Source of the DNA: Solirubrobacteraceae bacterium
Lineage (GTDB): Bacteria; Actinomycetota; Thermoleophilia; Solirubrobacterales; Solirubrobacteraceae
Assembly: GCA_030447505.1 (NCBI GenBank)
Contig: JAUJOT010000002.1
Span: 124,001-188,000 of the forward strand
DNA: 64,000 bases
Direction: 5' to 3'
Under the pieces are notes generated by a model. That model ran no database searches, was not told the origin of the DNA, and was given only the letters and a program-made list of their open reading frames with translations. This document shows positions 1 to 64,000 of this stretch, piece by piece. How positions within the stretch are numbered: the first letter of the stretch is position 1; each line of letters begins with the position of its first letter. The translations under genes and the position numbers were made by a program.

Positions 1-255
1 GGACGCGGCCGGCGGCGCGGGCGGTGCCCGGCGCACGGCCGGCGGCGGCGCGGCGGGCTGGGCCGGCGTCAGCGCGGGCTTCGGAGCGCCGTTCGTCGGC
101 AACGGGCGGCCTTCGATCGCGGCCTTCGCCTGATCCTCGTCGACGGCGGAGGCCGGCGCCTTGACCTTGATGCCGGCCTTGCGCAGCTTGTCGAGCACGT
201 CCTGGGCGGACATGTCGTGGGCCTTGGCGAGCTCGTGAACACGGACTTTTGCCAT
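1..255 (-). CDS. infB: Translation initiation factor IF-2, N-terminal part (runs off the window edge)
   Basis: Only the first 85 codons are present. The protein begins MAKVRVHELAKAH and continues with the IF-2 N-terminal helix-turn-helix-like module (MSAQDVLDKLRKAGIKVKAP), then enters the Ala/Pro-rich linker typical of high-GC IF-2. IF-2 is the GTPase that places fMet-tRNA on the 30S subunit; the GTPase domain lies outside the window. The ATG follows the ylxR stop codon directly with no spacer, so translation is probably coupled. It is the last visible gene of the rimP-nusA-ylxR-infB operon. Confidence 0.93.
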   Translation of the reverse strand, partial: MAKVRVHELAKAHDMSAQDVLDKLRKAGIKVKAPASAVDEDQAKAAIEGRPLPTNGAPKPALTPAQPAAPPPAVRRAPPAPPAAS

Positions 256-489
256 CTAGGGCCAGTGTAGAAGGTCAGGATCGATCGGGACGCCGCGCCG
301 GAACGAGCGGCTGAAGCCGCCGCGCGTCAGCGCGCGTCGCGCGCAGGCGCCGTCGCACGCGTACGCGCCGCGCCCGGGAAGGCGCTGCTCGGGATCGGCC
401 TGCAGACGACCGTCGACGAGGACGAAGCGCTGCAGCCGGCTCTTGTCGGTGCTCGTGCCGCAGCCGACGCAGCGACGCTGGGGCGCGCC
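256..489 (-). CDS. ylxR: YlxR family RNA-binding protein (DUF448), start codon unresolved
   Basis: The readable part is about 77 codons and contains the YlxR signature: QRRCVGCG near the N terminus and GRGAYAC in the middle. YlxR is a small nucleic-acid-binding protein encoded between nusA and infB in most bacteria, which is its position here. The stop codon TAG directly abuts the infB ATG. No ATG, GTG or TTG lies in frame between the nusA stop and the RRC motif. The frame stays open upstream through a 60-bp tandem duplication, but the ATGs there are in another frame that ends at TAG just before this one. Either the duplication displaced the start, or an unusual start, frameshift or sequence error is involved. 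The coordinate at the 5' end is only the first codon after the repeat. Confidence 0.8.
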   Translation of the reverse strand, partial: GAPQRRCVGCGTSTDKSRLQRFVLVDGRLQADPEQRLPGRGAYACDGACARRALTRGGFSRSFRRGVPIDPDLLHWP

Positions 490-615
490 TACGACTGCGC
501 GCCGTCGCTCGACGTGGACACGATGGCAGCGATCATCGCTCGATCTCGCTACGACTGCGCGCCGTCGCTCGACGTGGACACGATGGCAGCGATCATCGCT
601 GGACCTCGCTACGAC
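489..615. repeat. 60-bp tandem duplication (two copies plus a partial third) at the nusA-ylxR junction
   Basis: Bases 489-540 and 549-600 are identical at a 60-bp period, and 601-615 begins a partial third copy that ends in the nusA stop region. On the minus strand each full unit holds a 15-codon ORF encoding MIAAIVSTSSDGAQS followed by TAG (549-596 and 489-536). Each also has a small hairpin (CGTC GAGC GACG). The repeat occupies the entire spacer between nusA and ylxR. Confidence 0.95.
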
Positions 616-1943
616 GGCTCCTTGGCGACCTCGTCGAGGGCGTCCTCGACGGGCACCTCGACGGGGGCGGGATCGGCCTCGGGCGCAGTCGCCGGGACCT
701 CGTCGGTCGGCAGGTCCGCAAGCGCCTGATGGGAATCCAGGCCGCAGTAGCGCGAGCCCGGCAGCGCCGCGTTGGGGCAGCGCCGACCGGTCGACATGAC
801 CGCCGCGCAGCGGCCCTGCGTCTCCTCCTCCTCGTAGCCGGACTGCTGCTCCTCGGCCGCGAACTCGGTCTCTGACTTGATGTCGATCCGCCAGCCGGTC
901 AGACGCGCGGCGAGGCGCGCGTTCTGGCCCTCGCGGCCGATCGCCAGCGAGAGCTGGTCGTCGGGGACGATGACGGTCGCCTGCTTGCCGTCGTCGTCGA
1001 CGAGCACCTCGCGCACGCGCGCCGGGCTGAGCGCCTTGGCGACGAAGCGGGCGGGCTCGTCGTTGTAGGGGATGATGTCGATCTTCTCGCCGCGCAGCTC
1101 GGAGACGACCATCCGCACGCGCGATCCGCGCGGTCCGACGCAGGCGCCGACCGGGTCGACGCCGTCGGCGTGCGAGACGACGGCGATCTTCGAACGGTAG
1201 CCCGGCTCCCGGGCGACGTTTGCGATCTCGACGAGGCCGTCGGCGATCTCGGGCACCTCGAGCTCGAAGAGCTTCTTGATGAGCTCCGGGTCGCGGCGCG
1301 AGACGATGATGCTCGGCCCGCGCGTCGAGGCCGAGACCTCCTTGATGACCGCCTTGATGCGCTGGGAGTGGTCGTAGCGCTCGCCGTCGACCTGCTCGGA
1401 CTTCGGCAGCAGCGCCTCGACGCGCTCGCGCAGCTGGACGAGTGTGTAGCGGCTGTCGGACTGCTGCACGATGCCGGTGATCAGCTCGCCGACGCGGTCG
1501 CGGTACTCCTCGAACATCATGTCCCGCTCGGCCTCGCGGATGCGCTGCAGGATGACCTGCTTGGCGGTCTGTGCCGCGATCCGGCCGAAGTCGCCGGGCG
1601 TCACGTCGCGCTCCTCGATCTGATCCTTGTACTCCTCGAACTTCGCGGGATCGATCTCCGGGTCCGTGGGCTCGATCATGTCGCCCGTCTCGGGGTCGTA
1701 CACCGTCCCCTCGTCGATCGTCTCGACGATCAGGTGCGCCTCCAGGCGCTCGGGGATGATCAGCTCGATGACGCGGAAGTCGGCCGTCTCGGGGTCGAGC
1801 TCGACGCGCGCGTACTTCGCGCTGTCGGGCTGCTTCTTGTAGGCCGACAGCAGCGCGTCCTCGAGCGCGACCCGCAGCTTCTCGGGCGCGATGCCCTTCT
1901 CCCGGCCGAGAACGGCCATCGCATCAAGGATCTCGCGTGACAT
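609..1943 (-). CDS. nusA: Transcription termination/antitermination factor NusA with a C-terminal Cys/His motif
   Basis: NusA binds RNA polymerase and nascent RNA and modulates pausing, termination and antitermination. The 444-residue protein has the N-terminal polymerase-binding domain ([19 protein letters not shown]), an S1 domain (around residues 130-200) and two KH domains (around 200-350, with [12 protein letters not shown] and [16 protein letters not shown]). After the KH domains there is an acidic stretch, then a Cys/His cluster at about residues 377-405 with spacing C-x9-C-x10-C-x4-H ([14 protein letters not shown]). The tail is acidic and Pro-rich. The cluster resembles short zinc-binding modules and is not part of canonical NusA. 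The ATG lies 4 nt after the rimP stop, so the genes are likely cotranslated. Confidence 0.96.
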
Positions 1944-1947
1944 GTGC

Positions 1948-2388
1948 CTACTCCTCGACGAGGTTGGAACGGTGGATCTCGGCGTACGGGATCGCGACGA
2001 CGCCGGTCTCGGCGGCGATTGTCACGCCGTCCTCGGACGCGCCGACGAGCTCGCCGGTGAATGACTTGTGCCGGCGCCCACCGCCTTCGGTGGCGCCGCG
2101 GACGTCCCCGTACGTACGAACCCGCGCGCGGCGCCCGAGGTAGCGGCGAAAGTGCTGCGGCTTGGAGAGCGGGCGCTCGGTCCCCGGTGAGGAGACCTCC
2201 AACGCGTAGCGCTCACGCACCTCGGGCAGCGCCCTGGTGACGCGTTCGCAGAGCCCGAGCGTCACGCCCTCCGGGTGATCGATGAACAGACGCACCGTCG
2301 AGCCGCCCACGACTTCCGCGAGCAGGACCTCGACATCGGGCTCGCTGGCTGCGAGCCGGGCCTCGATATCCGCCTGGATGGTGCCCAT
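1948..2388 (-). CDS. rimP: Ribosome maturation factor RimP
   Basis: RimP assists 30S subunit maturation. The 146-residue protein shows the family core VRLFIDHPEGVTLGLCERVTRAL and the ALEVSSPGTERPL signature, followed by the C-terminal SH3-like domain. The ATG at 2388 is preferred over a TTG one codon upstream because GAGGAGG (2394-2400) is at proper spacing only from the ATG. It is first in the rimP-nusA-ylxR-infB operon and is preceded by a structured leader with an intrinsic terminator, so expression is probably set by attenuation. Confidence 0.95.
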   Translation of the reverse strand: MGTIQADIEARLAASEPDVEVLLAEVVGGSTVRLFIDHPEGVTLGLCERVTRALPEVRERYALEVSSPGTERPLSKPQHFRRYLGRRARVRTYGDVRGATEGGGRRHKSFTGELVGASEDGVTIAAETGVVAIPYAEIHRSNLVEE

Positions 2389-2408
2389 CAAAACCTCCTC
2401 ATGGCCAC

Positions 2409-2431
2409 AAAAAAAGCGGGCGAGCGCCCAC
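2409..2431 (-). terminator. Intrinsic terminator/attenuator just upstream of rimP
   Basis: On the minus strand a GC-rich hairpin (GGGC GAGC-type loop GCCC, extended by an outer pair) is followed directly by seven U residues. It ends 20 nt before the rimP ATG, between the leader -10 element and the gene. It therefore either ends read-through from upstream or attenuates the rimP operon. Confidence 0.7.
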
Positions 2432-2443
2432 TTTCGGTACGGC

Positions 2444-2478
2444 CTCCGGCCCGAAGCCGGAGCGAAAGCTGTTCGCTC
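2444..2478 (-). promoter_or_regulatory. Two mutually exclusive leader hairpins upstream of the rimP terminator
   Basis: Hairpin A (2460-2478) has a perfect 7-bp stem GAGCGAA/TTCGCTC. Hairpin B (2444-2462) has a perfect 7-bp stem CTCCGGC/GCCGGAG with a TTCGG loop. They share three bases, so they compete. The 5' GAGCG of A is also complementary to CGCTC inside the terminator hairpin, which offers an antiterminator alternative. This is base-pairing logic only; no folding calculation was made. Confidence 0.45.
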
Positions 2479-2484
2479 AGTCTA
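2479..2484 (-). promoter_or_regulatory. Candidate -10 element (TAGACT) of the rimP-nusA operon
   Basis: TAGACT fits the actinobacterial TANNNT -10 pattern. A start about 7 nt downstream would give a leader of roughly 84 nt carrying the hairpins and U7 terminator. No good -35 hexamer was seen. Confidence 0.4.
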
Positions 2485-2540
2485 GCACCGCCCTGCCGAC
2501 CCGGCCGGTCGTCTCAGTGCTGGCGGCGGGACTGCCGGTG

Positions 2541-2909
2541 CTATGCGGCGTGGTCGCGCGAGCGATCGCGGTACAGGCGGTAGTCGCTGCGCTCCGGCCG
2601 CAGGCAGCAGGCGAGCGCGAGCGGCTTGCGCGCCTCCTGGTGGCGGCCCAGCTGCTGCAGTGAGCGGCCGAGGCAGAACAGCGCGTAGTCGTTCGTCGGC
2701 GCACGCTCGACGATCGCCTCGAACTCCTCGGCCGCCTCGGCGTAGCGCTGCGAGCCGAACAGCGCGCGGCCCAGCGCCTCGCGGATCGAGGTCTTGTCGG
2801 GCTCGAGGTCGCGGGCGCGGCGCAGCGGCACCGTCGCGGCGTGGAAGTCGCGGCCCTCGAGCAGCCGCGTGCCGTTCTGGAACAGGTCGTAGACGTCGTC
2901 GGACGACAT
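2541..2909 (-). CDS. Small TPR-repeat protein
   Basis: The 122-residue protein starts MSSDDVYDLFQNGTRLLEGRDFHAA and consists of about three tetratricopeptide helical pairs (ALGRALFGSQRYAEAAEEF, YALFCLGRSLQQLGRHQEA). TPR proteins act as protein-protein scaffolds; the partner is unknown. I chose ATG 2909 because it follows a TATCCT -10 hexamer by 7 nt, which suggests a leaderless transcript, and because it begins after the stop of the upstream transglutaminase gene. A longer frame begins at 2966. It lies between the transglutaminase gene and the rimP operon; 2485-2540 shows nothing further. Confidence 0.75.
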   Translation of the reverse strand: MSSDDVYDLFQNGTRLLEGRDFHAATVPLRRARDLEPDKTSIREALGRALFGSQRYAEAAEEFEAIVERAPTNDYALFCLGRSLQQLGRHQEARKPLALACCLRPERSDYRLYRDRSRDHAA

Positions 2910-2916
2910 GGCTTCG

Positions 2917-2922
2917 AGGATA
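2917..2922 (-). promoter_or_regulatory. Leaderless-type -10 (TATCCT) of the TPR gene
   Basis: TATCCT lies 7 nt before the ATG at 2909, the spacing expected if transcription starts at the initiation codon. It overlaps the 3' end of the transglutaminase gene region. Confidence 0.5.
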
Positions 2923-2923
2923 G

Positions 2924-5272
2924 TCAGCCTGCCGTCCGGCGCGCCGGCTTCGGCGGCAGTGCCCACCAGGCGCGCAGCCGCCCGCGCCGGCCGAGTCCCG
3001 CGCCGAGCTCGCGGCGCAGCGCCGCGCGCTGCGCGCGCGTCGGCCGATGCCCGCCATAGCCGTAGCGCGCGTCGGCGAGCGCGCGCACGTACTCCTGCGC
3101 CGGCGTGCCCGCGTAGCCGTCGGCCAGCGCCGCGAGCGTCAGCTGCGGCGACGGCTCGCGGCCGCTGCGCTGCAGTGCGCGCAGCAGCTCGGCCAGCTCG
3201 GCGTCGGCGTGCACGTCGTCGGCCGCGGCCTGCCGCTGCTGGCGACGACGCACGAGCAGCAGCAGGAGCAGGAGCAGGAGCAGGCCGGTCGCGAGGATCA
3301 GCGCGACGGTCGCGCCGCCGCTCGCGACCGCCCCGCCCGCGCCGTCCTGCTGCTCCTGCGCTGCCGCCTCGACGTCGGCGCCGCCCGCGTCGGGCGTACG
3401 CCCCAGTGCGCGCTCGCTGCCGCCGAACGTCGCCGTCCCATCCTCCGCGTCGAGCGCCAGATCGGCGAGCTGCGTGCGCGCGGGCGAGTCGGGCGGCGTG
3501 GGATCACGGGTCGTCCAGCCGATGCCGGGCAGGAAGACCTCGACCCAGGAGTGCGCGTCGACGTCGCGCACGACGTACTCGCGTCGCTCGACGTCAAGGC
3601 TGCCGGGAGCGAAGCCGCCTGCGACGCGGGCGGGCACGCCGCCCATCCGCAGCAGCAGCGCCATCGCGCCCGAGAACTGCTGGCAGTAGCCGACGCGGTC
3701 GCGCAGCAGGAAGTCGGCGAGCGGCACGCTGCTGGGTGGTGGCGTCTCGTCGTAGCGAAAGCCGCGCGCGAGGTGGCGCTCGACGGCGCGGACGTACTCG
3801 AACGGCGTCTCGGCGCTCGCGCGCAGCCGGCGGGCGAGGTCGTACACGCGCCCGTATGGCGAGCCGGCGAGGACGCCGCGGGCGTCCAGCGCGGCGGAGC
3901 CGCCGATCGCCGGCGTCCCGCCCTCGCTCCAGCGCGGAAAGACGACCGGGACGCTGCCGCCGCGATCGACGAGCGGCAGGCGCATGACGCCGTACTCGCG
4001 CGACAGCGCGAGCGGGTACTCGCCGGGCGCCGCGCGCATCTGCGCCGCCGTCGGTCGCGGCGAGTAGACGACCGCGCGGTAGGCATGTCCGCGCCGCAGC
4101 GGCTGCCCCGCGGTCTCGTAGACGCCGGGCGTGTCGCTCGTCGCGATGCGCGGGCTGTCGAGGATGTTGAGCGTCGAGCCCGCGGCGACGAACTGCGACG
4201 TGCGCAGCGCGCGCAGCGTCACGCGGATCGTCTGGATCCAGCTCGGATCGTAGACCTTGGTCGCAAGCCCGTCGTGCGCCCGGCCGTCGTCCTGCACCCA
4301 GCGCAGGCCGTCGAAGGCGACGAGGTTGACGGCCTTCCAGTACGACCTCTGGCGCGAGCGCACGCGCAGCACCTCCCGGCCGTCGCGCGGCCAGTCCAGC
4401 GGTCCGTAACTGTGATTCCAGCGGTACTGCGTCGTCGCCGACGGGCTCAGCGACTGGGCGATCTCCTCGTAGTCCAGCAGCGCGCGCTCGCGGTCCAGCG
4501 CAGGCGCGGCGACGTAGCCGGTCAGCGCCGCGACCGCGACGGCCGCTGCCGCCAGCCCGGCTGCGCGCTGCTCGACGCGCTCGAGCCAGAGAAACGAAGC
4601 GAGCAGCAGCGTGAACGTCAGGCCCGCCAGCCACGGGCGGTCGACGTCGTGCTGCATGATGGGAACGGTGTAGAGCGCCCCGAGCGCGAGGGCGGCGGCG
4701 GCCGGGAACCCGAACGCGCGGTCGCGGCGCGGCGCGAACGCCAGCAGGGCGGCGAAGCCGGCGAGCACACAGCCTCCGAGGATCAGCACGATCCGGGTCC
4801 ACTCGTCGAGGCCGTCGTAGGGCGTGCGTACCGTCGAGACGGCGCCGAGGCCCTGCGCGATCCCGCCGGCGAGGTCGTCCCAGCTGCTCGGGGCGACCAT
4901 GCCGACGGGCACCCCGGACGCGCCGAGCGCGACGAGCAGCAGGGCGGCGGCGGCGACCAGCGTCGCGGTGAGCCGCAGGCGGGCGGGCGGGCGGCGCCGC
5001 GCGAGCGCGCTGAGCAGCGCGCCGGCGACCGCTGCCGCCAAGACGCTTGCGAGCAGCGCGGCCGAGGCCGCCGGGCGGACCATGTCGGCCCACTGCAGCG
5101 CGCCGAACCCGGCGAGTGCGACAAAGCCGATCAGCCGTGCGACGTGCGCGGACAGCAGCGCGCGGCGCGGAGCCGGGGCCGGCGCGCGCCGGTGCGCGTC
5201 GAGCGGACGCTGCGGCGGCGGGGCGGGCGCGGGCGTCGGCACGCGCGGGGCGAGCGTCGGCGGCGCGCTCAT
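2924..5272 (-). CDS. Membrane-anchored transglutaminase-like protein (TgpA-type)
   Basis: A 782-residue membrane protein. A Pro-rich cytoplasmic N terminus is followed by about five or six membrane helices (to about residue 280), a large extracytoplasmic region, and a transglutaminase-like core. The catalytic triad is visible as Cys near 527 (GYCQQFSGAMALLLRMGGVP), His near 571 (DAHSWVEVFLP) and Asp near 588 (TRDPTPP). A Leu-only helix of ten Leu near the C terminus precedes an Arg-rich cytoplasmic domain (DUF4129-like). The ATG at 5272 overlaps the DUF58 stop in ATGA. The moxR-DUF58-transglutaminase order is a widespread cluster of unsettled function, usually linked to envelope protein processing. 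Confidence 0.88.
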   Translation of the reverse strand: MSAPPTLAPRVPTPAPAPPPQRPLDAHRRAPAPAPRRALLSAHVARLIGFVALAGFGALQWADMVRPAASAALLASVLAAAVAGALLSALARRRPPARLRLTATLVAAAALLLVALGASGVPVGMVAPSSWDDLAGGIAQGLGAVSTVRTPYDGLDEWTRIVLILGGCVLAGFAALLAFAPRRDRAFGFPAAAALALGALYTVPIMQHDVDRPWLAGLTFTLLLASFLWLERVEQRAAGLAAAAVAVAALTGYVAAPALDRERALLDYEEIAQSLSPSATTQYRWNHSYGPLDWPRDGREVLRVRSRQRSYWKAVNLVAFDGLRWVQDDGRAHDGLATKVYDPSWIQTIRVTLRALRTSQFVAAGSTLNILDSPRIATSDTPGVYETAGQPLRRGHAYRAVVYSPRPTAAQMRAAPGEYPLALSREYGVMRLPLVDRGGSVPVVFPRWSEGGTPAIGGSAALDARGVLAGSPYGRVYDLARRLRASAETPFEYVRAVERHLARGFRYDETPPPSSVPLADFLLRDRVGYCQQFSGAMALLLRMGGVPARVAGGFAPGSLDVERREYVVRDVDAHSWVEVFLPGIGWTTRDPTPPDSPARTQLADLALDAEDGTATFGGSERALGRTPDAGGADVEAAAQEQQDGAGGAVASGGATVALILATGLLLLLLLLLLVRRRQQRQAAADDVHADAELAELLRALQRSGREPSPQLTLAALADGYAGTPAQEYVRALADARYGYGGHRPTRAQRAALRRELGAGLGRRGRLRAWWALPPKPARRTAG

Positions 5273-6390
5273 GCCGGGCTCCGCTGCGAGCCGCGCGCCG
5301 CGCGGCCGACGTGGGCCGCTGGTCGGCTCAGCACGTAGCCGTTGCAGCCCGCGACGGTGAACGCCGCGTGGCGCGCGGGCAGGACGCCGGGCAGGACGAG
5401 CACGCGCTGGGCGCCCTGCGCCGGCCCGAGCGGCTGCGGCATCCGCGAGCGCACGCGCGCGCTGACGAACATGATCGAGCCGCGCCGCTGCGTGATGCTC
5501 GACAGCGACGGCGCGACCGCCGCGCCGATCAGTGCCAGGCGCGCGTGCAGCTGCCCCCAGCCGGCGAGCGTCGCGCCGATATCGGTCGGGCGGCGGTCGC
5601 CGGGCAGCAGCACGCTGCACCCGCCCGCGACCGCCAGCGCGCGTACGAGCGAGGCGGCGGCGCGGACGGCGGCGTCGAGCGCGTCCTCGTCGGCGCCGCC
5701 GCGCGGGTCGAGCACGACGAGCGGCCGGCTCTCGCTCGCCGGCGCGAGAAAGCGCTCCTGCGCTTCGGCCCCACGCGCGACCGCCGGCCAGAAGATCCGC
5801 GACGCGGGCGTGCCGTCGCGCAGCGGCCGGATCCCGTCAAGCTCGATCTCGGCCCCGACCGCGAGCCGTCCGCGGCGGCCGATCCGCGTGACCTCGCCGG
5901 CGGCCGGCGTCGCGACGATCGGCTCGATCCGCGGCAGGACGAGCAGTTCGTCGTCGACGGCGGACGGGGGCGCGCTGACCTCGCGCGTCGCAATCCCGAG
6001 CGGGTCGCCGACGAGCAGGCGCGGCCGCGCGAGCACCTGGCGCCCGCGGCGCGCAAAGCGCGCCTCGATCCGCACGCGGCCGCCACGGGCTCCGGTGCGC
6101 AGCGCGACCGGCGCCGGCAGCAGCGGGTCGGCGACGGCCGACGGCGGCAGGCCGAGCCGGCCGGCGCTCACGTCGAGCACGATCGCCACCGGCTCGTCCT
6201 CGATCACGCGGCGCGCGCCGAGCGTGCGCTTGACCTGCACGGCGCGCGCGCCGAATCCGACCCAGGCCGCGCCGGCGCCGGCGAGCAGGACGAGCGTCGC
6301 GGCCGGCACCCACAGCGGCTCGGTGTCGAACAGCGCCGCGGCGAGGCCGAACGCGATCGCGAGCAGGGCCGTGGCGCGCGCGCGTCGCAC
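5269..6390 (-). CDS. DUF58 domain protein
   Basis: The 373-residue protein has two N-terminal membrane helices (LLAIAFGLAAALF; PAATLVLLAGAGAAWVGF), a beta-rich middle, and the DUF58 motif GIRPLRDGTPASRIFWPAVARG, where the family normally has Y-x-x-GD-x-x-R-x-I-x-W. The vWA-like fold that follows carries VVLDPRGG. It starts with GTG. It is coupled through ATGA to the transglutaminase gene downstream and follows moxR by about 60 nt. Partners of this type are thought to work with the MoxR ATPase as chaperone modules, but the substrate is unknown. Confidence 0.85.
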   Translation of the reverse strand: MRRARATALLAIAFGLAAALFDTEPLWVPAATLVLLAGAGAAWVGFGARAVQVKRTLGARRVIEDEPVAIVLDVSAGRLGLPPSAVADPLLPAPVALRTGARGGRVRIEARFARRGRQVLARPRLLVGDPLGIATREVSAPPSAVDDELLVLPRIEPIVATPAAGEVTRIGRRGRLAVGAEIELDGIRPLRDGTPASRIFWPAVARGAEAQERFLAPASESRPLVVLDPRGGADEDALDAAVRAAASLVRALAVAGGCSVLLPGDRRPTDIGATLAGWGQLHARLALIGAAVAPSLSSITQRRGSIMFVSARVRSRMPQPLGPAQGAQRVLVLPGVLPARHAAFTVAGCNGYVLSRPAAHVGRAARGSQRSPA

Positions 6391-6451
6391 GACGCTAGTG
6401 GTCGCCGTTGCTCGTCGTGGTGCAGATCACAGCCGTCAACGCCGGTTCTCG

Positions 6452-7420
6452 CTACAGCGCCGGGGTCGCCGCCACCGCGTCGGCGACGATCCGCTCGCCC
6501 GTCGCCTCGTAGGCGTCGGGGGCGAGGACGATGCGGTGAGCGAGCACCGCCTCCCCCATCTGCTGGACGTCGTCGGGGATCGCGTAGTCGCGGCCCTCGA
6601 GCAGCGCGTGCGCCTTGGCCGCACGCAGCAGGAGCAGGCCGGCGCGCGGGCTCGCGCCGAGCTCCACGCGCCGGTCGTCACGCGTCGCGGTGAGCAGCGA
6701 GACGATGTAGCGCCGCAGCGGCTCGGATGCCCGCACCCGCCCGACCGCGTCCTGCACGGCGAGCAGGTCCGCCGCCGACGCGACCGGCTCGAGCAGCGCG
6801 ACGCGGTCGCCGGACTCGTGCGCGGCGAGCATGTGCGCCTCGCCCGCCGCGTCGGGATACCCGAGCGACAGGCGGACCATGAAGCGGTCGAGCTGCGCCT
6901 CGGGCAGCGGAAAGGTCCCCTCGTACTCGATCGGATTCTGCGTCGCGAGCACGAGGAACGGGCGCGCGAGCTCGTGGGTGTGGACGTCGACGGTGACGCG
7001 CCGCTCCTGCATGCACTCGAGCAGGCCGGACTGCGTCTTCGGCGAGGCGCGGTTGATCTCGTCGACGAGCACGACGTTGGCGAAGATCGGGCCAGGCCGG
7101 AACTCGAAGCGGCTCTCGCGCTGATTGAAGACGTTCGTTCCGACGACGTCGGCCGGCAGCAGGTCGGCCGTGCACTGGACGCGCGCGAACTCGAGGTCGA
7201 GCGACCGGGCGAGCGCGCGTGCGAGCGTCGTCTTGCCGACGCCGGGCAGGTCCTCGATCAGCACATGCCCTTCGGCGAGAACCGCCACGATCAGGTGCTC
7301 GACGACGCCGGCGCGCACCTCGGCGGCCTGCGCGACGTTCTGCGCGACCCCCGTTGCAAGCACGCCCGCGGCTTCGACCTCCGCGCCCGTGAGCCGTCGT
7401 TCGGTGCCCGCGCGATCCAT
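6452..7420 (-). CDS. MoxR family AAA+ ATPase
   Basis: The 322-residue protein has Walker A (EDLPGVGKTTLARALA), Walker B (VVLVDEINRASPKTQ), a sensor-1 region (LATQNPIEYEG) and the C-terminal lid with the RAGLLLLRAAKAHAL motif of the MoxR subgroup. MoxR ATPases are thought to act as chaperones that load or remodel von Willebrand-type partners. The genomic neighbours DUF58 and transglutaminase are its usual companions. It starts with ATG. The 85-nt gap to coaBC upstream shows no clear -10. Confidence 0.9.
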   Translation of the reverse strand: MDRAGTERRLTGAEVEAAGVLATGVAQNVAQAAEVRAGVVEHLIVAVLAEGHVLIEDLPGVGKTTLARALARSLDLEFARVQCTADLLPADVVGTNVFNQRESRFEFRPGPIFANVVLVDEINRASPKTQSGLLECMQERRVTVDVHTHELARPFLVLATQNPIEYEGTFPLPEAQLDRFMVRLSLGYPDAAGEAHMLAAHESGDRVALLEPVASAADLLAVQDAVGRVRASEPLRRYIVSLLTATRDDRRVELGASPRAGLLLLRAAKAHALLEGRDYAIPDDVQQMGEAVLAHRIVLAPDAYEATGERIVADAVAATPAL

Positions 7421-7505
7421 CTGGCCGAGAATCGTCGCAGCCAGGAGGAACTTGCGCGACGGTCTGTGGCAGCTCGGCGCCCAGACAGCCGCGGCTGCCC
7501 GCGTC

Positions 7506-8783
7506 CTACGCCGCCGGCTCGGGCGCCCCGGCCGCGGCCGCAGCGCGCAGCGCCACCACCACGTCGAGCACAGCCCGAGCGATCTGCGGCTTCGACGCGC
7601 GTGCGATCTGCGTCGTCCCTGCCGCGGTCAGGATCGTCACCTCGTTGTCGGCGGCGTCGAAGCCGATGTCGGTGCGCGACACGTCGTTGACGACGACCGC
7701 GTCCAGCCGCTTGCGGGCAAGCTTCTCGCGCCCGTATTGCAGCGCCCCCGCGCCGTGCTCGGCCGCGAAGCCGACGAGGGTCTGATCCGCGCGCCGCGCC
7801 GCGGCGAGCCCGGAGAGGATGTCCGGCGTGCGCTCGAGCTCGATCCGCATGCGCTCGTCGGCGCCCTTCTTGAGCTTGCCGGCGAAGCTGCGCGCGGGGC
7901 GAAAGTCGGCGACCGCCGCTGCCATCAGCAGCACATCGGTGCTCTCGAACGCGGCGCAGCAGGCGTCGCGCAGCTGCGCCGCGGTCTCGACGTCGACGTA
8001 TGTCACGCGCGGGTCACGCGGCAGGCCCACGTTGGCGGCCACGACCGTCACGGCCGCGCCGAGCTCGGCGGCCTCGGCGGCCAAGGCGAACCCCATCCGT
8101 CCGGACGAGCGGTTTCCGACGAAGCGCACCGCGTCGATCGGCTCGCGCGTGCCGCCGGCGGTGACGAGCACGCGCAGCCCGACGAGATCCGCCGCGGGCG
8201 CGGGCACGGGTGGCCGCGTCAGCGCCTCGATCGCCTCGAGCAGCGCGCCTGGCTCGGGCAGCCGCCCGGCGCCCTCCTCGCCCCTGGACGCCAGCCGTCC
8301 CGTAGCCGGCTCGAGCACGGTCACTCCGCGAGACCGCAAGAGGACCACGTTGGCCTGCGTCGCCGGATGCGCCCACATCTTGTCGTTCATCGCGGGCGCG
8401 ACCAGCAGCGGGCAGGTTGCCGCGAGCGCGCAGGTCGTCAGCAGGTTGTCGGCCAGGCCCGCGGCGAGCTTCGCCAGCGTGTTCGCCGACGCCGGGGCGA
8501 CCAGGAAGATGTCCGTGTTGCGGACGAGCTCCAGGTGGCTGAGGGGGTCGTGCCCGGGCGCCGCATCGCCCGGAAACGCACCACGCGCGGGGTCGCGCTC
8601 GAACTCGTCGCTGAGGACCGGCGCGCCGCTCAGCGCGGCGAACGAGGCGGCGCCGACGAAGCGGCGGCTGGCAGGCGTCTGGATGACGCGCAGCGCGTGG
8701 CCCGCCGCTGTCGCCAGGCGCACGAGCTCGAGCGCCTTGTAGGCGGCGATCCCGCCGCTGACGCCAAGCAGGATCCGGGCCAT
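7506..8783 (-). CDS. coaBC: Bifunctional phosphopantothenoylcysteine decarboxylase / phosphopantothenate-cysteine ligase
   Basis: CoaBC makes 4'-phosphopantetheine from 4'-phosphopantothenate and cysteine in coenzyme A synthesis. In the 425-residue protein the flavin-dependent CoaC domain occupies the N-terminal half (GVSGGIAAYKALELVR; VAPASANTLAKLAAG; the substrate motif PAMNDKMW). The Rossmann-type CoaB domain follows (VTAGGTREPIDAVRFVGNRS, then FRPARSFAGKLKK). It sits directly after rpoZ, as in many actinobacteria, where gmk-rpoZ-coaBC form one unit. Confidence 0.96.
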   Translation of the reverse strand: MARILLGVSGGIAAYKALELVRLATAAGHALRVIQTPASRRFVGAASFAALSGAPVLSDEFERDPARGAFPGDAAPGHDPLSHLELVRNTDIFLVAPASANTLAKLAAGLADNLLTTCALAATCPLLVAPAMNDKMWAHPATQANVVLLRSRGVTVLEPATGRLASRGEEGAGRLPEPGALLEAIEALTRPPVPAPAADLVGLRVLVTAGGTREPIDAVRFVGNRSSGRMGFALAAEAAELGAAVTVVAANVGLPRDPRVTYVDVETAAQLRDACCAAFESTDVLLMAAAVADFRPARSFAGKLKKGADERMRIELERTPDILSGLAAARRADQTLVGFAAEHGAGALQYGREKLARKRLDAVVVNDVSRTDIGFDAADNEVTILTAAGTTQIARASKPQIARAVLDVVVALRAAAAAGAPEPAA

Positions 8784-8798
8784 GTCAATCCATTTCGC

Positions 8799-9026
8799 CT
8801 AGCGGTACTGGTACTTGATCTTCCCGGCGGCGACCTCCTCGAGCGCGATCGTGAGGTAGTTCTTCGAGCCGGTGTCGACCATCGGGGGCGGAAACTCGTC
8901 GAACGTCCCCTCGCCGAGGTTGTGGTAGTACGAGTTGATCTGGCGGGCGCGCTTGGCCGCGACGAGAACGGAGGCGTAGTTGGAGTCGACGTTCTCGAGG
9001 AGGCGGTCGATGCGGGGAGAGATCAT
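8799..9026 (-). CDS. rpoZ: RNA polymerase omega subunit
   Basis: A 75-residue omega subunit: MISPRIDRLLENVDSNYASV at the N terminus and NYLTIALEEVAAGKIKY at the C terminus match RpoZ. Omega binds the beta-prime C terminus and supports polymerase assembly. It sits between gmk and coaBC. A TAGCCT hexamer 7 nt before the ATG suggests a separate leaderless promoter inside the long operon. Confidence 0.96.
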   Translation of the reverse strand: MISPRIDRLLENVDSNYASVLVAAKRARQINSYYHNLGEGTFDEFPPPMVDTGSKNYLTIALEEVAAGKIKYQYR

Positions 9027-9033
9027 GCACCGC

Positions 9034-9039
9034 AGGCTA
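9034..9039 (-). promoter_or_regulatory. Leaderless-type -10 (TAGCCT) of rpoZ
   Basis: TAGCCT ends 7 nt before the rpoZ ATG at 9026 and lies in the short gmk-rpoZ spacer. It could supply omega independently of the pyrimidine promoter. Confidence 0.45.
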
Positions 9040-9044
9040 GCGAT

Positions 9045-9605
9045 CTAGCGGGCGTCCGTCGTGTCGCGCACGATCTCCACCAGCTGCTCGACGGCGTCCT
9101 CCAAGCGATCGTTGACGACCACCTGCGCGAACTCGTGCTGTGCGGCGAGCTCCTCCTCCGCGGTCCGCAGGCGCGCCTCGACCTGCTCGGCGGCATCGGT
9201 GCCGCGGCCGACGAGGCGCGCGCGCAGCGCCTCGAGTGACGGCGGCGCGATGAACACCTGCACCGCCTCCGGGATCGACTCGCGGACCTGGCGGGCGCCC
9301 TGGAGCTCGATCTCGAGCACGACGGGAGCGCCGCTTGCGCTGCGCGTCTCGAGCTCGGAGCGCAGCGTCCCGTAGCGCGCTCCGGCGTAGTCGGCGTGCT
9401 CGACGAAGTCTCCGTCCGCGACGTGCTGCTCGAACTCCTCAGGCGACATGAAGTGGTAGTCGACGCCCTGCGTCTCGCCCGTGCGCGGCCTGCGCGTGGT
9501 GGCCGACACGGAGAGCTGCAGCTCGGGCATGCGCGTGCGCAGCGACCGGATCAGCGTGCCCTTGCCGACGCCCGAGGGCCCGGTGATGACGACCGCGCGC
9601 GGCAC
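9045..9605 (-). CDS. gmk: Guanylate kinase
   Basis: Gmk phosphorylates GMP to GDP. With the GTG start at 9605 the protein has 186 residues: PRAVVITGPSGVGKGTL contains the P-loop at the very N terminus, followed by the GMP-binding region (SVSATTRRPRTGETQGVDYHF) and the lid (LVGRGTDAAEQVEARLR). Upstream in-frame codons would overlap mihF and add a non-homologous Arg/Pro extension, so the GTG is preferred. It lies 14 nt after mihF. Confidence 0.94.
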   Translation of the reverse strand: MPRAVVITGPSGVGKGTLIRSLRTRMPELQLSVSATTRRPRTGETQGVDYHFMSPEEFEQHVADGDFVEHADYAGARYGTLRSELETRSASGAPVVLEIELQGARQVRESIPEAVQVFIAPPSLEALRARLVGRGTDAAEQVEARLRTAEEELAAQHEFAQVVVNDRLEDAVEQLVEIVRDTTDAR

Positions 9606-9619
9606 CGGCCTGCGGTGAT

Positions 9620-9961
9620 CTAGCGGCGCAGGAGCCTGACGAGCTCGTCGCGCTGGCGCTCTGACAGCCCGCCGATCGTCTTGCTCGGCGAGATGCGGCA
9701 CTGCGCCAGGACCTTGTTGACCTTCACGCGCCCGTACTTCGGCACGGCCAGCAGCATGTCGAAGACCTTGGCGGTCTCGATGTAGCGCGGCGGGTCGAGC
9801 AGCAGCGTGTGGATCGAGATCCGCCCGGCCTTCAGATCCTTCTTCAGCGCGGCCCGCTGCGTTCGAACGGCGTTGGCCCGGTTGAGCGCGTCGAGTCGCT
9901 GGGTCAGCGAACGTTCGGGCGCCGCCGAGTGCTTCATAGCGCTGTTCTGAGCCGGCGGCAT
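9620..9961 (-). CDS. mihF: Actinobacterial integration host factor (mIHF)
   Basis: The protein of about 113 residues contains the mIHF features: a helical N terminus with RAALKKDLKAGR and the C-terminal helix-two-turn-helix region PKYGRVKVNKVLAQCRISPSKTIGGL. mIHF is a nucleoid-associated DNA-bending protein found in Actinobacteria and typically encoded next to gmk, as here. Start choice is uncertain: ATG 9961 has an AAGGAT-like ribosome site, ATG 9937 and a TTG at 10000 are alternatives. The spacer upstream is unusually AT-rich and holds a perfect inverted repeat. Confidence 0.9.
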   Translation of the reverse strand: MPPAQNSAMKHSAAPERSLTQRLDALNRANAVRTQRAALKKDLKAGRISIHTLLLDPPRYIETAKVFDMLLAVPKYGRVKVNKVLAQCRISPSKTIGGLSERQRDELVRLLRR

Positions 9962-10031
9962 CGACGCGCCGATCCTTGCACCTTCAGATCGGGGTCGCAA
10001 GGCGAATCCACACGAATCAGACCAATTGATA

Positions 10032-10046
10032 TCGACCTGAGGTCGA
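10032..10046. promoter_or_regulatory. Perfect inverted repeat upstream of mihF (operator candidate)
   Basis: TCGACCTGAGGTCGA is a 7-bp perfect inverted repeat around a single G. It sits in an AT-rich stretch (10010-10075) between pyrD and mihF that is unlike the surrounding sequence. It could be an operator for a separate mihF promoter; the cognate protein is unknown. Confidence 0.4.
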
Positions 10047-10075
10047 GCTTGATATTTGTTGATGCTCCTCCCATC

Positions 10076-10942
10076 TCAGTGCCGAATTTGCAGGGATTTC
10101 AGCTCGGAAGCGATGCGCGACCCCGCGCACGGGTCGCGGAAATTCTCAGTACCGACGGCAACCAGGGCTGCGCCGACGGAAATGAGGTCAACCGCATGCG
10201 TTCCGCTCGCGATCCCGCCCATTCCGATGATCGGGAGCGATATCCGGCCGGCCACCGCGGCAACCTGCGAAAGCGCCACGTTCCTGATCGCGGCTCCCGA
10301 CAGGCCACCGGTTCCGCCGCCCAGCCAAGGCCGCTTCGCCGACGGCGCCAGGGCCGTCGCGCGCAACGTGTTGATCAGCGAGACGGCGTCTGCACCCTCG
10401 CCCTCGGCGGCGGCCGCGACGGCCGCGACGTCGGCCGTGTTCGGCGTGAGCTTGACGATCAGCGGCTTGCGCGCGAGCGGGCGAACGGCCCGCACGAGTG
10501 CCGCCAGCGACCGCGGATCGGCGCCGATGTCAAGACCCGTCCTCACGTTCGGGCACGACACGTTGAGCTCGATCGCCGCGACCTCGTCGCGCTCGTCGAT
10601 CGCCTCGACGAGCCGCGCCACCTCGTCCTCGCTGGATCCCATCACGTTCGTGATCAGCGGCACCGGCAGCTGCGCGAGCTGCGGCAGGTCGTACTCGAGG
10701 TAGCCCTCCAGGCCGCGGTTGGGCAGCCCGATCGAGTTGATCATCCCGGCCTGCGCCTCCCACAGCCGTGGCGGCGGATTGCCCGCGCGCGGCTGCAGCG
10801 TGATCGTCTTGGAGACGAACGCGCTGAACGGAAAGTCCGCGAGCAGCGCGTCGCCGAACGCGCGCCGCGCAGCGATCGCGTCGAACGTGCCCGAGCCGTT
10901 GACGATCGGGTGCTGAAGCTGCAGTCCGCAGAACTCGATCAA
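10076..10942 (-). CDS. pyrD: Dihydroorotate dehydrogenase, class 1B catalytic subunit
   Basis: PyrD oxidises dihydroorotate to orotate; class 1B enzymes pass electrons through PyrK to NAD. The 288-residue protein shows FMN-barrel motifs NGSGTFD, SIGLPNRG, ELNVSCPN (with the class 1 catalytic Cys) and IIGMGGIASG. The adjacent pyrK, joined by a 4-nt ATGA overlap, supports class 1B. It is the last pyrimidine gene of the operon before mihF. Confidence 0.96.
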   Translation of the reverse strand: MIEFCGLQLQHPIVNGSGTFDAIAARRAFGDALLADFPFSAFVSKTITLQPRAGNPPPRLWEAQAGMINSIGLPNRGLEGYLEYDLPQLAQLPVPLITNVMGSSEDEVARLVEAIDERDEVAAIELNVSCPNVRTGLDIGADPRSLAALVRAVRPLARKPLIVKLTPNTADVAAVAAAAEGEGADAVSLINTLRATALAPSAKRPWLGGGTGGLSGAAIRNVALSQVAAVAGRISLPIIGMGGIASGTHAVDLISVGAALVAVGTENFRDPCAGSRIASELKSLQIRH

Positions 10943-11745
10943 TGCGCGGGCACCCCGTCGAGGCGCGCGGCGTCGATCACCGGCCCGTCGACGCAGACGC
11001 GCACGTAGCCGCCCTCCCGCAGCGGCACGACGCAGCCGTAGCAGGCGCCAAAGCCGCAGGCCATGCCCGCCTCGAGCGCGAGCTGCGCGGGGACGTCGTG
11101 CTCAGCGCACAGTGCGCGCACCGCCTCGAGCATCCCCGGCGGTCCGCAGGAGTAGACGACGGCGTGCGCGTCGCGCGCCAGCTCGGCGGCGAGCAGCTCG
11201 GTGACGAGTCCGTGGTGGCCGACCGAGCCGTCGTCGGTCGCGACCGTTGCGTCGGCATCCTCGAGCAGGACGGCGCCGGCGGCGTGATGCTCGTCGCGGA
11301 AGCCCAGGACGGCCGTCGGACGCGTTCCGTGCGAGGAGAGCACGGTCGCCAAGGCCGCGAGCGGCGGGACGCCGACGCCGCCGCCCGCGAGCAGCGCGCG
11401 GCGACCGTCGTGCGGGGTGCGGAAGCCGGCGCCGAGCGGGCCCGTCAGCCATAGCTCCTCGCCGGCGTCGAGCTCGGCGAGCCGCCGGGTGCCGGGCCCG
11501 ACGTCCTCGAACATGAAGCTCAGCTTCCCGCGGCGGGCGCTGAGGAAGGAGAAGGCGCGCGGCAGGTAGGGCCGCTCGTCGTCGCCGCCGCCCCAGCGCG
11601 CGACCGTCGCGAGCATGTAGAACTGGCCGGCCGCCGGCAGCGGCGGCCCTTGCGGGTCGGCGACCTGCAGGACGCGGTAGGCGCCGACGTCGTCGCCGCG
11701 GCTGACCAAGACGCGGCGGCGGCCAAGCGGTGCGAGCGTCCTCAT
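10939..11745 (-). CDS. pyrK: Dihydroorotate dehydrogenase electron transfer subunit
   Basis: PyrK carries FAD and a [2Fe-2S] cluster and couples PyrD to NAD. In the 268-residue protein the FAD-binding region ([18 protein letters not shown]) is followed by the NAD-binding core ([27 protein letters not shown]) and the C-terminal cluster ligands in CGFGACYGC plus a later Cys ([10 protein letters not shown]). It overlaps carB upstream and pyrD downstream by 4 nt each, so the subunits are probably cotranslated. Confidence 0.95.
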
Positions 11746-14700
11746 CCCACGTGCGAGCGATCGCGGTGCAGCTCCTGCAGCGACAGGACCTTCGGCTCGC
11801 CGTTTCGCGCCGCGGCGATCGCGCGCGCTGCGGCATGTCCGCCGGACAGCGTCGTGATGCAGGGGATCCCGCGCGCAACCGCTGCGCGGCGGATCTCCCA
11901 GCCGTCGGCGCGCGCGCCCGAGCCGGTCGGCGTGTTGATGATCAGGTCGATCTCGCCGTCGTCGATCAGGTCGACGACGTTCGGCGACCCCTCGCCGACC
12001 TTCTTGAGCACGTCGTCGATGCGCGCGCCCATGGCGCGGATCGCCCGCGCGGTGCCGGCGGTCGCGACGATCCGGAAGCCGAGGTCCTCGAGCCGCGAGG
12101 CAATCGCGTACGCGCCGGGCTTGTCGCCGTCGGTGACGGTGATGAAGACCGTGCCCTCGTTGGGCAGCCCCGCTCCCGCGGCGGCCTGGGCCTTGGCGAA
12201 CGCCGTCGGGAAGTCGCGCGCGACGCCCATCACCTCGCCGGTCGAGCGCATCTCGGGGCTCAGCAGCGCGTCGGACCCGGTGAAGCGATCGAACGGCAGC
12301 ACCGCCTCCTTGACCGAGACGTGCTCGGTCGGCATCGCCTCCGACGGCAGGCCGAGGTCCTCCAGGCGCTCGCCGAGCATCAGCCGGCAGGCCATCTTCG
12401 CGAGCGGAACGCCGATCGCCTTGGAGACGAACGGCACGGTCCGCGAGGCGCGCGGGTTGGCCTCGATGACGAAGAGGCGCGCGTCGAGCGTCACGGCGTA
12501 CTGGATGTTGATCAGCCCGACGGTGTTCAGGCCGAGCGCGATGCCGCGCGTCTGCGAGCGGATCTCGTCGAGCATCTCGGGGCCGAGCGAGTGCGGGGGC
12601 AGCACGCAGGCGCTGTCACCGGAGTGGATCCCGGCCTCCTCGACGTGCTGCATGATCCCGCCGATCCAGACGCTCTCGCCGTCGCACAGGGCGTCGACGT
12701 CGACCTCGATCGCGTTCTCGAGGAAGCGGTCGAGGAAGATCTCGCGCTCGCGCCCCGCCGAACGGCGATCGGCGTCGACGCGGCCCTGATCCAGCAGGCC
12801 GTTGGATCTCGCGGTGCGCCGCAGGTAGTCCGCGAGGTCTTCGCGCGAGTAGACGATCTCCATCGCGCGTCCGCCGAGGACGTAGCTGGGGCGCACGAGC
12901 AGCGGGAAGCCGACGCCGTCGCTTGCCTGCAGCGCGTCCTGCACGCCGCGCGCGGTCGCGTACGGCGGCGCCTCGTAGCCGAGGCGCGCGAGCAACGCGC
13001 CGAAGCGGCCGCGATCCTCCGCGAGGTCGATCGCGTCGACGCTCGTGCCGAGGATCGGCACGCCTGCGTCCTGCAGGCCGGCGGCGAGCTTCAACGGCGT
13101 CTGGCCGCCGAACTGCACGATCACGCCTTCGGGCTGCTCCACGTCGACGACGCCGAGCACGTCCTCGAGCGTCAGCGGCTCGAAGTACAGCCGGTCGGAC
13201 GTGTCGTAGTCCGTCGAGACGGTCTCGGGGTTGCAGTTGACCATCACCGCGTCCCGCCCCGAGGCGCGCACCGTCATCGCGGCGTGCACGCAGCAGTAGT
13301 CGAACTCGATCCCCTGCCCGATCCGGTTCGGTCCGGCGCCGAGGATGACGACGCTCGGCCTGAGGCTGCGGCGGACCTCGTGGCGGGGTGCGGGGACACC
13401 GTCGCGGCCGCTGGGCGGGAACGGATCCCAGGCCGAGTAGTAGTACGGCGTCTCGGCCGCGAACTCGGCGGCGCAGGTGTCGACGGACTTGAACGTGCGC
13501 GAGCCGGCGAACGGACCTTCGGGGTCGGCGGCGAGCTGCGCCAGCTCGCGCAGGAACCAGAGGTCGATCTTCGTGCGCCGCTCGATCTCCTCGGGATCCG
13601 CGCCCGCGCGCAACGCCGCCAGCAGGACGTCGTAGCGGTCCGGGCCCGGCTTCTCCAAGCGCTCGAGGAGCCCCTCGAGCGGCCCGTCGCAGGCGGGGAC
13701 AGCGTCGAGCTCGCGGCTGCGCATCGCCTTGGCGAACGCCTGCTGGAACGTGCGCCCGATCGCCATCGACTCGCCGACGGACTTCATGTGCGTGCTCAGC
13801 CGCTCGTCGACGCCGGAGAACTTCTCAAAGGCAAAGCGCGGGATCTTCACGACGACGTAGTCGATCGTCGGCTCGAAGGACGCCGGCGTCAGGCGCGTGA
13901 TGTCGTTGTCGATCTCCTCCAGCGCGTAGCCGACCGCCAGTCGCGCGGCGATCTTCGCGATCGGAAATCCGGTCGCCTTGGAGGCCAGCGCGCTCGAGCG
14001 CGATACGCGCGGGTTCATCTCGATGACCATGATCTCCTCGGTCGTCGGGTTGACCGCGAACTGCACGTTGGAGCCACCGGTCTCGACGCCGACCGCACGG
14101 ATCACGGCGAAGGCCTGGTCGCGCAGCTTCTGGTAGAGGCGATCGGGCAGCGTCTGCTGCGGCGCGACGGTCACGCTGTCGCCCGTGTGGACGCCCATCG
14201 GGTCGATGTTCTCGATCGAGCAGACGATCACGCAGTTGTCGTTGTGGTCGCGCATGACCTCGAGCTCGAACTCGCCCCAGCCGAGCACCGACTCGTCGAG
14301 CAGGACCTGCCCGATCGGCGACGCATCGAGGCCGCCGCGGACGATCTCGCGAAACTCTTCGGGTGAGCGGGCGATCCCGCCGCCGCGGCCGCCGAGCGTG
14401 TACGCCGGGCGCACGATGATCGGCAGGCCGATGTCGATCAGCGCGTCCTCGGCCTCGGCCATGTTCGTGGCGATCGCGCTGTTCGGCATCCGCAGGCCCG
14501 CCTTCTGCATCGTGGCGCGGAACCGGTCACGGTCCTCGGCGCGGCAGATCGCCTCGTAGTTGGCCCCGATCAGCTCGACGCCGTGCTGCGCGAGGGTCCC
14601 GTTCTCGTGCAGCTCCTTGGCGAGGTTGAGCGCCGTCTGGCCGCCGAGCGTCGGCAGCAGCGCGTCGGGCTTCTCGCGCGCGATGACCTGCGCGACCGGC

Positions 14701-14915
14701 CCGGGCAGCAGCGGCTCGACGTACGTCGCGTCGGCGAACTCGGGATCGGTCATGATCGTGGCGGGGTTGGAGTTGACGAGCACGACCTCGTAGCCCTCCT
14801 CCCGCAGGACCTTGCAGGCCTGCACGCCGGAGTAGTCGAACTCGGCCGCCTGCCCGATCACGATCGGCCCGGAGCCGAGGATCAGGATCCGCTGGATGTC
14901 GTCTCTGCGCGGCAT
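11742..14915 (-). CDS. carB: Carbamoyl phosphate synthase large subunit
   Basis: CarB makes carbamoyl phosphate from bicarbonate, ATP and ammonia delivered by CarA. The 1057-residue protein contains two homologous ATP-grasp halves, each opened by an [10 protein letters not shown]-like motif ([20 protein letters not shown] and [20 protein letters not shown]). A C-terminal MGS-like allosteric domain ([19 protein letters not shown]) normally binds UMP and ornithine. Length is normal for the family. It overlaps carA by one base and pyrK by four. Confidence 0.98.
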
Positions 14916-16063
14916 CAGGCAACCGCCCTGATCTGGTCGAGGAAGCGATCGAAGAGGTAGAGCGAGTCGTTCGGCCCGGGGCCGGCCTCGGGGTGGTACT
15001 GGACGGTGGCGCCGGCGACGTCGAGCAGGGTGAGCCCCTCGACCGTGCGGTCGTAGAGGTTGATGTGCGACAGCTGGGCGGCGCCGAAGTCGGTGTCCCA
15101 GCGGAGCGGCTCGTCACCCGCGATCGTGCGCTCGCCGTGGGGACCGAGCACCGCGAAGCCGTGGTTCTGCGACGTGATCTCGATCCTTCCGGTCGCGAGG
15201 TCCTTGACCGGGTGGTTGGCGCCGCGGTGGCCGAAGGGGAGCTTGAACGTCTGCAGGCCGACGGCGCGGCAGAGCAGCTGGTGGCCGAGGCAGATGCCGA
15301 ACGTCGGCTTGCGGCCGACGAGCGCGCGCAGCGTGTCGACGATGTAGTCGAGCGCGGCGGGATCGCCGGGGCCGTTGGCGAGGAAGATCGCATCCGGGTC
15401 GGAGGCCGTCAGCTCGTCGGCGCTCACGGTGCACGGGTGCAGCTCGATCACCGCCCCGCGCTGCACGATGTTGCGCACGATCGAGGCCTTGATGCCGGTG
15501 TCGATCGCGGCGATCCGCGGGCCGCTGCCGCTGCCATGGATCGTGAGCCTGTCCGGCGTGACGACGCGCGCGAGGTCGGCGCCCTTCATCGCCGGCTGCG
15601 CGGCGATCAGCGACCGTGCCTCGGACTCGCTGATCGAGCCGGGGAACACCCCGCCGCGCATCGAGCCGGCGTCGCGGATGTGGCGGACGAGCGCGCGCGT
15701 GTCGACCTCGCTGATCGCAGGCACCCCGCAGTCGGCGAGCCAGTCCAGCCAGCCGCGCTCGGCGCTCGGCGCGTCCTCGGTGTTGATCGCGCTGCGCATG
15801 ACGACCGCCCGCGCCCAGACGCGCGAGGACTCCATCGCCTGCTCGCAGACGCCGTAGTTGCCGATGTGCGGATACGTGAACGTGATGATCTGCCCGGCGA
15901 ACGACGGGTCGGTGACGGACTCCTGATAGCCCGACATGCCGGTCGTGAAGACGACCTCGCCGCTGGCGGCCTGCGGCGCGCCGACCGCGATCCCGTCGAA
16001 GCGAGCGCCGTCCTCCAAGAGGACGTAGGAGGAGGAGGAGGAATGGTTTCGGCCTACGGTCAT
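14915..16063 (-). CDS. carA: Carbamoyl phosphate synthase small (glutaminase) subunit
   Basis: CarA hydrolyses glutamine and channels ammonia to CarB. The 382-residue protein has the N-terminal CPSase domain ([20 protein letters not shown]) and the class I glutaminase with nucleophile Cys in [10 protein letters not shown] and the His/Glu pair near the end ([11 protein letters not shown]). The N terminus includes a five-Ser run from a TCC microsatellite. Its ATG overlaps the stop of a 13-codon mini-ORF (ATGA) created by a 38-bp tandem duplication after pyrC. Confidence 0.97.
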
Positions 16064-16101
16064 CGCAAGCTCTGACCTTCGGACGACGTCACACCCGTCA
16101 T
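16060..16101 (-). CDS. 13-codon mini-ORF (second in chain), ATGA-coupled to carA
   Basis: ATG at 16101 overlaps the TGA of the previous mini-ORF, and its own TGA (16062-16060) overlaps the carA ATG (16063-16061). It encodes [13 protein letters not shown], identical to the first mini-ORF. Translation is likely only as a coupling relay; a function for the peptide is not implied. Confidence 0.4.
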   Translation of the reverse strand: MTGVTSSEGQSLR

Positions 16102-16136
16102 CGCAAGCTCTGACCTTCGGACGACGTCACACCCGT
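16061..16136. repeat. 38-bp tandem duplication between pyrC and carA
   Basis: Bases 16061-16098 and 16099-16136 are identical 38-bp units. A third, diverged copy is the 3' end of pyrC itself (16137 to about 16166): its VTSSAGQR-TGA end matches [13 protein letters not shown] of the units. Each unit re-creates an ATGA stop/start overlap. Confidence 0.95.
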
Positions 16137-16139
16137 CAT
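16098..16139 (-). CDS. 13-codon mini-ORF (first in chain), ATGA-coupled to pyrC
   Basis: ATG at 16139 overlaps the pyrC stop TGA (16138-16136), and its TGA overlaps the ATG of the second mini-ORF. It encodes [13 protein letters not shown], resembling the pyrC C terminus from which the repeat evidently arose. Confidence 0.4.
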   Translation of the reverse strand: MTGVTSSEGQSLR

Positions 16140-17530
16140 CTCTGGCCTGCCGACGACGTCACGCTGAGGATCGTGGAGCGCTCGCGGTATGCCACCGCGC
16201 CCGCCGCCACCGTCAGCAGCACGCGCCCGCGCAGGCTGCGCTCGGCGAAGCAGCAGTTCTCCGAGCGGCTCTCGTAGCCGCTCTCGCCCACGACCCACTC
16301 TGCCTCGAGGTCGACGAGCACGAGGTTCGCCGGCTCGCCGGCGACGATCGTCGGCACGAACAGGTCGAGCAGCCCGAGCCCCGACGTCAGCTTCTCGACG
16401 ACGAGCCCCAGCGGCAGGATGCCGGGCACGACGAGGTCGGTGTAGACGGCGGCGAAGGCCGTCTCCAGGCCGGTCGTCCCCATCGGCGCCTGCTCGAACG
16501 GAACCTCCTTCTCGTCGCGCGCGTGCGGCGCGTGGTCGGTCGCGATGCAGTCGATCACGCCGCTGCGCAGGCCCTCGACGAGCGCCTGGCGATCCTCCTC
16601 GCTGCGCAGCGGCGGGTTCATCTTGCGCCGCGTGTCGAGGCCGCGGACGTCCTCGTCGGTCATCGTGAGGTGGTGCGGGCTCACCTCGCAGGTCACGGCG
16701 ACGCCGCGCGCCTTGGCCGCGGCGATCACCGCGACCGACTCGCGCGCCGAGAGGTGCTGGATGTGGATCCGCGCGTGCTCGTACTCGGCGAGGGCACAGT
16801 CGCGGGCGATCATCGTCGACTCGCTGACGCTCGGGATCCCGGCGACCCCGAGCAGCGCGCTGACGACGCCCTCGTGGATCGCGCCCTTGCCCGACAGCGA
16901 CGGGTCCTCCTCGTGCAGCGCGAGCACACCGCCGCACAGGCGCTGGTACTGCAGCGCGCGGCGAAAGATGCCGGCGTCGACGACGGGCCGGCCGTCGTCG
17001 GTGAAGCCGGCGGCGCCGAGCCCGCGCAGCTCGGCCATCTCGGTCAGCTCGCTGCCCTGCAGGCCGCGCGTGATCGCCGGCATGAAGCCGACCGGAACGC
17101 GCGCCTCGCGCGCGGCGGCATCGAGCAGCGCGCCGAGGATCGGCGCGCTGTCGACGACGGGCGCGGTGTTCGGCATCGCGATCACCGCGCAGTAGCCGCC
17201 GGCGGCTGCCGCCCGCGTCCCGGTCTCGAGGTCCTCCTTGTGCTCCTGGCCGGGCGTTCGCAGGTGCACGTGCGGGTCGACGAAGGCCGGAAGCAGGTGT
17301 CGGCCCTCGCCGTCGACCGTCTCGGCGCCGCGCGGCGCCGACAGGCTGCCGGCGCTCGCGATCTCGGCGATCTCCCCGCGCCGCACGAGCACGTCGTGCG
17401 CGCCGTCGAGGCCGGCACGCGGATCGAGCGCGTGGACGTTTCGCAGCAGCAGGTCGGCGGGTCGCGTGGGCGCGCTGACGAGGCGGACAGTGCGCGCGGC
17501 GCCGTTGCACGGCGGCTCGTGCGGGGTCAT
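16136..17530 (-). CDS. pyrC: Dihydroorotase
   Basis: PyrC cyclises carbamoyl aspartate to dihydroorotate. The 464-residue amidohydrolase shows the metal motif DPHVHLRTPG, the conserved AMPNTAPVVDS, further metal ligands around HIQHLSARES and EVSPHHLTMTDED, and the catalytic IATDHAPHARDEK. GFTDDGRPV lies where other dihydroorotases have a carboxylated Lys, as in the Asp-containing type I enzymes. The N terminus is about 25 residues longer than minimal, so the start is uncertain. It overlaps pyrB by 4 nt. Its 3' end was the source of a tandem duplication. Confidence 0.96.
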   Translation of the reverse strand: MTPHEPPCNGAARTVRLVSAPTRPADLLLRNVHALDPRAGLDGAHDVLVRRGEIAEIASAGSLSAPRGAETVDGEGRHLLPAFVDPHVHLRTPGQEHKEDLETGTRAAAAGGYCAVIAMPNTAPVVDSAPILGALLDAAAREARVPVGFMPAITRGLQGSELTEMAELRGLGAAGFTDDGRPVVDAGIFRRALQYQRLCGGVLALHEEDPSLSGKGAIHEGVVSALLGVAGIPSVSESTMIARDCALAEYEHARIHIQHLSARESVAVIAAAKARGVAVTCEVSPHHLTMTDEDVRGLDTRRKMNPPLRSEEDRQALVEGLRSGVIDCIATDHAPHARDEKEVPFEQAPMGTTGLETAFAAVYTDLVVPGILPLGLVVEKLTSGLGLLDLFVPTIVAGEPANLVLVDLEAEWVVGESGYESRSENCCFAERSLRGRVLLTVAAGAVAYRERSTILSVTSSAGQR

Positions 17531-18468
17531 GCGAGCTGCGGTTCTGTCGGCTGCGGCGCGCTGCGCTCGTCGCGAGCTCCTGCGAGAACCTCGTAGAGGA
17601 CGCCCATCCGCACGACGACGCCGGACTTCACCTGCATCGTGATGACCGCCTGCGGCGAGTCGACGACCTCGCCCGACAGCTCGACGCCGCGGTTGACCGG
17701 ACCGGGGTGCATGAGCACTTGGCGCGGGCCGAGGCGGCGGCCGTTGATCTGGTAGTTGGCGGCGTACTCGCGCAGGCTCGGCACGAAGTGCTGGTCCATG
17801 CGCTCGTGCTGCATCCGCAGCGCGTAGACGACGTCCGCCTCGCGCAGGTCGTCGAGGTCGTAGCGCACGTCGCAGCCGAGCGCCTCGATGCCGCGCGGGA
17901 TCAGCGTCGGCGGCCCGCAGACGGTGACGTCGGCACCCATCTTGCGGAAGGCGAGGATGTTCGAGCGCGCCACGCGCGAGTGCGCGACGTCCCCCACGAT
18001 CCAGATGTTCCGACCCTCCAGCGAGCCGAGCTTCTGGCGCAGCGTGTGGACGTCGAGCAGCGCCTGCGTCGGATGCTCGTGCTTGCCGTCGCCGGCGTTG
18101 ACGATCGCGGCCGTCGTCCAGCTCGCGACGAGCGCGGCGGCGCCCGCGTAGGGCGTGCGGATGACGATCGCGTCGGGCGAGTGCGCGGTCAGCGTCAACA
18201 CGGTGTCCTTCAGCGACTCGCCCTTCTCGACGCTCGAGCCGCTGGCGGCGAAGTTCACGACGTCCGCGCTCAGGCGCTTGGCGGCGAGCTCGAAGGACGA
18301 GCGGGTGCGCGTCGAGGCCTCGTAGAAGAGGTTGAGCACCGTACGGCCGCGCAGCGCCGGGACCTTCTTGATGTCGCGGTGCGAGACCTCCTCGAAGGCG
18401 GCCGCGCGGTCGAGGATGCGCTCGATGTCATCGCGGGTCAGATCCTCGATCGACAGGAGGTGCCTCAT
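17527..18468 (-). CDS. pyrB: Aspartate carbamoyltransferase catalytic subunit
   Basis: PyrB condenses carbamoyl phosphate with aspartate. The 313-residue protein carries the carbamoyl-phosphate motif STRTRSSFE, HPTQALLDVHT and the aspartate-binding region VYALRMQHERM, and ends near HPGPVNRGVEL. The ATG at 18468 gives the expected MRHLLSIEDL start and overlaps the pyrR stop in ATGA; the longer upstream frame would overlap pyrR and is rejected. No regulatory pyrI gene is adjacent. Confidence 0.97.
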   Translation of the reverse strand: MRHLLSIEDLTRDDIERILDRAAAFEEVSHRDIKKVPALRGRTVLNLFYEASTRTRSSFELAAKRLSADVVNFAASGSSVEKGESLKDTVLTLTAHSPDAIVIRTPYAGAAALVASWTTAAIVNAGDGKHEHPTQALLDVHTLRQKLGSLEGRNIWIVGDVAHSRVARSNILAFRKMGADVTVCGPPTLIPRGIEALGCDVRYDLDDLREADVVYALRMQHERMDQHFVPSLREYAANYQINGRRLGPRQVLMHPGPVNRGVELSGEVVDSPQAVITMQVKSGVVVRMGVLYEVLAGARDERSAPQPTEPQLA

Positions 18469-19082
18469 CGACCCGGTACCTCCGCGGCGATTCCGGCCCC
18501 GCGTTCTGAGGGTGCCTCTCCGCATCCGCCCTCGCGTGGGTCTCGCGGCTGCTCCGCGATCGTCACGCAGTCCTCGCCGTCGATCTCGGTCACCCGCACG
18601 AAGACGCGCTCGCTGCGCGCGGTCGGCAGGTTCTTGCCGACGTAGTCGGGGCGCAACGGCAGCTCGCGGTGGCCGCGGTCGGCGAGCACCGCGAGCTGGA
18701 CGCGCTGCGGGCGCCCGTAGTCGAAGAGCGCCTCGATCGCGGCGCGAGCGGTGCGGCCGGTGAAGAGGACGTCGTCGACGATGACGATCGTGCGCCCATC
18801 GATCTCGAAGTCCAGGTGCGTCGCGTGGACGACCGGCGCGCCCCCGCGCAGCGTCACGTCGTCGCGATAGAAGGCGATGTCGACGTCGCCGAGCGGGACG
18901 TCGACGTCATGCAGCTCGGCGAGCAGCTCGCGCAGCCGGGCGGCGAGGACGGCGCCGCGACGGTGGATGCCGACGAGCGCAAGCTGGTCCGGCTCGCCAG
19001 AGTTCTCGACGATCTCGTGCGCGATGCGCGTGAGCGCGCGCCGCATCTCATCGCCGTCAAGGACGACCTTCGGACCTGGCAT
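18465..19082 (-). CDS. pyrR: PyrR, pyrimidine operon RNA-binding regulator / uracil phosphoribosyltransferase
   Basis: PyrR senses UMP and binds a conserved hairpin in pyr mRNA leaders. The 205-residue protein has the PRPP-binding motif TIVIVDDVLFTGRTARAA and the typical N terminus (ALTRIAHEIVENSG). A C-terminal extension of about 25 residues goes beyond the usual family length. The ATG at 19082 follows AGGAAGG. A PyrR-binding loop lies directly upstream, touching that ribosome site, so autoregulation of the whole operon by translational repression is likely. Confidence 0.96.
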   Translation of the reverse strand: MPGPKVVLDGDEMRRALTRIAHEIVENSGEPDQLALVGIHRRGAVLAARLRELLAELHDVDVPLGDVDIAFYRDDVTLRGGAPVVHATHLDFEIDGRTIVIVDDVLFTGRTARAAIEALFDYGRPQRVQLAVLADRGHRELPLRPDYVGKNLPTARSERVFVRVTEIDGEDCVTIAEQPRDPREGGCGEAPSERGAGIAAEVPGR

Positions 19083-19095
19083 GTGTGTCCTTCCT

Positions 19096-19109
19096 GGCCT
19101 CACGGGACC
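19096..19109 (-). promoter_or_regulatory. PyrR-binding RNA loop in the pyr operon leader
   Basis: The minus-strand sequence GGTCCCGTGAGGCC matches the published PyrR anti-antiterminator loop pattern (A/G)R-UCC-N-G-N-GAGG-Y(U/C), with G-C closing pairs and CC/GG below. It abuts the pyrR ribosome site AGGAAGG (19089-19095), so bound PyrR would block initiation, as described for mycobacterial pyrR. Confidence 0.82.
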
Positions 19110-19138
19110 GGGTTAAAGGAGCGGTTGCGGTGCTTGCG

Positions 19139-19144
19139 AGGGTA
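19139..19144 (-). promoter_or_regulatory. Candidate -10 (TACCCT) of the pyr operon
   Basis: TACCCT is the only TANNNT close upstream of the PyrR loop. Transcription starting about 7 nt downstream would give a leader of roughly 50 nt with the loop near its 5' end. The -35 region is weak. Confidence 0.35.
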
Positions 19145-19713
19145 GCAGCGCGCGCGGCGGCTGATCGGTCGCGCGATGGGACGTCCGCTGCATCGGTCCT
19201 GCGCGCGCACGCGCGCTCACGTCGGCGTCGGCTGTGTGGCCGAGCGAAACCGCGGGCCGTGCTGGAATCCAGCAGTGGTGGGACGCAGCGCGGCGCGACC
19301 CCTCCGCCCGGCTTGAGCGCGAAGATCGCGGAACCAAGCGCCGGCGGGACTACTGACCGCTGGCGGCGGTGCGGTCCCGTACTCGGTCGAGACTTCTGAC
19401 TACGCCGTGCTTGGGTTGTGTCCAAAGGGGCAAAGTAGCCCGCCCGTCGGTTGCGGCCAGGGCGTGACGGCCGCTTCGCCTGTGCGCTCGAGGTCGAGGC
19501 GGGTGGTCATGTCGAGGTGGAAGGTGGTCGCAGGGACGCCACAGACAAAGCCCGCGCTCACACAGCGCCGATCGTCGAAGAACCGGCCTGCCCGATCTGC
19601 GCTCTCGCAAGAGGCCCCTGAAACCCGGTCCGGCGACCGTCGCCACCGACCCGGACGTGAACTTCAAGTCGGCATTTTCATCCCTGACGAGGAGCAGCAG
19701 CGGGCGGGCGCCC
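19145..19713. other. Non-coding or decayed stretch between pyrR and the hemerythrin gene
   Basis: No convincing gene. On the minus strand (about 19405-19640) one frame reads ASCESADRAGRFFDDRRCV and then about 50 further residues to a TAG, with no good start and no family recognised. It could be a short protein or a remnant. Confidence 0.5.
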
Positions 19714-20289
19714 TCAGTTGTCGGTGCCGCGGCCGGTGGCGACGTCGCGCATGCGGTCGAAGAGTGACGCCGCCGGGCCGGCCGCGATGCGCGGAAGCGG
19801 CTCGTTGGGCACGTTCGGGTGTGGCCGCGTCGGCGCCACCTTCTTGAACGCCTCGACGCGGGCGCCGAGGCTGCGCAGCTCGTCCTCATCGACGACCTGG
19901 CGCATGTGCGCGAACATCTGGCCCTCCTCTTCGGCGATGTGCTTGCGGATCTCGCGCATGAGCGTCGCGACCTCATCATCGAAGGCCGGGTCGTCCGGGT
20001 CGAGCTTTTCGATGCGGTGCAGCGTCTCCTCGGCGCTGGCGTGCTCCTTGCGGGCACGCTCAGCCTCCTCGGCGCTGACCTTCTTGTCCACCCGCGGGTA
20101 GACGAGCACCTCCTCGGCGACCGAATGGCGGACGAGCTCGATCGTTACCCGGTCGGCCACGTCCTTGCGCCGCGACTTGGCCTCTTCCGTCGAGGCGCCG
20201 CGCAGAGACTCGAGCTCCGCGAACATCTGCTCGACCTCGCGGTGATCGTGCTCGAGAACCTCGATCACGTCGCGCTGCTCGTCAGCCAT
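19714..20289 (-). CDS. Hemerythrin-like HHE-domain protein
   Basis: The 191-residue helical protein starts MADEQRDVIEVLEHDHREVEQ. It has the HHE pattern of metal-ligand His/Glu (EHDHREVEQMF; RHSVAEEVLVYPRV; HIAEEEGQMFAHMRQ), which bind a di-iron centre in hemerythrin-like proteins. Such proteins are linked to O2, NO or redox handling; the ligand here is unknown. AGGAGG lies 5-6 nt before ATG 20289, which decides the start. It is divergent from the VOC gene, with 124 nt between them. Confidence 0.9.
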   Translation of the reverse strand: MADEQRDVIEVLEHDHREVEQMFAELESLRGASTEEAKSRRKDVADRVTIELVRHSVAEEVLVYPRVDKKVSAEEAERARKEHASAEETLHRIEKLDPDDPAFDDEVATLMREIRKHIAEEEGQMFAHMRQVVDEDELRSLGARVEAFKKVAPTRPHPNVPNEPLPRIAAGPAASLFDRMRDVATGRGTDN

Positions 20290-20401
20290 CACAGCCTCCT
20301 GAAGGTTCGACTCACGCCCGAATCGCCCGCAGCAAGGGTGTCCCCCGATGCACGCCCTCACGAACCGGCGCTCGTCGCACCGAATGCGGCTCTCGCTCCT
20401 C

Positions 20402-20407
20402 TACGCT
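20402..20407 (+). promoter_or_regulatory. Leaderless-type -10 (TACGCT) of the VOC gene
   Basis: TACGCT ends 6 nt before the GTG at 20414, supporting that GTG as start of a leaderless message. Confidence 0.4.
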
Positions 20408-20413
20408 CGTCCG

Positions 20414-20848
20414 GTGGCACGCGCCCTTGGCATCAACCATGTCGCGCTCGAGGTCGGCGACATCGACGAGGCGCTGACCTGGTACGCGCGCTTCCTCGAG
20501 TTCGATCTGCGCGGCAGGCGGCCGACGATGGCGTGGATCGACCTGGGTGATCAGTTCCTCGCGCTGAGCTCCGGGCGTCGACAGGGGCCAGACGACGGGC
20601 GCCACTTCGGCCTCGTGGTGGACGACAAGGAGGCGGTGCGCGCGGTGCTCGCCGACGAGGGCGTTGACGTGCCAGTGAGCGGCGGCCTTCGCTTCCAGGA
20701 CCCGTGGGGCAACGCCGTCGAAATTGTCGACTACCGCGACGTGCAGTTCACGAAGCCGCCGGCGATTCTCGCGGCGTTGGTGCCCGAAGGCCTGCAAAAG
20801 AGCGCCGCCGCGCACGAGGAACTCGTGCGCAAGGGCCTCGCGGGTTGA
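20414..20848 (+). CDS. VOC-superfamily (glyoxalase/bleomycin-resistance fold) protein
   Basis: The protein of about 144 residues begins VARALGINHVALEVGDIDEAL and has the two beta-alpha-beta-beta-beta modules of the VOC fold. The first metal-type His is in INHVALEVGD, a second in GRHFGLVVDD, and an acidic ligand candidate in DPWGNAVEIVDYRD. Members include glyoxalases, dioxygenases and resistance proteins; the substrate cannot be inferred. ATG codons at 20348 and 20384 are alternative starts. The 281 nt downstream to rnz (20849-21129) shows no gene or clear terminator. Confidence 0.8.
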   Translation: MARALGINHVALEVGDIDEALTWYARFLEFDLRGRRPTMAWIDLGDQFLALSSGRRQGPDDGRHFGLVVDDKEAVRAVLADEGVDVPVSGGLRFQDPWGNAVEIVDYRDVQFTKPPAILAALVPEGLQKSAAAHEELVRKGLAG

Positions 20849-21129
20849 CGCGCAGGGCCTTGCCGGTTCGGCGATATCCAGCGCTCTCGATGACGACCAG
20901 CCGGACTGCTTCTGGTGTTCGTCCAACGGGGCAGTCCGACCGCGAGGTCGGCGCTGCGTCTAACGGGCTGGGCGAAGATCCGGGGCGCCGCGCTTCGTCT
21001 ACGCCGAGCTGAGCGGCGACGAACGGCCGGGCCGGTTCGATCAACCGCGTCCGCCGACTTCGCCCGGTCAGACAGTCGACCCCAACTCGGTCGTCGCCGG
21101 AGATCGCGGCAGCGGTCCTGCCCGCGCGG

Positions 21130-22107
21130 CTACGCCGGCGATTGGAGCGGCGCCGCAGACGGGGGCGCCGGCTGGCGCTGCGGGGACTCCCAGCGGACGA
21201 GCTGCGGCGCGCCGCGCTCGGGCAGCGGGATCTCGATCGTGTCGAAGTCGCGCGGGACCTCGGTGTCGGCGAAGACGGCGCGCGCCTCGTCGCGGATCTC
21301 GTGCCCGGCGTAGCGCGAGGAGAGGTGCGTCAGCGCGAGCATGGCGACCTCGGCGTCGGCGGCGACCTGGGCCGCCTGGCGCGCGGTGCTGTGGCCGGTC
21401 GCGGCCGCGCGCGCGGCGTCCTCATGGGCGAAGGTCGCCTCGTGGACGAGCACGTCGGCGCCGTGGGCGGCGACGACGACGCTGTCGGTCGGCGCGGTGT
21501 CGCCGGTGACCACGACCTTGCGGCCGGCGCGCTCCTCCCCCACGACCTGCTCAGGTGAAACGCCCTCGACGGTCTCACCGCGCTGCAGCCGCCCGAAGTC
21601 GGGACCCGGGGTAACGCCCAGGCGCCTCGCGAGCTCGGCGTCGAAGCGGCCGGGCCGGGCGTCCTCGACGAGCGCGTAGCCGAACGCGGTCGTGCCGTGG
21701 CGCACGCTGATCGCGACGATCTCTAAATCGTCGCGGCGGATTGCCTCGTCGGGCTCGAGGTCGCGGATCGTCAGGCCGTATCGCGGGCGCCCGTAGACGG
21801 GCCGCAGGCGCTCGAGCAGCGCGCTCGTGCCGGGTGGCCCGTGGACCGTCAGCGGCTTCTCCCGATCGCGCAGCTCGAAGGACTTCAGCATCCCCGGCAG
21901 GCCGAGCCAGTGGTCGGCGTGCAGGTGCGTCAGGAAGATGTCGGTGAGGTCGGCCAGGCCGACCGAGCGCACGAGCTGGCGCTGCGTGCCCTCGCCGCAG
22001 TCGATCAGGATCCGCTCGCTGCCGCGGCGGATCAGCAGCGCCGGCAGCCCGCGGCGCGCCGACGGCACAGACCCGGCGGTGCCGGCGAAGAAGAGCGACA
22101 GATCCAT
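21130..22107 (-). CDS. rnz: Ribonuclease Z (tRNA 3' processing endonuclease)
   Basis: RNase Z removes 3' trailers from tRNA precursors lacking CCA; notably the tRNA-Arg in this window has no encoded CCA. The 325-residue metallo-beta-lactamase-fold protein shows LIDCGEGTQRQL, the zinc motif THLHADHWLGLPG, GDTAPTD and VHEATFAHED, all tRNase Z landmarks, plus a Pro-rich tail. The ATG at 22107 lies 8 nt after a TACTCT -10, a leaderless arrangement. Confidence 0.94.
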   Translation of the reverse strand: MDLSLFFAGTAGSVPSARRGLPALLIRRGSERILIDCGEGTQRQLVRSVGLADLTDIFLTHLHADHWLGLPGMLKSFELRDREKPLTVHGPPGTSALLERLRPVYGRPRYGLTIRDLEPDEAIRRDDLEIVAISVRHGTTAFGYALVEDARPGRFDAELARRLGVTPGPDFGRLQRGETVEGVSPEQVVGEERAGRKVVVTGDTAPTDSVVVAAHGADVLVHEATFAHEDAARAAATGHSTARQAAQVAADAEVAMLALTHLSSRYAGHEIRDEARAVFADTEVPRDFDTIEIPLPERGAPQLVRWESPQRQPAPPSAAPLQSPA

Positions 22108-22115
22108 GCCCCGCG

Positions 22116-22121
22116 AGAGTA
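22116..22121 (-). promoter_or_regulatory. Leaderless-type -10 (TACTCT) of rnz
   Basis: TACTCT ends 8 nt before the rnz ATG; no Shine-Dalgarno sequence is present. Confidence 0.5.
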
Positions 22122-22295
22122 CTGCGAGCGGTTGGGGCCCGCCTGGGCGTCGCGTCCGAGCGTCACGCGGAGGCCGTCAGCGAGTCGGAGGAGCTGCGCG
22201 CGTTTCGTCCTGCGCCGTCGAGCTGCGAGCTCGTGTAACCCGACCGCCGGCCCGGTGTCTTGTCGACCAATGGTCAGCAAGCTCTAGGAGGCCGG

Positions 22296-24034
22296 ATGGA
22301 TTCACTCTCTGCCATGTTCAGGACGGCCGGGCGCCGGCTGTGGCGGCACTTTCGCCCGCTCGCCGGGATCGCGCTCGTCGTCGGTATCGCCCTGACGCGG
22401 CCAATCGCGAGGCGCTTGCGGCCGTCGAGTGGACGATCGAGCCGCTCGCGCTCGCAGCCGCGATCGCGCTGCTCGCCGTCGCGCCGCTGGCGCAGGCGCT
22501 GACGCTGCGGATCGCGCTGCAGCAGCTCGGCGCCGCTGCTCCCCCTGTCGCGACGCTGCGGATCTGGGCGCGCTCATATCTGCTGCGCTACGAGCCCAGC
22601 GGTGCCGTCGGCTTCGTCTACCGGGTGCGCGAGCGCGAGCGCCTCGGCGCGACGACGGCGCAGGTGCTGACGGCCTCCGGCTACGAGCAGCTCGCCGCCG
22701 TCACGGCGGGCGCGCTCGTCGCCGTCGTCGCGTTCGCCGCCGCCGGCGCAACCCCGCCGCTGCTCGCCCTGATCCTCGCCGGGGCGCACGCGGCGGCCGC
22801 GATCGCGGTGCGTCCCGCACTGCTCGGCGACCGCATCGCGCGCTCGCTGTCGCGCCGCGGCGTCGCGCTCGCCGGCGTCATGCGCGGGCGCACGCTCGCG
22901 CTGCTCGTCGCGATCGACGCCGCCGGCTGGGCCGCCACCGGCTGCGGCGCGGCGCTGCTCGCCGACGGCCTGCTCGGGGCGGCCGCGCCGAGCGCGTTGC
23001 TGCTGCTCGGCGCCTTTGCGCTGTCGCTGACGGTGGGCGCGCTCGTGCCGCTGCTGCCCGCCGGCCTCGGCCCGCGCGACGCCGCGCTGACGGTCGCACT
23101 GGCGCCGGCCGCCGGCCCCGGCGCGGCCGCGCTGCTCGCGATCGCGCTGCGGGCGGTCTCGTTCGCCGGCGAGATCCTCGCCGTCGCGGTCGCCGAGGTC
23201 GTGGCGCTGCTGCGCGATCGCCGCCGGAAGCGCGTCGCAGGCAGCGGCGGGAGCGTCGGTCTGCGCGAGACGCGCTCCCCGCGCGAGCTCACCGCCGACG
23301 CGCGCACGATCGTCGTGGTCCCCACGTACGACGAGCTTGGGTCGCTGCCGCTCTTCGTCGAGCGCTTCGCGCCGACCGGCATGGAGCTGCTGATCGTCGA
23401 CGACAGCTCCCCGGACGGCACCGGCGTGCTCGCAGACGAGCTCGCCGCGACCCGCCCGTGGATGCACGTGCTGCACCGCGCCGAGAAGGACGGGCTCGGG
23501 ATGGCCTACCGCGCCGGCTTCGCCTGGTGTCTGAAACGCGGCTATGAGGTCATCGGCCAGATGGACTGCGACCTCTCCCACCCACCGGAGAAGCTCGCCG
23601 AGATGCGCGCGGTGCTGCTCGACCGCGATGCCGGCCTCGTGCTCGGCTCGCGCTATCTACGCGGCGGCGGGACCGACGGCTGGAGCGCAACCCGTCTGGC
23701 GCTCAGCCGCGTCGGCTGCAGCGCGGCGCGGCGTGCGCTCGGCCTGCCGTTCAGCGACCTCAGCGGCGGCTTCAAGACGTGGCGCGCGGACTGCCTCGAC
23801 GCGATCGGTATCGACGAGCTGCTGAGCGCCGGCTACGCCTTCCAGGTCGAGACGACGCAGCTCGCCCACCTCGCGGGCGCGCGCATCGAAGAGGTGCCGT
23901 TCGTCTTCTCCGAGCGGATCGCCGGCGCATCGAAGATGACGCTGCGGATCTCACTCGAAGGCATCCGCGTGACGCTCGCCCTGCGTCGCCACCACCGACG
24001 TGCGCGCCGCCACCGACCGATCGCGGCGTTGTAG
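22296..24034 (+). CDS. Flippase-like membrane domain fused to a polyprenol-phosphate mannosyltransferase, with an apparent frameshift
   Basis: From about 22400 a long frame encodes an LPG-synthase/flippase-like domain of about seven membrane helices, then from about 23290 a GT2 domain of the dolichol/polyprenol-phosphate mannose synthase type (VVVPTYDELGSLPLF, LIVDDSSPDGTG, MDCDLSHPPEKL, LSGGFKTWRADCL). The natural N terminus is in another frame: AGGAGG (22286-22291) then ATG 22296 encoding MDSLSAMFRTAGRRLW and a first helix GIALVVGIALT. The two frames meet near 22395-22410 and need a -1 shift, by deletion, sequencing error or slippage. A GTG at 22340 in the downstream frame is a poor alternative. 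Expected activity is transfer of mannose to polyprenyl phosphate, with possible lipid handling by the same chain. Confidence 0.8.
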
Positions 24035-24037
24035 CCT
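24032..24037 (+). promoter_or_regulatory. -10 element (TAGCCT) for tRNA-Arg overlapping the upstream stop codon
   Basis: TAGCCT lies 9 nt before the tRNA 5' end. Its first three bases are the stop codon of the mannosyltransferase gene. Confidence 0.5.
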
Positions 24038-24046
24038 TCGACGCAC

Positions 24047-24120
24047 GCGCCCGTAGCTCAGCTGGATAGAGCGCCGCCCTCCGGAGGCGGAGGTCACAGG
24101 TTCGAATCCTGTCGGGCGCG
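24047..24120 (+). tRNA. tRNA-Arg (anticodon CCG)
   Basis: A complete cloverleaf: acceptor GCGCCCG/CGGGCGC with discriminator G, D-arm GCTC/GAGC, anticodon stem CCGCC/GGCGG with loop CTCCGGA giving anticodon CCG (reads CGG), and T-arm ACAGG-TTCGAAT-CCTGT. The length is 74 nt and CCA is not encoded, so it must be added after trimming. Confidence 0.98.
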
Positions 24121-24215
24121 CTGCGGGTCCGTCGGCGCGCATCGCTGCTTCGACGATGACGTCACCGGCGCGCGCCACCCGCGCGCTCAGCTTCAGCAGC
24201 TGACGATCCGCGTGC

Positions 24216-24731
24216 TCAGCCCGAGTCGTCGAACGACGCGGCCGGCGGCGGGGGCGCAGGCGGCGGCGGTGCAGGCGGCGGCGGTGCAGGCGGCGGTGTC
24301 GCACGGCGCGGCGGCACGACAGGCCGAAGAGCGACAGGAGGCGGCGGCGCAGCGGGGACGACGCGGTGGGGCGCAGGCGCGGTCTGACGAGGACGCGGTC
24401 GTGCCTGCGCGGCACGGCGCTCTCGCGCAGCCCGCCGAGCGCGTATCGCAGCCAGGTTGCGCCGGTATCTGATCGACCGCGCACGGCGCTGCTTCGCACG
24501 GCGCTCGCTCGCCGTCGGCGAGTCGCTCCCAGCAAGCGCCCGACGCGGCGGCTCGCCGACAGGCGCGACCGCTGACGGGTCGCCCGATGTCGTGAGCGTG
24601 GCGTCGGGCGACGTCGCTTTCGCCTGGATCGATGCCGGCGACGGGGTATCGCCGGCGACGAGCGGAACCGTGACCGCCATCGCGATCGCGGTCACGACGA
24701 TGCAGAGGCTCATGATGTCCTTGCGGCTCAT
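24216..24731 (-). CDS. Proline-rich single-pass or secreted small protein
   Basis: Unrecognised 171-residue protein. The N-terminal hydrophobic segment IMSLCIVVTAIAMAVTVPLV is a signal peptide or anchor. A Ser/Thr/Pro region, an Arg-rich segment (RYRRNLAAIRARRAARERR) and a Pro-rich C terminus of tandem APPPP repeats follow. The coding DNA shows a matching short tandem repeat around 24248-24300. Such low-complexity tails often occur in wall-spanning proteins; no function is claimed. It is convergent with the tRNA gene. The 203 nt on its 5' side (24732-24934) hold no gene. Confidence 0.6.
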   Translation of the reverse strand: MSRKDIMSLCIVVTAIAMAVTVPLVAGDTPSPASIQAKATSPDATLTTSGDPSAVAPVGEPPRRALAGSDSPTASERRAKQRRARSIRYRRNLAAIRARRAARERRAAQARPRPRQTAPAPHRVVPAAPPPPVALRPVVPPRRATPPPAPPPPAPPPPAPPPPAASFDDSG

Positions 24732-24934
24732 GCGCTCAGTCGGGCGCGACAGTAGCGGCGATGCTCACGCCGGAGCATGCGCCGCATACGGCTGGATCTC
24801 GATCGTAGGTACACCGATGTTCGTCACTGCACGGAAGCCTGGAGCACGTTCGGCACCATCGCCGCAACAACGTCTGGGCTGTCCTCGTTCTTCCGCCGCA
24901 GCCCGCTCGCGCCGAGCGAGGCGCCTGACCACTA

Positions 24935-25816
24935 CTAGGTGAAGAAGGCGCGCAGGTGCTCGGCGACCGTCTGCGGACACTCCTCGGCGGGGAAGTGGCC
25001 GCAGCCCTCGAGGTACTCGATCCGCACGTCGTCTGCGTGGTCGACGATGTCCTCGAACATCCGCGGTTTGAAGAACGGGTCGCTGAGGCCGTGCAGCCAG
25101 AGCGTCGGGGTCGTCAGCCGGCGGTCGCCGTACAGCCCGCGCACCCACTTCGGATACTCGTAGAGCTGAAAGGTGCGGTAGAGCTGCGCCGCGGCCTTCG
25201 CGCGCGCCGGATCGCGCAGGCGCGGTGCGAAGTGCTCCTGGTACGTCGGCAGCACGCAGTCGCTCTGCGCCGAGATCGCCCCCACGACCCTGCCCACGAT
25301 CCGCGGCGACGCGTTGATGCGGCGCCCCAGCGCGGGGCTCGCGAGCAGGCCCTGGTAGGCCATCGCTCCGAGCTGCTTGGGTACTGCCTTCAGCCCGAGC
25401 GTCGGCCACACGTGGCCGGTGTTCATCGCCACGTAGCGCTCGACGCGGGCGGCGTGGTTGAGGCAGACGAGAAAGCCGATGACCCCGCCCCAGTCGTGGC
25501 CGACGAGGCTCACGCGCTCGATCGCGAGCGCGTCGAGCAGCGCCGCGACGTCGTCGGCGAGCTCCTCCTTGCGGTAGCCGCGCGGCGTCGCCTCGCTCCA
25601 GCCGAAGCCGCGCAGGTCGAGCGCGAGCACGCGGTGGCGATCGGACAGCAGCGGCATCAGCGAACGCCATGTCCACCAGTGCTGGGGCCAGCCGTGCAGG
25701 AGCAGCACCGGCGGCGCGTCGCGGCTGCCGAGCTCGGCGACGTGCAGGCGCGCGCCGCGCACGTCGACGTAGTGGTGCTCGGCCCCCTCGAGCACGGGCA
25801 TCCCAGGCTGGGCCAC
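24935..25816 (-). CDS. Alpha/beta-hydrolase, epoxide hydrolase-like
   Basis: The 293-residue enzyme has the oxyanion motif LLLHGWPQHWW, the nucleophile elbow SLVGHDWGGVIG with Asp as nucleophile, and a late catalytic His in EGCGHFPAEECP. An Asp nucleophile plus HGWP fits epoxide hydrolases or related haloalkane dehalogenases; the acidic residue in HGLSDPF could be the charge-relay acid. The GTG at 25816 follows TAGCCT by 9 nt, a leaderless arrangement. No operon partner; the substrate is unknown. Confidence 0.85.
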   Translation of the reverse strand: MAQPGMPVLEGAEHHYVDVRGARLHVAELGSRDAPPVLLLHGWPQHWWTWRSLMPLLSDRHRVLALDLRGFGWSEATPRGYRKEELADDVAALLDALAIERVSLVGHDWGGVIGFLVCLNHAARVERYVAMNTGHVWPTLGLKAVPKQLGAMAYQGLLASPALGRRINASPRIVGRVVGAISAQSDCVLPTYQEHFAPRLRDPARAKAAAQLYRTFQLYEYPKWVRGLYGDRRLTTPTLWLHGLSDPFFKPRMFEDIVDHADDVRIEYLEGCGHFPAEECPQTVAEHLRAFFT

Positions 25817-25825
25817 TGAGCGCGC

Positions 25826-25831
25826 AGGCTA
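25826..25831 (-). promoter_or_regulatory. Leaderless-type -10 (TAGCCT) of the epoxide hydrolase-like gene
   Basis: TAGCCT ends 9 nt before the GTG start; no ribosome site is visible. Confidence 0.45.
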
Positions 25832-25844
25832 CCCGAGCGAGCGG

Positions 25845-27547
25845 TCAGCTGCGCGAGGACGCGAGCGCCGCGGAAGCGCCGTCCTCGTCCGCGCCGCCCA
25901 CCGTCGCGGCGGCGATTCGCCTGGCTGCCCGCTGCGTCCGCTTGAGCCCGTACCAGCTGCGGGTGACGAAGCTCGTGAGAAGCGCGATGTTCAGCCCGCC
26001 CCAGTAGACCGAGCCGGCGAGCAGCGCGAGGCTCGGGAGCGTGCCGTAGCGCAGGCCGTAGACCAGGACGCAGAGCACGCCCAGCACGAGCGTCGTCTGC
26101 GGCAGCGTGTGGCGCCAGTGCCAGCGGATGTCGTCCTCCTTGCGCGTGACGACGTACGTCGGCTTGCGGTTCGGGCCGCCGACGATCGCGAGGATGACGG
26201 CCTTGGCGTACACGGGAGCCATCCCCGTCCACATCACGCGTGTCTGCCAGAGCTTGCGCACCAAGCGGCGCTGACGCGTGCGCCGGTCGCCGTAGGGGAG
26301 GTTCAGGACGAGCAGCCAGATCTCGACGGCCAGCACGAGCGGCAGCAGGTGCGCGACGTAGTCGACGGCGCTCATGCCGACGAGCGGCGGCGCACCGAGC
26401 AGTGAGCACGCGATGCTCGGGATGTACACGAACGCCGTAAGGCGTTCAGGTAGAAGGCGAGCATCTCCCAGAACTGGGCGCGTTGGCGCAGGTTCAGGCC
26501 CTTCAGCCGGCACCAGACCATGAGGCGCACCGTGTCGATCGCCCAGGTGCCGCGCTGCTTGTAGAAGTTCGGCACGTCCTCGGGCGCGTGCTGGCCGACC
26601 GCGCCGACGATCGGCAGATACATCCCGCGCCACCCGCGGCGCAGCGCCTCGAGGCCCGACTGCACGTCCTCGACGAGATTCCAGGTCGGGAAGTCGCCGA
26701 TCTCGCGCAGGGCGGTGCGGCGCCAGACGACGCCCGAGCCACACGGAAACACGGCGTTGGAGGCGTTGCGCGCGAGCATCTGGCCGCGGTAGAACATCGG
26801 CTCCCAGTTGTTGAACGGGTCGCCGGCGCTGACCTGCGCCTGCTTGACGGTCTGGACGAACGCGAGCCCCGCCTCTGCCTCGAGCTGGCCGACGACCTGG
26901 CGCAGGAACGCGTTCGAGCCGACTTCGTCGTAGGCGTCGCGGGTCTCGATGTAGGGGATGTCGGGATGCTCGGCGTCGAGCATCGCCACCGCCGAGTTGA
27001 GGTTGCCCGCCTTGGCGGCGCCGTCGCGTCCCGGCGCGAAACGGTCCGGCGGTGAGTGGTAGATCACGGGCAGGTCGCGGACTGCGGCCTCGAGGACGCC
27101 GTCATGCCCGTCGTCGCTCACCACGACGGTCAGGCGCTCGGCCGGCCAGTCCTGCTCGAGCACGGAGCTGAGCGTGCGCAGGATCATCGGCACCGGCTCG
27201 CCGCAGGTCGGAACGATCACGGCGACGTGCGGCTCGTCGCCGTACGGCAGCGGCCGCGGCGCAGGCACCTGCCGCGACCACGCGTTGACCACGGCCAGCG
27301 CCCCGTAGGCGAGCGAGAAGAGGTTGGCGATCGCGAACGGCCACGCCAGCCACGGCGCGCTGCCGTTCAACGACGCCAGCATCCACGGCGCGTAGAGCAG
27401 CGTGGTCGCGACGAGCAGCAGTCCCGCTGCGCGGATGCGCCACTGCCCGCGCAGCGGCGGGTAGTCGTCGCCGTACCCGCGCGCGGCCTGCGCGATCGGG
27501 GATGGTGCGGCGACGCCGGGAGCAGGGGGCGGCGGTCCGGTGGACAT
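25845..27547 (-). CDS. Cellulose synthase-like family 2 glycosyltransferase, interrupted by a frameshift
   Basis: Starting at ATG 27547: two N-terminal helices, then a GT2 domain (VAVIVPTCGEP, VVVSDDGHDGVLE, AAKAGNLNSAV, CGSGVVWRRTALREIG, LVEDVQSG) and a QxxRW-like NFYKQRGTWAIDT. The frame breaks at FYLNAL (about 26440) and resumes one frame over as LTAFVYIPSIACSLLG, giving four or five further helices to 25845. The shift point is a perfect 7-bp hairpin, GAACGCC-TTAC-GGCGTTC (26430-26447), and one missing C would restore the frame. The domains match processive membrane polysaccharide synthases of the BcsA/CesA type. Whether the gene is truly broken cannot be decided from this sequence. Confidence 0.8.
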
Positions 27548-27651
27548 ACAACCGGTAGTCGGCCGACGGCCGGCGATGCCGTAGCCGATTCGACAGATGT
27601 CATGCGGGGAAGGCGAGCCAGAACTTCCGCCCGCTGCTAGTCGGTCGCCCG

Positions 27652-30021
27652 CTAGCCGAGCGCGGGGATCTGCTGCACCATCGAGAGAACGGGTGCGTAC
27701 AGGTCACCGTGCTCGGCGAAGCGCTCGACCGCTTGGCGGGCGTCGAAGACGAGCTCGCCCGGATCGCCGCTGTCCAGGCACGAGCGCACCTCGTCCCAGC
27801 TCACGGGAGTCGACACCGTCGGGCGGTCGCGAGCGCGCAGCGAGTACACGCAGACCGTCGTCTTGTGCTCGTCGTTCTGGCTGTAGTCGATGAAGACCTT
27901 TCCCTTGCGCAGCTCCTTCTTCATGCGCGACACGACGAGCGTCGGCTCCGAGGCCTCCACCAGCTCGGCGACCGCGAGCGCGAAGCCCTTCGTCTGCTCG
28001 TAGGTGACGCCGGGCGAGTTGAGCGGCACGTACACCTGCAGGCCCTTGGAGCCCGACGTCTTCGCGAACGCCTGCAGGCCGACGTTCTCGAACATCCCCT
28101 GCAGCCACAGCCCGACGCGGCAGCACTCGACGATCGTCGCCGGCGGCCCCGGGTCGAGGTCGAAGACCATCATCGTCGGGCGGGTCAGATCCTCTGCGCG
28201 GTGCAGCTGCGTGTGCAGCTCGAGCGCCGCGAGGTTCGCAAGCCAGACGAGCGTCGGCAGGTCGTTCGCAAGGCAGAACTCGACCGACTTCTCCGACAGC
28301 GGCACGTTGGCGGTCTGCACCCAGTCGGGTCGGTGCGACGGGCAGTTCTTCTCGAAGAAGCTCTTGGCCTCGACGCCGTTGGGAAAGCGCACGCGCGTGA
28401 GCGGCCGGCCCTCCAGGTGCGGCAGCATCGCCGGCGCGATCGCGACGTAGTAGTCGATCACGTCGCGCTTCGTGAACCCGGCCTTCGGATAGAGCACCTT
28501 GTCGAGGTTCGTGACCTTCAGCGAGCGCTCTGCGACCCGCACCTCGATTCCGTCTCCGACCGGCCGCCCGGCGTCGAGGAACGCCGCCGCCGGCGCCTCC
28601 TCGCGCAGCCCCTTGTAGGACGGGTGGCGCAGGATCCCCTCCGACGTCCATTCGCTGAACTCGACCTCCGCGACGCGCGTCGGCTGCACGAAGACGGCGC
28701 CGCGCGGCGGTCTGGGCTGACCGCTGAAGGGCGAGTCGGCGCGCTCCTCGAGGACCTTCGCCAGGCGCGTGAGCTCGGCGTCGGTGAAGCCCGTGCCGAC
28801 GCGGCCGGCGTAGCGCAGCCGCCCGTCCTCGGCCACGCCGACGAGCAGGGCGCCGATGCGGTCGCGGCGCCTGCCCTCGCCCGGCAGCCAGCCACCGACG
28901 ACGACGTCCTCGCGCAGCACGTTCTTGACCTTCAGCCAGCACGGCGAGCGCCGGCCGGGCAGGTACGGGCTGTCCAGGCGCTTTGCGACGACGCCCTCCA
29001 GCCCGCTGGCACGGCTGGCGGCCAGCAGCGCCGGGCCGTTTCCCACCATGTGGTCGGGCGTCTGCCAGTGCGGGCCCTGCAGCTCGAGCTCCTTCAGCCG
29101 CTCGCGACGCTCCTCGTAGGGCACGTCCATCAGCGCGTGGCCGTCGAGCCACAGCAGGTCGAAGACGATGTAGGCGACCGGGCAGTCCTTGACGCGTCGC
29201 CGCGCGGCCGCCTCGGAGGAGACGTGCATGCGGCTCTGCAGCCGCCCGAAGCTCGGCTTCCCGCTCTCGTCGAAGGCGACGATCTCCCCGTCGAGGATCG
29301 CGCGGTGCGAGCTCAGCGCCCTGTTGAACGCCTTGAGCTCGGGATAGGAGTGGCTGATGTCGTTGTGGTTGCGGCTCTCGAAGCGGATCCGGCCCGGTTC
29401 GGAGTAGGCGATCGCGCGCACGCCGTCCCACTTGATCTCGTAGGCCCAGTGCTCGTCGTCGGGCGGCAGCTCCTTCGTCGACCTGGCGAGCATCGGCGTG
29501 ATCTGCGCCGGCATCGGCTCGCGCGTCGGATCCTCGGCCGGATCCATGCGGTGGATCATCCAGTCCTTGCCCGCCGGCTCGCCCGTGCGCTTGTTGAGCG
29601 CAAAGAGCCCGTAGCGCCCGCGCAGACGCTCGCCGTGGAACGTGATCTCGACCTTGTCGTCGTCGAACTTGTGCGTGTCGTACGTGCCGCGGTCCCAGAT
29701 GCGCATCCTGCCCGCGCCGTACTCGCCCTTCGGGATGTCGCCCTCGAACTCCAGGTACTCGAGCGGGTGGTCCTCCGTGCGCACCGCGAGGCGGTTCTCC
29801 TTGGGGTCCTCGGGAATCCCGTTGGGGACCGCCCACGAAGCGGCAACGCCGTCGTGCTCCAGGCGCAGATCCCAGTGCAGGCGCGTGGCGTGGTGCTCCT
29901 GCACGACGAAGCGGTCCTCGGACCGCTTCGTCGCCGCGCCGGCGCCGTCGCCCGACGGCTCGGGCGTGCGCTGCGGGTCGCGCTTTCGCTTGTACTCGTC
30001 GAGCCGGTCGCGGGCGGGCAC
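27652..30021 (-). CDS. ligD: ATP-dependent DNA ligase LigD (phosphoesterase-ligase-polymerase order)
   Basis: LigD repairs double-strand breaks by bacterial non-homologous end joining. The 789-residue protein has a 3'-phosphoesterase domain (residues about 30-180; VVQEHHATRLHWDLRLEHDG), the adenylating ligase domain with Lys197 in YEIKWDGVRA and EGVVAKRLDSPY (about 185-490), and a primase-like polymerase domain (about 510-785; TNLDKVLYPKAGFTKRDVID, MMVFDLDPGPP, KTSGSKGLQVYVP). The GTG at 30021 is used because upstream codons read into unrelated Arg-rich sequence. Many LigD proteins have the polymerase first, so this order is a variant. No ku gene lies within the window. Confidence 0.95.
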   Translation of the reverse strand: MPARDRLDEYKRKRDPQRTPEPSGDGAGAATKRSEDRFVVQEHHATRLHWDLRLEHDGVAASWAVPNGIPEDPKENRLAVRTEDHPLEYLEFEGDIPKGEYGAGRMRIWDRGTYDTHKFDDDKVEITFHGERLRGRYGLFALNKRTGEPAGKDWMIHRMDPAEDPTREPMPAQITPMLARSTKELPPDDEHWAYEIKWDGVRAIAYSEPGRIRFESRNHNDISHSYPELKAFNRALSSHRAILDGEIVAFDESGKPSFGRLQSRMHVSSEAAARRRVKDCPVAYIVFDLLWLDGHALMDVPYEERRERLKELELQGPHWQTPDHMVGNGPALLAASRASGLEGVVAKRLDSPYLPGRRSPCWLKVKNVLREDVVVGGWLPGEGRRRDRIGALLVGVAEDGRLRYAGRVGTGFTDAELTRLAKVLEERADSPFSGQPRPPRGAVFVQPTRVAEVEFSEWTSEGILRHPSYKGLREEAPAAAFLDAGRPVGDGIEVRVAERSLKVTNLDKVLYPKAGFTKRDVIDYYVAIAPAMLPHLEGRPLTRVRFPNGVEAKSFFEKNCPSHRPDWVQTANVPLSEKSVEFCLANDLPTLVWLANLAALELHTQLHRAEDLTRPTMMVFDLDPGPPATIVECCRVGLWLQGMFENVGLQAFAKTSGSKGLQVYVPLNSPGVTYEQTKGFALAVAELVEASEPTLVVSRMKKELRKGKVFIDYSQNDEHKTTVCVYSLRARDRPTVSTPVSWDEVRSCLDSGDPGELVFDARQAVERFAEHGDLYAPVLSMVQQIPALG

Positions 30022-30050
30022 ACCGACAGTGTGCCCGCCGCGCGCGTCGT

Positions 30051-30770
30051 CTACGGCTCGAGGCCGAACTGCAGCGGACCGGTGAGCTCGCGGATGATCC
30101 GATTGCCCCTTCCCGACCCGAGGTTCGTGCGCGCCCAGACGAAGGCCCGGGGCTCGGACATGTACGTCGGCCGCCTCACGTCGGCGGCGTTCGCGCCGCC
30201 CGACGCCGCGCGGTAGACGCCGCGGTCGGCGCCCGTCCTGATGTTGCAATCCGCACATGCACCTCGCGGAAGGACGCCGGAACGGACTCGACGTACGCGA
30301 CGTGCCGCGTTCCCAGCTCGGCGTCGAGGATCGAGCGCTTGCGCACGAGCAGCCGCGAGCCCCTCGAGGCGCTCGTCGTGTTGCCGATCCGCAGCTCGTC
30401 GCGGCCGCGGCTACGGCGGATGAACGCGATCTCGCCGCGCTGGATCGCCCGGTCACGCTCGGCGAGCGCCGGCGAGCTGAGCTTCTCGATCTTCGTCTCG
30501 GCGCCCGTGGCGACGTTCAGTCGTAGATGTCGCCGTCGCGGGTGTAGACGGCGTACGTCGCGCCGGAGCGGTTCGTGCCGAGGTCGATGTCGAACGGCGC
30601 GTCGCTTCGCGGCGCGACGCCGACGCGCGCCGGCGTGCCGCCGTCGACGGACTTCTGCGAACTCGGTTCATGGGGTGCATCGTGCCGCCGAGTCGCGGCG
30701 ATTCGGCAGCACCCAGGTGGCGCGTTCCCACACCTCGCGCGCCTCAAGGTCGCTCCGTCTTGTTCATCTC
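30051..30770 (-). pseudogene. Decayed beta-propeller (PD40/TolB-like) exported protein gene
   Basis: Three blocks in different frames form one protein when joined. First EVWERATWVLPNRRDS, then DGGTPARVGVAPRSDAPFDI to TRDGDIYD followed by TGA. Next is NVATGAETKIEKLS through RAIQRGEIAFIRRSRGRDEL and RHVAYVESVPASFREVHV. Last is NIRTGADRGVYRAASGGANA through WARTNLGSGRGNRIIREL to a TAG at 30053-30051. Indels lie near 30650, 30520 and 30250. The pattern resembles secreted propeller proteins of this lineage; the signal peptide and start are missing and the 5' remnant overlaps the end of the membrane-protein gene upstream. Confidence 0.75.
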
Positions 30771-31439
30771 GGCGACGAACCGCATCGGCAGTTCGGTCGT
30801 CGAATCGACGCCGTTGCGGCCGCTCGCCGTGACAGTCACAGTGCCGCGGGCCTGGCCGTCGGCACGGGCGCGGGACCTGAGCTCGCGCGGCAGCCGGACG
30901 TGGATGCCGGCACGCTTGTCGGCAGCCACCTGGGCGACACGCAGCGGTCCGGTGGCACCGGCACCCGCGACGCGGATGCGCAGGTTGCAACCCCCGGTGT
31001 CCCCGGTCCGGCAGGCGAGTGGAAGCACCGCGAGACCCCCGGAATCGACCTTGGCGGCATCGCGCAGCGCCAGGATCTTCGGTCCGGAGTGCAGGTTGAG
31101 CAGCACCGTGGCGCCAAAGAGGGCAACAGCGGCGATCAGCGCCAGCAGCTGAGCGCTGTTGAGGATCTCGAGCAGTCCACGCCGCACCTCAGTGCGCCCG
31201 ACGGCGACCTGGCCGATGTACGTCCCGCGGGCGAGCATCCCGCAGAGCAGCGACAGCGCCAGCAGTCCCCATGCGACGGCGAGCAGGCCGAGCTTGTGCC
31301 CGCGATAGACGCTGCCGATGAACGTCACGCTCAACGCGGCGGCGCCCGCGGCGAGCGTGATGAGCAGCTTCGTGAAGTCGTCAACGATCTCGAGCGCGCG
31401 CTCGGCGCCCTTGTCCGCCGGGACGTTGCGGGTCGTCAT
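30744..31439 (-). CDS. Membrane protein with an extracytoplasmic beta-rich domain, unknown function
   Basis: The 231-residue protein has an N-terminal cytoplasmic helix (DKGAERALEIVDDF), three membrane helices (LLITLAAGAAALSVTFIGSV; LLAVAWGLLALSLLCGML; LLALIAAVALFGATVLL) and a C-terminal domain of about 100 residues with two Cys (LACRTGDTGGCNLRIRV), possibly an outside disulfide. No family is recognised. It overlaps the 5' remnant of the decayed propeller gene, which suggests that gene's start was lost. It is preceded closely by another small unknown gene on the same strand. Confidence 0.7.
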   Translation of the reverse strand: MTTRNVPADKGAERALEIVDDFTKLLITLAAGAAALSVTFIGSVYRGHKLGLLAVAWGLLALSLLCGMLARGTYIGQVAVGRTEVRRGLLEILNSAQLLALIAAVALFGATVLLNLHSGPKILALRDAAKVDSGGLAVLPLACRTGDTGGCNLRIRVAGAGATGPLRVAQVAADKRAGIHVRLPRELRSRARADGQARGTVTVTASGRNGVDSTTELPMRFVAEMNKTERP

Positions 31440-31449
31440 CGGCGTCCGT

Positions 31450-31821
31450 TCAGCACCACAACAGTCCGTAAGGGCAGTCCCAGCGTCCCTCGATCACGCG
31501 TGGGAGGGTCTGTCGGGCGGCGGCTTCGTCGACCGAGAAGACGCGGCGCTCGCGCGCGTGCTCCGCCGCCGCCTCGAATCCGTCGAGCAGGGCGCCCCGT
31601 ACGAGGTTGAGATCGATCTCGCGACGCTCGATGCCCTCCAGCCAGCGCCCCTCGTTGACCATGCCCTCGTCAAGGATGAAGCCCACGACCGGTTGCTCCA
31701 CCGTCGTGCCCGAGGAGCTGCGCGCGAACTGATCGGCGACGGAGATCACGAACTCGTAGCGTCCGATCGGCGCGGACGCCGTCATCATGCCGCCTCCGCC
31801 GGGGTCTCGCGCGGTCGCCAT
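31450..31821 (-). CDS. Hypothetical protein, 123 residues
   Basis: No family recognised. The sequence is soluble-looking, with a Gly-rich N terminus, a central beta-like stretch (GRYEFVISVADQFARSSSGT; VVGFILDEGMVNEGRW) and a C terminus rich in charged residues that ends CPYGLLWC, a possible metal or redox pair. ATG at 31821; internal Met at about residues 12-13 are alternatives. It lies 23 nt after cysO and 10 nt before the membrane protein gene, so all may share a transcript. Confidence 0.6.
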   Translation of the reverse strand: MATARDPGGGGMMTASAPIGRYEFVISVADQFARSSSGTTVEQPVVGFILDEGMVNEGRWLEGIERREIDLNLVRGALLDGFEAAAEHARERRVFSVDEAAARQTLPRVIEGRWDCPYGLLWC

Positions 31822-31844
31822 GTCTCAGGGGCTCCCCCTGCCCG

Positions 31845-32117
31845 TCAGCCCCCCGCGACGGCCGGCAGGATCGTCAGCTCGGCGCCGTCGGGCAGCGCCG
31901 TCTGCAGGCCGTCGAGGAAGCGGATGTCCTCGCCGCCGAGGTAGACGTTGACGAACCGGCGCAGGTCACCGTTCTGGTAGAGGCGATCGCGCAGCTCGCC
32001 GTGCGACTCGAAGACCGACTCCAGCGCCTCGCCGACGTTGGCGCCCTCGGCCTGCACGGAGGGGGCGCCGCCGACGGTGTCGCGCAGCTGGGTCGGAAGC
32101 TTGACCGTGATCGCCAT
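31845..32117 (-). CDS. cysO: CysO/MoaD-like ubiquitin-fold sulfur carrier protein
   Basis: The 90-residue beta-grasp protein begins MAITVKLPTQLRDTVGG and ends ELTILPAVAGG. The Gly-Gly tail is what is adenylated and converted to a thiocarboxylate in MoaD/ThiS/CysO carriers, and the ILPAVAGG ending is shared with mycobacterial CysO, which donates sulfur for cysteine synthesis. It starts inside the thrC stop (TGATG overlap), so it is translated with threonine synthase and sits under the same SAM riboswitch. No cysM, mec or moeB-like gene is adjacent. Confidence 0.85.
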   Translation of the reverse strand: MAITVKLPTQLRDTVGGAPSVQAEGANVGEALESVFESHGELRDRLYQNGDLRRFVNVYLGGEDIRFLDGLQTALPDGAELTILPAVAGG

Positions 32118-33361
32118 CAGACCGTCACCGACTCGGCGAACGCTTCCTCGAAGGATTCGATCGTCGGATCGACCTCGTAGTCGATGAAGGAGTGACGCAC
32201 CGCGTCGAGCGTCTTCAGGCCCTCGCCGGTTATGACGATCACGACGCGCTCCTCGCGGTCGATCGCGCCGGTCTCGGCGAGCTTCTGGAGGACCGCCGTC
32301 GTCACCCCGCCGGCCGTCTCCGTGAAGACGCCGGTCGTCTCTGCCAGCAGGCGGATGCCGGCGCGAATCTCCTGGTCGTTGACGGAGTCGATCGAGCCGC
32401 CTGTCGCCCGCGCCAGGTCGAGCGCGTACGGGCCGTCGGCGGGGTTGCCGATCGCCAGCGACTTGGCGATCGTGTGCGGCTTGACGGGGCGGCAGAAGTC
32501 CTGCCCGTCGCGGAACGCCGTCGCAACCGGCGAGCAGCCCGTCGCCTGCGCGCCGTTCATCGTCGGTACCTCGCCGTCGATCAGCCCGACGTCGATGAAC
32601 TCTGCAAAGCCCTTGCCGATCTTCGTGAACAGCGAGCCCGACGCGATCGGCACGACGACGCGGTCGGGCAGCTCCCACCCGAGCTGCTCGGCGATCTCGT
32701 AGGCGACGGTCTTCGAGCCCTCGGCGTAGTACGGGCGCATGTTGATGTTCACGAAGGCCCAGTTCTCGCGGTCGCCCGACAGCTCCGTGCACAGGCGGTT
32801 GACGTCGTCGTAGTTGCCGCGGACCTTGACGAGGTTCGTGCCGTAGACACCAGTCGCGAGCACCTTCTGCTCCTCGAGGTCGGCTGGGATCAGCACGTAG
32901 GAGGCCATCCCGAGCGCGGCGCCGTGGGCGGCGACCGAGTTGGCGAGGTTGCCCGTCGAGGCACAGGCCAGCGTGTCGAAGCCGAGCTCACGGGCGCGCG
33001 TCGCGGCGACCGAGACGACGCGGTCCTTGAACGAATGCGTCGGGTTCGCCGCGTCGTTCTTGACCCAGACCTCGCGCAGGCCGAGGCGCTCGGCGAGCCG
33101 GTCGGCGCGGATCAGCGGCGTGCAGCCCGCCGGCAGGCCCGTGCGCATCCGCGGCTGCGGGCCCGCGAGCGGCAGGAAGTCGTGGTAGCGCCACATGTTC
33201 TGCGGCCCACCCTGGATGCGCCGCCGCACCTCGCCGACGTCGGCGAGCCGCTCGTGGTCGTAGCCGACCTCGAGCGGACCGAAGCACCGCGAGCACACGT
33301 AGCGTGCCTCGAGTGGGTACTCCGTCCCGCATTCCCTGCACTTCAGCTGCTTGGCCGCCAC
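32117..33361 (-). CDS. thrC: Threonine synthase
   Basis: ThrC converts O-phosphohomoserine to threonine with PLP. The 414-residue protein has an N-terminal zinc-ribbon-like motif (CRECGTEY and CSRCFG), the PLP Lys in NPTHSFKDRVVSVAATRAR, CASTGNLANSVAAHGA, and the phosphate-binding Gly/Ser loop in VPIASGSLFTKIGKGF. The GTG at 33361 follows AAGGGG with 6 nt spacing; a longer upstream frame crosses the riboswitch and corA and is not coding. A SAM-I riboswitch precedes it, with a hairpin that sequesters the ribosome site. Confidence 0.95.
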   Translation of the reverse strand: MAAKQLKCRECGTEYPLEARYVCSRCFGPLEVGYDHERLADVGEVRRRIQGGPQNMWRYHDFLPLAGPQPRMRTGLPAGCTPLIRADRLAERLGLREVWVKNDAANPTHSFKDRVVSVAATRARELGFDTLACASTGNLANSVAAHGAALGMASYVLIPADLEEQKVLATGVYGTNLVKVRGNYDDVNRLCTELSGDRENWAFVNINMRPYYAEGSKTVAYEIAEQLGWELPDRVVVPIASGSLFTKIGKGFAEFIDVGLIDGEVPTMNGAQATGCSPVATAFRDGQDFCRPVKPHTIAKSLAIGNPADGPYALDLARATGGSIDSVNDQEIRAGIRLLAETTGVFTETAGGVTTAVLQKLAETGAIDREERVVIVITGEGLKTLDAVRHSFIDYEVDPTIESFEEAFAESVTV

Positions 33362-33369
33362 GTCGAACC

Positions 33370-33398
33370 CCTTCGCCGTATGGATCTTGTGGCGAAGG
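33370..33398 (-). promoter_or_regulatory. Shine-Dalgarno-sequestering hairpin between riboswitch and thrC
   Basis: A perfect 8-bp stem CCTTCGCC/GGCGAAGG with a 13-nt loop lies between the SAM aptamer and the GTG. Its 3' arm contains the GAAGG of the thrC ribosome site, so folding should repress translation. It is the likely expression platform; no U-run terminator is present. Confidence 0.65.
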
Positions 33399-33408
33399 CG
33401 TCTGCCAT

Positions 33409-33504
33409 TGCCACATCTGACAGGAATTGGCACCGTTTCCCGCGAACAGCGGGTTGGTTGCCGGGGCTTCGTCGGGCCTGTCCCTCCACCCCTCTGGATG
33501 TGTC
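33409..33504 (-). promoter_or_regulatory. SAM-I (S-box) riboswitch upstream of thrC
   Basis: On the minus strand the conserved S-box core is clear: AGAGGGGTGGAGGGACAGGC, then CCCGACGAAGCCCCGGCAAC, a variable hairpin CCCGCTGTTCGCGGG, then GGTGCCAATTCCTG. Flanking CACATC and GATGTG close the P1 helix. S-adenosylmethionine binding is expected to alter translation of thrC-cysO. Confidence 0.9.
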
Positions 33505-33519
33505 CAGCTGTGGGTGGGC

Positions 33520-33548
33520 ACAATATCAAGCCATGCCTAACCTTCCAA
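33520..33548 (-). promoter_or_regulatory. Promoter of thrC-cysO (TTGGAA - 17 - TATTGT)
   Basis: The -35 TTGGAA (33543-33548) and -10 TATTGT (33520-33525) are 17 nt apart. Transcription would begin around 33513, just before the aptamer. The promoter overlaps the first codons of corA on the other strand. Confidence 0.65.
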
Positions 33549-34531
33549 AGCCACGGTTCGGACGTCCGGTGCGAGGCCGCGGTCGCGCCGGCGGCCCACC
33601 TGCGCCCGACCCCGAGGCGCCGAACATCGAGGTCGTCGAGGGCGAGGGACTGCGCTGGATCCACATCGAGCGTCCGCGCCCCGCCGACCGCACCTGGCTC
33701 GAGGAGCACTTCGAGTTTCACCCGCTCGACTACGAGGACGTCTCCTCGCGCAACCAGCGCCCGAAGGTCGACGAGTACGACGACTACCTGTTCGTCGTCC
33801 TGCACTTCCCCCGCTTCGACAAGGCGGTCGGCCGCCTCAACGCCGCGGAGCTCGACATGTTCGTCGGGCCCGACTTCGTCATCACGCTGCCCAACGAGCC
33901 GATCCAGCCGCTGGAGTACCTGTTCGAGCGCTGCCGCACGCGCGAGGACGTGCGCGACTCGCTGTTCGCCAAGGGCCCCGGTTATCTGCTCTACAAGATC
34001 GTCGACGACTGCGTCGACGCCTCGTTTCCGATGCTCGCGAAGATGGGCAACAAGCTCGAGGTGCTCGAGGACGAGATCTTCGAAGGCCGCTCCGCCGAGA
34101 TCGTGCGCGACATCTCGAACGTCAAGCAGGAGATCATCAACTTCCGCAAGATCGTCCGCCCGCAGCGCGCCGCGCTGAAGGACCTCGAGCGCACGAAGCG
34201 CTACATCCCCGAGGGGCTGGACATCTACTTCGACGACATCAACGACGCGTCGGAGCGCATCTGGGACATGCTCGAGAACTTCAAGGAGGTCGTCGAGGGC
34301 CTCGAGTCGACGAACGAGTCGGTCCTCTCGCATCGCGTCAACGACGTGCTGCGCGCGCTGACGGCGATCAGCGTCGTCGTCCTGCCGCTGACGCTCGTCG
34401 CGAGCATCTGGGGCATGAACGTCGGCGTGCCCGGCGAAGGCTCGATCCACGCCTTCTGGATCGTCGTCGGGTCGATGATCGCGCTGCTCGCCGCGATGCT
34501 CTGGTTCTTCCGCAAGCGCGGCTGGCTGTAG
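33533..34531 (+). CDS. corA: CorA family divalent cation (Mg2+/Co2+) transporter
   Basis: The 332-residue protein has the large cytoplasmic N-terminal domain and two C-terminal membrane helices with the signature WGMNVGVPG between them. CorA pentamers admit Mg2+ and related ions. There is an additional Pro/Gly/Arg-rich N-terminal stretch of about 30 residues. The ATG at 33533 has no clear ribosome site and overlaps the divergent thrC promoter. The lipid-kinase gene follows 25 nt downstream but appears to have its own promoter. Confidence 0.93.
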   Translation: MPNLPKPRFGRPVRGRGRAGGPPAPDPEAPNIEVVEGEGLRWIHIERPRPADRTWLEEHFEFHPLDYEDVSSRNQRPKVDEYDDYLFVVLHFPRFDKAVGRLNAAELDMFVGPDFVITLPNEPIQPLEYLFERCRTREDVRDSLFAKGPGYLLYKIVDDCVDASFPMLAKMGNKLEVLEDEIFEGRSAEIVRDISNVKQEIINFRKIVRPQRAALKDLERTKRYIPEGLDIYFDDINDASERIWDMLENFKEVVEGLESTNESVLSHRVNDVLRALTAISVVVLPLTLVASIWGMNVGVPGEGSIHAFWIVVGSMIALLAAMLWFFRKRGWL

Positions 34532-34543
34532 CGACCGGCCGAC

Positions 34544-34549
34544 TAGCCT
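34544..34549 (+). promoter_or_regulatory. Leaderless-type -10 (TAGCCT) of the lipid kinase gene
   Basis: TAGCCT ends 7 nt before the GTG at 34557. Confidence 0.5.
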
Positions 34550-34556
34550 CGCCCGT

Positions 34557-35537
34557 GTGACGCTCCGACCGCTTGAACGGCTTGCCGAGACCTCTGCGCT
34601 GGCCGCGCCCGTGCAGCGCAAGCGGATGCTCGTCGTCGTCAACCCGTACGCCGCGACGATGTCGGCGCGGCTGCGCAACCTCGTCGTCGCGGCGCTGCAC
34701 GGCCGCTACGAGGTCGACGCGATCGACACGCAGGCCCGCGGGCACGCGACCGAGTTGTGCCGCGAGGCGGCGCAGGAGGGCTACGACGTCGTCGTCTCCT
34801 TCGGCGGCGACGGAACCGTCAACGAGGTCGCCAACGGTCTGGCCGGCTGCGCCACGCCGCTGACCTGCCTGCCCGGCGGCGCGACGAACGCGCTGTCCAA
34901 GATGCTCGGGATCCCCGGCGACATCGTCGACGCGACCGAGCACCTGCTCTCGATCGCCGATACGTGGCGCCCGCGGCGCGTCGACCTGGGCACCGCCAAC
35001 GGCCGCGCGTTCACCTACTCGAGCGGCTTCGGCCTCGACGCGAGCGTCGTCAAGCGGATCGAGGAGTCGCCGGGGCTCAAGCGCCACAGGCTGCGTGAGT
35101 ACTTCTTCGTCTACGCCGCCGTCGAGACGGTTCTGCGCGAGTACGTGCGCGATCCGCCGCGGATGGAGGTGCACGTCGGCGGGCGCGTCGACAGCGCGAT
35201 CACGACGCTCGTCCAGAACGGCGAGCAGTTCACCTACCTCGACGACAAGCCGATCTACATCGCCGAGGGCGCCGGCCTGCAGACCGGGACGCTCGCCGGC
35301 GTCGCGCTGCGCGGCGTGATGGCGCACGACATCCCCGCGATCGCGCTGCGCCTGCTGTCCTCCAAGCGCTCGGTCGTCGGCCATCGGCAGATCCTCGACT
35401 TCCGCGACGTCGACGCGCTGCGCTGCGTCTCCAGCGACGGCCGCGCGATCCCGCTGCACGTCGACGGCGACCACGTCGGCGACGTGACCGAGGCCGTCTT
35501 CGGCGTCATGCCGGGCGCGCTCGTCGTCGTCTCGTAG
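34557..35537 (+). CDS. Diacylglycerol/sphingosine kinase family lipid kinase (YegS-like)
   Basis: The 326-residue protein has the DAGK catalytic domain: VVVNPYAATMS, the nucleotide loop SFGGDGTVNEVANGL and the PGGATNALSKMLG segment, followed by the beta-sandwich C-terminal domain. These enzymes phosphorylate diacylglycerol, undecaprenol-type or related lipids using ATP; the lipid is not predictable. It starts with GTG in a leaderless arrangement. Confidence 0.92.
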   Translation: MTLRPLERLAETSALAAPVQRKRMLVVVNPYAATMSARLRNLVVAALHGRYEVDAIDTQARGHATELCREAAQEGYDVVVSFGGDGTVNEVANGLAGCATPLTCLPGGATNALSKMLGIPGDIVDATEHLLSIADTWRPRRVDLGTANGRAFTYSSGFGLDASVVKRIEESPGLKRHRLREYFFVYAAVETVLREYVRDPPRMEVHVGGRVDSAITTLVQNGEQFTYLDDKPIYIAEGAGLQTGTLAGVALRGVMAHDIPAIALRLLSSKRSVVGHRQILDFRDVDALRCVSSDGRAIPLHVDGDHVGDVTEAVFGVMPGALVVVS

Positions 35538-35676
35538 AGCGCTGCCTCTGAATCGCGCGCGCCGATGTCGAAAGTCCGAGGTGGCGCAGCGGGCGGGTCG
35601 GGTATGGCGGCTCGCCAGCGGCTGCGCCGGGACGTGCTCGGCCGAAGATGTTCGACGTTCGACGGGAGAGACCGAT

Positions 35677-35898
35677 ATGGAGGACCGAGGTGCAGCGAGC
35701 ACGGACGGTCGCTCGGCGGGTATCGCAGGCAGCACGCTGCTGACCCGCGTCCAGCAAGGGCTGGCGCCCGCGGGCAGTCCGGGCACCGGCACGCGCCGTT
35801 GCCCGTGCTGCGGCCGCGAGATCCGTGCCGGCCAGCAGATCACGACGATCCACGGCACGAGCGTCCACGTGCGCTGCGCGAGCAACAACCAGCGCTGA
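35677..35898 (+). CDS. Small zinc-finger-like protein
   Basis: The 73-residue protein begins MEDRGAAST and ends in a compact Cys/His motif RRCPCCGREIRAGQQI then TTIHGTSVHVRC, i.e. C-x2-C with a later His and Cys, similar to one half of LIM-like zinc knuckles. No family assigned. GGGAGAG before ATG 35677 supports the start. It converges with relA, with a strong hairpin between the two stop codons. Confidence 0.65.
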   Translation: MEDRGAASTDGRSAGIAGSTLLTRVQQGLAPAGSPGTGTRRCPCCGREIRAGQQITTIHGTSVHVRCASNNQR

Positions 35899-35908
35899 CG
35901 CGATCCGG

Positions 35909-35940
35909 CGCCGGGCGGGTGACTCAGCCGCCGCCCGGCG
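35909..35940. terminator. Bidirectional hairpin between the zinc-finger gene and relA
   Basis: CGCCGGGCGG and CCGCCCGGCG form a perfect 10-bp stem with a 12-nt loop, spanning the 3' ends of the two convergent genes and covering the relA stop codon. There is no U-tract, so it may act with Rho or as an mRNA 3' stabiliser. Confidence 0.6.
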
Positions 35941-38248
35941 TCACGCGGTAGGCGTCGAACACCGAGTCGATGTTCCTCAGGCGGTTGATCGCCGCCTTCA
36001 GCACCTGGAGGTCGCCGACCTCGACGACGAACCAGTTCTGCACCATCGGGTGCAAGACGACGCAGCGCGCCTCGACGATGTTGATGCCGGCCTCGGCGAA
36101 CGTCCGCGAGAGGTCCTCGAGCAGGCGGTGGCGATCCCACGCGTCGACCTGCAGCTCGACCTTGAACGACGTCTCGTTGTCGCCCTCCCAGTCGACGACC
36201 ACGAAGCGCTCCGGGTCCTTGCGCAGCGCGACGGCGTTCGGGCAGTCCTCGCGGTGGATCGTGATGCCGCGCCCAAGCGAGATGTAGCCGACGATCGGGT
36301 CGCCCGGGACGGGCCGGCAGCACTTCGCCAGGCGCAGCATGACGTCGTCGACCCCCTCGACGGAGATCCCGTACTGCGTCGAGCTGCTCGTCGGCTGGCG
36401 GCGCTGGCGGCGCGTCGAGAGCAGGTCTTCGGCCATCGTCCGCGTCTCGCCCTCGGCGGCCTCGCCCTGCTTGAGGCGCTGCGTGATCTTGTTGACGACG
36501 ACCTTCGCGGAGATCTTCGCGCCGCCGAGGGCGATGTAGAAGTCGTCGGCCTTCTTGAAGCCCATCTCGCGGATGACGTCTGCGAGCAGCGGCGAGGAGA
36601 CGATCTTCTGCGACGGGAAGCCGTGCTTCTTGAGCTGCTCGTGGAGGATCTCGCGGCCCGCGTGCTCGGTGTCGTCGCGCGACTCGGCCTTGAACCACTG
36701 CTTGATCTTGTTGCGCGCGCGAGTCGTCCGGACGACCGCAAGCCAGTCGCGCGACGGGCCGCGCTCGCGGTTGGAGGTCATGACCTCGACGATGTCGCCG
36801 GACTTCAGCTCGTAGTGCAGCGGCACAAGCTTGCCGTTGACCTTCGCGCCGACGCAGCGGTGCCCGACATCGGTGTGGACCTCGTAGGCGAAGTCCAGCG
36901 GCGTGGCGCCGGCGGCGAGGCCCTTGACCTCGCCCTTGGGCGTGAAGACGTAGACCTCGTCCGCGATCAGGTCGACCTTCAGCGCATCCATGAACTCCTT
37001 GGGGTCGGACGTCTCCTGCTGCCACTCGAGCATCGAGCGCAGCCAGTTGAGCTTCGCGTCCCCGTCGGCCGCCGGTCCCGCGTTGCCGTTGCCGTCGGCC
37101 TTGTAGATCCAGTGCGCGGCGACGCCGAACTCCGCCATGTCCTGCATCTGCTTCGTACGGATCTGGATCTCGAGCGGCAGGCCCTCGGGTCCGATCACCG
37201 TCGTATGCAGCGACTGGTACATGTTGAACTTCGGCATCGCGATGAAGTCCTTGAAGCGCCCCGGCAGCGGCTTCCAGAGCGAGTGCACGACGCCGACGGC
37301 GCCGTAGCAGTCCTTGACGGAGTCGACGATGACGCGCATCGCCGTCAGGTCGTAGATCTCGTTGAACTCGCGGCCCTTCTTGGTCATCTTCGAGTAGATC
37401 GAGTAGAAGTGCTTGGCGCGGCCGGAGATGTCGGCTTCGATCCCGAGCGCCTCGAGCTCGCGCCGCAGGTACGCGCCGGCCTTCTCGACGTACTGCTCGC
37501 GCTCGTCGCGCTGCTGGTTGACGAGGCCCTTGATCTCCTGGTACTTGCGCGGGTGCAGCGCGGCGAACGCGAGGTCCTCGAGCTCCCACTTGATCGCGTG
37601 GATTCCGAGGCGGTGGGCGATCGGCGCGTAGATCTCCAGGGTCTCCTTGGCCTTGTCGATCTGCTTCTGCTTGGGCATCGCGGCGATCGTCCGCATGTTG
37701 TGCAGGCGGTCGGCGAGCTTGATGAGGATGACCCGGATGTCCGTGGCCATCGCGACCATCATCTTGCGGTAGTTCTCGGCCTGCGCCTCGTCGCGCGACT
37801 GGAACGTGATGCCGGTCAGCTTCGTGACGCCGTCGACGAGGTTGGCGATCTCGTCGCCGAACTCGTGGCGCACCTCGCTCAGCGAGGCCGACGTGTCCTC
37901 GACGGTGTCGTGCAGCAGCGCCGCGCACAGCGTCTCGGTGTCCAGCCGCATGCCCGCGCAGATCTTCGCGACGCCGACGGGATGGACGATGAACTCCTCG
38001 CCCGACATCCGGCGCTGGTCGGCGTGGTGCTCGCAGGAGAAGACGAACGCCGACTCGACCTGCCTGCGGTCGATCATGACGGCGGATGCGTCGGCGTGCT
38101 CCTCGACGATCGCGAAGACGTCCGACAGCAGGCTGCGCTCGAGCTCGGTCAGATCGGCGCGCTCGACCGTCGGATGGCGCCCGGCGCTGACGGCGTCGAC
38201 CGGTTCGCGGCGCGCGCCGACGACCCGCTGCCGGGCCGGAGCCCTCAC
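35924..38248 (-). CDS. relA: Bifunctional (p)ppGpp synthetase/hydrolase
   Basis: RelA/SpoT makes and degrades the stringent alarmones. The 774-residue protein has an HD hydrolase domain with ALLHDTVEDTSAS and KLADRLHNMRT, a synthetase domain (SKMTKKGREFNEIYDLTAMR; YQSLHTTVIGPEG), a TGS domain (VYVFTPKGEVKGLAAGATPL), a zinc/helical region and a C-terminal ACT domain. The HD residues are intact, so both activities are likely. The GTG start overlaps the recJ stop in GTGA, which couples the two genes. Confidence 0.96.
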   Translation of the reverse strand: MRAPARQRVVGARREPVDAVSAGRHPTVERADLTELERSLLSDVFAIVEEHADASAVMIDRRQVESAFVFSCEHHADQRRMSGEEFIVHPVGVAKICAGMRLDTETLCAALLHDTVEDTSASLSEVRHEFGDEIANLVDGVTKLTGITFQSRDEAQAENYRKMMVAMATDIRVILIKLADRLHNMRTIAAMPKQKQIDKAKETLEIYAPIAHRLGIHAIKWELEDLAFAALHPRKYQEIKGLVNQQRDEREQYVEKAGAYLRRELEALGIEADISGRAKHFYSIYSKMTKKGREFNEIYDLTAMRVIVDSVKDCYGAVGVVHSLWKPLPGRFKDFIAMPKFNMYQSLHTTVIGPEGLPLEIQIRTKQMQDMAEFGVAAHWIYKADGNGNAGPAADGDAKLNWLRSMLEWQQETSDPKEFMDALKVDLIADEVYVFTPKGEVKGLAAGATPLDFAYEVHTDVGHRCVGAKVNGKLVPLHYELKSGDIVEVMTSNRERGPSRDWLAVVRTTRARNKIKQWFKAESRDDTEHAGREILHEQLKKHGFPSQKIVSSPLLADVIREMGFKKADDFYIALGGAKISAKVVVNKITQRLKQGEAAEGETRTMAEDLLSTRRQRRQPTSSSTQYGISVEGVDDVMLRLAKCCRPVPGDPIVGYISLGRGITIHREDCPNAVALRKDPERFVVVDWEGDNETSFKVELQVDAWDRHRLLEDLSRTFAEAGINIVEARCVVLHPMVQNWFVVEVGDLQVLKAAINRLRNIDSVFDAYRVTPGGG

Positions 38249-40668
38249 GCCGCCTGTGCTGTCACCTCGCTCAGAAATCTCTGGCCGTCCTCGTAGCGCT
38301 GCTGATAGGCCCCGAACGCGGCCGACCGTTCGAGCGCAGTGCGCTCTGCGGGTGGGACGGTCAGAGCCCTGCCGTCCGGGTCGAGGCTGACGAGCTGCAG
38401 CTCCGCGAGGACCCGCAGGACGCGCCCGGCCAGTGCCGCCGGCCGTGGCGTCTTCGCGTCGCCGCGAAGCAGCATCTCGAGCTCCTCGCCCGCCGCTTCG
38501 CCCGCGGCCCGCAGGGCCCGGTACGTCGCGGTGAGCGAAGCACGAAGTGCGTACTCCCGCTCATGGATCTGCTCTGCAAAGCGTAGCTCAGGTCGACCCC
38601 ACGTCAGATGCGTCATCCGGCCGTGCGTGCGCAGCGGGCCCGCGGGCGGGTCGAGCATGACGACGTGGACGTCCGGCGCGGCGAGCGCGCGGTCGCGCTC
38701 GAGCGCCTCGTGAGAGCACAACGCGAAGCCGCCGAGGATCGGCTGCAGGTGGCGCAGGCGCAGCACCGCGTCGGCGGCTACGACGAGCACGGGCTCGCCG
38801 GCGTGCACGAGCGCGGCGATCGTTCCGGCGATGCCGCCGCCGCGGCGGTCGCGCACGGGCGCGCACAGGTGGCGCGGCTTTGCGGCGATCTCGTCGAGCG
38901 GGCGCTGCAGCTCGGCGAGCGCCGCCGCGAGGTAGTCCGTCGGCTCGCCGACGAGCGTGATCGGCGGCGGCTGGCTGGGCCGTGCGTCGCGCAGCACGAG
39001 GCGCGGCTCGACGCTGCCGTTGAACTCGTTGAGCTCGAGCGAGAAGGTCGCGTCGAGCGGGCTGTCGCAGTCGATCTTCGTCGTGCCAAAGGCGACCGCC
39101 CGCGCTGTCGAGCTGCCGGCGCCGACCGTGAAGCGCACGTGCTTGTCCTCCCCCATCAGCTTCGGCTCGCTGCAGCGCGCCGCCGGCAGCAGCAGCGAGA
39201 CGCTCGGGTTGCCGATCCCGAACGGCGCAAGCCGCCCGAGCTCGTCGGCAAGGCGCAGGCCCAGCTCGTCGCCCGCGACGACCGCGTCGACGCGCTGCCT
39301 GGCGACGAGGTCGTCGGGGGTCAGCGTCGCCGCCGCGTGCGTCTCGAAGGCGCTGCGGAAGGCGCCGATCCGGGCGGCCTGCAGCTCGCAGCCGGCGGCG
39401 GCACGGTGGCCTCCGTAGCGCGCGAGGTGCTCGGCTGACGCATCGAAGGCGCCAAGCAGGTCAAAGCCCGGGATCGAGCGCCCAGAGCCGGTTGCAGCTC
39501 CGGTATGAGGATCGACCGCGACGAGCACCGTCGGGCGGTGGTGGCGCTCGGCGATCCGCGACGCGACGATTCCGATCACGCCCTTGTGCCAGCCTTCGCC
39601 GGCGAGCACGTAGGCCGCGCGCGCGCGCGCCTCGCTTCGCGCGCGCTCCGCCACCATCGCCTCGGCCTCGAAGAGGATCCGCGTCTCGGTGTGGCGGCGC
39701 TCGGCGTTCAGCCGGTCGAGCTCGTCGGCGATCTGCGCGGCACGGATCTCGTCGCGTGTCAGCAGCAGCTCGAGACCGGCGTCGGCGCGCTCGAGCCGGC
39801 CCGCGGCGTTGATCCGCGGCGCCAGCCGGAAGCCGACCGCGCGCGCGTCGATCCGCGACGGGTCGGCGCGCGCGACGCGCATCAGGGCGCGCAGGCCGGG
39901 GCGCTTCGTGACGGCCAGCGCGCGCAGGCCGGCACGCACGAGGCGGCGGTTCTCGCCGCGCAGCGGGACGCAGTCGGCGATCGTCGCGAGCGCGACGAGG
40001 TCGAGATCGACGTCGGCTATGTCTGGATCGTGACCGGCGGCGGCCAGCAGCGCGGCGGACAGCTTGTACGCGACGCCCGCCGCGCAGAGGTCGGCGCACG
40101 GGTAGCCACAGATCGCCGGATGGACGATCGGGGCATCGGGCAGGCGGCCGTCGGCGCGCGGGCTGTGGTGGTCGGTGACGAGCACGTCGATCCCGCCAGC
40201 GCGTGCGGCGGCAACCTCGTCGACGGCGGTGATCGCGCAGTCGGCGGTGATCAGCAGCCGCGTGCCGCGGGCGGCGAGCCGCTCGACCGTCGCGGCCGAC
40301 AGCCCGTAGCCGTCCTCGGCGCGGCTGGGCAGAAACCAGTCGACGTCGGCGCCGAGCGTGCGCAGGACGCCGACGAGGATCGCCGTCGACGTCACGCCGT
40401 CGACGTCGTAGTCGCCGTGGATCGTGATCCGGCGGCGGGCCTGTACGTGGTCGAGCACGAGCGCGGTCGCGACGTCGATGCCCGCAAAGCCGGACGGGTC
40501 GTGACGCTCGTCGGCGGCCAGCCAGGCACGGGCGGCGCCCACCTCGTCGAGGCCGCGGCGCACCAGAACCTGCGCGAGCGCATGGCTGACGCCCAACGCT
40601 CGCTCGAGCGCGAAGACGGCGTCGATGTCGCACGGGGCGATCTGCAGGCGGGCGGGCTCAGGCGGCAC
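38245..40668 (-). CDS. recJ: Single-stranded-DNA-specific exonuclease RecJ with a long C-terminal extension
   Basis: RecJ degrades ssDNA 5' to 3' in recombination and repair. The 807-residue protein has DHH motifs HGDYDVDGVTST, ITADCAITAVDE and VTDHHSPRADG, the DHHA1 domain with GGHRAAAGCEL and the OB-fold region (MGEDKHVRFTV). The last approximately 230 residues go beyond the usual core and include a beta-alpha segment with PVLVVAADAVLRLRHLQ, rather helicase-like in style. It starts with GTG. The approximately 70 nt on the 5' side contain nothing clear. Confidence 0.93.
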   Translation of the reverse strand: MPPEPARLQIAPCDIDAVFALERALGVSHALAQVLVRRGLDEVGAARAWLAADERHDPSGFAGIDVATALVLDHVQARRRITIHGDYDVDGVTSTAILVGVLRTLGADVDWFLPSRAEDGYGLSAATVERLAARGTRLLITADCAITAVDEVAAARAGGIDVLVTDHHSPRADGRLPDAPIVHPAICGYPCADLCAAGVAYKLSAALLAAAGHDPDIADVDLDLVALATIADCVPLRGENRRLVRAGLRALAVTKRPGLRALMRVARADPSRIDARAVGFRLAPRINAAGRLERADAGLELLLTRDEIRAAQIADELDRLNAERRHTETRILFEAEAMVAERARSEARARAAYVLAGEGWHKGVIGIVASRIAERHHRPTVLVAVDPHTGAATGSGRSIPGFDLLGAFDASAEHLARYGGHRAAAGCELQAARIGAFRSAFETHAAATLTPDDLVARQRVDAVVAGDELGLRLADELGRLAPFGIGNPSVSLLLPAARCSEPKLMGEDKHVRFTVGAGSSTARAVAFGTTKIDCDSPLDATFSLELNEFNGSVEPRLVLRDARPSQPPPITLVGEPTDYLAAALAELQRPLDEIAAKPRHLCAPVRDRRGGGIAGTIAALVHAGEPVLVVAADAVLRLRHLQPILGGFALCSHEALERDRALAAPDVHVVMLDPPAGPLRTHGRMTHLTWGRPELRFAEQIHEREYALRASLTATYRALRAAGEAAGEELEMLLRGDAKTPRPAALAGRVLRVLAELQLVSLDPDGRALTVPPAERTALERSAAFGAYQQRYEDGQRFLSEVTAQAA

Positions 40669-40737
40669 AGACAGGACGGTACGTACGCCGCCAGATGGAA
40701 CCGCGCTCCCGAGCGAGCGTGCCGTGTCCGCGGAGCG

Positions 40738-41109
40738 CTACTTCAGCGCGACGACGAGCCCGGCGATCAGCACGAGCGAGAGTACGGCGGGGACCGCGTA
40801 GTCGACGGCGCCGACGGTCTGGAGCGCCCACGCCAGCGCAAGCGGCACGAGCACCACGCCGACCGCCGGCGCCCAGCCGCGTTGCTCGGCGATGGCGCTG
40901 ATCCCCGTGCCGAGCAGTGCGATCAGGGCGGCGCAGAAGACGATCATCCCGATCACGAACAGGCCGAAGCCCATCGCCAGCAGCGCACTGTCGTCGGCGC
41001 CGAAGACGTCGAACCTCGACGCGAACACGACGCCGCCGAGGATCGACGCCGCGGCGCCGAGGGCGCCGGCCGTCGTCAATCGTCGTGTCGTCCAGGCACC
41101 GTGCTGCAT
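40738..41109 (-). CDS. Small membrane protein, four helices, unknown function
   Basis: The protein of about 123 residues starts MQHGAWTTRRLTTAGALGAA and has four hydrophobic segments (ASILGGVVFASRF region; GFGLFVIGMIVFCAALIALLG; GVVLVPLALAWALQTVGA; VLSLVLIAGLVVAL). No family recognised. An alternative ATG at 41148 adds 13 residues; neither start has a clear ribosome site. It lies between recJ and another small membrane gene that is coupled to secDF. Confidence 0.6.
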   Translation of the reverse strand: MQHGAWTTRRLTTAGALGAAASILGGVVFASRFDVFGADDSALLAMGFGLFVIGMIVFCAALIALLGTGISAIAEQRGWAPAVGVVLVPLALAWALQTVGAVDYAVPAVLSLVLIAGLVVALK

Positions 41110-41203
41110 CGCTCGCTTGTTTCGGGAGGCTTCCCGCGTCGGATGCACGTCACGCGGGGGATCCGGCGGCGGTTGCCGTCCTTCTCCGCCGCGACCTCAC
41201 TCG

Positions 41204-41491
41204 CTACGTCGCCAGCAGCTCCTCGTCAGCCTGCGCGGCCTCCTTGCGCACGCCGAGGACGTAGAAGAACGCATAGCCGAGCACCGCCCCGGGCACGGCC
41301 TCGAGCGTCGTCACGATGTCCGTCGCGTCCTGGCCCGGCACGGAGAAGCCGTGGATCACCAGGCCGAAGAGGATCGCGCCGAAGACGCAGCCGAGGAACG
41401 CCCCGATGATGCCACCCCAGCAGCGGTCGGGCAGGAAGATCGTGAAGTGCCAGAGCGCGAGGCCCATCATCGTCCAGGCGAGCGCGCCCAT
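41204..41491 (-). CDS. Small membrane protein coupled to secDF, unknown function
   Basis: The 95-residue protein begins MGALAWTMMGLALWHFTIFL and has about three hydrophobic helices with a Gly-zipper-like GGIIGAFLGCVFGAILFGLV. No family assigned with confidence; GlsB/transglycosylase-associated-type small membrane proteins look similar. Its ATG overlaps the secDF stop (TGATG), which implies cotranslation and possibly an accessory role at the membrane. Confidence 0.65.
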   Translation of the reverse strand: MGALAWTMMGLALWHFTIFLPDRCWGGIIGAFLGCVFGAILFGLVIHGFSVPGQDATDIVTTLEAVPGAVLGYAFFYVLGVRKEAAQADEELLAT

Positions 41492-44445
41492 CAGCGAGGC
41501 CTTCCGTGCTTGCTGCGGCGCTTGGCGGCTGCCGACGAGCGCTTGGCCTTCGAAGCCGAAGCGTCATCGGGGCGGGAGGGCATGATCGTGTCCTCGGGCA
41601 GCGCATCAGCACCCTCATCAGGCGGCGGCGCAACGGGCTTCGGCGCCGCCGGGCGCGCCTTCGGTGCCGCGCGCTCGGCGACCGCCGTGCGACGGGGCAC
41701 GGGATCGACGTGCAGGTCGCGGACCATCTCGTCGAACTCCTCGCGCGAGACGTTCTCGGGATCGTCCGGCGCGGTCAGGCGCTCGCCGCGCTTCAGGCGC
41801 CGCGCCTTGTCGAGCTCAACCTGCTCGCTCGCCGTCCCGCTCGCGTACGCCGGCACGACCCCGTTGTTCTCGGCGGCGATGCTCGCGCGGCGGCGGCGGT
41901 AGACCGGCTCGCGCTCCTTCCATGCCGTCAGCACCGGCCCGGCGATGAAGACCGACGAGTAGGTGCCGGAGATCGTCCCGATCAGCAGGGCGAACGCGAA
42001 CGCCTGCAGCGTCTCGCCGCCGAACAGCAGCAGCGCGAGGATCGGCAGCGCCGCGGTGAAGCTCGTCGCCAGCGAGCGCACGATGACCTCGGACATCGAC
42101 CGGTTGACGATCTGCGAGAACGCCGCCCGCGGCATCCGCGGCACGTTCTCGCGGATCCGGTCGAACACGATGATCGTGTCGTACAAGGAGAAGCCCAAGA
42201 CGGTGAGCAACGCCGCGACCGTCGCCGTCGACACCTCCTGGCCCACGAGCGCGTAGACGCCCGCCGTGATGAGGATGTCGTGCATCACCGCGATCAGCAC
42301 CGGCACCGCGTACTTGGGCTCGAATCGCAGCGCGATGTAGGCCGAGATCACGACCAGCGAGGCGATGATCGCGATGATCGCGGAGTTGGCGACCGTCTCG
42401 CCGAAGGTCGGGCCGATCGAGGTCGAGCTGGGGGTGTCGGCGAGGTCGTACTCGGCCTCGAGCGCGTTCGTGACGTTGCTGACCTCGGGGGGCGCGAGGT
42501 TGTCCGTGGAGATCTGGAACTGGCTGGCGCCCTTGGCGCCGTCGGTGGTCACGCGCTGGATCTCGGCGTCGCCCAAGCCCTCCTTGGCGAGCACGTCGCG
42601 GACGGCGTTCTCGTCGACGTTCTGCTCCAGCGCGACGTTGATCCGCGTGCCGGACTCGAAGTCGATGCCGAAGTTGATTCCCTTGGAGCCCAGCGCCAGC
42701 GCGCAGACGAGCAGGATCAGGCCCGAGGCGCTGAAGAACCACTTCGAGTAGCCCATGTAGTCCAGGCGCAGCCTGTCGCCCTTGGGCTTGCTCGCGCCGA
42801 GCGCCGAGGGCTTGCTGATGAGCCGCGACTTGCCCATCGCGCCGAGGATCGCCTGCGTCGCGAGGACGGCCGTGAACAGCGAGACGATGACGCCGAGCCC
42901 GAGCGTCAGCGCGAATCCCTTGACCCCGGCCGTCGCCAGGACGAAGAGGATGAACGCGACCATGATCGTGACGACGTTCGCGTCGATGATCGCCGTGAGG
43001 CCCTTCTTGTAGCCCGTCGCGATGCCCGCCATGATCGATCTGCCGGCGCGGATCTCCTCCTTGACGCGCTCGAAGATGACGATGTTCGCATCGGCGGCCA
43101 CCCCCAGCGTCAGGATCAGGCCGGCGATGCCCGGCAGGGTCAGGACGACGGGGATCGCCTTGATCAGGGCGAAGAAGTACAGGCCGTAGATGCCGAGCGC
43201 GGCCACCGCGATCAGGCCGAGCACGCGGTAGAAGATCAGCAGGAACAGCGCGACGATGACGAAGCCCGCGATGCCCGCGATCAGGCCCTGGTCGAGCGCC
43301 TGCTGGCCGAGCGTCGCCGACACCTGCGAGCTCGAGATGAGCTCGAGCTGGACGGGCAGCGCCCCCGTCTTCAGCACGTTTGCCAGCTCCTGGGCCGTCT
43401 GGATCGTGAAGCCGCCCTCGATCTGCGAGCCGTTGCGCGCGTCGATCCCCTCGGGGTTCTGCTGGAAGTCGATGAACGGCGTCGAGACGAGCTCGTTGTC
43501 GAGCACGATCGCGAAGTGCTGGGCGACGTCTCGGGTGGTGGTCGTCCCCGGCAGGACGCCGAGGCTCTCCGCGCCGCGCTCGGCGATCCGCTTGGTGACC
43601 TGCTCCCACGTCCGTTCGCCCTTGTCGGTGAACTGGAACGTGACGATCGGCTGGCCCGAGCCGCCCGCGCCCTGGTCGAAGTTCTGCTCGGGGTTCTTCA
43701 GCTCCTTGCCCTCGAGCGCGACGTCGTCCTTGAGCACGAACCACTTGTCGGCCTTCGTGGTGCCGGCGCTCTCGGCGCGAACGACGACCGTGTCGGGCTT
43801 GACCTCGACGATCTCGGCCTGCTCGCGCTGCGCGGCGGGTACGTTCTCCAGCGCCTCGGCGCGCGACTCCTCGCCGAGCCCGAAGACCTTCTTGGCCTTC
43901 GGATCGACGGCGTAGTACAGGCTGCCGTCGCGCGAGTTGTTCGCCTCGGCCTTGGCCGGACGCTGCTTGGCGCGCTGCAGCGCGTCGTAGAGCGACAGCG
44001 CGGCGGGGCTCGACGCGGTGCCGGCGGCGGGCCCGCCGGTGACCGCTGGATTGGTCGGATCGGGCTTGCCGTCCGGCCCGATGACGTTGACCTCCCAGTC
44101 ATAGAAGGCAAGCTGGGCGACGGTGCCGACCTGCCTGATCGCGTCCTGCAGGTTGGAGACGTCGGGCAGCGCGACGTTGATCTGGTCCCTGCCAGCCTGC
44201 TGGATCTCGGGCTCGGCGACGCCGAGCTGGTCGACGCGCTCGCGCATGACGTCGATCGCGCGCTGGATCGCGTCGGGCGTCGGCGGCGGCTGCCCGGCGC
44301 GCGGCTTGACCTCGTAGACGAGCTCCACGCCGCCCTGCAGGTCGAGGCCGAGCTTCGTCTCCTTCGACGAGATGACGACCACCGAGGCGATCATCAGCCC
44401 GGCGACGAGCAGCAGGACGAAGAGGTTGCGCTGACGGTCGCTCAC
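41491..44445 (-). CDS. secDF: Fused protein-export membrane protein SecDF
   Basis: SecDF uses the proton gradient to pull exported proteins through SecYEG. The 984-residue chain contains SecD first (helix LLVAGLMIASVVVISS, D1 motif LGLDLQGGVELVYEV, periplasmic domain with VSTPFIDFQQNPEG, then GVAADANIVIFERVKEE), followed by SecF (NFGIDFESGTRINV and LYDTIIVFDRIREN). The C-terminal cytoplasmic tail is long and charged/Ala-Pro-rich. No yajC is next to it; instead a 95-residue membrane protein gene overlaps its stop. Confidence 0.96.
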   Translation of the reverse strand: MSDRQRNLFVLLLVAGLMIASVVVISSKETKLGLDLQGGVELVYEVKPRAGQPPPTPDAIQRAIDVMRERVDQLGVAEPEIQQAGRDQINVALPDVSNLQDAIRQVGTVAQLAFYDWEVNVIGPDGKPDPTNPAVTGGPAAGTASSPAALSLYDALQRAKQRPAKAEANNSRDGSLYYAVDPKAKKVFGLGEESRAEALENVPAAQREQAEIVEVKPDTVVVRAESAGTTKADKWFVLKDDVALEGKELKNPEQNFDQGAGGSGQPIVTFQFTDKGERTWEQVTKRIAERGAESLGVLPGTTTTRDVAQHFAIVLDNELVSTPFIDFQQNPEGIDARNGSQIEGGFTIQTAQELANVLKTGALPVQLELISSSQVSATLGQQALDQGLIAGIAGFVIVALFLLIFYRVLGLIAVAALGIYGLYFFALIKAIPVVLTLPGIAGLILTLGVAADANIVIFERVKEEIRAGRSIMAGIATGYKKGLTAIIDANVVTIMVAFILFVLATAGVKGFALTLGLGVIVSLFTAVLATQAILGAMGKSRLISKPSALGASKPKGDRLRLDYMGYSKWFFSASGLILLVCALALGSKGINFGIDFESGTRINVALEQNVDENAVRDVLAKEGLGDAEIQRVTTDGAKGASQFQISTDNLAPPEVSNVTNALEAEYDLADTPSSTSIGPTFGETVANSAIIAIIASLVVISAYIALRFEPKYAVPVLIAVMHDILITAGVYALVGQEVSTATVAALLTVLGFSLYDTIIVFDRIRENVPRMPRAAFSQIVNRSMSEVIVRSLATSFTAALPILALLLFGGETLQAFAFALLIGTISGTYSSVFIAGPVLTAWKEREPVYRRRRASIAAENNGVVPAYASGTASEQVELDKARRLKRGERLTAPDDPENVSREEFDEMVRDLHVDPVPRRTAVAERAAPKARPAAPKPVAPPPDEGADALPEDTIMPSRPDDASASKAKRSSAAAKRRSKHGRPR

Positions 44446-44463
44446 GATGGCCTCATCGGCAGG

Positions 44464-44913
44464 TTACTTGGCGGGCGTTAGCACGAGCAGCAGGCCGCCG
44501 TCGTCGTCATAGGCCGGAAAGAGGTCCGCCGTCGCGGTTGCCGGCAGGTCGCCCTCGGCGTTGACCTGGACGGGCTTGCCCAGCGCGCGCACGCCCCACT
44601 CGAGCACGGTGCTGACGTGGTCGCTGCCGTCGTCGAATCTCAGGCCGAGCACCTCGTTGGCCTTGCGCCCGATGACGCGCTCGTCGTTGAGGCCGGTGAG
44701 CTCGAACGAACCGCGCCCGCAGCCGATCACGCGCCCCTCCTGGTCGCAGACGAAGAAGGCGGCGTTCGGGGCGGGGTAGTAGTCGTCGAGAAGCTCGAAG
44801 AGGAAGCCGAAGCCGCACTTCGAGCATCCCTTCGCCTGCCGCGTGAAGCCGGCGGTGCGATCGGACTCGGAGCTGCGGGTACCGCAGCTGGGGCAGATGA
44901 AGAGATGGGCCAT
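44464..44913 (-). CDS. Zinc-ribbon plus PAS-domain protein
   Basis: The 149-residue protein starts MAHLFICPSCGTRSSES with C-x2-C and a second pair CSKCGFGF, forming a zinc ribbon, then a PAS-like domain (AAFFVCDQEGRVIGCGRGSF, LTGLNDERVIGRKANEVLGL). PAS domains bind ligands or sense redox; no output domain is attached, so it may act by protein contact. The promoter region is tandemly duplicated (26 bp, two TAGGCT hexamers). It lies between ruvB and secDF on the same strand. Confidence 0.75.
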   Translation of the reverse strand: MAHLFICPSCGTRSSESDRTAGFTRQAKGCSKCGFGFLFELLDDYYPAPNAAFFVCDQEGRVIGCGRGSFELTGLNDERVIGRKANEVLGLRFDDGSDHVSTVLEWGVRALGKPVQVNAEGDLPATATADLFPAYDDDGGLLLVLTPAK

Positions 44914-44918
44914 TACGG

Positions 44919-44968
44919 CAACAAGCCTAGAGAAGCTCCTGTAAGAACAAGCCTAGAGACGCACCTGT
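44919..44968. repeat. 26-bp near-tandem duplication carrying two -10 elements
   Basis: Copies at 44919-44942 and 44945-44968 share AACAAGCCTAGAGA and the flanking CCTGT with few mismatches. Each contains TAGGCT on the minus strand (44924-44929 and 44950-44955), the first 10 nt before the PAS gene ATG. Confidence 0.8.
44924..44929 (-). promoter_or_regulatory. -10 element (TAGGCT) of the PAS gene
   Basis: TAGGCT ends 10 nt before the ATG at 44913. An identical hexamer is repeated 26 nt upstream. Confidence 0.4.
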
Positions 44969-44995
44969 GAACACCAGGTGAAGCCGGCGCGGAGC

Positions 44996-46021
44996 CTAGA
45001 ACAGGCTCTCGGCCGCGCCCGCCGGCGCCTCGAGGCCGACGTGCTCGTACGCGCGCCGCGTCGCCATCCGGCCGCGCGGCGTGCGCTTGAGCAGGCCGCA
45101 CTGCAGCAGGTAGGGCTCGTAGACGTCCTCGATCGTGTCCTGCTCCTCGCCCACCGTGACGGCGAGCGTCGACAGGCCGATCGGCCCGCCCTCGAACTTC
45201 TCGCACAGCGCTCGCAGCAACTCGCGGTCCAGGCGGTCGAGGCCGAGGTCGTCGATCTCGAGCATCGCGAGCGCGGCGTCGGCGGCGCCGGCGCTGACGA
45301 TCCCGTCGCAGCGCACCTCGGCGTAGTCGCGCACGCGCTTGAGCAGGCGGTTGGCGACGCGCGGCGTCCCGCGGCTGCGTCCGGCGATCGCGAGCGCGCC
45401 CTCGCGCTCGAGCGCGACGTCGAGGATCTGCGCCGAGCGCGCGACGATCGTCGCGAGATCGTCGAGCGCGTAGTGCTCGAGGCGGTGCTGCAGTCCGAAG
45501 CGGTCGCGCAGCGGCGCGGTCAGCAGGCCCGTGCGCGTCGTCGCGCCGATCAGCGTGAACGGCGGCAGGTCGAGCGTCACGATCCGAGCGCCCGCGCCGA
45601 GGCCGACCGTGATCGGCAGCTGGCGGTCCTCCATCGCCGGATAGAACGTCTCCTCCAGGGCGCGTTGCAGGCGGTGGATCTCGTCGACGAAGAAGACGCT
45701 GCGCGGCTGCAGCGCGGTCAGGAAGGCGGCGATGTCGGCCTTGCGCTCGAGCGCCGGGCCGGCCGTCTGGACGAACGGGACGTCGAGCTCGGCGGCGACG
45801 ATCTGCGCGAGCGTCGTCTTGCCCAGGCCCGGCGGGCCCGCCAGCAGGACGTGGTCGAGCGGCTCGCCGCGCGCCTGCGCGGCCTCGATCGAGATCGCGA
45901 GCTGCTCCTTCAGCGAGGGCTGGCCGATGAAGTCCTCGAGTCTGCGCGGGCGCAGCGAGCGGTCGAGCTCGTCCTCCTCGACGAGGTACTCCGGCGTCTG
46001 GATCCGCGGTGCAGAGGTCAC
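44996..46021 (-). CDS. ruvB: Holliday junction branch migration helicase RuvB
   Basis: RuvB is the AAA+ motor that drives branch migration with RuvA. The 341-residue protein shows [15 protein letters not shown], Walker [16 protein letters not shown], Walker [12 protein letters not shown], the sensor/arginine-finger region ([18 protein letters not shown]) and the C-terminal winged helix ([17 protein letters not shown]). It is the last gene of ruvC-ruvA-ruvB. The stop codon sits in a GAGCCT/AGGCTC hairpin without a U-tract. Confidence 0.98.
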
Positions 46022-46077
46022 GAGCGCGCGCCCTGGCTCGTCAGCTGGCCGCTGGCAAGGGTCATCGCCGATCGCCG

Positions 46078-46656
46078 CTATCTACGAGCCAGTCGCAGGG
46101 CATGGGCGATGAGCGCCTCGGGCGTGTCGTCGGGCGCGTCACGCAGCAGCTCGTCGGCCTCCACGATGCTGAAGCCGAGCTCGACGAGCCCGTCGCGTGC
46201 CAGCCGACGCGGGTCGTCGCCGCGGGTGACGACGATCTCCTCCTCGACGTCCACCCCGCCGACCTTCTCGCGCAGCTCGACGAGGATCCGCTCGGCCGTG
46301 CGCTTGCCGATCCCCGGCACGGCCTGCAGGCGCGCGGCGTCGCCGGCGGCGAGCGCCCTGATCAGCTCGCGCGGCGTGCCGCCGCCGAGGACGGCGAGCG
46401 CGACCTTCGGCCCGACGGACTGCACGCCGATCAGGGCGAGGAAGAGATCGCGCTCCTCCTCGGCGGCGAAGCCGAAGAGCGCGAGCGCGTCGTCGCGCAC
46501 GACGAGATGGCTGTGCAGCGTGACCGGCTTGCCGACGGCAGGCACCTGACGCAGCGTCTCGGCCGAGACCGCCAGGCGGTAGCCGACCCCGCCGGTCAGG
46601 ACCACGACGTGATCGGCGCGCCGAACGGCGACCTCGCCGCGGACGAGTGCGATCAC
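46078..46656 (-). CDS. ruvA: Holliday junction DNA-binding protein RuvA
   Basis: RuvA binds four-way junctions as a tetramer and loads RuvB. The 192-residue protein starts (GTG) VIALVRGEV with the OB-fold, then two helix-hairpin-helix motifs ([17 protein letters not shown] and [16 protein letters not shown]) and a C-terminal RuvB-binding domain ([13 protein letters not shown]). The GTG at 46656 overlaps the ruvC stop (GTGA). Confidence 0.96.
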
Positions 46657-47240
46657 GCGTGCCTTCTGTAGATCTGGATGTCCTCGACGTTGGACCCGCC
46701 GTCGATCTGCTCGAGCTCCTCGCGCTCGCGGTTGCGCGGGACGACGGCGCTCTCGGCGACCGCGGCCGCGTGCGGCGCCCCGTTGGCGTGGCAGATCGCG
46801 ATCGCCAGCGCGTCGGCGGCGTGGTCGGGCCGCGGCACCGTCTCCAGCGAGAGCAGCATCTGGACCATCCGGCCGACCTGGTCCTTGTCCGCTCGTCCAG
46901 AGCCGCAGACGGAGTACTTGATCTGCTGCGGTGTGTAGGAGACGCACGGCAGCCGGCGCTGGCCGGCCGCGAGCATCACGACGCCGCGCGCCTGGCCGAC
47001 CGCGAACGCGCTCGAGGCGTTGCGCCCGAAGTAGACGTCCTCCATCGAGAGGACCGAGACGCTGTGCTCGTCGAGCAGCTCGCAGACGCGGCGGTGGATG
47101 TTCGAGAGGCGGATCTGCATCGGTGCCTCGGGACGGGTGGTGATGACGCCGCCGTCGAGTGCGACGAGGCGGCCTGCGCGGCGTTCGACGACGCCGTAGC
47201 CGGTGTTCGCGGTTCCTGGATCGATGCCGAGGACGATCAT
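46653..47240 (-). CDS. ruvC: Holliday junction resolvase RuvC
   Basis: RuvC cleaves Holliday junctions symmetrically. The 195-residue RNase H-fold protein shows the catalytic acids in MIVLGIDPGTANTGYG, SMEDVYFGRN and DHAADALAIA. The ATG at 47240 follows CAGGA. A C-terminal extension of about 25 residues is rich in charged residues (REREELEQIDGG). It is first in ruvCAB. Confidence 0.97.
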   Translation of the reverse strand: MIVLGIDPGTANTGYGVVERRAGRLVALDGGVITTRPEAPMQIRLSNIHRRVCELLDEHSVSVLSMEDVYFGRNASSAFAVGQARGVVMLAAGQRRLPCVSYTPQQIKYSVCGSGRADKDQVGRMVQMLLSLETVPRPDHAADALAIAICHANGAPHAAAVAESAVVPRNREREELEQIDGGSNVEDIQIYRRHA

Positions 47241-47368
47241 CGGTCCTGATTCTGCGCGCCCGACCGGATGCCTCCCGCGCCAGACGCGCGGCATCGCGGA
47301 GTTCGGCGACGACACGAGCGCGACGCGCCTGGGCGCCGGCCGCGCATCGGTGCGCGGCGCCCGTCCTC

Positions 47369-47374
47369 TACGAT
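47369..47374 (+). promoter_or_regulatory. Leaderless-type -10 (TACGAT) of the DUF3817-like gene
   Basis: TACGAT ends 8 nt before the GTG at 47383. Confidence 0.45.
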
Positions 47375-47382
47375 CCGCCGCC

Positions 47383-47682
47383 GTGACCGCCGCAGACACC
47401 AGCCGCCGCCTCAACGTCATCCTCGTGCTGGCGATCATCGACGCCGTCCTGCTCGTGCCGCTGCTGCTGCACCGCTTCGCCGATCTCGACATCCCCGTCT
47501 TCGCGATCGGCATGACGCATGGGCTGCTGTTCATCGCGCTCGTCCTGCTCTGCGCGAAGGGCGCGCTCGACGGGCTGTGGGGCTGGTGGTTTCCGGCGAT
47601 CACGGTCATCACGGGCGGACCGCTCGGGTCGATCGTCGGCGACATCATCATCCGCCGTCGCTCCGCCGCCGCTGCAGGGTAG
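47383..47682 (+). CDS. DUF3817-like integral membrane protein
   Basis: The 99-residue protein (GTG start) has three hydrophobic segments: LNVILVLAIIDAVLLVPLLL, MTHGLLFIALVLLCAKGAL and WWFPAITVITGGPLGSIVGD. The central MTHGLLF fits the conserved G-x-HG-x-LF region of DUF3817 proteins, whose function is unknown. The start was chosen from the -10 spacing; the upstream frame overlaps ruvC antisense and is not credible. Confidence 0.7.
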   Translation: MTAADTSRRLNVILVLAIIDAVLLVPLLLHRFADLDIPVFAIGMTHGLLFIALVLLCAKGALDGLWGWWFPAITVITGGPLGSIVGDIIIRRRSAAAAG

Positions 47683-47712
47683 GGCCGCCGCGGACAGCCG
47701 AGCGGACGCCGC

Positions 47713-48465
47713 TCAGGCGCCCGCGACGCGCTCGAGCACGTCGGCGTCGACGTCGAAGTTCGCGTGCACCGCGTCGACGTCGTCGTTGTCCTCGAGCGCG
47801 TCGATCAGGCGCAGGACCTTCGCCGCGTCGTCGTCCTCGAGCGGGACGCGCGCCTTCGGCAGCCAGGCGAGGTCGGCCGACTGGATCTCGATCGCGGCCT
47901 CCTCGAGCGCGGCGCGCACGGCGGTCAGGTCCGACGGCTCGGTCAGCACCTCGAAGACGCCCGAGTCCTCGGAGATGTCTTCGGCCCCCGCCTCGATCGC
48001 CGGCATCAGGTCGTCCTCGCCGTAGCGCTCGGCGTCGATCACGATCAGGCCCCGCTTGTCGAACAGATACGCGACCGAGCCCGGCTCGCCGAGGCTGCCG
48101 CCGTGCTTGCCGAGCAGGTGGCGCACGTCGGCGCCGGTGCGGTTGCGGTTCTCGGTCATCGCCTCGATCAGCAGCGCGACGCCGCCGGGGCCGTAGCCCT
48201 CGTACATCACGTCCTCGATCTGCGCGGTGTCGGCGCCGGCGCCCGTGCCCTTGGCGATCGCGCGCTCGATGTTGTCCTTGGGCATCGAGGCGTCGCGCGC
48301 CTTCTGGACGGCGAGCTGCAGCGCCGGATTGCCCTCGAGCTCGCCCCCGCCGTCGCGCGCCGCGGTCGTGATCGCGCGCGCGAGCTTCGTGAAGAGCTTG
48401 CCGCGCCGGGAGTCGACGACCGCCTTCTTGTGCTTGATCGACGCCCACTTCGAATGGCCGGACAT
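47713..48465 (-). CDS. yebC: YebC/PmpR family protein (TACO1-like)
   Basis: The 250-residue protein begins MSGHSKWASIKHKKAVVDSR and has the family hallmarks NIERAIAKGTG, YEGYGPGGVALLIEAMTENR and FDKRGLIVID. Family members act as transcription regulators or help ribosomes through difficult sequences. It has a TAGAAT -10 7 nt before the ATG. It is divergent from the phosphohexomutase gene, which also has a leaderless-type promoter. In many genomes yebC precedes ruvC, and it is near ruvCAB here too. Confidence 0.96.
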   Translation of the reverse strand: MSGHSKWASIKHKKAVVDSRRGKLFTKLARAITTAARDGGGELEGNPALQLAVQKARDASMPKDNIERAIAKGTGAGADTAQIEDVMYEGYGPGGVALLIEAMTENRNRTGADVRHLLGKHGGSLGEPGSVAYLFDKRGLIVIDAERYGEDDLMPAIEAGAEDISEDSGVFEVLTEPSDLTAVRAALEEAAIEIQSADLAWLPKARVPLEDDDAAKVLRLIDALEDNDDVDAVHANFDVDADVLERVAGA

Positions 48466-48472
48466 GGGCGCG

Positions 48473-48478
48473 ATTCTA
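48473..48478 (-). promoter_or_regulatory. Leaderless-type -10 (TAGAAT) of yebC
   Basis: TAGAAT ends 7 nt before the yebC ATG at 48465. Confidence 0.55.
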
Positions 48479-48575
48479 GTCGCCCATCCCGCCCCGTCGG
48501 CGGACGACGCGGCGTCCGAGGGAGCGTCCTCGCGCCCGCGAGATCCGGCTCCGCGGCAGGACCCGGCCCATCGCC

Positions 48576-48581
48576 TACGAT
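48576..48581 (+). promoter_or_regulatory. Leaderless-type -10 (TACGAT) of the phosphohexomutase gene
   Basis: TACGAT ends 8 nt before the ATG at 48590. The ten bases TACGATCCGC recur in the same position before the DUF3817-like gene. Confidence 0.5.
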
Positions 48582-48589
48582 CCGCGGCC

Positions 48590-49978
48590 ATGCCAGCGCA
48601 CGTGCCGGACGAGATCTTCAAGGCGTACGACGTCCGCGGCCTGTACGGCGAGCAGATCGACGGCGACGTCGCCGAGGCGGTCGGGCGCGCCTTCGCGCAC
48701 GTCCTCTCCGACCTCGGCGGCACGCCGACCAGCGAGCTGCGGATCGGGCTGGGCCGCGACATGCGCCTCAGCGCGCCGGAGCTCGCGGGCCGCTACCGAG
48801 ACGGCATCCGCGCCGCGGGCGCGACCGTCGTCGACGCCGGGATGGTCGGCAGCGAGATGCTCTACTGGCTCGTCGGAGCGCGCGGGCTCGACGGCGGGCT
48901 GATGTGCACGGCGTCACACAACCCGAAGGCCTACACGGGCGCCAAGCTCGTGCGCGAGGGCGCGATCGCGCTGTCAGGTGACGCGGGGATCCAGGACGTT
49001 CGACGCCGGATCGCGGACGGCCGCGCGGGAAGATCCTCGACGTCGCCAGCCCCGCGCGGCGACGTCGAGGAGGTCGACATCTACGAGGACTTCCAGGCCG
49101 ACGCGCTGAAGTTCATCGACCCCCGCGCGGTCAAGCCGCTGCGCGTCGTCGTCGACGGCGGCAACGGGATGGCGGGCCCGATGGTCGGTCCGCTGCTCGA
49201 GCGCCTCGGCCTCGACCTCGTGACGGCCTACTGGACCCCCGACGGCGAGTTTCCCGACCACGAGCCCAACCCGCTGCTGCCCGAGAACCGCGAGTTCATC
49301 ATGCGCAAGGTCGTCGAGGAGAAGGCGGACCTCGGGATCGCGTGGGACGGCGACGCCGACCGCTGCTTCTTCATCGACGACCGCGGGCGCTTCGTCGCCG
49401 GCGACTTCCTGACGGCGCTGCTCGCCGAGTCGCTGCTGCGCAAGGCACCGGGCGAGGCGATCCTCTACGACGTGCGCGCGAGCCGCGCCGTCGCCGACAC
49501 GGTGCGGCAGGCCGGCGGCAGCGCGCATCCCAACCGGGTCGGTCATGCGTTCTTCAAGACGCGGATGCGCGACGAGGGCGCGATGTTCGGCGGCGAGGTC
49601 TCGGGCCACTACTACTTCCGTGACTTCTACTGCGCGGACAGCGGCACGATCCCGGCGCTGCTGATCCTCGAGTTGCTGAGCGTCGAGGAGACGAAGCTCT
49701 CCGAGCTGCTGGATCGCTACCTCTCGACGTACTTCATCTCGGGCGAGATCAACTCGACGGTCGAGGACGGGCCCGCCAAGCTCGCGGAGATCGAGTCGAG
49801 GTTCGCCGACGCGAAGATCGGCCACCTCGACGGCGTCTCGGTCGACTACGACGACTGGCACTTCAACGTGCGCACCTCCAACACCGAGCCGCTGATGCGC
49901 CTGTGCCTGGAATCGCTCGTCTCCGTCGAGGACATGGAGCGCCGCCGCGACGAGCTGCTGGGCATCATCCGCGCATGA
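48590..49978 (+). CDS. manB: Phosphomannomutase/phosphoglucomutase
   Basis: The enzyme interconverts hexose 6- and 1-phosphates, supplying GDP-mannose or UDP-glucose pathways. The 462-residue protein has the N-terminal IFKAYDVRGLYGEQ, the phosphoserine loop GLMCTASHNPKAYTG, the metal loop AWDGDADRCFFID, the sugar loop GGEVSGHYYFRD and the phosphate loop RTSNTEPLMRL. ATG 48590 is chosen from the -10 spacing and the family start. It could feed the glycosyltransferases downstream and the mannosyltransferase at 22-24 kb. The 150 nt after it hold no gene. Confidence 0.94.
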   Translation: MPAHVPDEIFKAYDVRGLYGEQIDGDVAEAVGRAFAHVLSDLGGTPTSELRIGLGRDMRLSAPELAGRYRDGIRAAGATVVDAGMVGSEMLYWLVGARGLDGGLMCTASHNPKAYTGAKLVREGAIALSGDAGIQDVRRRIADGRAGRSSTSPAPRGDVEEVDIYEDFQADALKFIDPRAVKPLRVVVDGGNGMAGPMVGPLLERLGLDLVTAYWTPDGEFPDHEPNPLLPENREFIMRKVVEEKADLGIAWDGDADRCFFIDDRGRFVAGDFLTALLAESLLRKAPGEAILYDVRASRAVADTVRQAGGSAHPNRVGHAFFKTRMRDEGAMFGGEVSGHYYFRDFYCADSGTIPALLILELLSVEETKLSELLDRYLSTYFISGEINSTVEDGPAKLAEIESRFADAKIGHLDGVSVDYDDWHFNVRTSNTEPLMRLCLESLVSVEDMERRRDELLGIIRA

Positions 49979-50131
49979 CAGCGCGCCACTGCTCGACGGC
50001 GGCCCGGCTCGAAGCGCCGGCAGGCATGCGCTCGCGATGAGCGATGCGCAGGCGGCGCTTGCCCGTGCCGCCGACGCCGCAATCCACTGCCTGCCGATCC
50101 CGACGCCGTTTCGGGTCGGCCGCGTGAACAG

Positions 50132-50527
50132 CTAGCGCAGGTTCTGCTGATAGCTGTGGCGGACCTTCTTGGAGCCCTTGGTGCACGTCACCCTGGCGTT
50201 GATCTGCGTGTCGAGCTGCAGCTTGGCCGGCCGCGACTCCCTGCACTTCAGGCCGTTGACGGTGCGGTTGTGACACGAGCCCCTGATGCCGCCCCGCTTC
50301 CTGCGGCAGTTGTAGTACGCCTTGACGAGCTTGCGCGCGGAGACGCAGCTGACCTTCGTCGCGCGCAACTCGGTGAAGTAGCCGCCCTTGAGGCCGGCCG
50401 GCGACGTCGGCGCCTTGCAGCCGCGCGTCTTGGCCGGGCTCGATTGCGCCCCGACGAGAGCGACCACGGCGAGAGAGCTCAGCGCAATGAGCATGATGAG
50501 AAAACGAGTGCTGCGGGCGAACGTCAT
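50132..50527 (-). CDS. Small secreted Cys-rich protein, unknown function
   Basis: The 131-residue protein has a signal peptide (FLIMLIALSSLAVVALVGAQS) and a basic mature domain with six Cys (GCKAP, VSCVS, YYNCRRKRG, GSCHNRT, LKCRES, VTCTKG). This suggests three disulfides outside the cell. No family recognised; such small proteins occur in this lineage as secreted factors. AAGGAGAAGGT just before the ATG supports the start. It is divergent from the SGNH gene. Confidence 0.7.
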   Translation of the reverse strand: MTFARSTRFLIMLIALSSLAVVALVGAQSSPAKTRGCKAPTSPAGLKGGYFTELRATKVSCVSARKLVKAYYNCRRKRGGIRGSCHNRTVNGLKCRESRPAKLQLDTQINARVTCTKGSKKVRHSYQQNLR

Positions 50528-50611
50528 ACCTTCTCCTTCGCGGGGGGTCTGGCGGAACCTGCTTTGAGGACTGAGACGAATCGTCGTGCCGACCGGCCAT
50601 GATGTCGGACG

Positions 50612-52033
50612 GTGCTCGCCGCCCGCCGCATCCTCAGGATCTTCTCATTGACGCTTGTCGCCTTCGTGCTGCCCGCTTCGAGCCTCGCCGCAGCGCCCGA
50701 GCGCGACCCCCCGCTCCACGCCGACCCCGTCGACGCGCGCGCTAGCCCGCTGGACCTGCGCGCGGCGTCGCTCGGCCAGCGCGGCACCGAGCTCGTCCTG
50801 CGCCTCGCGACGACCCGCGAGTGGGAGCCGTCGGACCTGACGTCCGCCGCGGGCCGCGCGCTGTGCGTGAAGCTCTTCTACGGCACGCTGCGAACCCCCC
50901 GATCACGGATCTGCGTCTACGACAAGGGCGAGGGTCTCAGCGGCCTCACGTACTCGCGGCTGGACCCCTTCGGTGCGCCGGTCGAGAACCGGATCATCAG
51001 CGCCAGCGTCTACCGCTTCGACAAGCGCTCGTTCCGCGCGGTCTTCGAACCGTCGTCGGCGAACCTCAACCAGGGGCGCTACTCCTGGCAGGCGGAGTCG
51101 ACGTGGTCGTGCGCGCCGGTGGCGACATGCGATGACCTCGCGCCCGACCGCGGCCCCGCCGAAGCGCAGATCAGGCCGCTGGCCGAGCCGCGCTGCTTCG
51201 GCGCGGCGGCGCGCAATCCGCGCTACCGCTGTTCGAACCGCGATCTGCGCCTCGCCGTGATGCCGACGCCGGCAGAGGCCGCGCTGACGCCCAACGCGCG
51301 CTGCGCGATCGTCTCGATGCGGACGCCGTACAGCTGCCAGTTCGGGGTGCGCGCGGCAATCGCAAACCGCGAGGTGGCGCTCGTCGGCGACAGCCATGCG
51401 GCGCATTGGCGCGGTGCTCTGGAGGTCGTTGCGCAGGCCCGCCGCTGGCGCGGCTTCTCGCTGACGCGCAGCGGCTGCCCGTTCTCGACGGCCACGCCGG
51501 CGCTGCCCAAAGCGCGCCGCGCGAGCTGTCAGGACTGGCGGCGCGCCGTGCGTGAATGGTTCACCCGCCACCCGAACGTGCAGACCGTGTTCGTCTCCCA
51601 GCTCGCGAGCGCCGGCGTCGCGGGAGGGCGCGGCCGCAATCGCGGCGAGCAGAAGATCCGTGGTTACATCCGCGCCTGGCGGCTGCTGCCGAGCACCGTG
51701 CGCCAGATCATCGTCCTGCGCGACACGCCGTACAGCACGGCCGACTCCCCGCTCTGCGTCGAGCGCGCGATGCGCCGGCGCCGGCCTGCGGGGACCGACT
51801 GCGCGATCCCGCGCAGCTCCGCGCTGCGGTCCGACGCGGCCGCGAGCGCGACACGACGCGACCGCTCGCCGCGCGTGCACCTGATCGACCTGACACGTCA
51901 CATGTGCAGCCCGCGGCTGTGCTTTCCGGTCGTGGGCGGGGTGCTCGTGCACAAGGACGCGACGCACATCACGCCGCTCTTCGCGGGCACGCTCGGCCCG
52001 TTTCTGCTGCAGAGGGTCGCCCGCCTGCTGTAG
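50612..52033 (+). CDS. Secreted SGNH-hydrolase-domain protein
   Basis: The 473-residue protein (GTG start) has a signal peptide (IFSLTLVAFVLPASSLAAAP), a beta-rich N-terminal domain of about 170 residues with a Cys pair, and a C-terminal SGNH domain. The latter has the catalytic Ser in VALVGDSHAAHWRGAL and the Asp/His block in HKDATHITPLFAG. The SGNH domain resembles those on the C terminus of OafA-type O-acyltransferases, so a role in adding or removing acyl groups on surface polysaccharide is plausible. The neighbourhood is envelope-related. Confidence 0.8.
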   Translation: MLAARRILRIFSLTLVAFVLPASSLAAAPERDPPLHADPVDARASPLDLRAASLGQRGTELVLRLATTREWEPSDLTSAAGRALCVKLFYGTLRTPRSRICVYDKGEGLSGLTYSRLDPFGAPVENRIISASVYRFDKRSFRAVFEPSSANLNQGRYSWQAESTWSCAPVATCDDLAPDRGPAEAQIRPLAEPRCFGAAARNPRYRCSNRDLRLAVMPTPAEAALTPNARCAIVSMRTPYSCQFGVRAAIANREVALVGDSHAAHWRGALEVVAQARRWRGFSLTRSGCPFSTATPALPKARRASCQDWRRAVREWFTRHPNVQTVFVSQLASAGVAGGRGRNRGEQKIRGYIRAWRLLPSTVRQIIVLRDTPYSTADSPLCVERAMRRRRPAGTDCAIPRSSALRSDAAASATRRDRSPRVHLIDLTRHMCSPRLCFPVVGGVLVHKDATHITPLFAGTLGPFLLQRVARLL

Positions 52034-52041
52034 GCCGTCGC

Positions 52042-52713
52042 TCAGCGCAGCGGCTTGCGCGCCTCGACCTCGGCGCCTGTGTAGAGCGTCTTGAGCTTCA
52101 GCTTCGAGAAGCGCTCGTCGAGCGGATAGCCGATCCGGGCGATGCAGAAGAGCGTCTTGTTGAGCGGCCTCACCCAGCGGCGGTGGTCGCTGCGCGGCAG
52201 CAGGAAGTGAACGAGATTCGAGAGCTGCAGGAACGCGCCGGCGTACGGCTTCTCGTCGATCCGGGTGACCTCGAAGCCGGCGCGCTCGAAGAGCCGCCGC
52301 ATGCCGAAGGTCGTGAAGCGGCTGACGTCCTCGGGGAATCCGTGGACGCCGAACGTGAACGGGATCCAGGCGAGCACCGGCGCGCCGGGCTTGAGCACGC
52401 GGAACATCTCGCGGACGACCTGGTAGGGATCGTCGACGTGCTCGAGCACGCTGATCGCAAGCGCACCGTCGAAGCGCTCGTCTTCGATCGGCATCGCGTG
52501 TGCGTCGCCGACGATGTCGGGGCTCTGCGACGTGTCGGCATCGAACTTCGTGAGCCTGCAGGAGAACAACGGCCGGTGGTCGTAGTGGCCGGCGCCGACC
52601 TCGAGCACCTCGGCGTCGGGCGGATGCGATGCCGCCCACTGCTCGAGCGCCGGCATCAGCAGGCGCCGCGAGGCGCCGTGGTTCATGTCGTAGCGGACTT
52701 CGCGCAGGCCCAT
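52042..52713 (-). CDS. SAM-dependent methyltransferase (class I)
   Basis: The 223-residue protein has the SAM-binding motif VLEVGAGHYDHRPLF, the acidic second motif VGDAHAMPIEDERFDGALAI (Methyltransf_11 style), and SVLEHVDDPYQVVREMFRVL. The substrate is unknown; its location with glycosyltransferases suggests sugar or lipid-linked substrates. TAGGCT lies 9 nt before the ATG. It is convergent with the SGNH gene, with 8 nt between the stops. Confidence 0.85.
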   Translation of the reverse strand: MGLREVRYDMNHGASRRLLMPALEQWAASHPPDAEVLEVGAGHYDHRPLFSCRLTKFDADTSQSPDIVGDAHAMPIEDERFDGALAISVLEHVDDPYQVVREMFRVLKPGAPVLAWIPFTFGVHGFPEDVSRFTTFGMRRLFERAGFEVTRIDEKPYAGAFLQLSNLVHFLLPRSDHRRWVRPLNKTLFCIARIGYPLDERFSKLKLKTLYTGAEVEARKPLR

Positions 52714-52722
52714 CCAGGCGCC

Positions 52723-52728
52723 AGCCTA
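52723..52728 (-). promoter_or_regulatory. Leaderless-type -10 (TAGGCT) of the methyltransferase gene
   Basis: TAGGCT ends 9 nt before the ATG at 52713. Confidence 0.4.
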
Positions 52729-52820
52729 GTGGGCTAGTGGTCGGTCAGCTCTGAGCGCCGGCCCTCGTGGCGAGCAGCGGCAGCCCCGCGTGCGGCTCGC
52801 CGGCGTTGACGGCGCCACTG

Positions 52821-53519
52821 CTACGGACGGCGCCCGACGCCGACGAGCTGGTAGCCGAGCAGCCCCGGTACGCGGCGCCCGAGTGCCTGCCAGGCGGGCT
52901 CGGCGCGCTCGGCGAGTCGCGCCGGCCGCAGGTGGTTGCGCAGCGCGGGCACGATCGCGGCGAGCTCGACGTCGCGCAGGTCGGCGCCCGTCAGCAGCGC
53001 GCGCAGCGAGTCGCGCGTGAACCAGCGCAGGTGGCCGGCATCGAACGTGCCGCTGTCGTCCTGCGGCCAGCGGCCGCGCAGGAGCGTCAGCCGCGCGTGC
53101 CAGTGCGCGACGTTCGGGACGCTGACTACCACGGCCCCGCCGCTACGACACCATGCCGCCGCCCGCGCCAGCCCGGCGGCGGGGTCGGGCAGATGCTCGA
53201 GCACGTCGGCGAGCACGACGAGGTCGAAGGAGCCCGCTTCGAACGGCAGCTGCGGGTCCTCGAGCGCCCCGCAGACGACGTGGTCGCCGATCTGCGCGGC
53301 CGCCTGCGCCGCACTCGGCGACAGCTCGAGGCCGGCAAGATGCCCTGCCTGCGGGCGCAGCAGCGCCAGCAGGCCGCCGGATGCGCAGCCGACGTCGAGC
53401 AGGCGCCCGCCGGGCGGCAGCAGGCGCCGCGCGTGGTCCGCGATCGCACCGTTGCCGAACGCCGCGTAGGTCTGCGCCTTGGCCTCGTAGAGCTCTGCGA
53501 GCGCGCGATCGCCAGCCAC
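52821..53519 (-). CDS. SAM-dependent methyltransferase (class I), second copy type
   Basis: The 232-residue protein (GTG start) begins VAGDRALAELYEAKAQTYAA and has the SAM loop LLDVGCASGGLLALL, FDLVVLADVLEHLPDPAAGL and VVSVPNVAHWHARLTLL, resembling methyltransferases beside surface-polysaccharide genes. It is distinct from the preceding methyltransferase. GTG 53519 is chosen because TACGCT precedes it by 7 nt; a much longer upstream frame runs antisense through the acyltransferase gene and is rejected. Confidence 0.85.
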   Translation of the reverse strand: MAGDRALAELYEAKAQTYAAFGNGAIADHARRLLPPGGRLLDVGCASGGLLALLRPQAGHLAGLELSPSAAQAAAQIGDHVVCGALEDPQLPFEAGSFDLVVLADVLEHLPDPAAGLARAAAWCRSGGAVVVSVPNVAHWHARLTLLRGRWPQDDSGTFDAGHLRWFTRDSLRALLTGADLRDVELAAIVPALRNHLRPARLAERAEPAWQALGRRVPGLLGYQLVGVGRRP

Positions 53520-53526
53520 GGCAGCG

Positions 53527-53532
53527 AGCGTA
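53527..53532 (-). promoter_or_regulatory. Leaderless-type -10 (TACGCT) of the second methyltransferase
   Basis: TACGCT ends 7 nt before the GTG at 53519, back-to-back with the TACACT of the divergent gene. Confidence 0.5.
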
Positions 53533-53542
53533 CCGGGGCGAC

Positions 53543-53548
53543 TACACT
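53543..53548 (+). promoter_or_regulatory. Leaderless-type -10 (TACACT) of the hexapeptide transferase
   Basis: TACACT ends 7 nt before the ATG at 53556; only 36 nt separate the two divergent start codons. Confidence 0.5.
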
Positions 53549-53555
53549 GCCCGCG

Positions 53556-54260
53556 ATGCCGAGCCCGTCCCGACGCGCCGCCGATCAGGCCCGGCGCGTC
53601 GTCGTCAGGGCGCGTGACGTCAAGGCCCGCCTGGACGCGATCGAGCGCCTGCGCCGCTCGCTGAACCGGGCCGAGAGCTCGGTCGCGCTGCAGGAGCGCG
53701 CGCAGCAGTACATCGCCGACGGAACGCTCGTGATGGGCAACATGAGCTACTACGCGCCGAACGTCGTGAAGTACACCGGCGACAGCGGCCGCGTCATCAT
53801 CGGCAACTTCGCCTCCGTCGCTGCGGACGCGGACTTCTACGTCGGCGGCCTGCACCGCACCGAGTGGGTGTCGCAGTACGGACTGCGCGCGATGCTCGAC
53901 CTGCCCGGCGCGCACGAGGACGGCTTCACGCACGGCCGCGGCGACATCGTCGTCGGCAGCGACACGTGGGTCACCAACGGCTGCACCGTGATGTCCGGCG
54001 TGACGATCGGCGACGGCGCCGTCGTCGGGACGAAGGCCGTCGTCGCAAAGGACGTGCGGCCCTATGCCGTCGTGGTCGGCAATCCGGCACGCGAGATCCG
54101 GCGGCGCTTCAGCGATCAGCAGGTCGACGCGCTGCTGCGGATCAAGTGGTGGGACTGGCCGACGGAGAAGGTCAAGCAGCACATCGAGCTGATCTGCAGC
54201 GCGGACGTCGACGCCTTCATCGCGCGCTTCGATCCCGCCGCCGGCGGCAGCGCGCCGTGA
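53556..54260 (+). CDS. Left-handed beta-helix (hexapeptide repeat) acyltransferase, CatB-like
   Basis: The 234-residue protein has an Arg-rich helical N terminus, then hexapeptide repeats (VIIGNFASVAADADFYVGG; IVVGSDTWVTNGCTVMSG; VTIGDGAVVGTKAVVAKDV) and the CatB/VatD-type end YAVVVGNPAREIRRRFSDQ followed by IKWWDWP. Family members acetylate antibiotics or sugars with acetyl-CoA. Genomic context favours sugar O- or N-acylation. The following GT2 gene starts inside its stop codon (GTGA). Confidence 0.88.
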   Translation: MPSPSRRAADQARRVVVRARDVKARLDAIERLRRSLNRAESSVALQERAQQYIADGTLVMGNMSYYAPNVVKYTGDSGRVIIGNFASVAADADFYVGGLHRTEWVSQYGLRAMLDLPGAHEDGFTHGRGDIVVGSDTWVTNGCTVMSGVTIGDGAVVGTKAVVAKDVRPYAVVVGNPAREIRRRFSDQQVDALLRIKWWDWPTEKVKQHIELICSADVDAFIARFDPAAGGSAP

Positions 54261-55225
54261 GCTCGGGCGTCGCGGTCGTGATCGTCAACTACAACGGCGA
54301 GCGCCTGCTGCCCGACTGCCTCGCGGCGCTGGCCGCGCAGACGCTCGCGCCGGAGGAGATCGTCGTCGCCGACAACGGCTCGCGCGACGGGTCCGCGGCG
54401 CTGCTGCGGGTTCATTTCCCCGCCGTGCGCGCGCTCGAGCTGGGCCGCAACCACGGCTTCGCCGGCGGCGCGAACCGCGGCGTCCGCGCGACGTCGGCGC
54501 CCTGGGTCTGTGTGCTGAACTCCGACGCCATGCCGGCGCCGGACTGGCTCGCGCACCTCACAGCCACCCCGCGCGACGAGCGCACCTGGGCGCTGGGGAG
54601 CGTGCTCGTCAGCGCGGCGACGGGCCTGATCGAGAGCGCCGGCGACCAGTACGCGTCCGAGGGCTACGCCTACAAGCTGCTGCGCGAGCGGCCGCTCGAC
54701 GAGCTGCCCGCCGAGCCCTACCGCGTGTTCGCCGCGCCCGGCGCGGCGCCGCTCTTCCGCCGCCGCGTCTTCGACCTGCTCGGCGGCTACGAGGAGCGCT
54801 TCTTTCTCTACTACGAGGACGTCGACCTCGCGTTTCGGGCCGCCCTGGCGGGCTACCACGCGCTGCTCGTGCCCTCGGCGCGCGTCGTGCACCGGCTCGG
54901 AGCGACGACGAAGTCGATGGCGCGCCTGCGCTTCTACGTGGCCCGCAACAGCACCTGGTGCGCCGTGCGCTGCCTCCCGGACGCGGCGCCGCGGACGCTC
55001 GCGCGGCGCTGGCTCGCGGAGCTGCGCGCCAACCGGCCGCGGCGCTTCGCCGCGGCCGAGGTCGCCGGCCGGCTCGCCGGGCTGGCCGGGCTGCCGCGCG
55101 CGCTGCGCGAGCGCCGCGCGATCCAGGCGCGGCGGCTGGCGACGGCCGCGCAGATCGCGGCGCTGCTGACTGCGCCGGATGCCCGTGGCGAGCCGCAGCA
55201 GCGCCACCTCCAGACCGCGGAGTGA
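54257..55225 (+). CDS. Family 2 glycosyltransferase (rhamnosyl/galactosyl type)
   Basis: The 322-residue protein (GTG) begins VSSGVAVVIVNYNGERLLPD and shows EIVVADNGSRDGS, RNHGFAGGANRGV, VLNSDAMPAPDW, and FFLYYEDVDLAFRAALAGY, the classic WbbL-like GT2 pattern with the DxD-type NSDA. It probably transfers a sugar from a nucleotide donor to a surface glycan. It is coupled to the acyltransferase by a 4-nt overlap. Confidence 0.9.
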   Translation: MSSGVAVVIVNYNGERLLPDCLAALAAQTLAPEEIVVADNGSRDGSAALLRVHFPAVRALELGRNHGFAGGANRGVRATSAPWVCVLNSDAMPAPDWLAHLTATPRDERTWALGSVLVSAATGLIESAGDQYASEGYAYKLLRERPLDELPAEPYRVFAAPGAAPLFRRRVFDLLGGYEERFFLYYEDVDLAFRAALAGYHALLVPSARVVHRLGATTKSMARLRFYVARNSTWCAVRCLPDAAPRTLARRWLAELRANRPRRFAAAEVAGRLAGLAGLPRALRERRAIQARRLATAAQIAALLTAPDARGEPQQRHLQTAE

Positions 55226-55301
55226 CCGCACCGCACCCCACGCGCTGGCGCACTCGCCCCGATCGCGTGTGAGACAGCCCGCGCACGGGAAGGGGATCGA
55301 C

Positions 55302-55568
55302 GTGCAGCTGATCCGCATAGCCGGTCCGACCGCCCCGATGCGGCGCCTCTCCGAGGTCGAGGGCCTCCACTTCGAGCGCACGAGCGCGCGCCGCGTCGGC
55401 GACGACCGCTGGCAGGTCTCCGGCTATGCAAGCGATGACGCGCTCGCGACGCTGCGCGAGCGGGGACTGGAGATCGAGGCGGTCGTCGAGTCCGAGGAGC
55501 TCGACGAGCAGCGCAAGGCGCTCTACTCGCGGCTGGAGGCCGAGCAGGCGCGCGAGGCCCGCGAGTAG
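55302..55568 (+). CDS. Small protein resembling an M14 carboxypeptidase propeptide, encoded separately
   Basis: The 88-residue protein (GTG, preceded by AAGGGG) begins VQLIRIAGPTAPMRRLSEVE and has an alternating beta/alpha pattern (FERTSARRVGDDRWQVSGYA; LATLRERGLEIEAVVESEEL). It is like the short N-terminal domains found fused in front of bacterial M14 peptidases. Its stop codon shares a base with the GTG of the peptidase gene, so both are made together. It may be a chaperone or inhibitor of the peptidase; this is an inference from fold style and coupling. Confidence 0.65.
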   Translation: MQLIRIAGPTAPMRRLSEVEGLHFERTSARRVGDDRWQVSGYASDDALATLRERGLEIEAVVESEELDEQRKALYSRLEAEQAREARE

Positions 55569-56725
55569 TGGCCTATCCCGCGACGGTGCGCGCGATCGAG
55601 GCCGAGCTCGGACGGCTCGCCGCCGAGCACCCGTCGCTGTGCACGCGCACGCTCGCGCCGAACCGGACGCACGAGGGCCGCAGCGTCTCCTTCGTGACGA
55701 TCAGCGGCGCCGGGGGTGGGACCCCGGTGCTGCTGACCGGCGGCGCGCACGCGCGCGAATGGGCGCCGCCCGATGCGCTGCTGAGCATGCTCGACCGCCT
55801 GCTGCGCGCCTACGAGGACGACGCGGATCTCGTGATCCCGGCGTTCATCGACACGGCCCCCGCGCGCGACATCGAGTATCCGGCCGCGTCGATCGGCGCG
55901 GCCGAGGTCAAGCGCATCGTCGATCGCCTCGAGCTGCACGTGCTCGCGCTGATCAACCCCGACGGCCGCGCGTTCACGCAGGCCTCCTCGGCCAATGCGA
56001 TGTGGCGTAAGAACCGCCGCCCGCCGCGGCCTGGCTCGTCTTGCTTGGGCGTCGACCCGAACCGCAACCACGACCTCGCCTGGGACTTCGAGCGCTTCTA
56101 CGACGACGCCGGCGACGTCGCCGTCTCGGCATCCAAGGACCCCTGCGACTTCCAGGTCTACATCGGGCCCTCCGCCGCCTCCGAGCCGGAGGTCCGCAAC
56201 GTCGCGAGCCTCCTGCGCGACAAGCGGATCGAGTTCTACGTCGACGTGCACTCGTTCAGCCGCAAGATCCTCTTTCCGTGGGGGATGGACGACAACCAGA
56301 CGCGCGACGCGTCGCAGAGCTTCCGCAACCCGGAGTGGGACGGCCGCCGCGACGGCGGGTTCGGCGGCCCGTACGGCGAGTTCATCCCGGCGCCGCTGCG
56401 CGACGCGCACGTGCGCATCGGCCAGGCGATGCACGACGCGATCGTCGACGGCGCGGGCAGCGACCCGCGCGCGCAGGCGCGCTCGCAGTACGACGTCGAG
56501 CCGGGGCTGGCGCTCTATCCGACGACCGGCACGGCATCGGACTTCGCCGCGAGCCTGCAGTTCGAGCCCGACCCGCCGGCCGAGCGCGTGATCTCCTACA
56601 CGCTCGAGATCGGCAGCGACGCCGACGGCGAGGGCGGCTTCCAGCCCGTGCCGGCGATCTATCCGAAGATCGAGCGCGAGATGCACCTCGCGCTCATCGC
56701 GTTCCTGCTGGCCGCGGCGCGCTGA
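55568..56725 (+). CDS. M14-family zinc carboxypeptidase
   Basis: The 385-residue protein has the zinc motif GGAHAREWAPPD (H-x2-E), a third zinc ligand in YVDVHSFSRKILFPWG, substrate-binding residues in NPDGRAFTQAS and GVDPNRNHDLAWDF, and the catalytic Glu near YTLEIGSD. No signal peptide is visible, unlike most family members, so it may be cytoplasmic. It is coupled to the small propeptide-like gene upstream. Its role in this envelope region is unclear. Confidence 0.88.
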   Translation: MAYPATVRAIEAELGRLAAEHPSLCTRTLAPNRTHEGRSVSFVTISGAGGGTPVLLTGGAHAREWAPPDALLSMLDRLLRAYEDDADLVIPAFIDTAPARDIEYPAASIGAAEVKRIVDRLELHVLALINPDGRAFTQASSANAMWRKNRRPPRPGSSCLGVDPNRNHDLAWDFERFYDDAGDVAVSASKDPCDFQVYIGPSAASEPEVRNVASLLRDKRIEFYVDVHSFSRKILFPWGMDDNQTRDASQSFRNPEWDGRRDGGFGGPYGEFIPAPLRDAHVRIGQAMHDAIVDGAGSDPRAQARSQYDVEPGLALYPTTGTASDFAASLQFEPDPPAERVISYTLEIGSDADGEGGFQPVPAIYPKIEREMHLALIAFLLAAAR

Positions 56726-56823
56726 GCGGCGCATCCTCCGCGCGCCAGCGGCGAGACGATCGCCACGGCGGCGTGGGCGCGGTCGAGGTACCGGTCGCGC
56801 GCCGCCTCGGCCTCCTCCCCCCG

Positions 56824-58332
56824 TCACGCCGTGGCGCCCGCGGCCGGGCGGCGGCGCAGGTAGGCGAGCATCTCGCGCAGCAGCCGGCGCTCGATCAGCG
56901 CGGTCGCGGCGAGCGTCGTCACGACGTACAGGGCGAAGACCGCCAGCGCGGCGCCGAGCGTCCCCTCCTCCCCGAAGATCAGGCGCAGCGCGGCGACGAG
57001 AGCCACCGCGGGCAGGCTCGGCAGCAGCGCGCGCGCGGTGTGGCGCAGGAAGCGGAAGTCCGGAAACAGGCGCCGCAGGAAGACCATCCGGATCGTGAAG
57101 TTCACGGCCTCGACGAGCACCGTCGCGATCGCCAGGCCGCGCAGGCCCTCGGTCGCCAGCAGCGGCAGCCCGATCGCGAGGAAGGCGAAGATCGAGATCG
57201 CCGCGGCGACGGCGATCGGCTTCGTGTCCGCGCGGGCGCGGTAGAAGGCGTCCCAGTTGAAGCCGATCTGGTGCACGGCGACCGAGATGCCGATCGCCTG
57301 CATGAGCCCGATCCCGGGCGCCCAGCGCTCGCCGATGCCGAACCGCACGAGGTCCTCGGCGAACAGCGCGAGGCCGAGGCCGAACGGCGCGCCCCACATG
57401 AGCGCCAGGCGGTTGGACTTCACGAACGCCTCGTAGAGCAGGTCCGCACGGTCCTTGACGGCGCAGATCGTCGGGTAGATCGTCTGCGTGATCGCCTGGT
57501 CGGCGCGGTCTGAGTACTGCGAGATCGTCGACGCGAGGGCGATGATGCCGACGCCCGCCAGTCCGAGCTTGGCCTCGCCGACGATCAGCAGCCCCTGGCC
57601 GACGACGATCCCGGACATCCCCGCGAAGAACAGCGGCCAGGAGAACGACGCGTAGGAGCGCAGCGTCACCCGGTCCCAGGCCCAGCGAAAGCGATACGGC
57701 GAGGCGCGCAGCGACACGAGCGCTCCGAGCCACGCGCCCGCGACGACGCCGGCGATCAGCGCCCAGTAGTCCCAGCCCGCGATCAGCAGCCCGACGGCGA
57801 TGACAAAGCCCGTCACCGGGTCGAGGATCTGCAGCTTGCGCTGGCGGACGAAGTCCATCTCGCGGTAGAAGACCCACAGCGGCGCCTGCAGCGCCTGCGC
57901 GGGCACGACGAGCAGCGAGACGCGCGCCGGCGCGATGATCGCCGGCTCGTCGAAGATCGCCGCAAGCAGCGGCACGAGCGCGATGCCGGCGACGAGCACG
58001 ACCCCGGCGAGCGCGAGCTCGAAGGTCATCGCCTTGCGAAACGCGAGCTCCTGGTCGAGCTCGTCCTGCTGGATGTACTTCTCCCCGATTCCGACCTGAC
58101 GCAGGAACATCAGCGTGAAGAGGACGACGAGCACGACGCCCCAGACGCCGTACTCGGCGGTCGTCAGGAACGCGGCGACGAGGAAGCCGCGCAGCAGGTT
58201 GAGCGTGTTGACGCCGACGAGGAACGCGGCGTTGACGATCGTGCCGCGCGCCGCGCGGATGCGCAGGCCGGAGCCCGCCTGCGGGCGCCGGCGAGCGGGA
58301 TCGGTTCCGGGCTCGGCGTCGCTCGGCTGCAC
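56824..58332 (-). CDS. MOP-superfamily polysaccharide flippase (Wzx-like)
   Basis: The 502-residue protein has about 12-14 membrane helices (AAFLVGVNTLNLLRGFLVAAF; VVLVVLFTLMFLRQVGIGEKY and onward), typical of oligosaccharide-lipid flippases or exporters. It starts with GTG 6 nt after TATCGT. It probably flips undecaprenyl-linked oligosaccharides made by the neighbouring glycosyltransferases. It is convergent with the M14 gene; the 98 nt between have no gene. Confidence 0.88.
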   Translation of the reverse strand: MQPSDAEPGTDPARRRPQAGSGLRIRAARGTIVNAAFLVGVNTLNLLRGFLVAAFLTTAEYGVWGVVLVVLFTLMFLRQVGIGEKYIQQDELDQELAFRKAMTFELALAGVVLVAGIALVPLLAAIFDEPAIIAPARVSLLVVPAQALQAPLWVFYREMDFVRQRKLQILDPVTGFVIAVGLLIAGWDYWALIAGVVAGAWLGALVSLRASPYRFRWAWDRVTLRSYASFSWPLFFAGMSGIVVGQGLLIVGEAKLGLAGVGIIALASTISQYSDRADQAITQTIYPTICAVKDRADLLYEAFVKSNRLALMWGAPFGLGLALFAEDLVRFGIGERWAPGIGLMQAIGISVAVHQIGFNWDAFYRARADTKPIAVAAAISIFAFLAIGLPLLATEGLRGLAIATVLVEAVNFTIRMVFLRRLFPDFRFLRHTARALLPSLPAVALVAALRLIFGEEGTLGAALAVFALYVVTTLAATALIERRLLREMLAYLRRRPAAGATA

Positions 58333-58338
58333 GGCCTC

Positions 58339-58344
58339 ACGATA
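58339..58344 (-). promoter_or_regulatory. Leaderless-type -10 (TATCGT) of the flippase gene
   Basis: TATCGT ends 6 nt before the GTG at 58332. Confidence 0.45.
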
Positions 58345-58390
58345 CGGCGACGATCACCCGGCAGGCTCCGCCGCCGCCGCCCAGGCCCAC

Positions 58391-58396
58391 TAGCCT
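58391..58396 (+). promoter_or_regulatory. -10 element (TAGCCT) of the membrane glycosyltransferase gene
   Basis: TAGCCT ends 11 nt before the ATG at 58408; a very short or absent leader is implied. Confidence 0.4.
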
Positions 58397-58407
58397 CTCG
58401 CGCGGCC

Positions 58408-60504
58408 ATGCCCCTGGAAGCGTTTCTCGCCGGCGCCGCGCTGTTCGCGGCGATGCTCGCCGCGGTGGCGGTCGCGACCGCGCTGATCGTGCGCCGCCGG
58501 CTGCGCCATCTCGACCCGCTCGAGCTCGGCCTGGCGAGCGTCGTGGTCGGGACCGTCGTGCTGCTCGGGGTGCACCTCGTGCCGCTCATGCTCGGCGTGC
58601 TGACGCGCGGCACCGTGCTGGCGGCCGCAGCGCTCGCGGTCGGGCTCGCCGCACTCGTCCGGCCGGCGGCCGACGCCGGCGCCGCGCTGCCGGACGACGA
58701 GCGCCGGCCGCCGCCGCCCGCCAGCGCCGCGGGTGCGTATGTCTCCTGGTCGCTCGCCGCGATCGCGGGCGCGTTCGCGACCGCGGCCGCGCTCGCCTAC
58801 CTCGCCCGCTGGGCCGGCGACGAGCTGGTCGGGGTGGACCCGCTGACGTTTCACCTGCCGAACGTCGCCCGCTGGATCCAGGAGGGCTCGCTCTGGCAGA
58901 TCGACCAGTTCGTCCCGCTGCTGGCGCACGGCAACTACCCCAACAACGGCGACGTCCTGCTGCTCAGCAGCGTGCTGCCGTGGCACAACGACTTCCTCGT
59001 CCGCCTGCCGATCGCGTTCTACCTCGTGGCGCTCGCGCTCGCCGTCTTCGCCGTCGCGCGCGAGCTGCGCGCGCCGCGCTCGACCTCGGTGCTCGCCGCG
59101 GCGGTGATCGTGTCGCTGCCGGTCGTCGGCCTGGCGACGATCCCGCGCGCGCTGCCCGACTCGCTGATGTGGGCGACGTACACCTGCGGCGTGCTCTTTC
59201 TCCTGCGCCACGCGCGCACGTCCCGGCGCTCGGATCTCGTGCTCGCGGGCGCCGCGCTGGCGGTCGCCATCGGGACGAAGTGGTACGGCGTCAGCTCGGT
59301 GCCGGTCCTCGTCGCGATCTGGCTCGCGGCGCGGCTGCTCGCCGCGCGTCGTGCCGGCACGCCGGGAGCGCTGCCGCGCGTCCTGCGCGACGGGGTGCTC
59401 GTCGGCGGCCTTGCGATCCTCGGGACGCTCGTCTGGCTCGTGCGCAACCTCGTCCTGTCGGGCAACCCGGTCTTCCCGCTCGACGTCGAGCTGCTCGGCG
59501 TGACGATCTTCCACGCCCCGCCCGACGTGATCCGTGACCAGGCGGGCTTCACGATCGCGGACTACGCCGCAGATCCCGACGTGCTGCGCCAGCTCGCGGG
59601 CGAGATCGTCGAGGGCCTCGGCAGCGCGCCGATCGTCTGCGCGATCGGGCTCGTCGTCGCGATCGTCCTCGCCCGCCGGCGCGGACGCGCTCCCGATCGG
59701 CGGATCCTCGTCCTCGCGACCGGCGCGATCGTGCTCGGGCTGCTCTACACCGTCACCCCGGCGACGGCGCTCGGGCTGCGCGGCGACCCGTCGCTTGCGA
59801 ACTCCAACACGCGCTATGCGATCCCGGCGCTGCTGCTCGCCGTGCCGGTCCTCGCGTGGGCGGTCGGGCGCCTGCCGCGCGCCGGCGCGCTTGCGCTCGA
59901 GACCGCGCTCGCGGCCGGCGCGCTGGCCGGCGCCTACCACGGCTACGAGGTGCGCGGGATCGGCGACATCGCGCTCGCCGCCGTCGGCGTTGCCGCGCTC
60001 GCGGGCACGGCCTGGCTGCTGTGGCGCCTGCGCGACCGGCGCGTCGTGCTGGCGGGCGCGGCGCTCGCCTCGGTGCTCGTCGGCCTCGCGGCCGCGCACC
60101 GCATGGAGGACCGCATCAACGACGGGCGCTACCGCAACATCGACCCCGGCGTCGACGCGATGCTGAGCGCCGCGCCGAGCGGCAAGCGGATCGCGCTGGC
60201 CGCGGACTGGACCGTCGCGGGCCTGTCTCCGATCTGGCCGGCGTTCGGCACGACGATCGACAACGAGGTCGAGTTCATGGGGCGCTTCGTCGACGGCTTC
60301 CTCACCCCGTGGGACGACAGGGCGAGCTTCCAGGCCGCGCTGCGACGCGGCCGCTACGACGTGCTCGTCGTCGGCCGCGGCTTCTATCCGCCGCAGCCGA
60401 CGCCCGAGCAGGAGTGGGCGATCGACGCCGGCTGGCACACGATCGCGCTGACGCCGCGACTGCGGGTGCTCGTGCCGCCGTCGGCTTCCGGCACGCACAG
60501 GTGA
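58408..60504 (+). CDS. Multi-pass membrane glycosyltransferase (GT-C fold, ArnT/PMT-like)
   Basis: The 698-residue protein has about 12 or more membrane helices. An extracytoplasmic loop after the first helices carries acidic residues (WAGDELVGVDPLTFHLPNV; PNNGDVLLLSSVLPWHND), and a C-terminal soluble domain follows (GKRIALAADWTVAGLSPIWP). This matches lipid-linked-sugar-using GT-C enzymes. It likely transfers a sugar from a polyprenyl-phosphate donor outside the membrane. Such donors could come from the mannosyltransferase at 22-24 kb. Confidence 0.8.
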   Translation: MPLEAFLAGAALFAAMLAAVAVATALIVRRRLRHLDPLELGLASVVVGTVVLLGVHLVPLMLGVLTRGTVLAAAALAVGLAALVRPAADAGAALPDDERRPPPPASAAGAYVSWSLAAIAGAFATAAALAYLARWAGDELVGVDPLTFHLPNVARWIQEGSLWQIDQFVPLLAHGNYPNNGDVLLLSSVLPWHNDFLVRLPIAFYLVALALAVFAVARELRAPRSTSVLAAAVIVSLPVVGLATIPRALPDSLMWATYTCGVLFLLRHARTSRRSDLVLAGAALAVAIGTKWYGVSSVPVLVAIWLAARLLAARRAGTPGALPRVLRDGVLVGGLAILGTLVWLVRNLVLSGNPVFPLDVELLGVTIFHAPPDVIRDQAGFTIADYAADPDVLRQLAGEIVEGLGSAPIVCAIGLVVAIVLARRRGRAPDRRILVLATGAIVLGLLYTVTPATALGLRGDPSLANSNTRYAIPALLLAVPVLAWAVGRLPRAGALALETALAAGALAGAYHGYEVRGIGDIALAAVGVAALAGTAWLLWRLRDRRVVLAGAALASVLVGLAAAHRMEDRINDGRYRNIDPGVDAMLSAAPSGKRIALAADWTVAGLSPIWPAFGTTIDNEVEFMGRFVDGFLTPWDDRASFQAALRRGRYDVLVVGRGFYPPQPTPEQEWAIDAGWHTIALTPRLRVLVPPSASGTHR

Positions 60505-60573
60505 GCACTGAGCGCAGCGATGGCGTCGCAGAGCACGTGGCCTGCGAGTATCAGCCGGGCGGCGCCCGAGCTG

Positions 60574-61734
60574 TCAGCCGATCGCCTGCAGCAGCGCCGC
60601 CATGCGCGCGGTCTCGGTGTCCACGTCGGCATGGACGCAGACCCACGCGCGCGCCGCGCGACCGGCGCTCGCCCGCTGCTGCGGCGACAGGGCCAGCACG
60701 TCGCGCAGCGCCTCGGCGAGCGCGTCGGCGTCGCGCGGCGGGGCGAGGACGCCCCACGGCGCGAGCACGCACTCCGGCAGCCCGACCTCGTCGCTGGCGA
60801 CGACGAGCAGCTCCATCGCCATCGCCTCCTTGACGACGACCGGCATCGAATCGCGGTCGCCGTCGCGCGCGACGACGCAGGGCATCGCGAGCACGTCGGC
60901 TCGCTCCAGAGCGGCACGGACGTCGGCCGGCGCGAGGCTGCCGGCAAGCTCGATCCGGTCGCCCGCACCGGATCGCTCGGCCTGCGCTTCGAGCAGCGAT
61001 CGCCGCGGCCCCTCGCCGATGATCCGCACGCGAACGCCGGGCAGCTGCGCGACGGCGTCGATCAGGACATCGAAGCCCTTCTTCTCGACAAGCCGTCCGA
61101 TCGCCAGGACGTCGCTGTCGCCCGGCAGCGGCGCCCGGCGGTGAAACGTCCGCGCGTCGACGCCCATGACGACCTTGTGCAGGTTCGCCTCCGGCGCGAG
61201 TCGGCGCAGATGGCGCATGTTGTAGTCACAACCGGTGAAGACGGCGTCGGCGCCAACGAGCTTCTCGCGCAGGTTGCGCGGCTTGAGGAAGATGTCGTAG
61301 GCGTGCGCGGTGACGCTGAACGGTCGGCCGCTGAGCGCCGCAAGCCGCATCGCGTCGAGCGCGGCGCCGGCGGCGAAGTGCGCGTGCAGGTGCTCGTCGC
61401 CGCGCTCGAGGACCGCGCGTGCCGCCGGAGCGAGCGCGTGCAGCGGGCGCGCCCACTCCTCGCGGCCCCAGCGCCGGCGGTGCAGGCCGTCGCGCACGCA
61501 CGCCAGCGGCCGGCGCGCGAGCAGCCAGAGCAGGTCGCGCAGCGCGCGCCGCCGGTCGTCGTCTGCGAGCACGTGGACGTCGATGTCCCCCGGTGCCTCG
61601 GGGTTGGCGCGACCCCCGCGCTGCGCAGCCTGCACGCGGACGTCGTGGCCGAGCCGGCGCAGCGCCTGCAGCTCGTTGACGACGAACGTCTCCGACAGCT
61701 CTGGCCACTGGTCGAGGACGAACAACAGCCGCAT
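60574..61734 (-). CDS. Family 4 glycosyltransferase
   Basis: The 386-residue GT-B enzyme begins MRLLFVLDQWPELSETFVVN, has LHAHFAAGAALDAMRLA and the acceptor-side His, then the C-terminal donor domain (LAIGRLVEKKGFDVLIDAVA; RIIGEGPRRSLLEAQAER) with the E-x7-E region AMPCVVARDGDRDSMPVVVK then EAMAMELLVVASD. It is likely involved in cell-surface glycan synthesis. It is convergent with the GT-C gene. Confidence 0.9.
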   Translation of the reverse strand: MRLLFVLDQWPELSETFVVNELQALRRLGHDVRVQAAQRGGRANPEAPGDIDVHVLADDDRRRALRDLLWLLARRPLACVRDGLHRRRWGREEWARPLHALAPAARAVLERGDEHLHAHFAAGAALDAMRLAALSGRPFSVTAHAYDIFLKPRNLREKLVGADAVFTGCDYNMRHLRRLAPEANLHKVVMGVDARTFHRRAPLPGDSDVLAIGRLVEKKGFDVLIDAVAQLPGVRVRIIGEGPRRSLLEAQAERSGAGDRIELAGSLAPADVRAALERADVLAMPCVVARDGDRDSMPVVVKEAMAMELLVVASDEVGLPECVLAPWGVLAPPRDADALAEALRDVLALSPQQRASAGRAARAWVCVHADVDTETARMAALLQAIG

Positions 61735-61879
61735 GTCAGGCGCTGCTCGCCGGTCGCCGCAGGCCGCTTCTCGCCGCCGTCGTGCTCGGCGCGTGACCTC
61801 TCTGCCGGCGCATCTGCGCCCGGACTGTAGACCCTCGCCGCCCGCCGCAGCTCGCCCGCCAACCGTCGCTGACCCGCGG

Positions 61880-61885
61880 TAGCCT
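61880..61885 (+). promoter_or_regulatory. Leaderless-type -10 (TAGCCT) of the sigma-like/zinc-finger gene
   Basis: TAGCCT ends 6 nt before the ATG at 61892 (a GTG codon precedes that ATG directly). Confidence 0.45.
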
Positions 61886-61891
61886 GGGGTG

Positions 61892-63205
61892 ATGCCCGCC
61901 GCAGTCACACCGTCCGGCGTGCGCGACGGCGACCGCGCCGCGCTGGCGGGGCTGTGCGTCGCGCGCGGCCCATCGGTCCTGGCGTACTGCCGCCAGGTCG
62001 CGGGTGACGCCCGCGCAGCCGACGCCGCGGCCGACGCGTTCGCGCAGTTTCGCGCGGCGGTCGTGGCAACGCGCGACCTGGCCGGTCTGAACCCCGAGGC
62101 GCTGCTGATCAACACGACCCGCAAGGCCGCCGCGAGCCGCGCTGCGCGGGCGCCGCTGGGCGTCTGCGCCGTCGTTCCGTTGCTGCTCGCCGCGCGCGCC
62201 GACAAGACGATCTCGCCCGTCGATCTCGACTGCCTCGAGCAGCATCTCGAGGGCTGCTGGGCCTGCCGCGCCCCGGTCGCGCGCTTCCACGCCGCCGAGC
62301 GCGCCTACCGCGATCCCCCCGAGCCGGCGATCGATCCGGCGATCGCCGCGCAGATCATCGCCGCGATGGCGGCGGCGCCCGGCCACGGCGCCGAGCCGCC
62401 CACGGCGAACGGCAGCGCCGATCAGCCGCCGACCGCGGGCGTCGTCCCCGTCGCCGCCGAAGCCGAGCGTGCGGCCGCCGGCGGCGCGACGACCGAGTTC
62501 CGCACGCCCGACGAGCCCGAGGCCGATCCCGCTGCCGTCGCGAGCGTGACGAGCAAGGGCTCATCCGAGCCCGCGCGCTCGCGAGCGCGCCTCGCCGCCG
62601 GTCTGCCACGCGTGCGGCGCCCTGGCGCCAGGGCAGCCAGGGCGCGCGCCGGCCGCGTCCGCGACCGCGGGCGCTCGAGCTCGCGCTCGCGCTCGCGGCT
62701 GGCCGTCATGCTGCCGATCGCCGTGGTGCTCGTCGCGCTGCTCGTGGCGCTCTCCGTCGCCGGCGTCTTCGCCGCCAACGACCCGGCCTCGAGCCCGCGC
62801 GTCGACGTGCCCGCCGACGCTCCGGCGGACACCGAACCCGCCGATGTCGTCGTCGTGCCGGGCGCCGACCAGGCGAGCTCCGACGACGTCGAGCAGGCCA
62901 AGGCGCGCGAGCGCGCCCGCACGCAGCGCAAGCGCGACGCCGCAGCCAAGCCCGAGTCCGGGGCACAGACCCCGGCGACACCGCCGCCGGCGGCAGTCGC
63001 ACCGCCCGCGGCCGCGGCGACGAACCCGCCGCCGCCGCCACCCGCGCCGGACGCGACGGCCGACGACGGCAGCTCGACGAGCGGCAGGTCCCCGAAGGTC
63101 GACGCCGGCAGCGGCGCGACCGGCGCCGAGCAGATCCCGCCCAGCGAGGACACCTCGTCGGTTCCGGACCTCGCGCCGCCGCCCGAGCCCGTGACGGCGC
63201 CGTAG
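61892..63205 (+). CDS. Membrane protein joining a sigma-factor-region-2-like segment and an anti-sigma-type zinc finger
   Basis: The 437-residue protein has an N-terminal helical part resembling ECF sigma region 2 (DGDRAALAGLCVARGPSVLA; DAADAFAQFRAAVVATRD is the expected style), a zf-HC2-like CLEQHLEGCWACRAPVARFH around residues 110-132, an Ala/Pro/Arg-rich linker, one membrane helix (LPIAVVLVALLVALSVAGVF near residue 280) and a long Pro-rich outside tail. Sigma regions 3-4 are missing. It may be a degenerate or regulatory form in which sigma-like and anti-sigma-like parts share one chain. Function is unknown. Confidence 0.7.
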   Translation: MPAAVTPSGVRDGDRAALAGLCVARGPSVLAYCRQVAGDARAADAAADAFAQFRAAVVATRDLAGLNPEALLINTTRKAAASRAARAPLGVCAVVPLLLAARADKTISPVDLDCLEQHLEGCWACRAPVARFHAAERAYRDPPEPAIDPAIAAQIIAAMAAAPGHGAEPPTANGSADQPPTAGVVPVAAEAERAAAGGATTEFRTPDEPEADPAAVASVTSKGSSEPARSRARLAAGLPRVRRPGARAARARAGRVRDRGRSSSRSRSRLAVMLPIAVVLVALLVALSVAGVFAANDPASSPRVDVPADAPADTEPADVVVVPGADQASSDDVEQAKARERARTQRKRDAAAKPESGAQTPATPPPAAVAPPAAAATNPPPPPPAPDATADDGSSTSGRSPKVDAGSGATGAEQIPPSEDTSSVPDLAPPPEPVTAP

Positions 63206-63208
63206 CGG

Positions 63209-64000
63209 GTGGTCGTGGGCGCCGCCACATCGCTCGAGCCTGAGATCCGGCGCGTCGGCAAGGCGCTGTCCGAGGGCTTTCCGTCGCACCGCGGCAACCC
63301 CTTGAAGGTCCTCGACGACCGCGCGATGGACCTCGCGGCGCAGGACGCCGAGCTGCGCGCCGCGCTGTTTCGCTTCGTCGACGTCGTCCCCGCCTGCCGC
63401 TCGCTCGACGACCTCGCCGCGCACCTGACGAGCTTCCTCGGCGAGGTCCACGCACAGCCGCCGTCGCTGCGCGCGGCGATGCGGATCGGCGACACGAAGG
63501 CGGGCCGCGCGGCGCTCGGGGCGGCCGGCGCGGCCGGCGTGCGCCGGATGGCGCACCGCTTCATCGTCGGCGAGGACCCGCAGGCCGCCCTGCCGACGCT
63601 GCGCAGGCTCTGGCGCGACGGGATCGCCGCCTCCGTCGACCTGCTCGGCGAGGCGACCGTCACCGCCGAGGAGGCCGACCGCTACGCCGCCCGCTGCGCG
63701 CAGGCGCTCGACACCCTCGCCGCGGCGTACGCGCGGATGGACGAACAGCCGCTGCTCGAGCGCGACGCGAGCGGACCGCTGCCGCGCGCGAACCTGTCCG
63801 TGAAGGTCTCCGCGCTGACGCCGCTGCTGCGACCCGAGGCGCCCGAGCGCGGCCAGCGCGACGCAGCGCCGCGGCTGCGCGCCCTGCTGCGCCAGGCCAA
63901 GCAGCTCGACGCGCACCTGCACATCGACATGGAGTCGCTGGACACCCGTGAGGCGGTGCTCGAGCTCGTTCTCGATCTGCTCGCCGAAGCGGAGTTCGCC
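63209..64000 (+). CDS. putA: Proline dehydrogenase / 1-pyrroline-5-carboxylate dehydrogenase (PutA), N-terminal part (runs off the window)
   Basis: The frame is open from GTG 63209 (or GTG 63215) to the window end, 264 codons. Landmarks of the proline dehydrogenase barrel are present: SVDLLGEATVTAEEADRYA, ANLSVKVSALTPLL and LHIDMESLDTREAVLELV. PutA oxidises proline to glutamate; the aldehyde dehydrogenase half would lie beyond the window. The start lies 3 nt after the stop of the sigma-like/zinc-finger gene, so the two genes are probably cotranscribed. Confidence 0.92.
   Translation, partial: MVVGAATSLEPEIRRVGKALSEGFPSHRGNPLKVLDDRAMDLAAQDAELRAALFRFVDVVPACRSLDDLAAHLTSFLGEVHAQPPSLRAAMRIGDTKAGRAALGAAGAAGVRRMAHRFIVGEDPQAALPTLRRLWRDGIAASVDLLGEATVTAEEADRYAARCAQALDTLAAAYARMDEQPLLERDASGPLPRANLSVKVSALTPLLRPEAPERGQRDAAPRLRALLRQAKQLDAHLHIDMESLDTREAVLELVLDLLAEAEFA

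What the first reader, a model, noticed from the sequence alone, without database searches (positions are those of the whole stretch)
33362..33515. SAM-I riboswitch controls threonine synthase and a sulfur carrier, probably by hiding the ribosome site
S-box riboswitches usually control methionine or SAM genes. Here one precedes thrC-cysO. Threonine synthase competes with methionine synthesis for O-phosphohomoserine, so SAM sensing makes sense as a branch-point control. The 8-bp hairpin CCTTCGCC/GGCGAAGG covers part of the Shine-Dalgarno sequence, which suggests translational control; whether SAM turns thrC on or off depends on how P1 and this hairpin compete.
Basis: partly seen in the sequence, partly recalled or inferred. 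Interest (0 to 1): 0.55.

Follow-up and report, generated by a model that had tools for sequence, protein, structure and literature searches.

The report
SAM riboswitch before likely homocysteine-making genes
A soil-type actinobacterium carries a genuine SAM-sensing RNA switch in front of a gene that databases call threonine synthase, but the evidence says this gene pair makes the methionine precursor homocysteine, so the switch is most likely ordinary feedback that shuts the pathway off by hiding the ribosome-binding site.

Summary
The riboswitch is real: Rfam SAM-I (RF00162), window 33504-33410, minus strand, 72.1 bits, E 6.4e-15, the only copy in the genome. The 8-bp hairpin over the Shine-Dalgarno sequence is real too. 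The gene reading needs correcting. The genome has a separate thrC-thrB locus without SAM-I, no MetX or MetA, and its only Cys/Met-metabolism PLP enzyme is a cystathionine gamma-lyase. The riboswitch gene lies in a clade apart from ThrC and overlaps a sulfur-carrier gene ending in GG. This matches MetM-MetO (Hasebe et al. 2024, known to me through a citing paper and recall): O-phosphohomoserine to homocysteine, with an SAM riboswitch upstream in Streptomyces albulus. So this is probably end-product feedback on methionine synthesis, not control of threonine synthase. Best model: SAM stabilises P1, freeing the hairpin to hide the ribosome site (OFF); without SAM the P1 3' strand pairs with the hairpin's 5' arm (ON). 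The arrangement is widespread: in 108 of 111 SAM-I-bearing genomes of the order the best copy precedes metM. The same hairpin is a terminator in many relatives; its T-run changed at least 10 times. New member of a known kind; nothing was tested at the bench.

The parts
33410..33504 (-). SAM-I riboswitch aptamer (RF00162)
   Evidence: 72.1 bits, E 6.4e-15, model 1-108
33497..33504 (-). P1 5' strand GACACATC (six pairs CACATC/GATGTG with the 3' strand, then a mismatch)
   Evidence: position; pairing
33410..33417 (-). P1 3' strand GATGTGGC, the toggle: pairs in P1 or, as TGTGGC, with GCCACA
   Evidence: toggle helix kept in 4 of 4 genus members
33388..33393 (-). antisequestor partner GCCACA
33391..33398 (-). 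sequestor hairpin 5' arm CCTTCGCC (overlaps the antisequestor partner by 3 nt)
   Evidence: z -3.36 for the leader
33370..33377 (-). sequestor hairpin 3' arm GGCGAAGG (contains GAAGG of the Shine-Dalgarno sequence)
33368..33374 (-). Shine-Dalgarno sequence GAAGGGG
   Evidence: by inspection; unpaired 0.14 with P1 held, 0.52-0.59 with the antisequestor held
33359..33361 (-). GTG start codon of metM (ATG in the three genus-mates)
32117..33361 (-). metM-type gene, 414 aa, annotated by models as threonine synthase; probable homocysteine synthase
   Evidence: TIGR00260 290.9 bits; separate clade from ThrC; SFKDRV motif
31845..32117 (-). metO-type sulfur carrier, 90 aa, C-terminal GG; start overlaps the metM stop (TGATG)
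   Evidence: SAMP1/MoaD family; best PDB relatives a ThiS/MoaD protein and the M. tuberculosis chain of 3dwg; sequence

Best explanation
A SAM-I riboswitch that turns OFF translation of a metM-metO operon, which makes homocysteine from O-phosphohomoserine with thiocarboxylated MetO as sulfur donor. Low SAM: as the RNA is made, the P1 3' strand (TGTGGC) pairs with GCCACA, the 5' arm of the next hairpin is taken, the GAAGGGG ribosome site is exposed, MetM is translated and MetO follows through the overlapping TGATG. High SAM: the ligand holds P1, the 5' arm CCTTCGCC pairs with GGCGAAGG and buries the ribosome site. Shown by computation: aptamer, hairpin, mutually exclusive pairings, gene neighbourhood, clade, lack of other known homocysteine routes in this genome. 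Inferred: SAM binding, direction, enzyme activity, translational coupling of metO.
For: Aptamer 72.1 bits. Growing the RNA with the aptamer core held: P1, then antisequestor at 0.96-0.99 (33386-33374), then P1 plus sequestor (from 33370). SD unpaired 0.14 with P1, 0.52-0.59 with the antisequestor. Toggle helix in 4 of 4 genus members; across 105 leaders own helix 5.60 bp against 4.54 in swaps, 31 of 41 genera above. Separate thrC before thrB; clade split with SH-aLRT 100. MetX in 0 of 4 genus members, MetA in 0 of 121, one PF01053 enzyme, a cystathionine gamma-lyase. MetH-like and MoeB/MoeZ-like genes present. SAM-I precedes metM in 108 of 111 order genomes with SAM-I and in 72 of 80 named loci chosen by protein alone; MetO follows in 75 of 80. 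S. albulus metM has an upstream SAM riboswitch (PMC12172450 passages).
Against: Free folding without holding the aptamer core leaves the SD paired in both states. At equilibrium OFF is favoured by 0.7 to 7.8 kcal/mol depending on the 3' end, so ON would need kinetic trapping or ribosome capture. The perfect 8-bp sequestor is not kept in the genus-mates, and in three of them the antisequestor wins to the end of the leader. P1 displacement is also common in shuffled leaders (92 of 102 against 558 of 816). The Microcystis relative of MetM shows threonine synthase and deaminase activity and does not seem to act fully as MetM in the cell (PMC12172450). I had no characterised MetM sequence for the tree. 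No Rho-dependent effect was examined.
Confidence: 0.72

Rival explanations
1. The enzyme is a true second threonine synthase (or a bifunctional one) and SAM tunes the threonine/methionine branch.
For: TIGR00260 over its cut-off, 290.9 bits; threonine synthases are the closest solved structures; the own-genome thrC at C5 is interrupted, so this copy might have to serve; the Microcystis relative keeps threonine synthase activity.
Against: Intact thrC before thrB in the three genus-mates; separate clade; conserved MetO neighbour; missing homocysteine genes.
Confidence: 0.13
2. SAM-OFF switch on metM-metO, but the main effect is on transcription or RNA stability (for example Rho-dependent termination once translation stops), the SD hairpin being only the trigger.
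For: Relatives use the same hairpin as an intrinsic terminator; an actinobacterial Mbox combines a translational platform with Rho-dependent termination (PMC12810186, title and abstract start in a search listing).
Against: No T-run in 4 of 4 genus members, no terminator-like site; Rho was not testable here.
Confidence: 0.12
3. SAM turns the operon ON.
For: The sequence alone does not prove direction, and unrestrained folding does not separate the states.
Against: P1 and the SD hairpin are compatible and appear together; the antisequestor competes with both. The homologous hairpin is a terminator in many relatives, which makes those OFF switches.
Confidence: 0.03

Closest known systems
metM-metO with upstream SAM riboswitch, Streptomyces albulus (Hasebe et al. 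2024, Appl Environ Microbiol 90:e01247-24; not held, known through passages of PMC12172450 and recall)
   Same: ThrC-like gene with a sulfur-carrier gene next to it and an SAM riboswitch upstream; no MetX or MetA in this genome
   Different: Different class of Actinomycetota; expression platform of the Streptomyces copy not compared; no activity tested here
Dual terminator/RBS expression platforms (Barrick and Breaker 2007, PMC2258182, passages read)
   Same: Several Solirubrobacteraceae relatives have the SD within the 3' side of a terminator hairpin, GGCGGAGG-TTTTTTT-ATG
   Different: In the window's genus the T-run is absent; only the SD-covering hairpin remains
SAM-I riboswitch of the Xanthomonas campestris met operon (PMC7270179, abstract and passages read)
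   Same: SAM-I aptamer with repression mainly at translation by covering the SD
   Different: That platform also binds uncharged initiator tRNA and controls other met genes; tRNA sensing was not examined here
Threonine synthase, ThrC (TIGR00260; PDB 2zsj, 6cgq, 1uim, 2d1f)
   Same: Same fold family by sequence, E down to 1e-52
   Different: Separate clade, sulfur-carrier neighbour, SFKDRV instead of SFKDRG
CysO-CysM-MoeZ cysteine pathway (M. tuberculosis; recalled, carrier in PDB 3dwg)
   Same: MoaD-like carrier ending in GG
   Different: Here the carrier sits with the ThrC-like gene; a second carrier sits with the E1 enzyme

Membership tests
SAM-I riboswitch (RF00162) | Covariance-model score above the gathering threshold over the whole model | tested here: met
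   72.1 bits against 44.4, model 1-108
SAM-I riboswitch (RF00162) | Binds SAM selectively | not testable with these tools
   needs in-line probing or ITC
SAM-I riboswitch (RF00162) | P1 mutually exclusive with an alternative pairing to the expression platform | tested here: met
   TGTGGC with P1 5' strand or with GCCACA
Translational OFF platform | Hairpin covers the SD and there is no terminator T-run | tested here: met
   5 of 7 SD bases (coordinates); no T-run in 4 of 4 genus members; none found by scan
Translational OFF platform | SD more exposed without SAM | tested here: inconclusive
   0.52-0.59 against 0.14 with the aptamer core held; no difference without holding it
MetM-MetO system | ThrC-like gene followed by a sulfur carrier with C-terminal GG | tested here: met
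   window genes; 71 of 77 order loci and 75 of 80 named loci
MetM-MetO system | Separate from the genome's ThrC | tested here: met
MetM-MetO system | Groups with characterised Streptomyces MetM | not tested
   sequence not obtainable here; unnamed 7-10 Mb actinobacterial genomes with SAM-I next to a 54-55% identical copy are suggestive only
MetM-MetO system | Makes homocysteine from O-phosphohomoserine with MetO-thiocarboxylate | not testable with these tools
   needs enzyme assay
Threonine synthase (TIGR00260) | Score above the curated cut-off | tested here: met
   290.9 against 167.1 bits; the model does not separate MetM from ThrC
Threonine synthase (TIGR00260) | Groups with the ThrC of thrC-thrB loci | tested here: not met
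   separate clade, SH-aLRT 100, 110 against 17 rows
Dual terminator/RBS platform | T-run directly after the SD-bearing hairpin | tested here: not met
   longest T-run 1-3 in the four genus members

The most novel reading that the evidence does not exclude
The metM leader is a natural series in which one hairpin, driven by the same aptamer, has moved between intrinsic terminator, terminator whose 3' arm is the ribosome site, and pure ribosome-site sequestor at least ten times in one bacterial order; in many relatives a second helix between the linker and the start region closes over the terminator as a backup lock. The window's genus is at the purely translational end of that series.
Probability: 0.5. 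Interest if true: 0.5.

Novelty: new member of a known kind. Interest (0 to 1): 0.35.

Why it matters
It corrects an annotation trap: genes called thrC that sit under SAM-I riboswitches with a sulfur carrier are most likely methionine genes. In 83 of 121 sampled genomes of this order, this one included, no MetX was detected, and none has MetA, so MetM-MetO may be their homocysteine route and the riboswitch its feedback. The 105 orthologous leaders are also a ready set for studying how a riboswitch swaps termination for ribosome hiding.

Tried and rejected
Threonine synthase under branch-point control: set aside as the leading reading because of the second thrC, the clade split and the missing homocysteine genes.

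CysO for cysteine synthesis instead of MetO: disfavoured; this genome has a second carrier (49% identical) beside the MoeB/MoeZ-like E1, and a cysteine-synthase-like ORF about 3 kb away (seen, not scanned against a library).

Intrinsic terminator at this locus: none found.

Led nowhere: a script for the core hairpin failed and was replaced. A proxy that replaced the aptamer by a short hairpin over-stabilised P1 (3 of 86 'switchable') and was replaced by one with the real core (71 of 102 against a mean fraction of 0.369 in shuffles). SD accessibility without holding the aptamer core showed no useful difference between states in any of the four families. A shuffle test of the linker-RBS helix was weak because the linkers are short; the swap test replaced it. 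Paper searches for the riboswitch with threonine synthase in Actinobacteria, or with Solirubrobacterales, gave one unrelated paper and none.

Rows dropped: of 111 best order loci, 3 have no metM (L117-L119); 3 more (L044, L083, L089) lack the exact GGTGC[CA]A motif and were left out of the 105 leader rows, though they have metM and metO. Of the 105, 3 were left out for lack of the P1 5' pattern and 7 out of the tree (metM not complete or too short). The interrupted thrC of this genome was left out of the tree. The 22 further SAM-I matches (second or third copies in a genome) were not fetched.

Full report
What is there. The minus strand of the window carries a full SAM-I aptamer at 33504-33410 (RF00162, 72.1 bits, E 6.4e-15), the only one in the genome. 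Downstream lie a hairpin with arms 33398-33391 and 33377-33370, a Shine-Dalgarno sequence GAAGGGG (33374-33368), a GTG start (33361-33359), a 414-aa ThrC-like gene and a 90-aa sulfur carrier ending AVAGG, with overlapping stop and start TGATG. The hairpin covers five of the seven SD bases. The 48-nt leader after the aptamer folds better than all 200 shuffles (z -3.36).

What the gene is. Family models call it threonine synthase (TIGR00260, 290.9 bits), but the same genome has another thrC before thrB, on another contig, without an SAM-I aptamer. That copy is interrupted by what looks like a partial repeat of about 100 bp; the three genus-mates have an intact thrC 9-30 bp before thrB. Across the order, 105 of 121 genomes have two or more TIGR00260 matches at E<=1e-40 (counted; matches, not checked to be whole genes). 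A tree of 110 metM-type and 17 thrC rows splits them on one branch with SH-aLRT 100 (quick method, with long branches that the tool flags). The motif around the PLP lysine reads SFKDRV in 201 of 211 metM rows, the other 10 lacking the pattern, and SFKDRG in 18 of 18 thrC rows (the metM rows include near-copies from the same genomes). Fourteen of 18 thrC loci have thrB in the stretch fetched.

The pathway around it. MetX is found at E<=1e-10 in 38 of 121 order genomes and in none of the four of this genus (the model's curated cut-off was reached by no genome, controls included). MetA is found in 0 of 121. The only PF01053 enzyme of this genome is a cystathionine gamma-lyase (508.7 bits against a cut-off of 440). 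Among the genus-mates, G001 has none, G072 has one nearest the same model, and G115 has one nearest a cystathionine gamma-synthase model, the last two scored on trimmed queries below the cut-offs. A full-length MetH-like gene is present, 956.4 bits, just under its cut-off of 1010.85. A MoeB/MoeZ-like E1 with a rhodanese-like part is present, with a second sulfur carrier directly after it; the two carriers are 49% identical. So the genome has the parts for carrier-dependent homocysteine synthesis and lacks the usual ones.

The known precedent. Passages of PMC12172450 cite Hasebe et al. 2024 for a homocysteine synthase MetM in Streptomyces, a metO gene similar to a sulfur-carrier gene, and an SAM riboswitch upstream of metM in S. 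albulus. I could not read Hasebe et al.; that MetM uses thiocarboxylated MetO is recalled. The same passages report that the Microcystis homologue, 51.6% identical to S. albulus MetM, has threonine synthase and deaminase activity and does not seem to act fully as MetM in the cell. This is the main reason for caution about activity.

How general it is. Of the 111 order genomes with SAM-I (of 121 searched), the best-scoring copy lies just upstream of a metM homologue in 108. MetO follows in 71 of 77 of the loci fetched with up to 2.4 kb downstream; two of the six misses are cut by contig ends. Independently, of the 80 best MetM homologues found by protein similarity in named genomes, 72 have SAM-I upstream (20 of 20, 19 of 20, 18 of 20 and 15 of 20) and 75 have MetO downstream. 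In a sample of 198 phylum genomes, 75 have a copy at 52% identity or more, and 49 of these have SAM-I within 450 nt upstream. Nonomuraea gerenzanensis, a named actinomycete, has the gene at 52.1% identity and SAM-I (68.7 bits) directly before it. The named record whose contig length equals that of relative G115 is a Solirubrobacteraceae MAG, so the window is most likely from that family.

How it works. P1 is CACATC/GATGTG. The P1 3' strand can instead pair, as TGTGGC, with GCCACA, which overlaps the hairpin's 5' arm. Holding the aptamer core and growing the RNA, P1 dominates to about 33390, the antisequestor wins at 0.96-0.99 between 33386 and 33374, and P1 with the SD hairpin takes over once 33370 is made. 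With P1 formed the SD is unpaired at 0.14; with the antisequestor formed, at 0.52-0.59. This is the layout of an OFF switch that decides while it is being transcribed. The limits are plain. Folding without holding the core leaves the SD paired in both states. At equilibrium OFF is favoured by 7.8, 5.4 and 0.7 kcal/mol for the three 3' ends tried. In the three genus-mates the same calculation, with this window's core, lets the antisequestor win to the end of the leader. The six-base toggle pairing is kept in 4 of 4 genus members; the perfect 8-bp sequestor is not.

Relatives. In 105 leaders the P1 tail is complementary to its own hairpin by 5.60 bp on average and to hairpins of other genera by 4.54 bp; 31 of 41 genera lie above their swaps. 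The paired sequences change together, for example GTGGC/GCCAC, GTGACG/CGTCAC, GTGGGG/CCCCAC, GTGAG/CTCAC. In a growing-RNA model P1 is displaced at some length in 92 of 102 leaders, but also in 558 of 816 shuffles, so that contrast is modest. The hairpin is followed by five or more T in 55 of 105 leaders (38 with the start codon more than 13 nt away, 17 within 13 nt), by four T in 6 and by a shorter run in 44. In several Solirubrobacteraceae genera the hairpin's GGAGG is itself the SD, about seven T before ATG: the dual platform of Barrick and Breaker (PMC2258182, passages). In the window's genus 0 of 4 have a run of four or more. On a metM tree of 98 rows the T-run label needs 15 changes, at least 10 of them forced by well-supported branches. 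In leaders with the start codon 13 nt or more from the hairpin, the linker before the hairpin pairs with the start region better than with that of other genera (mean -15.0 against -10.2 kcal/mol; 34 and 23 of 76 in the best 5% by the two swap schemes). That is a possible second lock; I did not see it in the window's genus.

Verdict. A real SAM-I riboswitch with a translational OFF platform in front of what is most likely metM-metO. The gene class, the riboswitch and their combination are already described in Streptomyces; this is a new member with a well-conserved presence in its order. I found no paper in the held library on this leader in Solirubrobacterales or on the terminator-to-sequestor series, but most papers of subscription journals are not held.

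Noticed in passing
L033:1489-2621 (own genome, contig C5, about 147.0-148.1 kb): The canonical thrC of this genome is interrupted by what looks like a partial repeat of about 100 bp that shifts the frame; the three genus-mates have it intact. Real or an assembly fault, not decided.
   Followed up: partly
window 33504-33534: The aptamer starts about 30 bp from the ATG of a divergent CorA-like gene (named by eye, not scanned), so the metM promoter must overlap the start of that gene; no sigma-70-like promoter was found in the stretch.
   Followed up: partly
L030, L045, L060, L069, L003, L049, L082, L097 leaders: In many relatives outside the genus the linker between P1 and the terminator pairs with the metM start region, with compensatory changes visible by eye (for example TCCGATC/GATCGGA, TCCGACC/GGTCGGA, TCCAACC/GGTTGGA): a possible nested transcription-plus-translation lock.
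   Followed up: partly
L250:1125-2679 (own genome, contig C1): A second sulfur carrier ending AMAGG directly after a MoeB/MoeZ-like E1: a likely CysO beside MetO, so the genome keeps two carriers.
   Followed up: partly
L117, L118, L119: Three order genomes (G086, G107, G120) have their best SAM-I copy not followed by metM; what it controls there was not identified.
   Followed up: no
L134 and L185: metM loci from records titled Chlamydiae bacterium and Bifidobacterium breve fall inside actinobacterial clades of the metM tree; probably mislabelled bins.
   Followed up: no
L128:5475-5549: A c-di-GMP-I-GGC riboswitch match (61.1 bits) near a metM locus of a Solirubrobacterales MAG.
   Followed up: no
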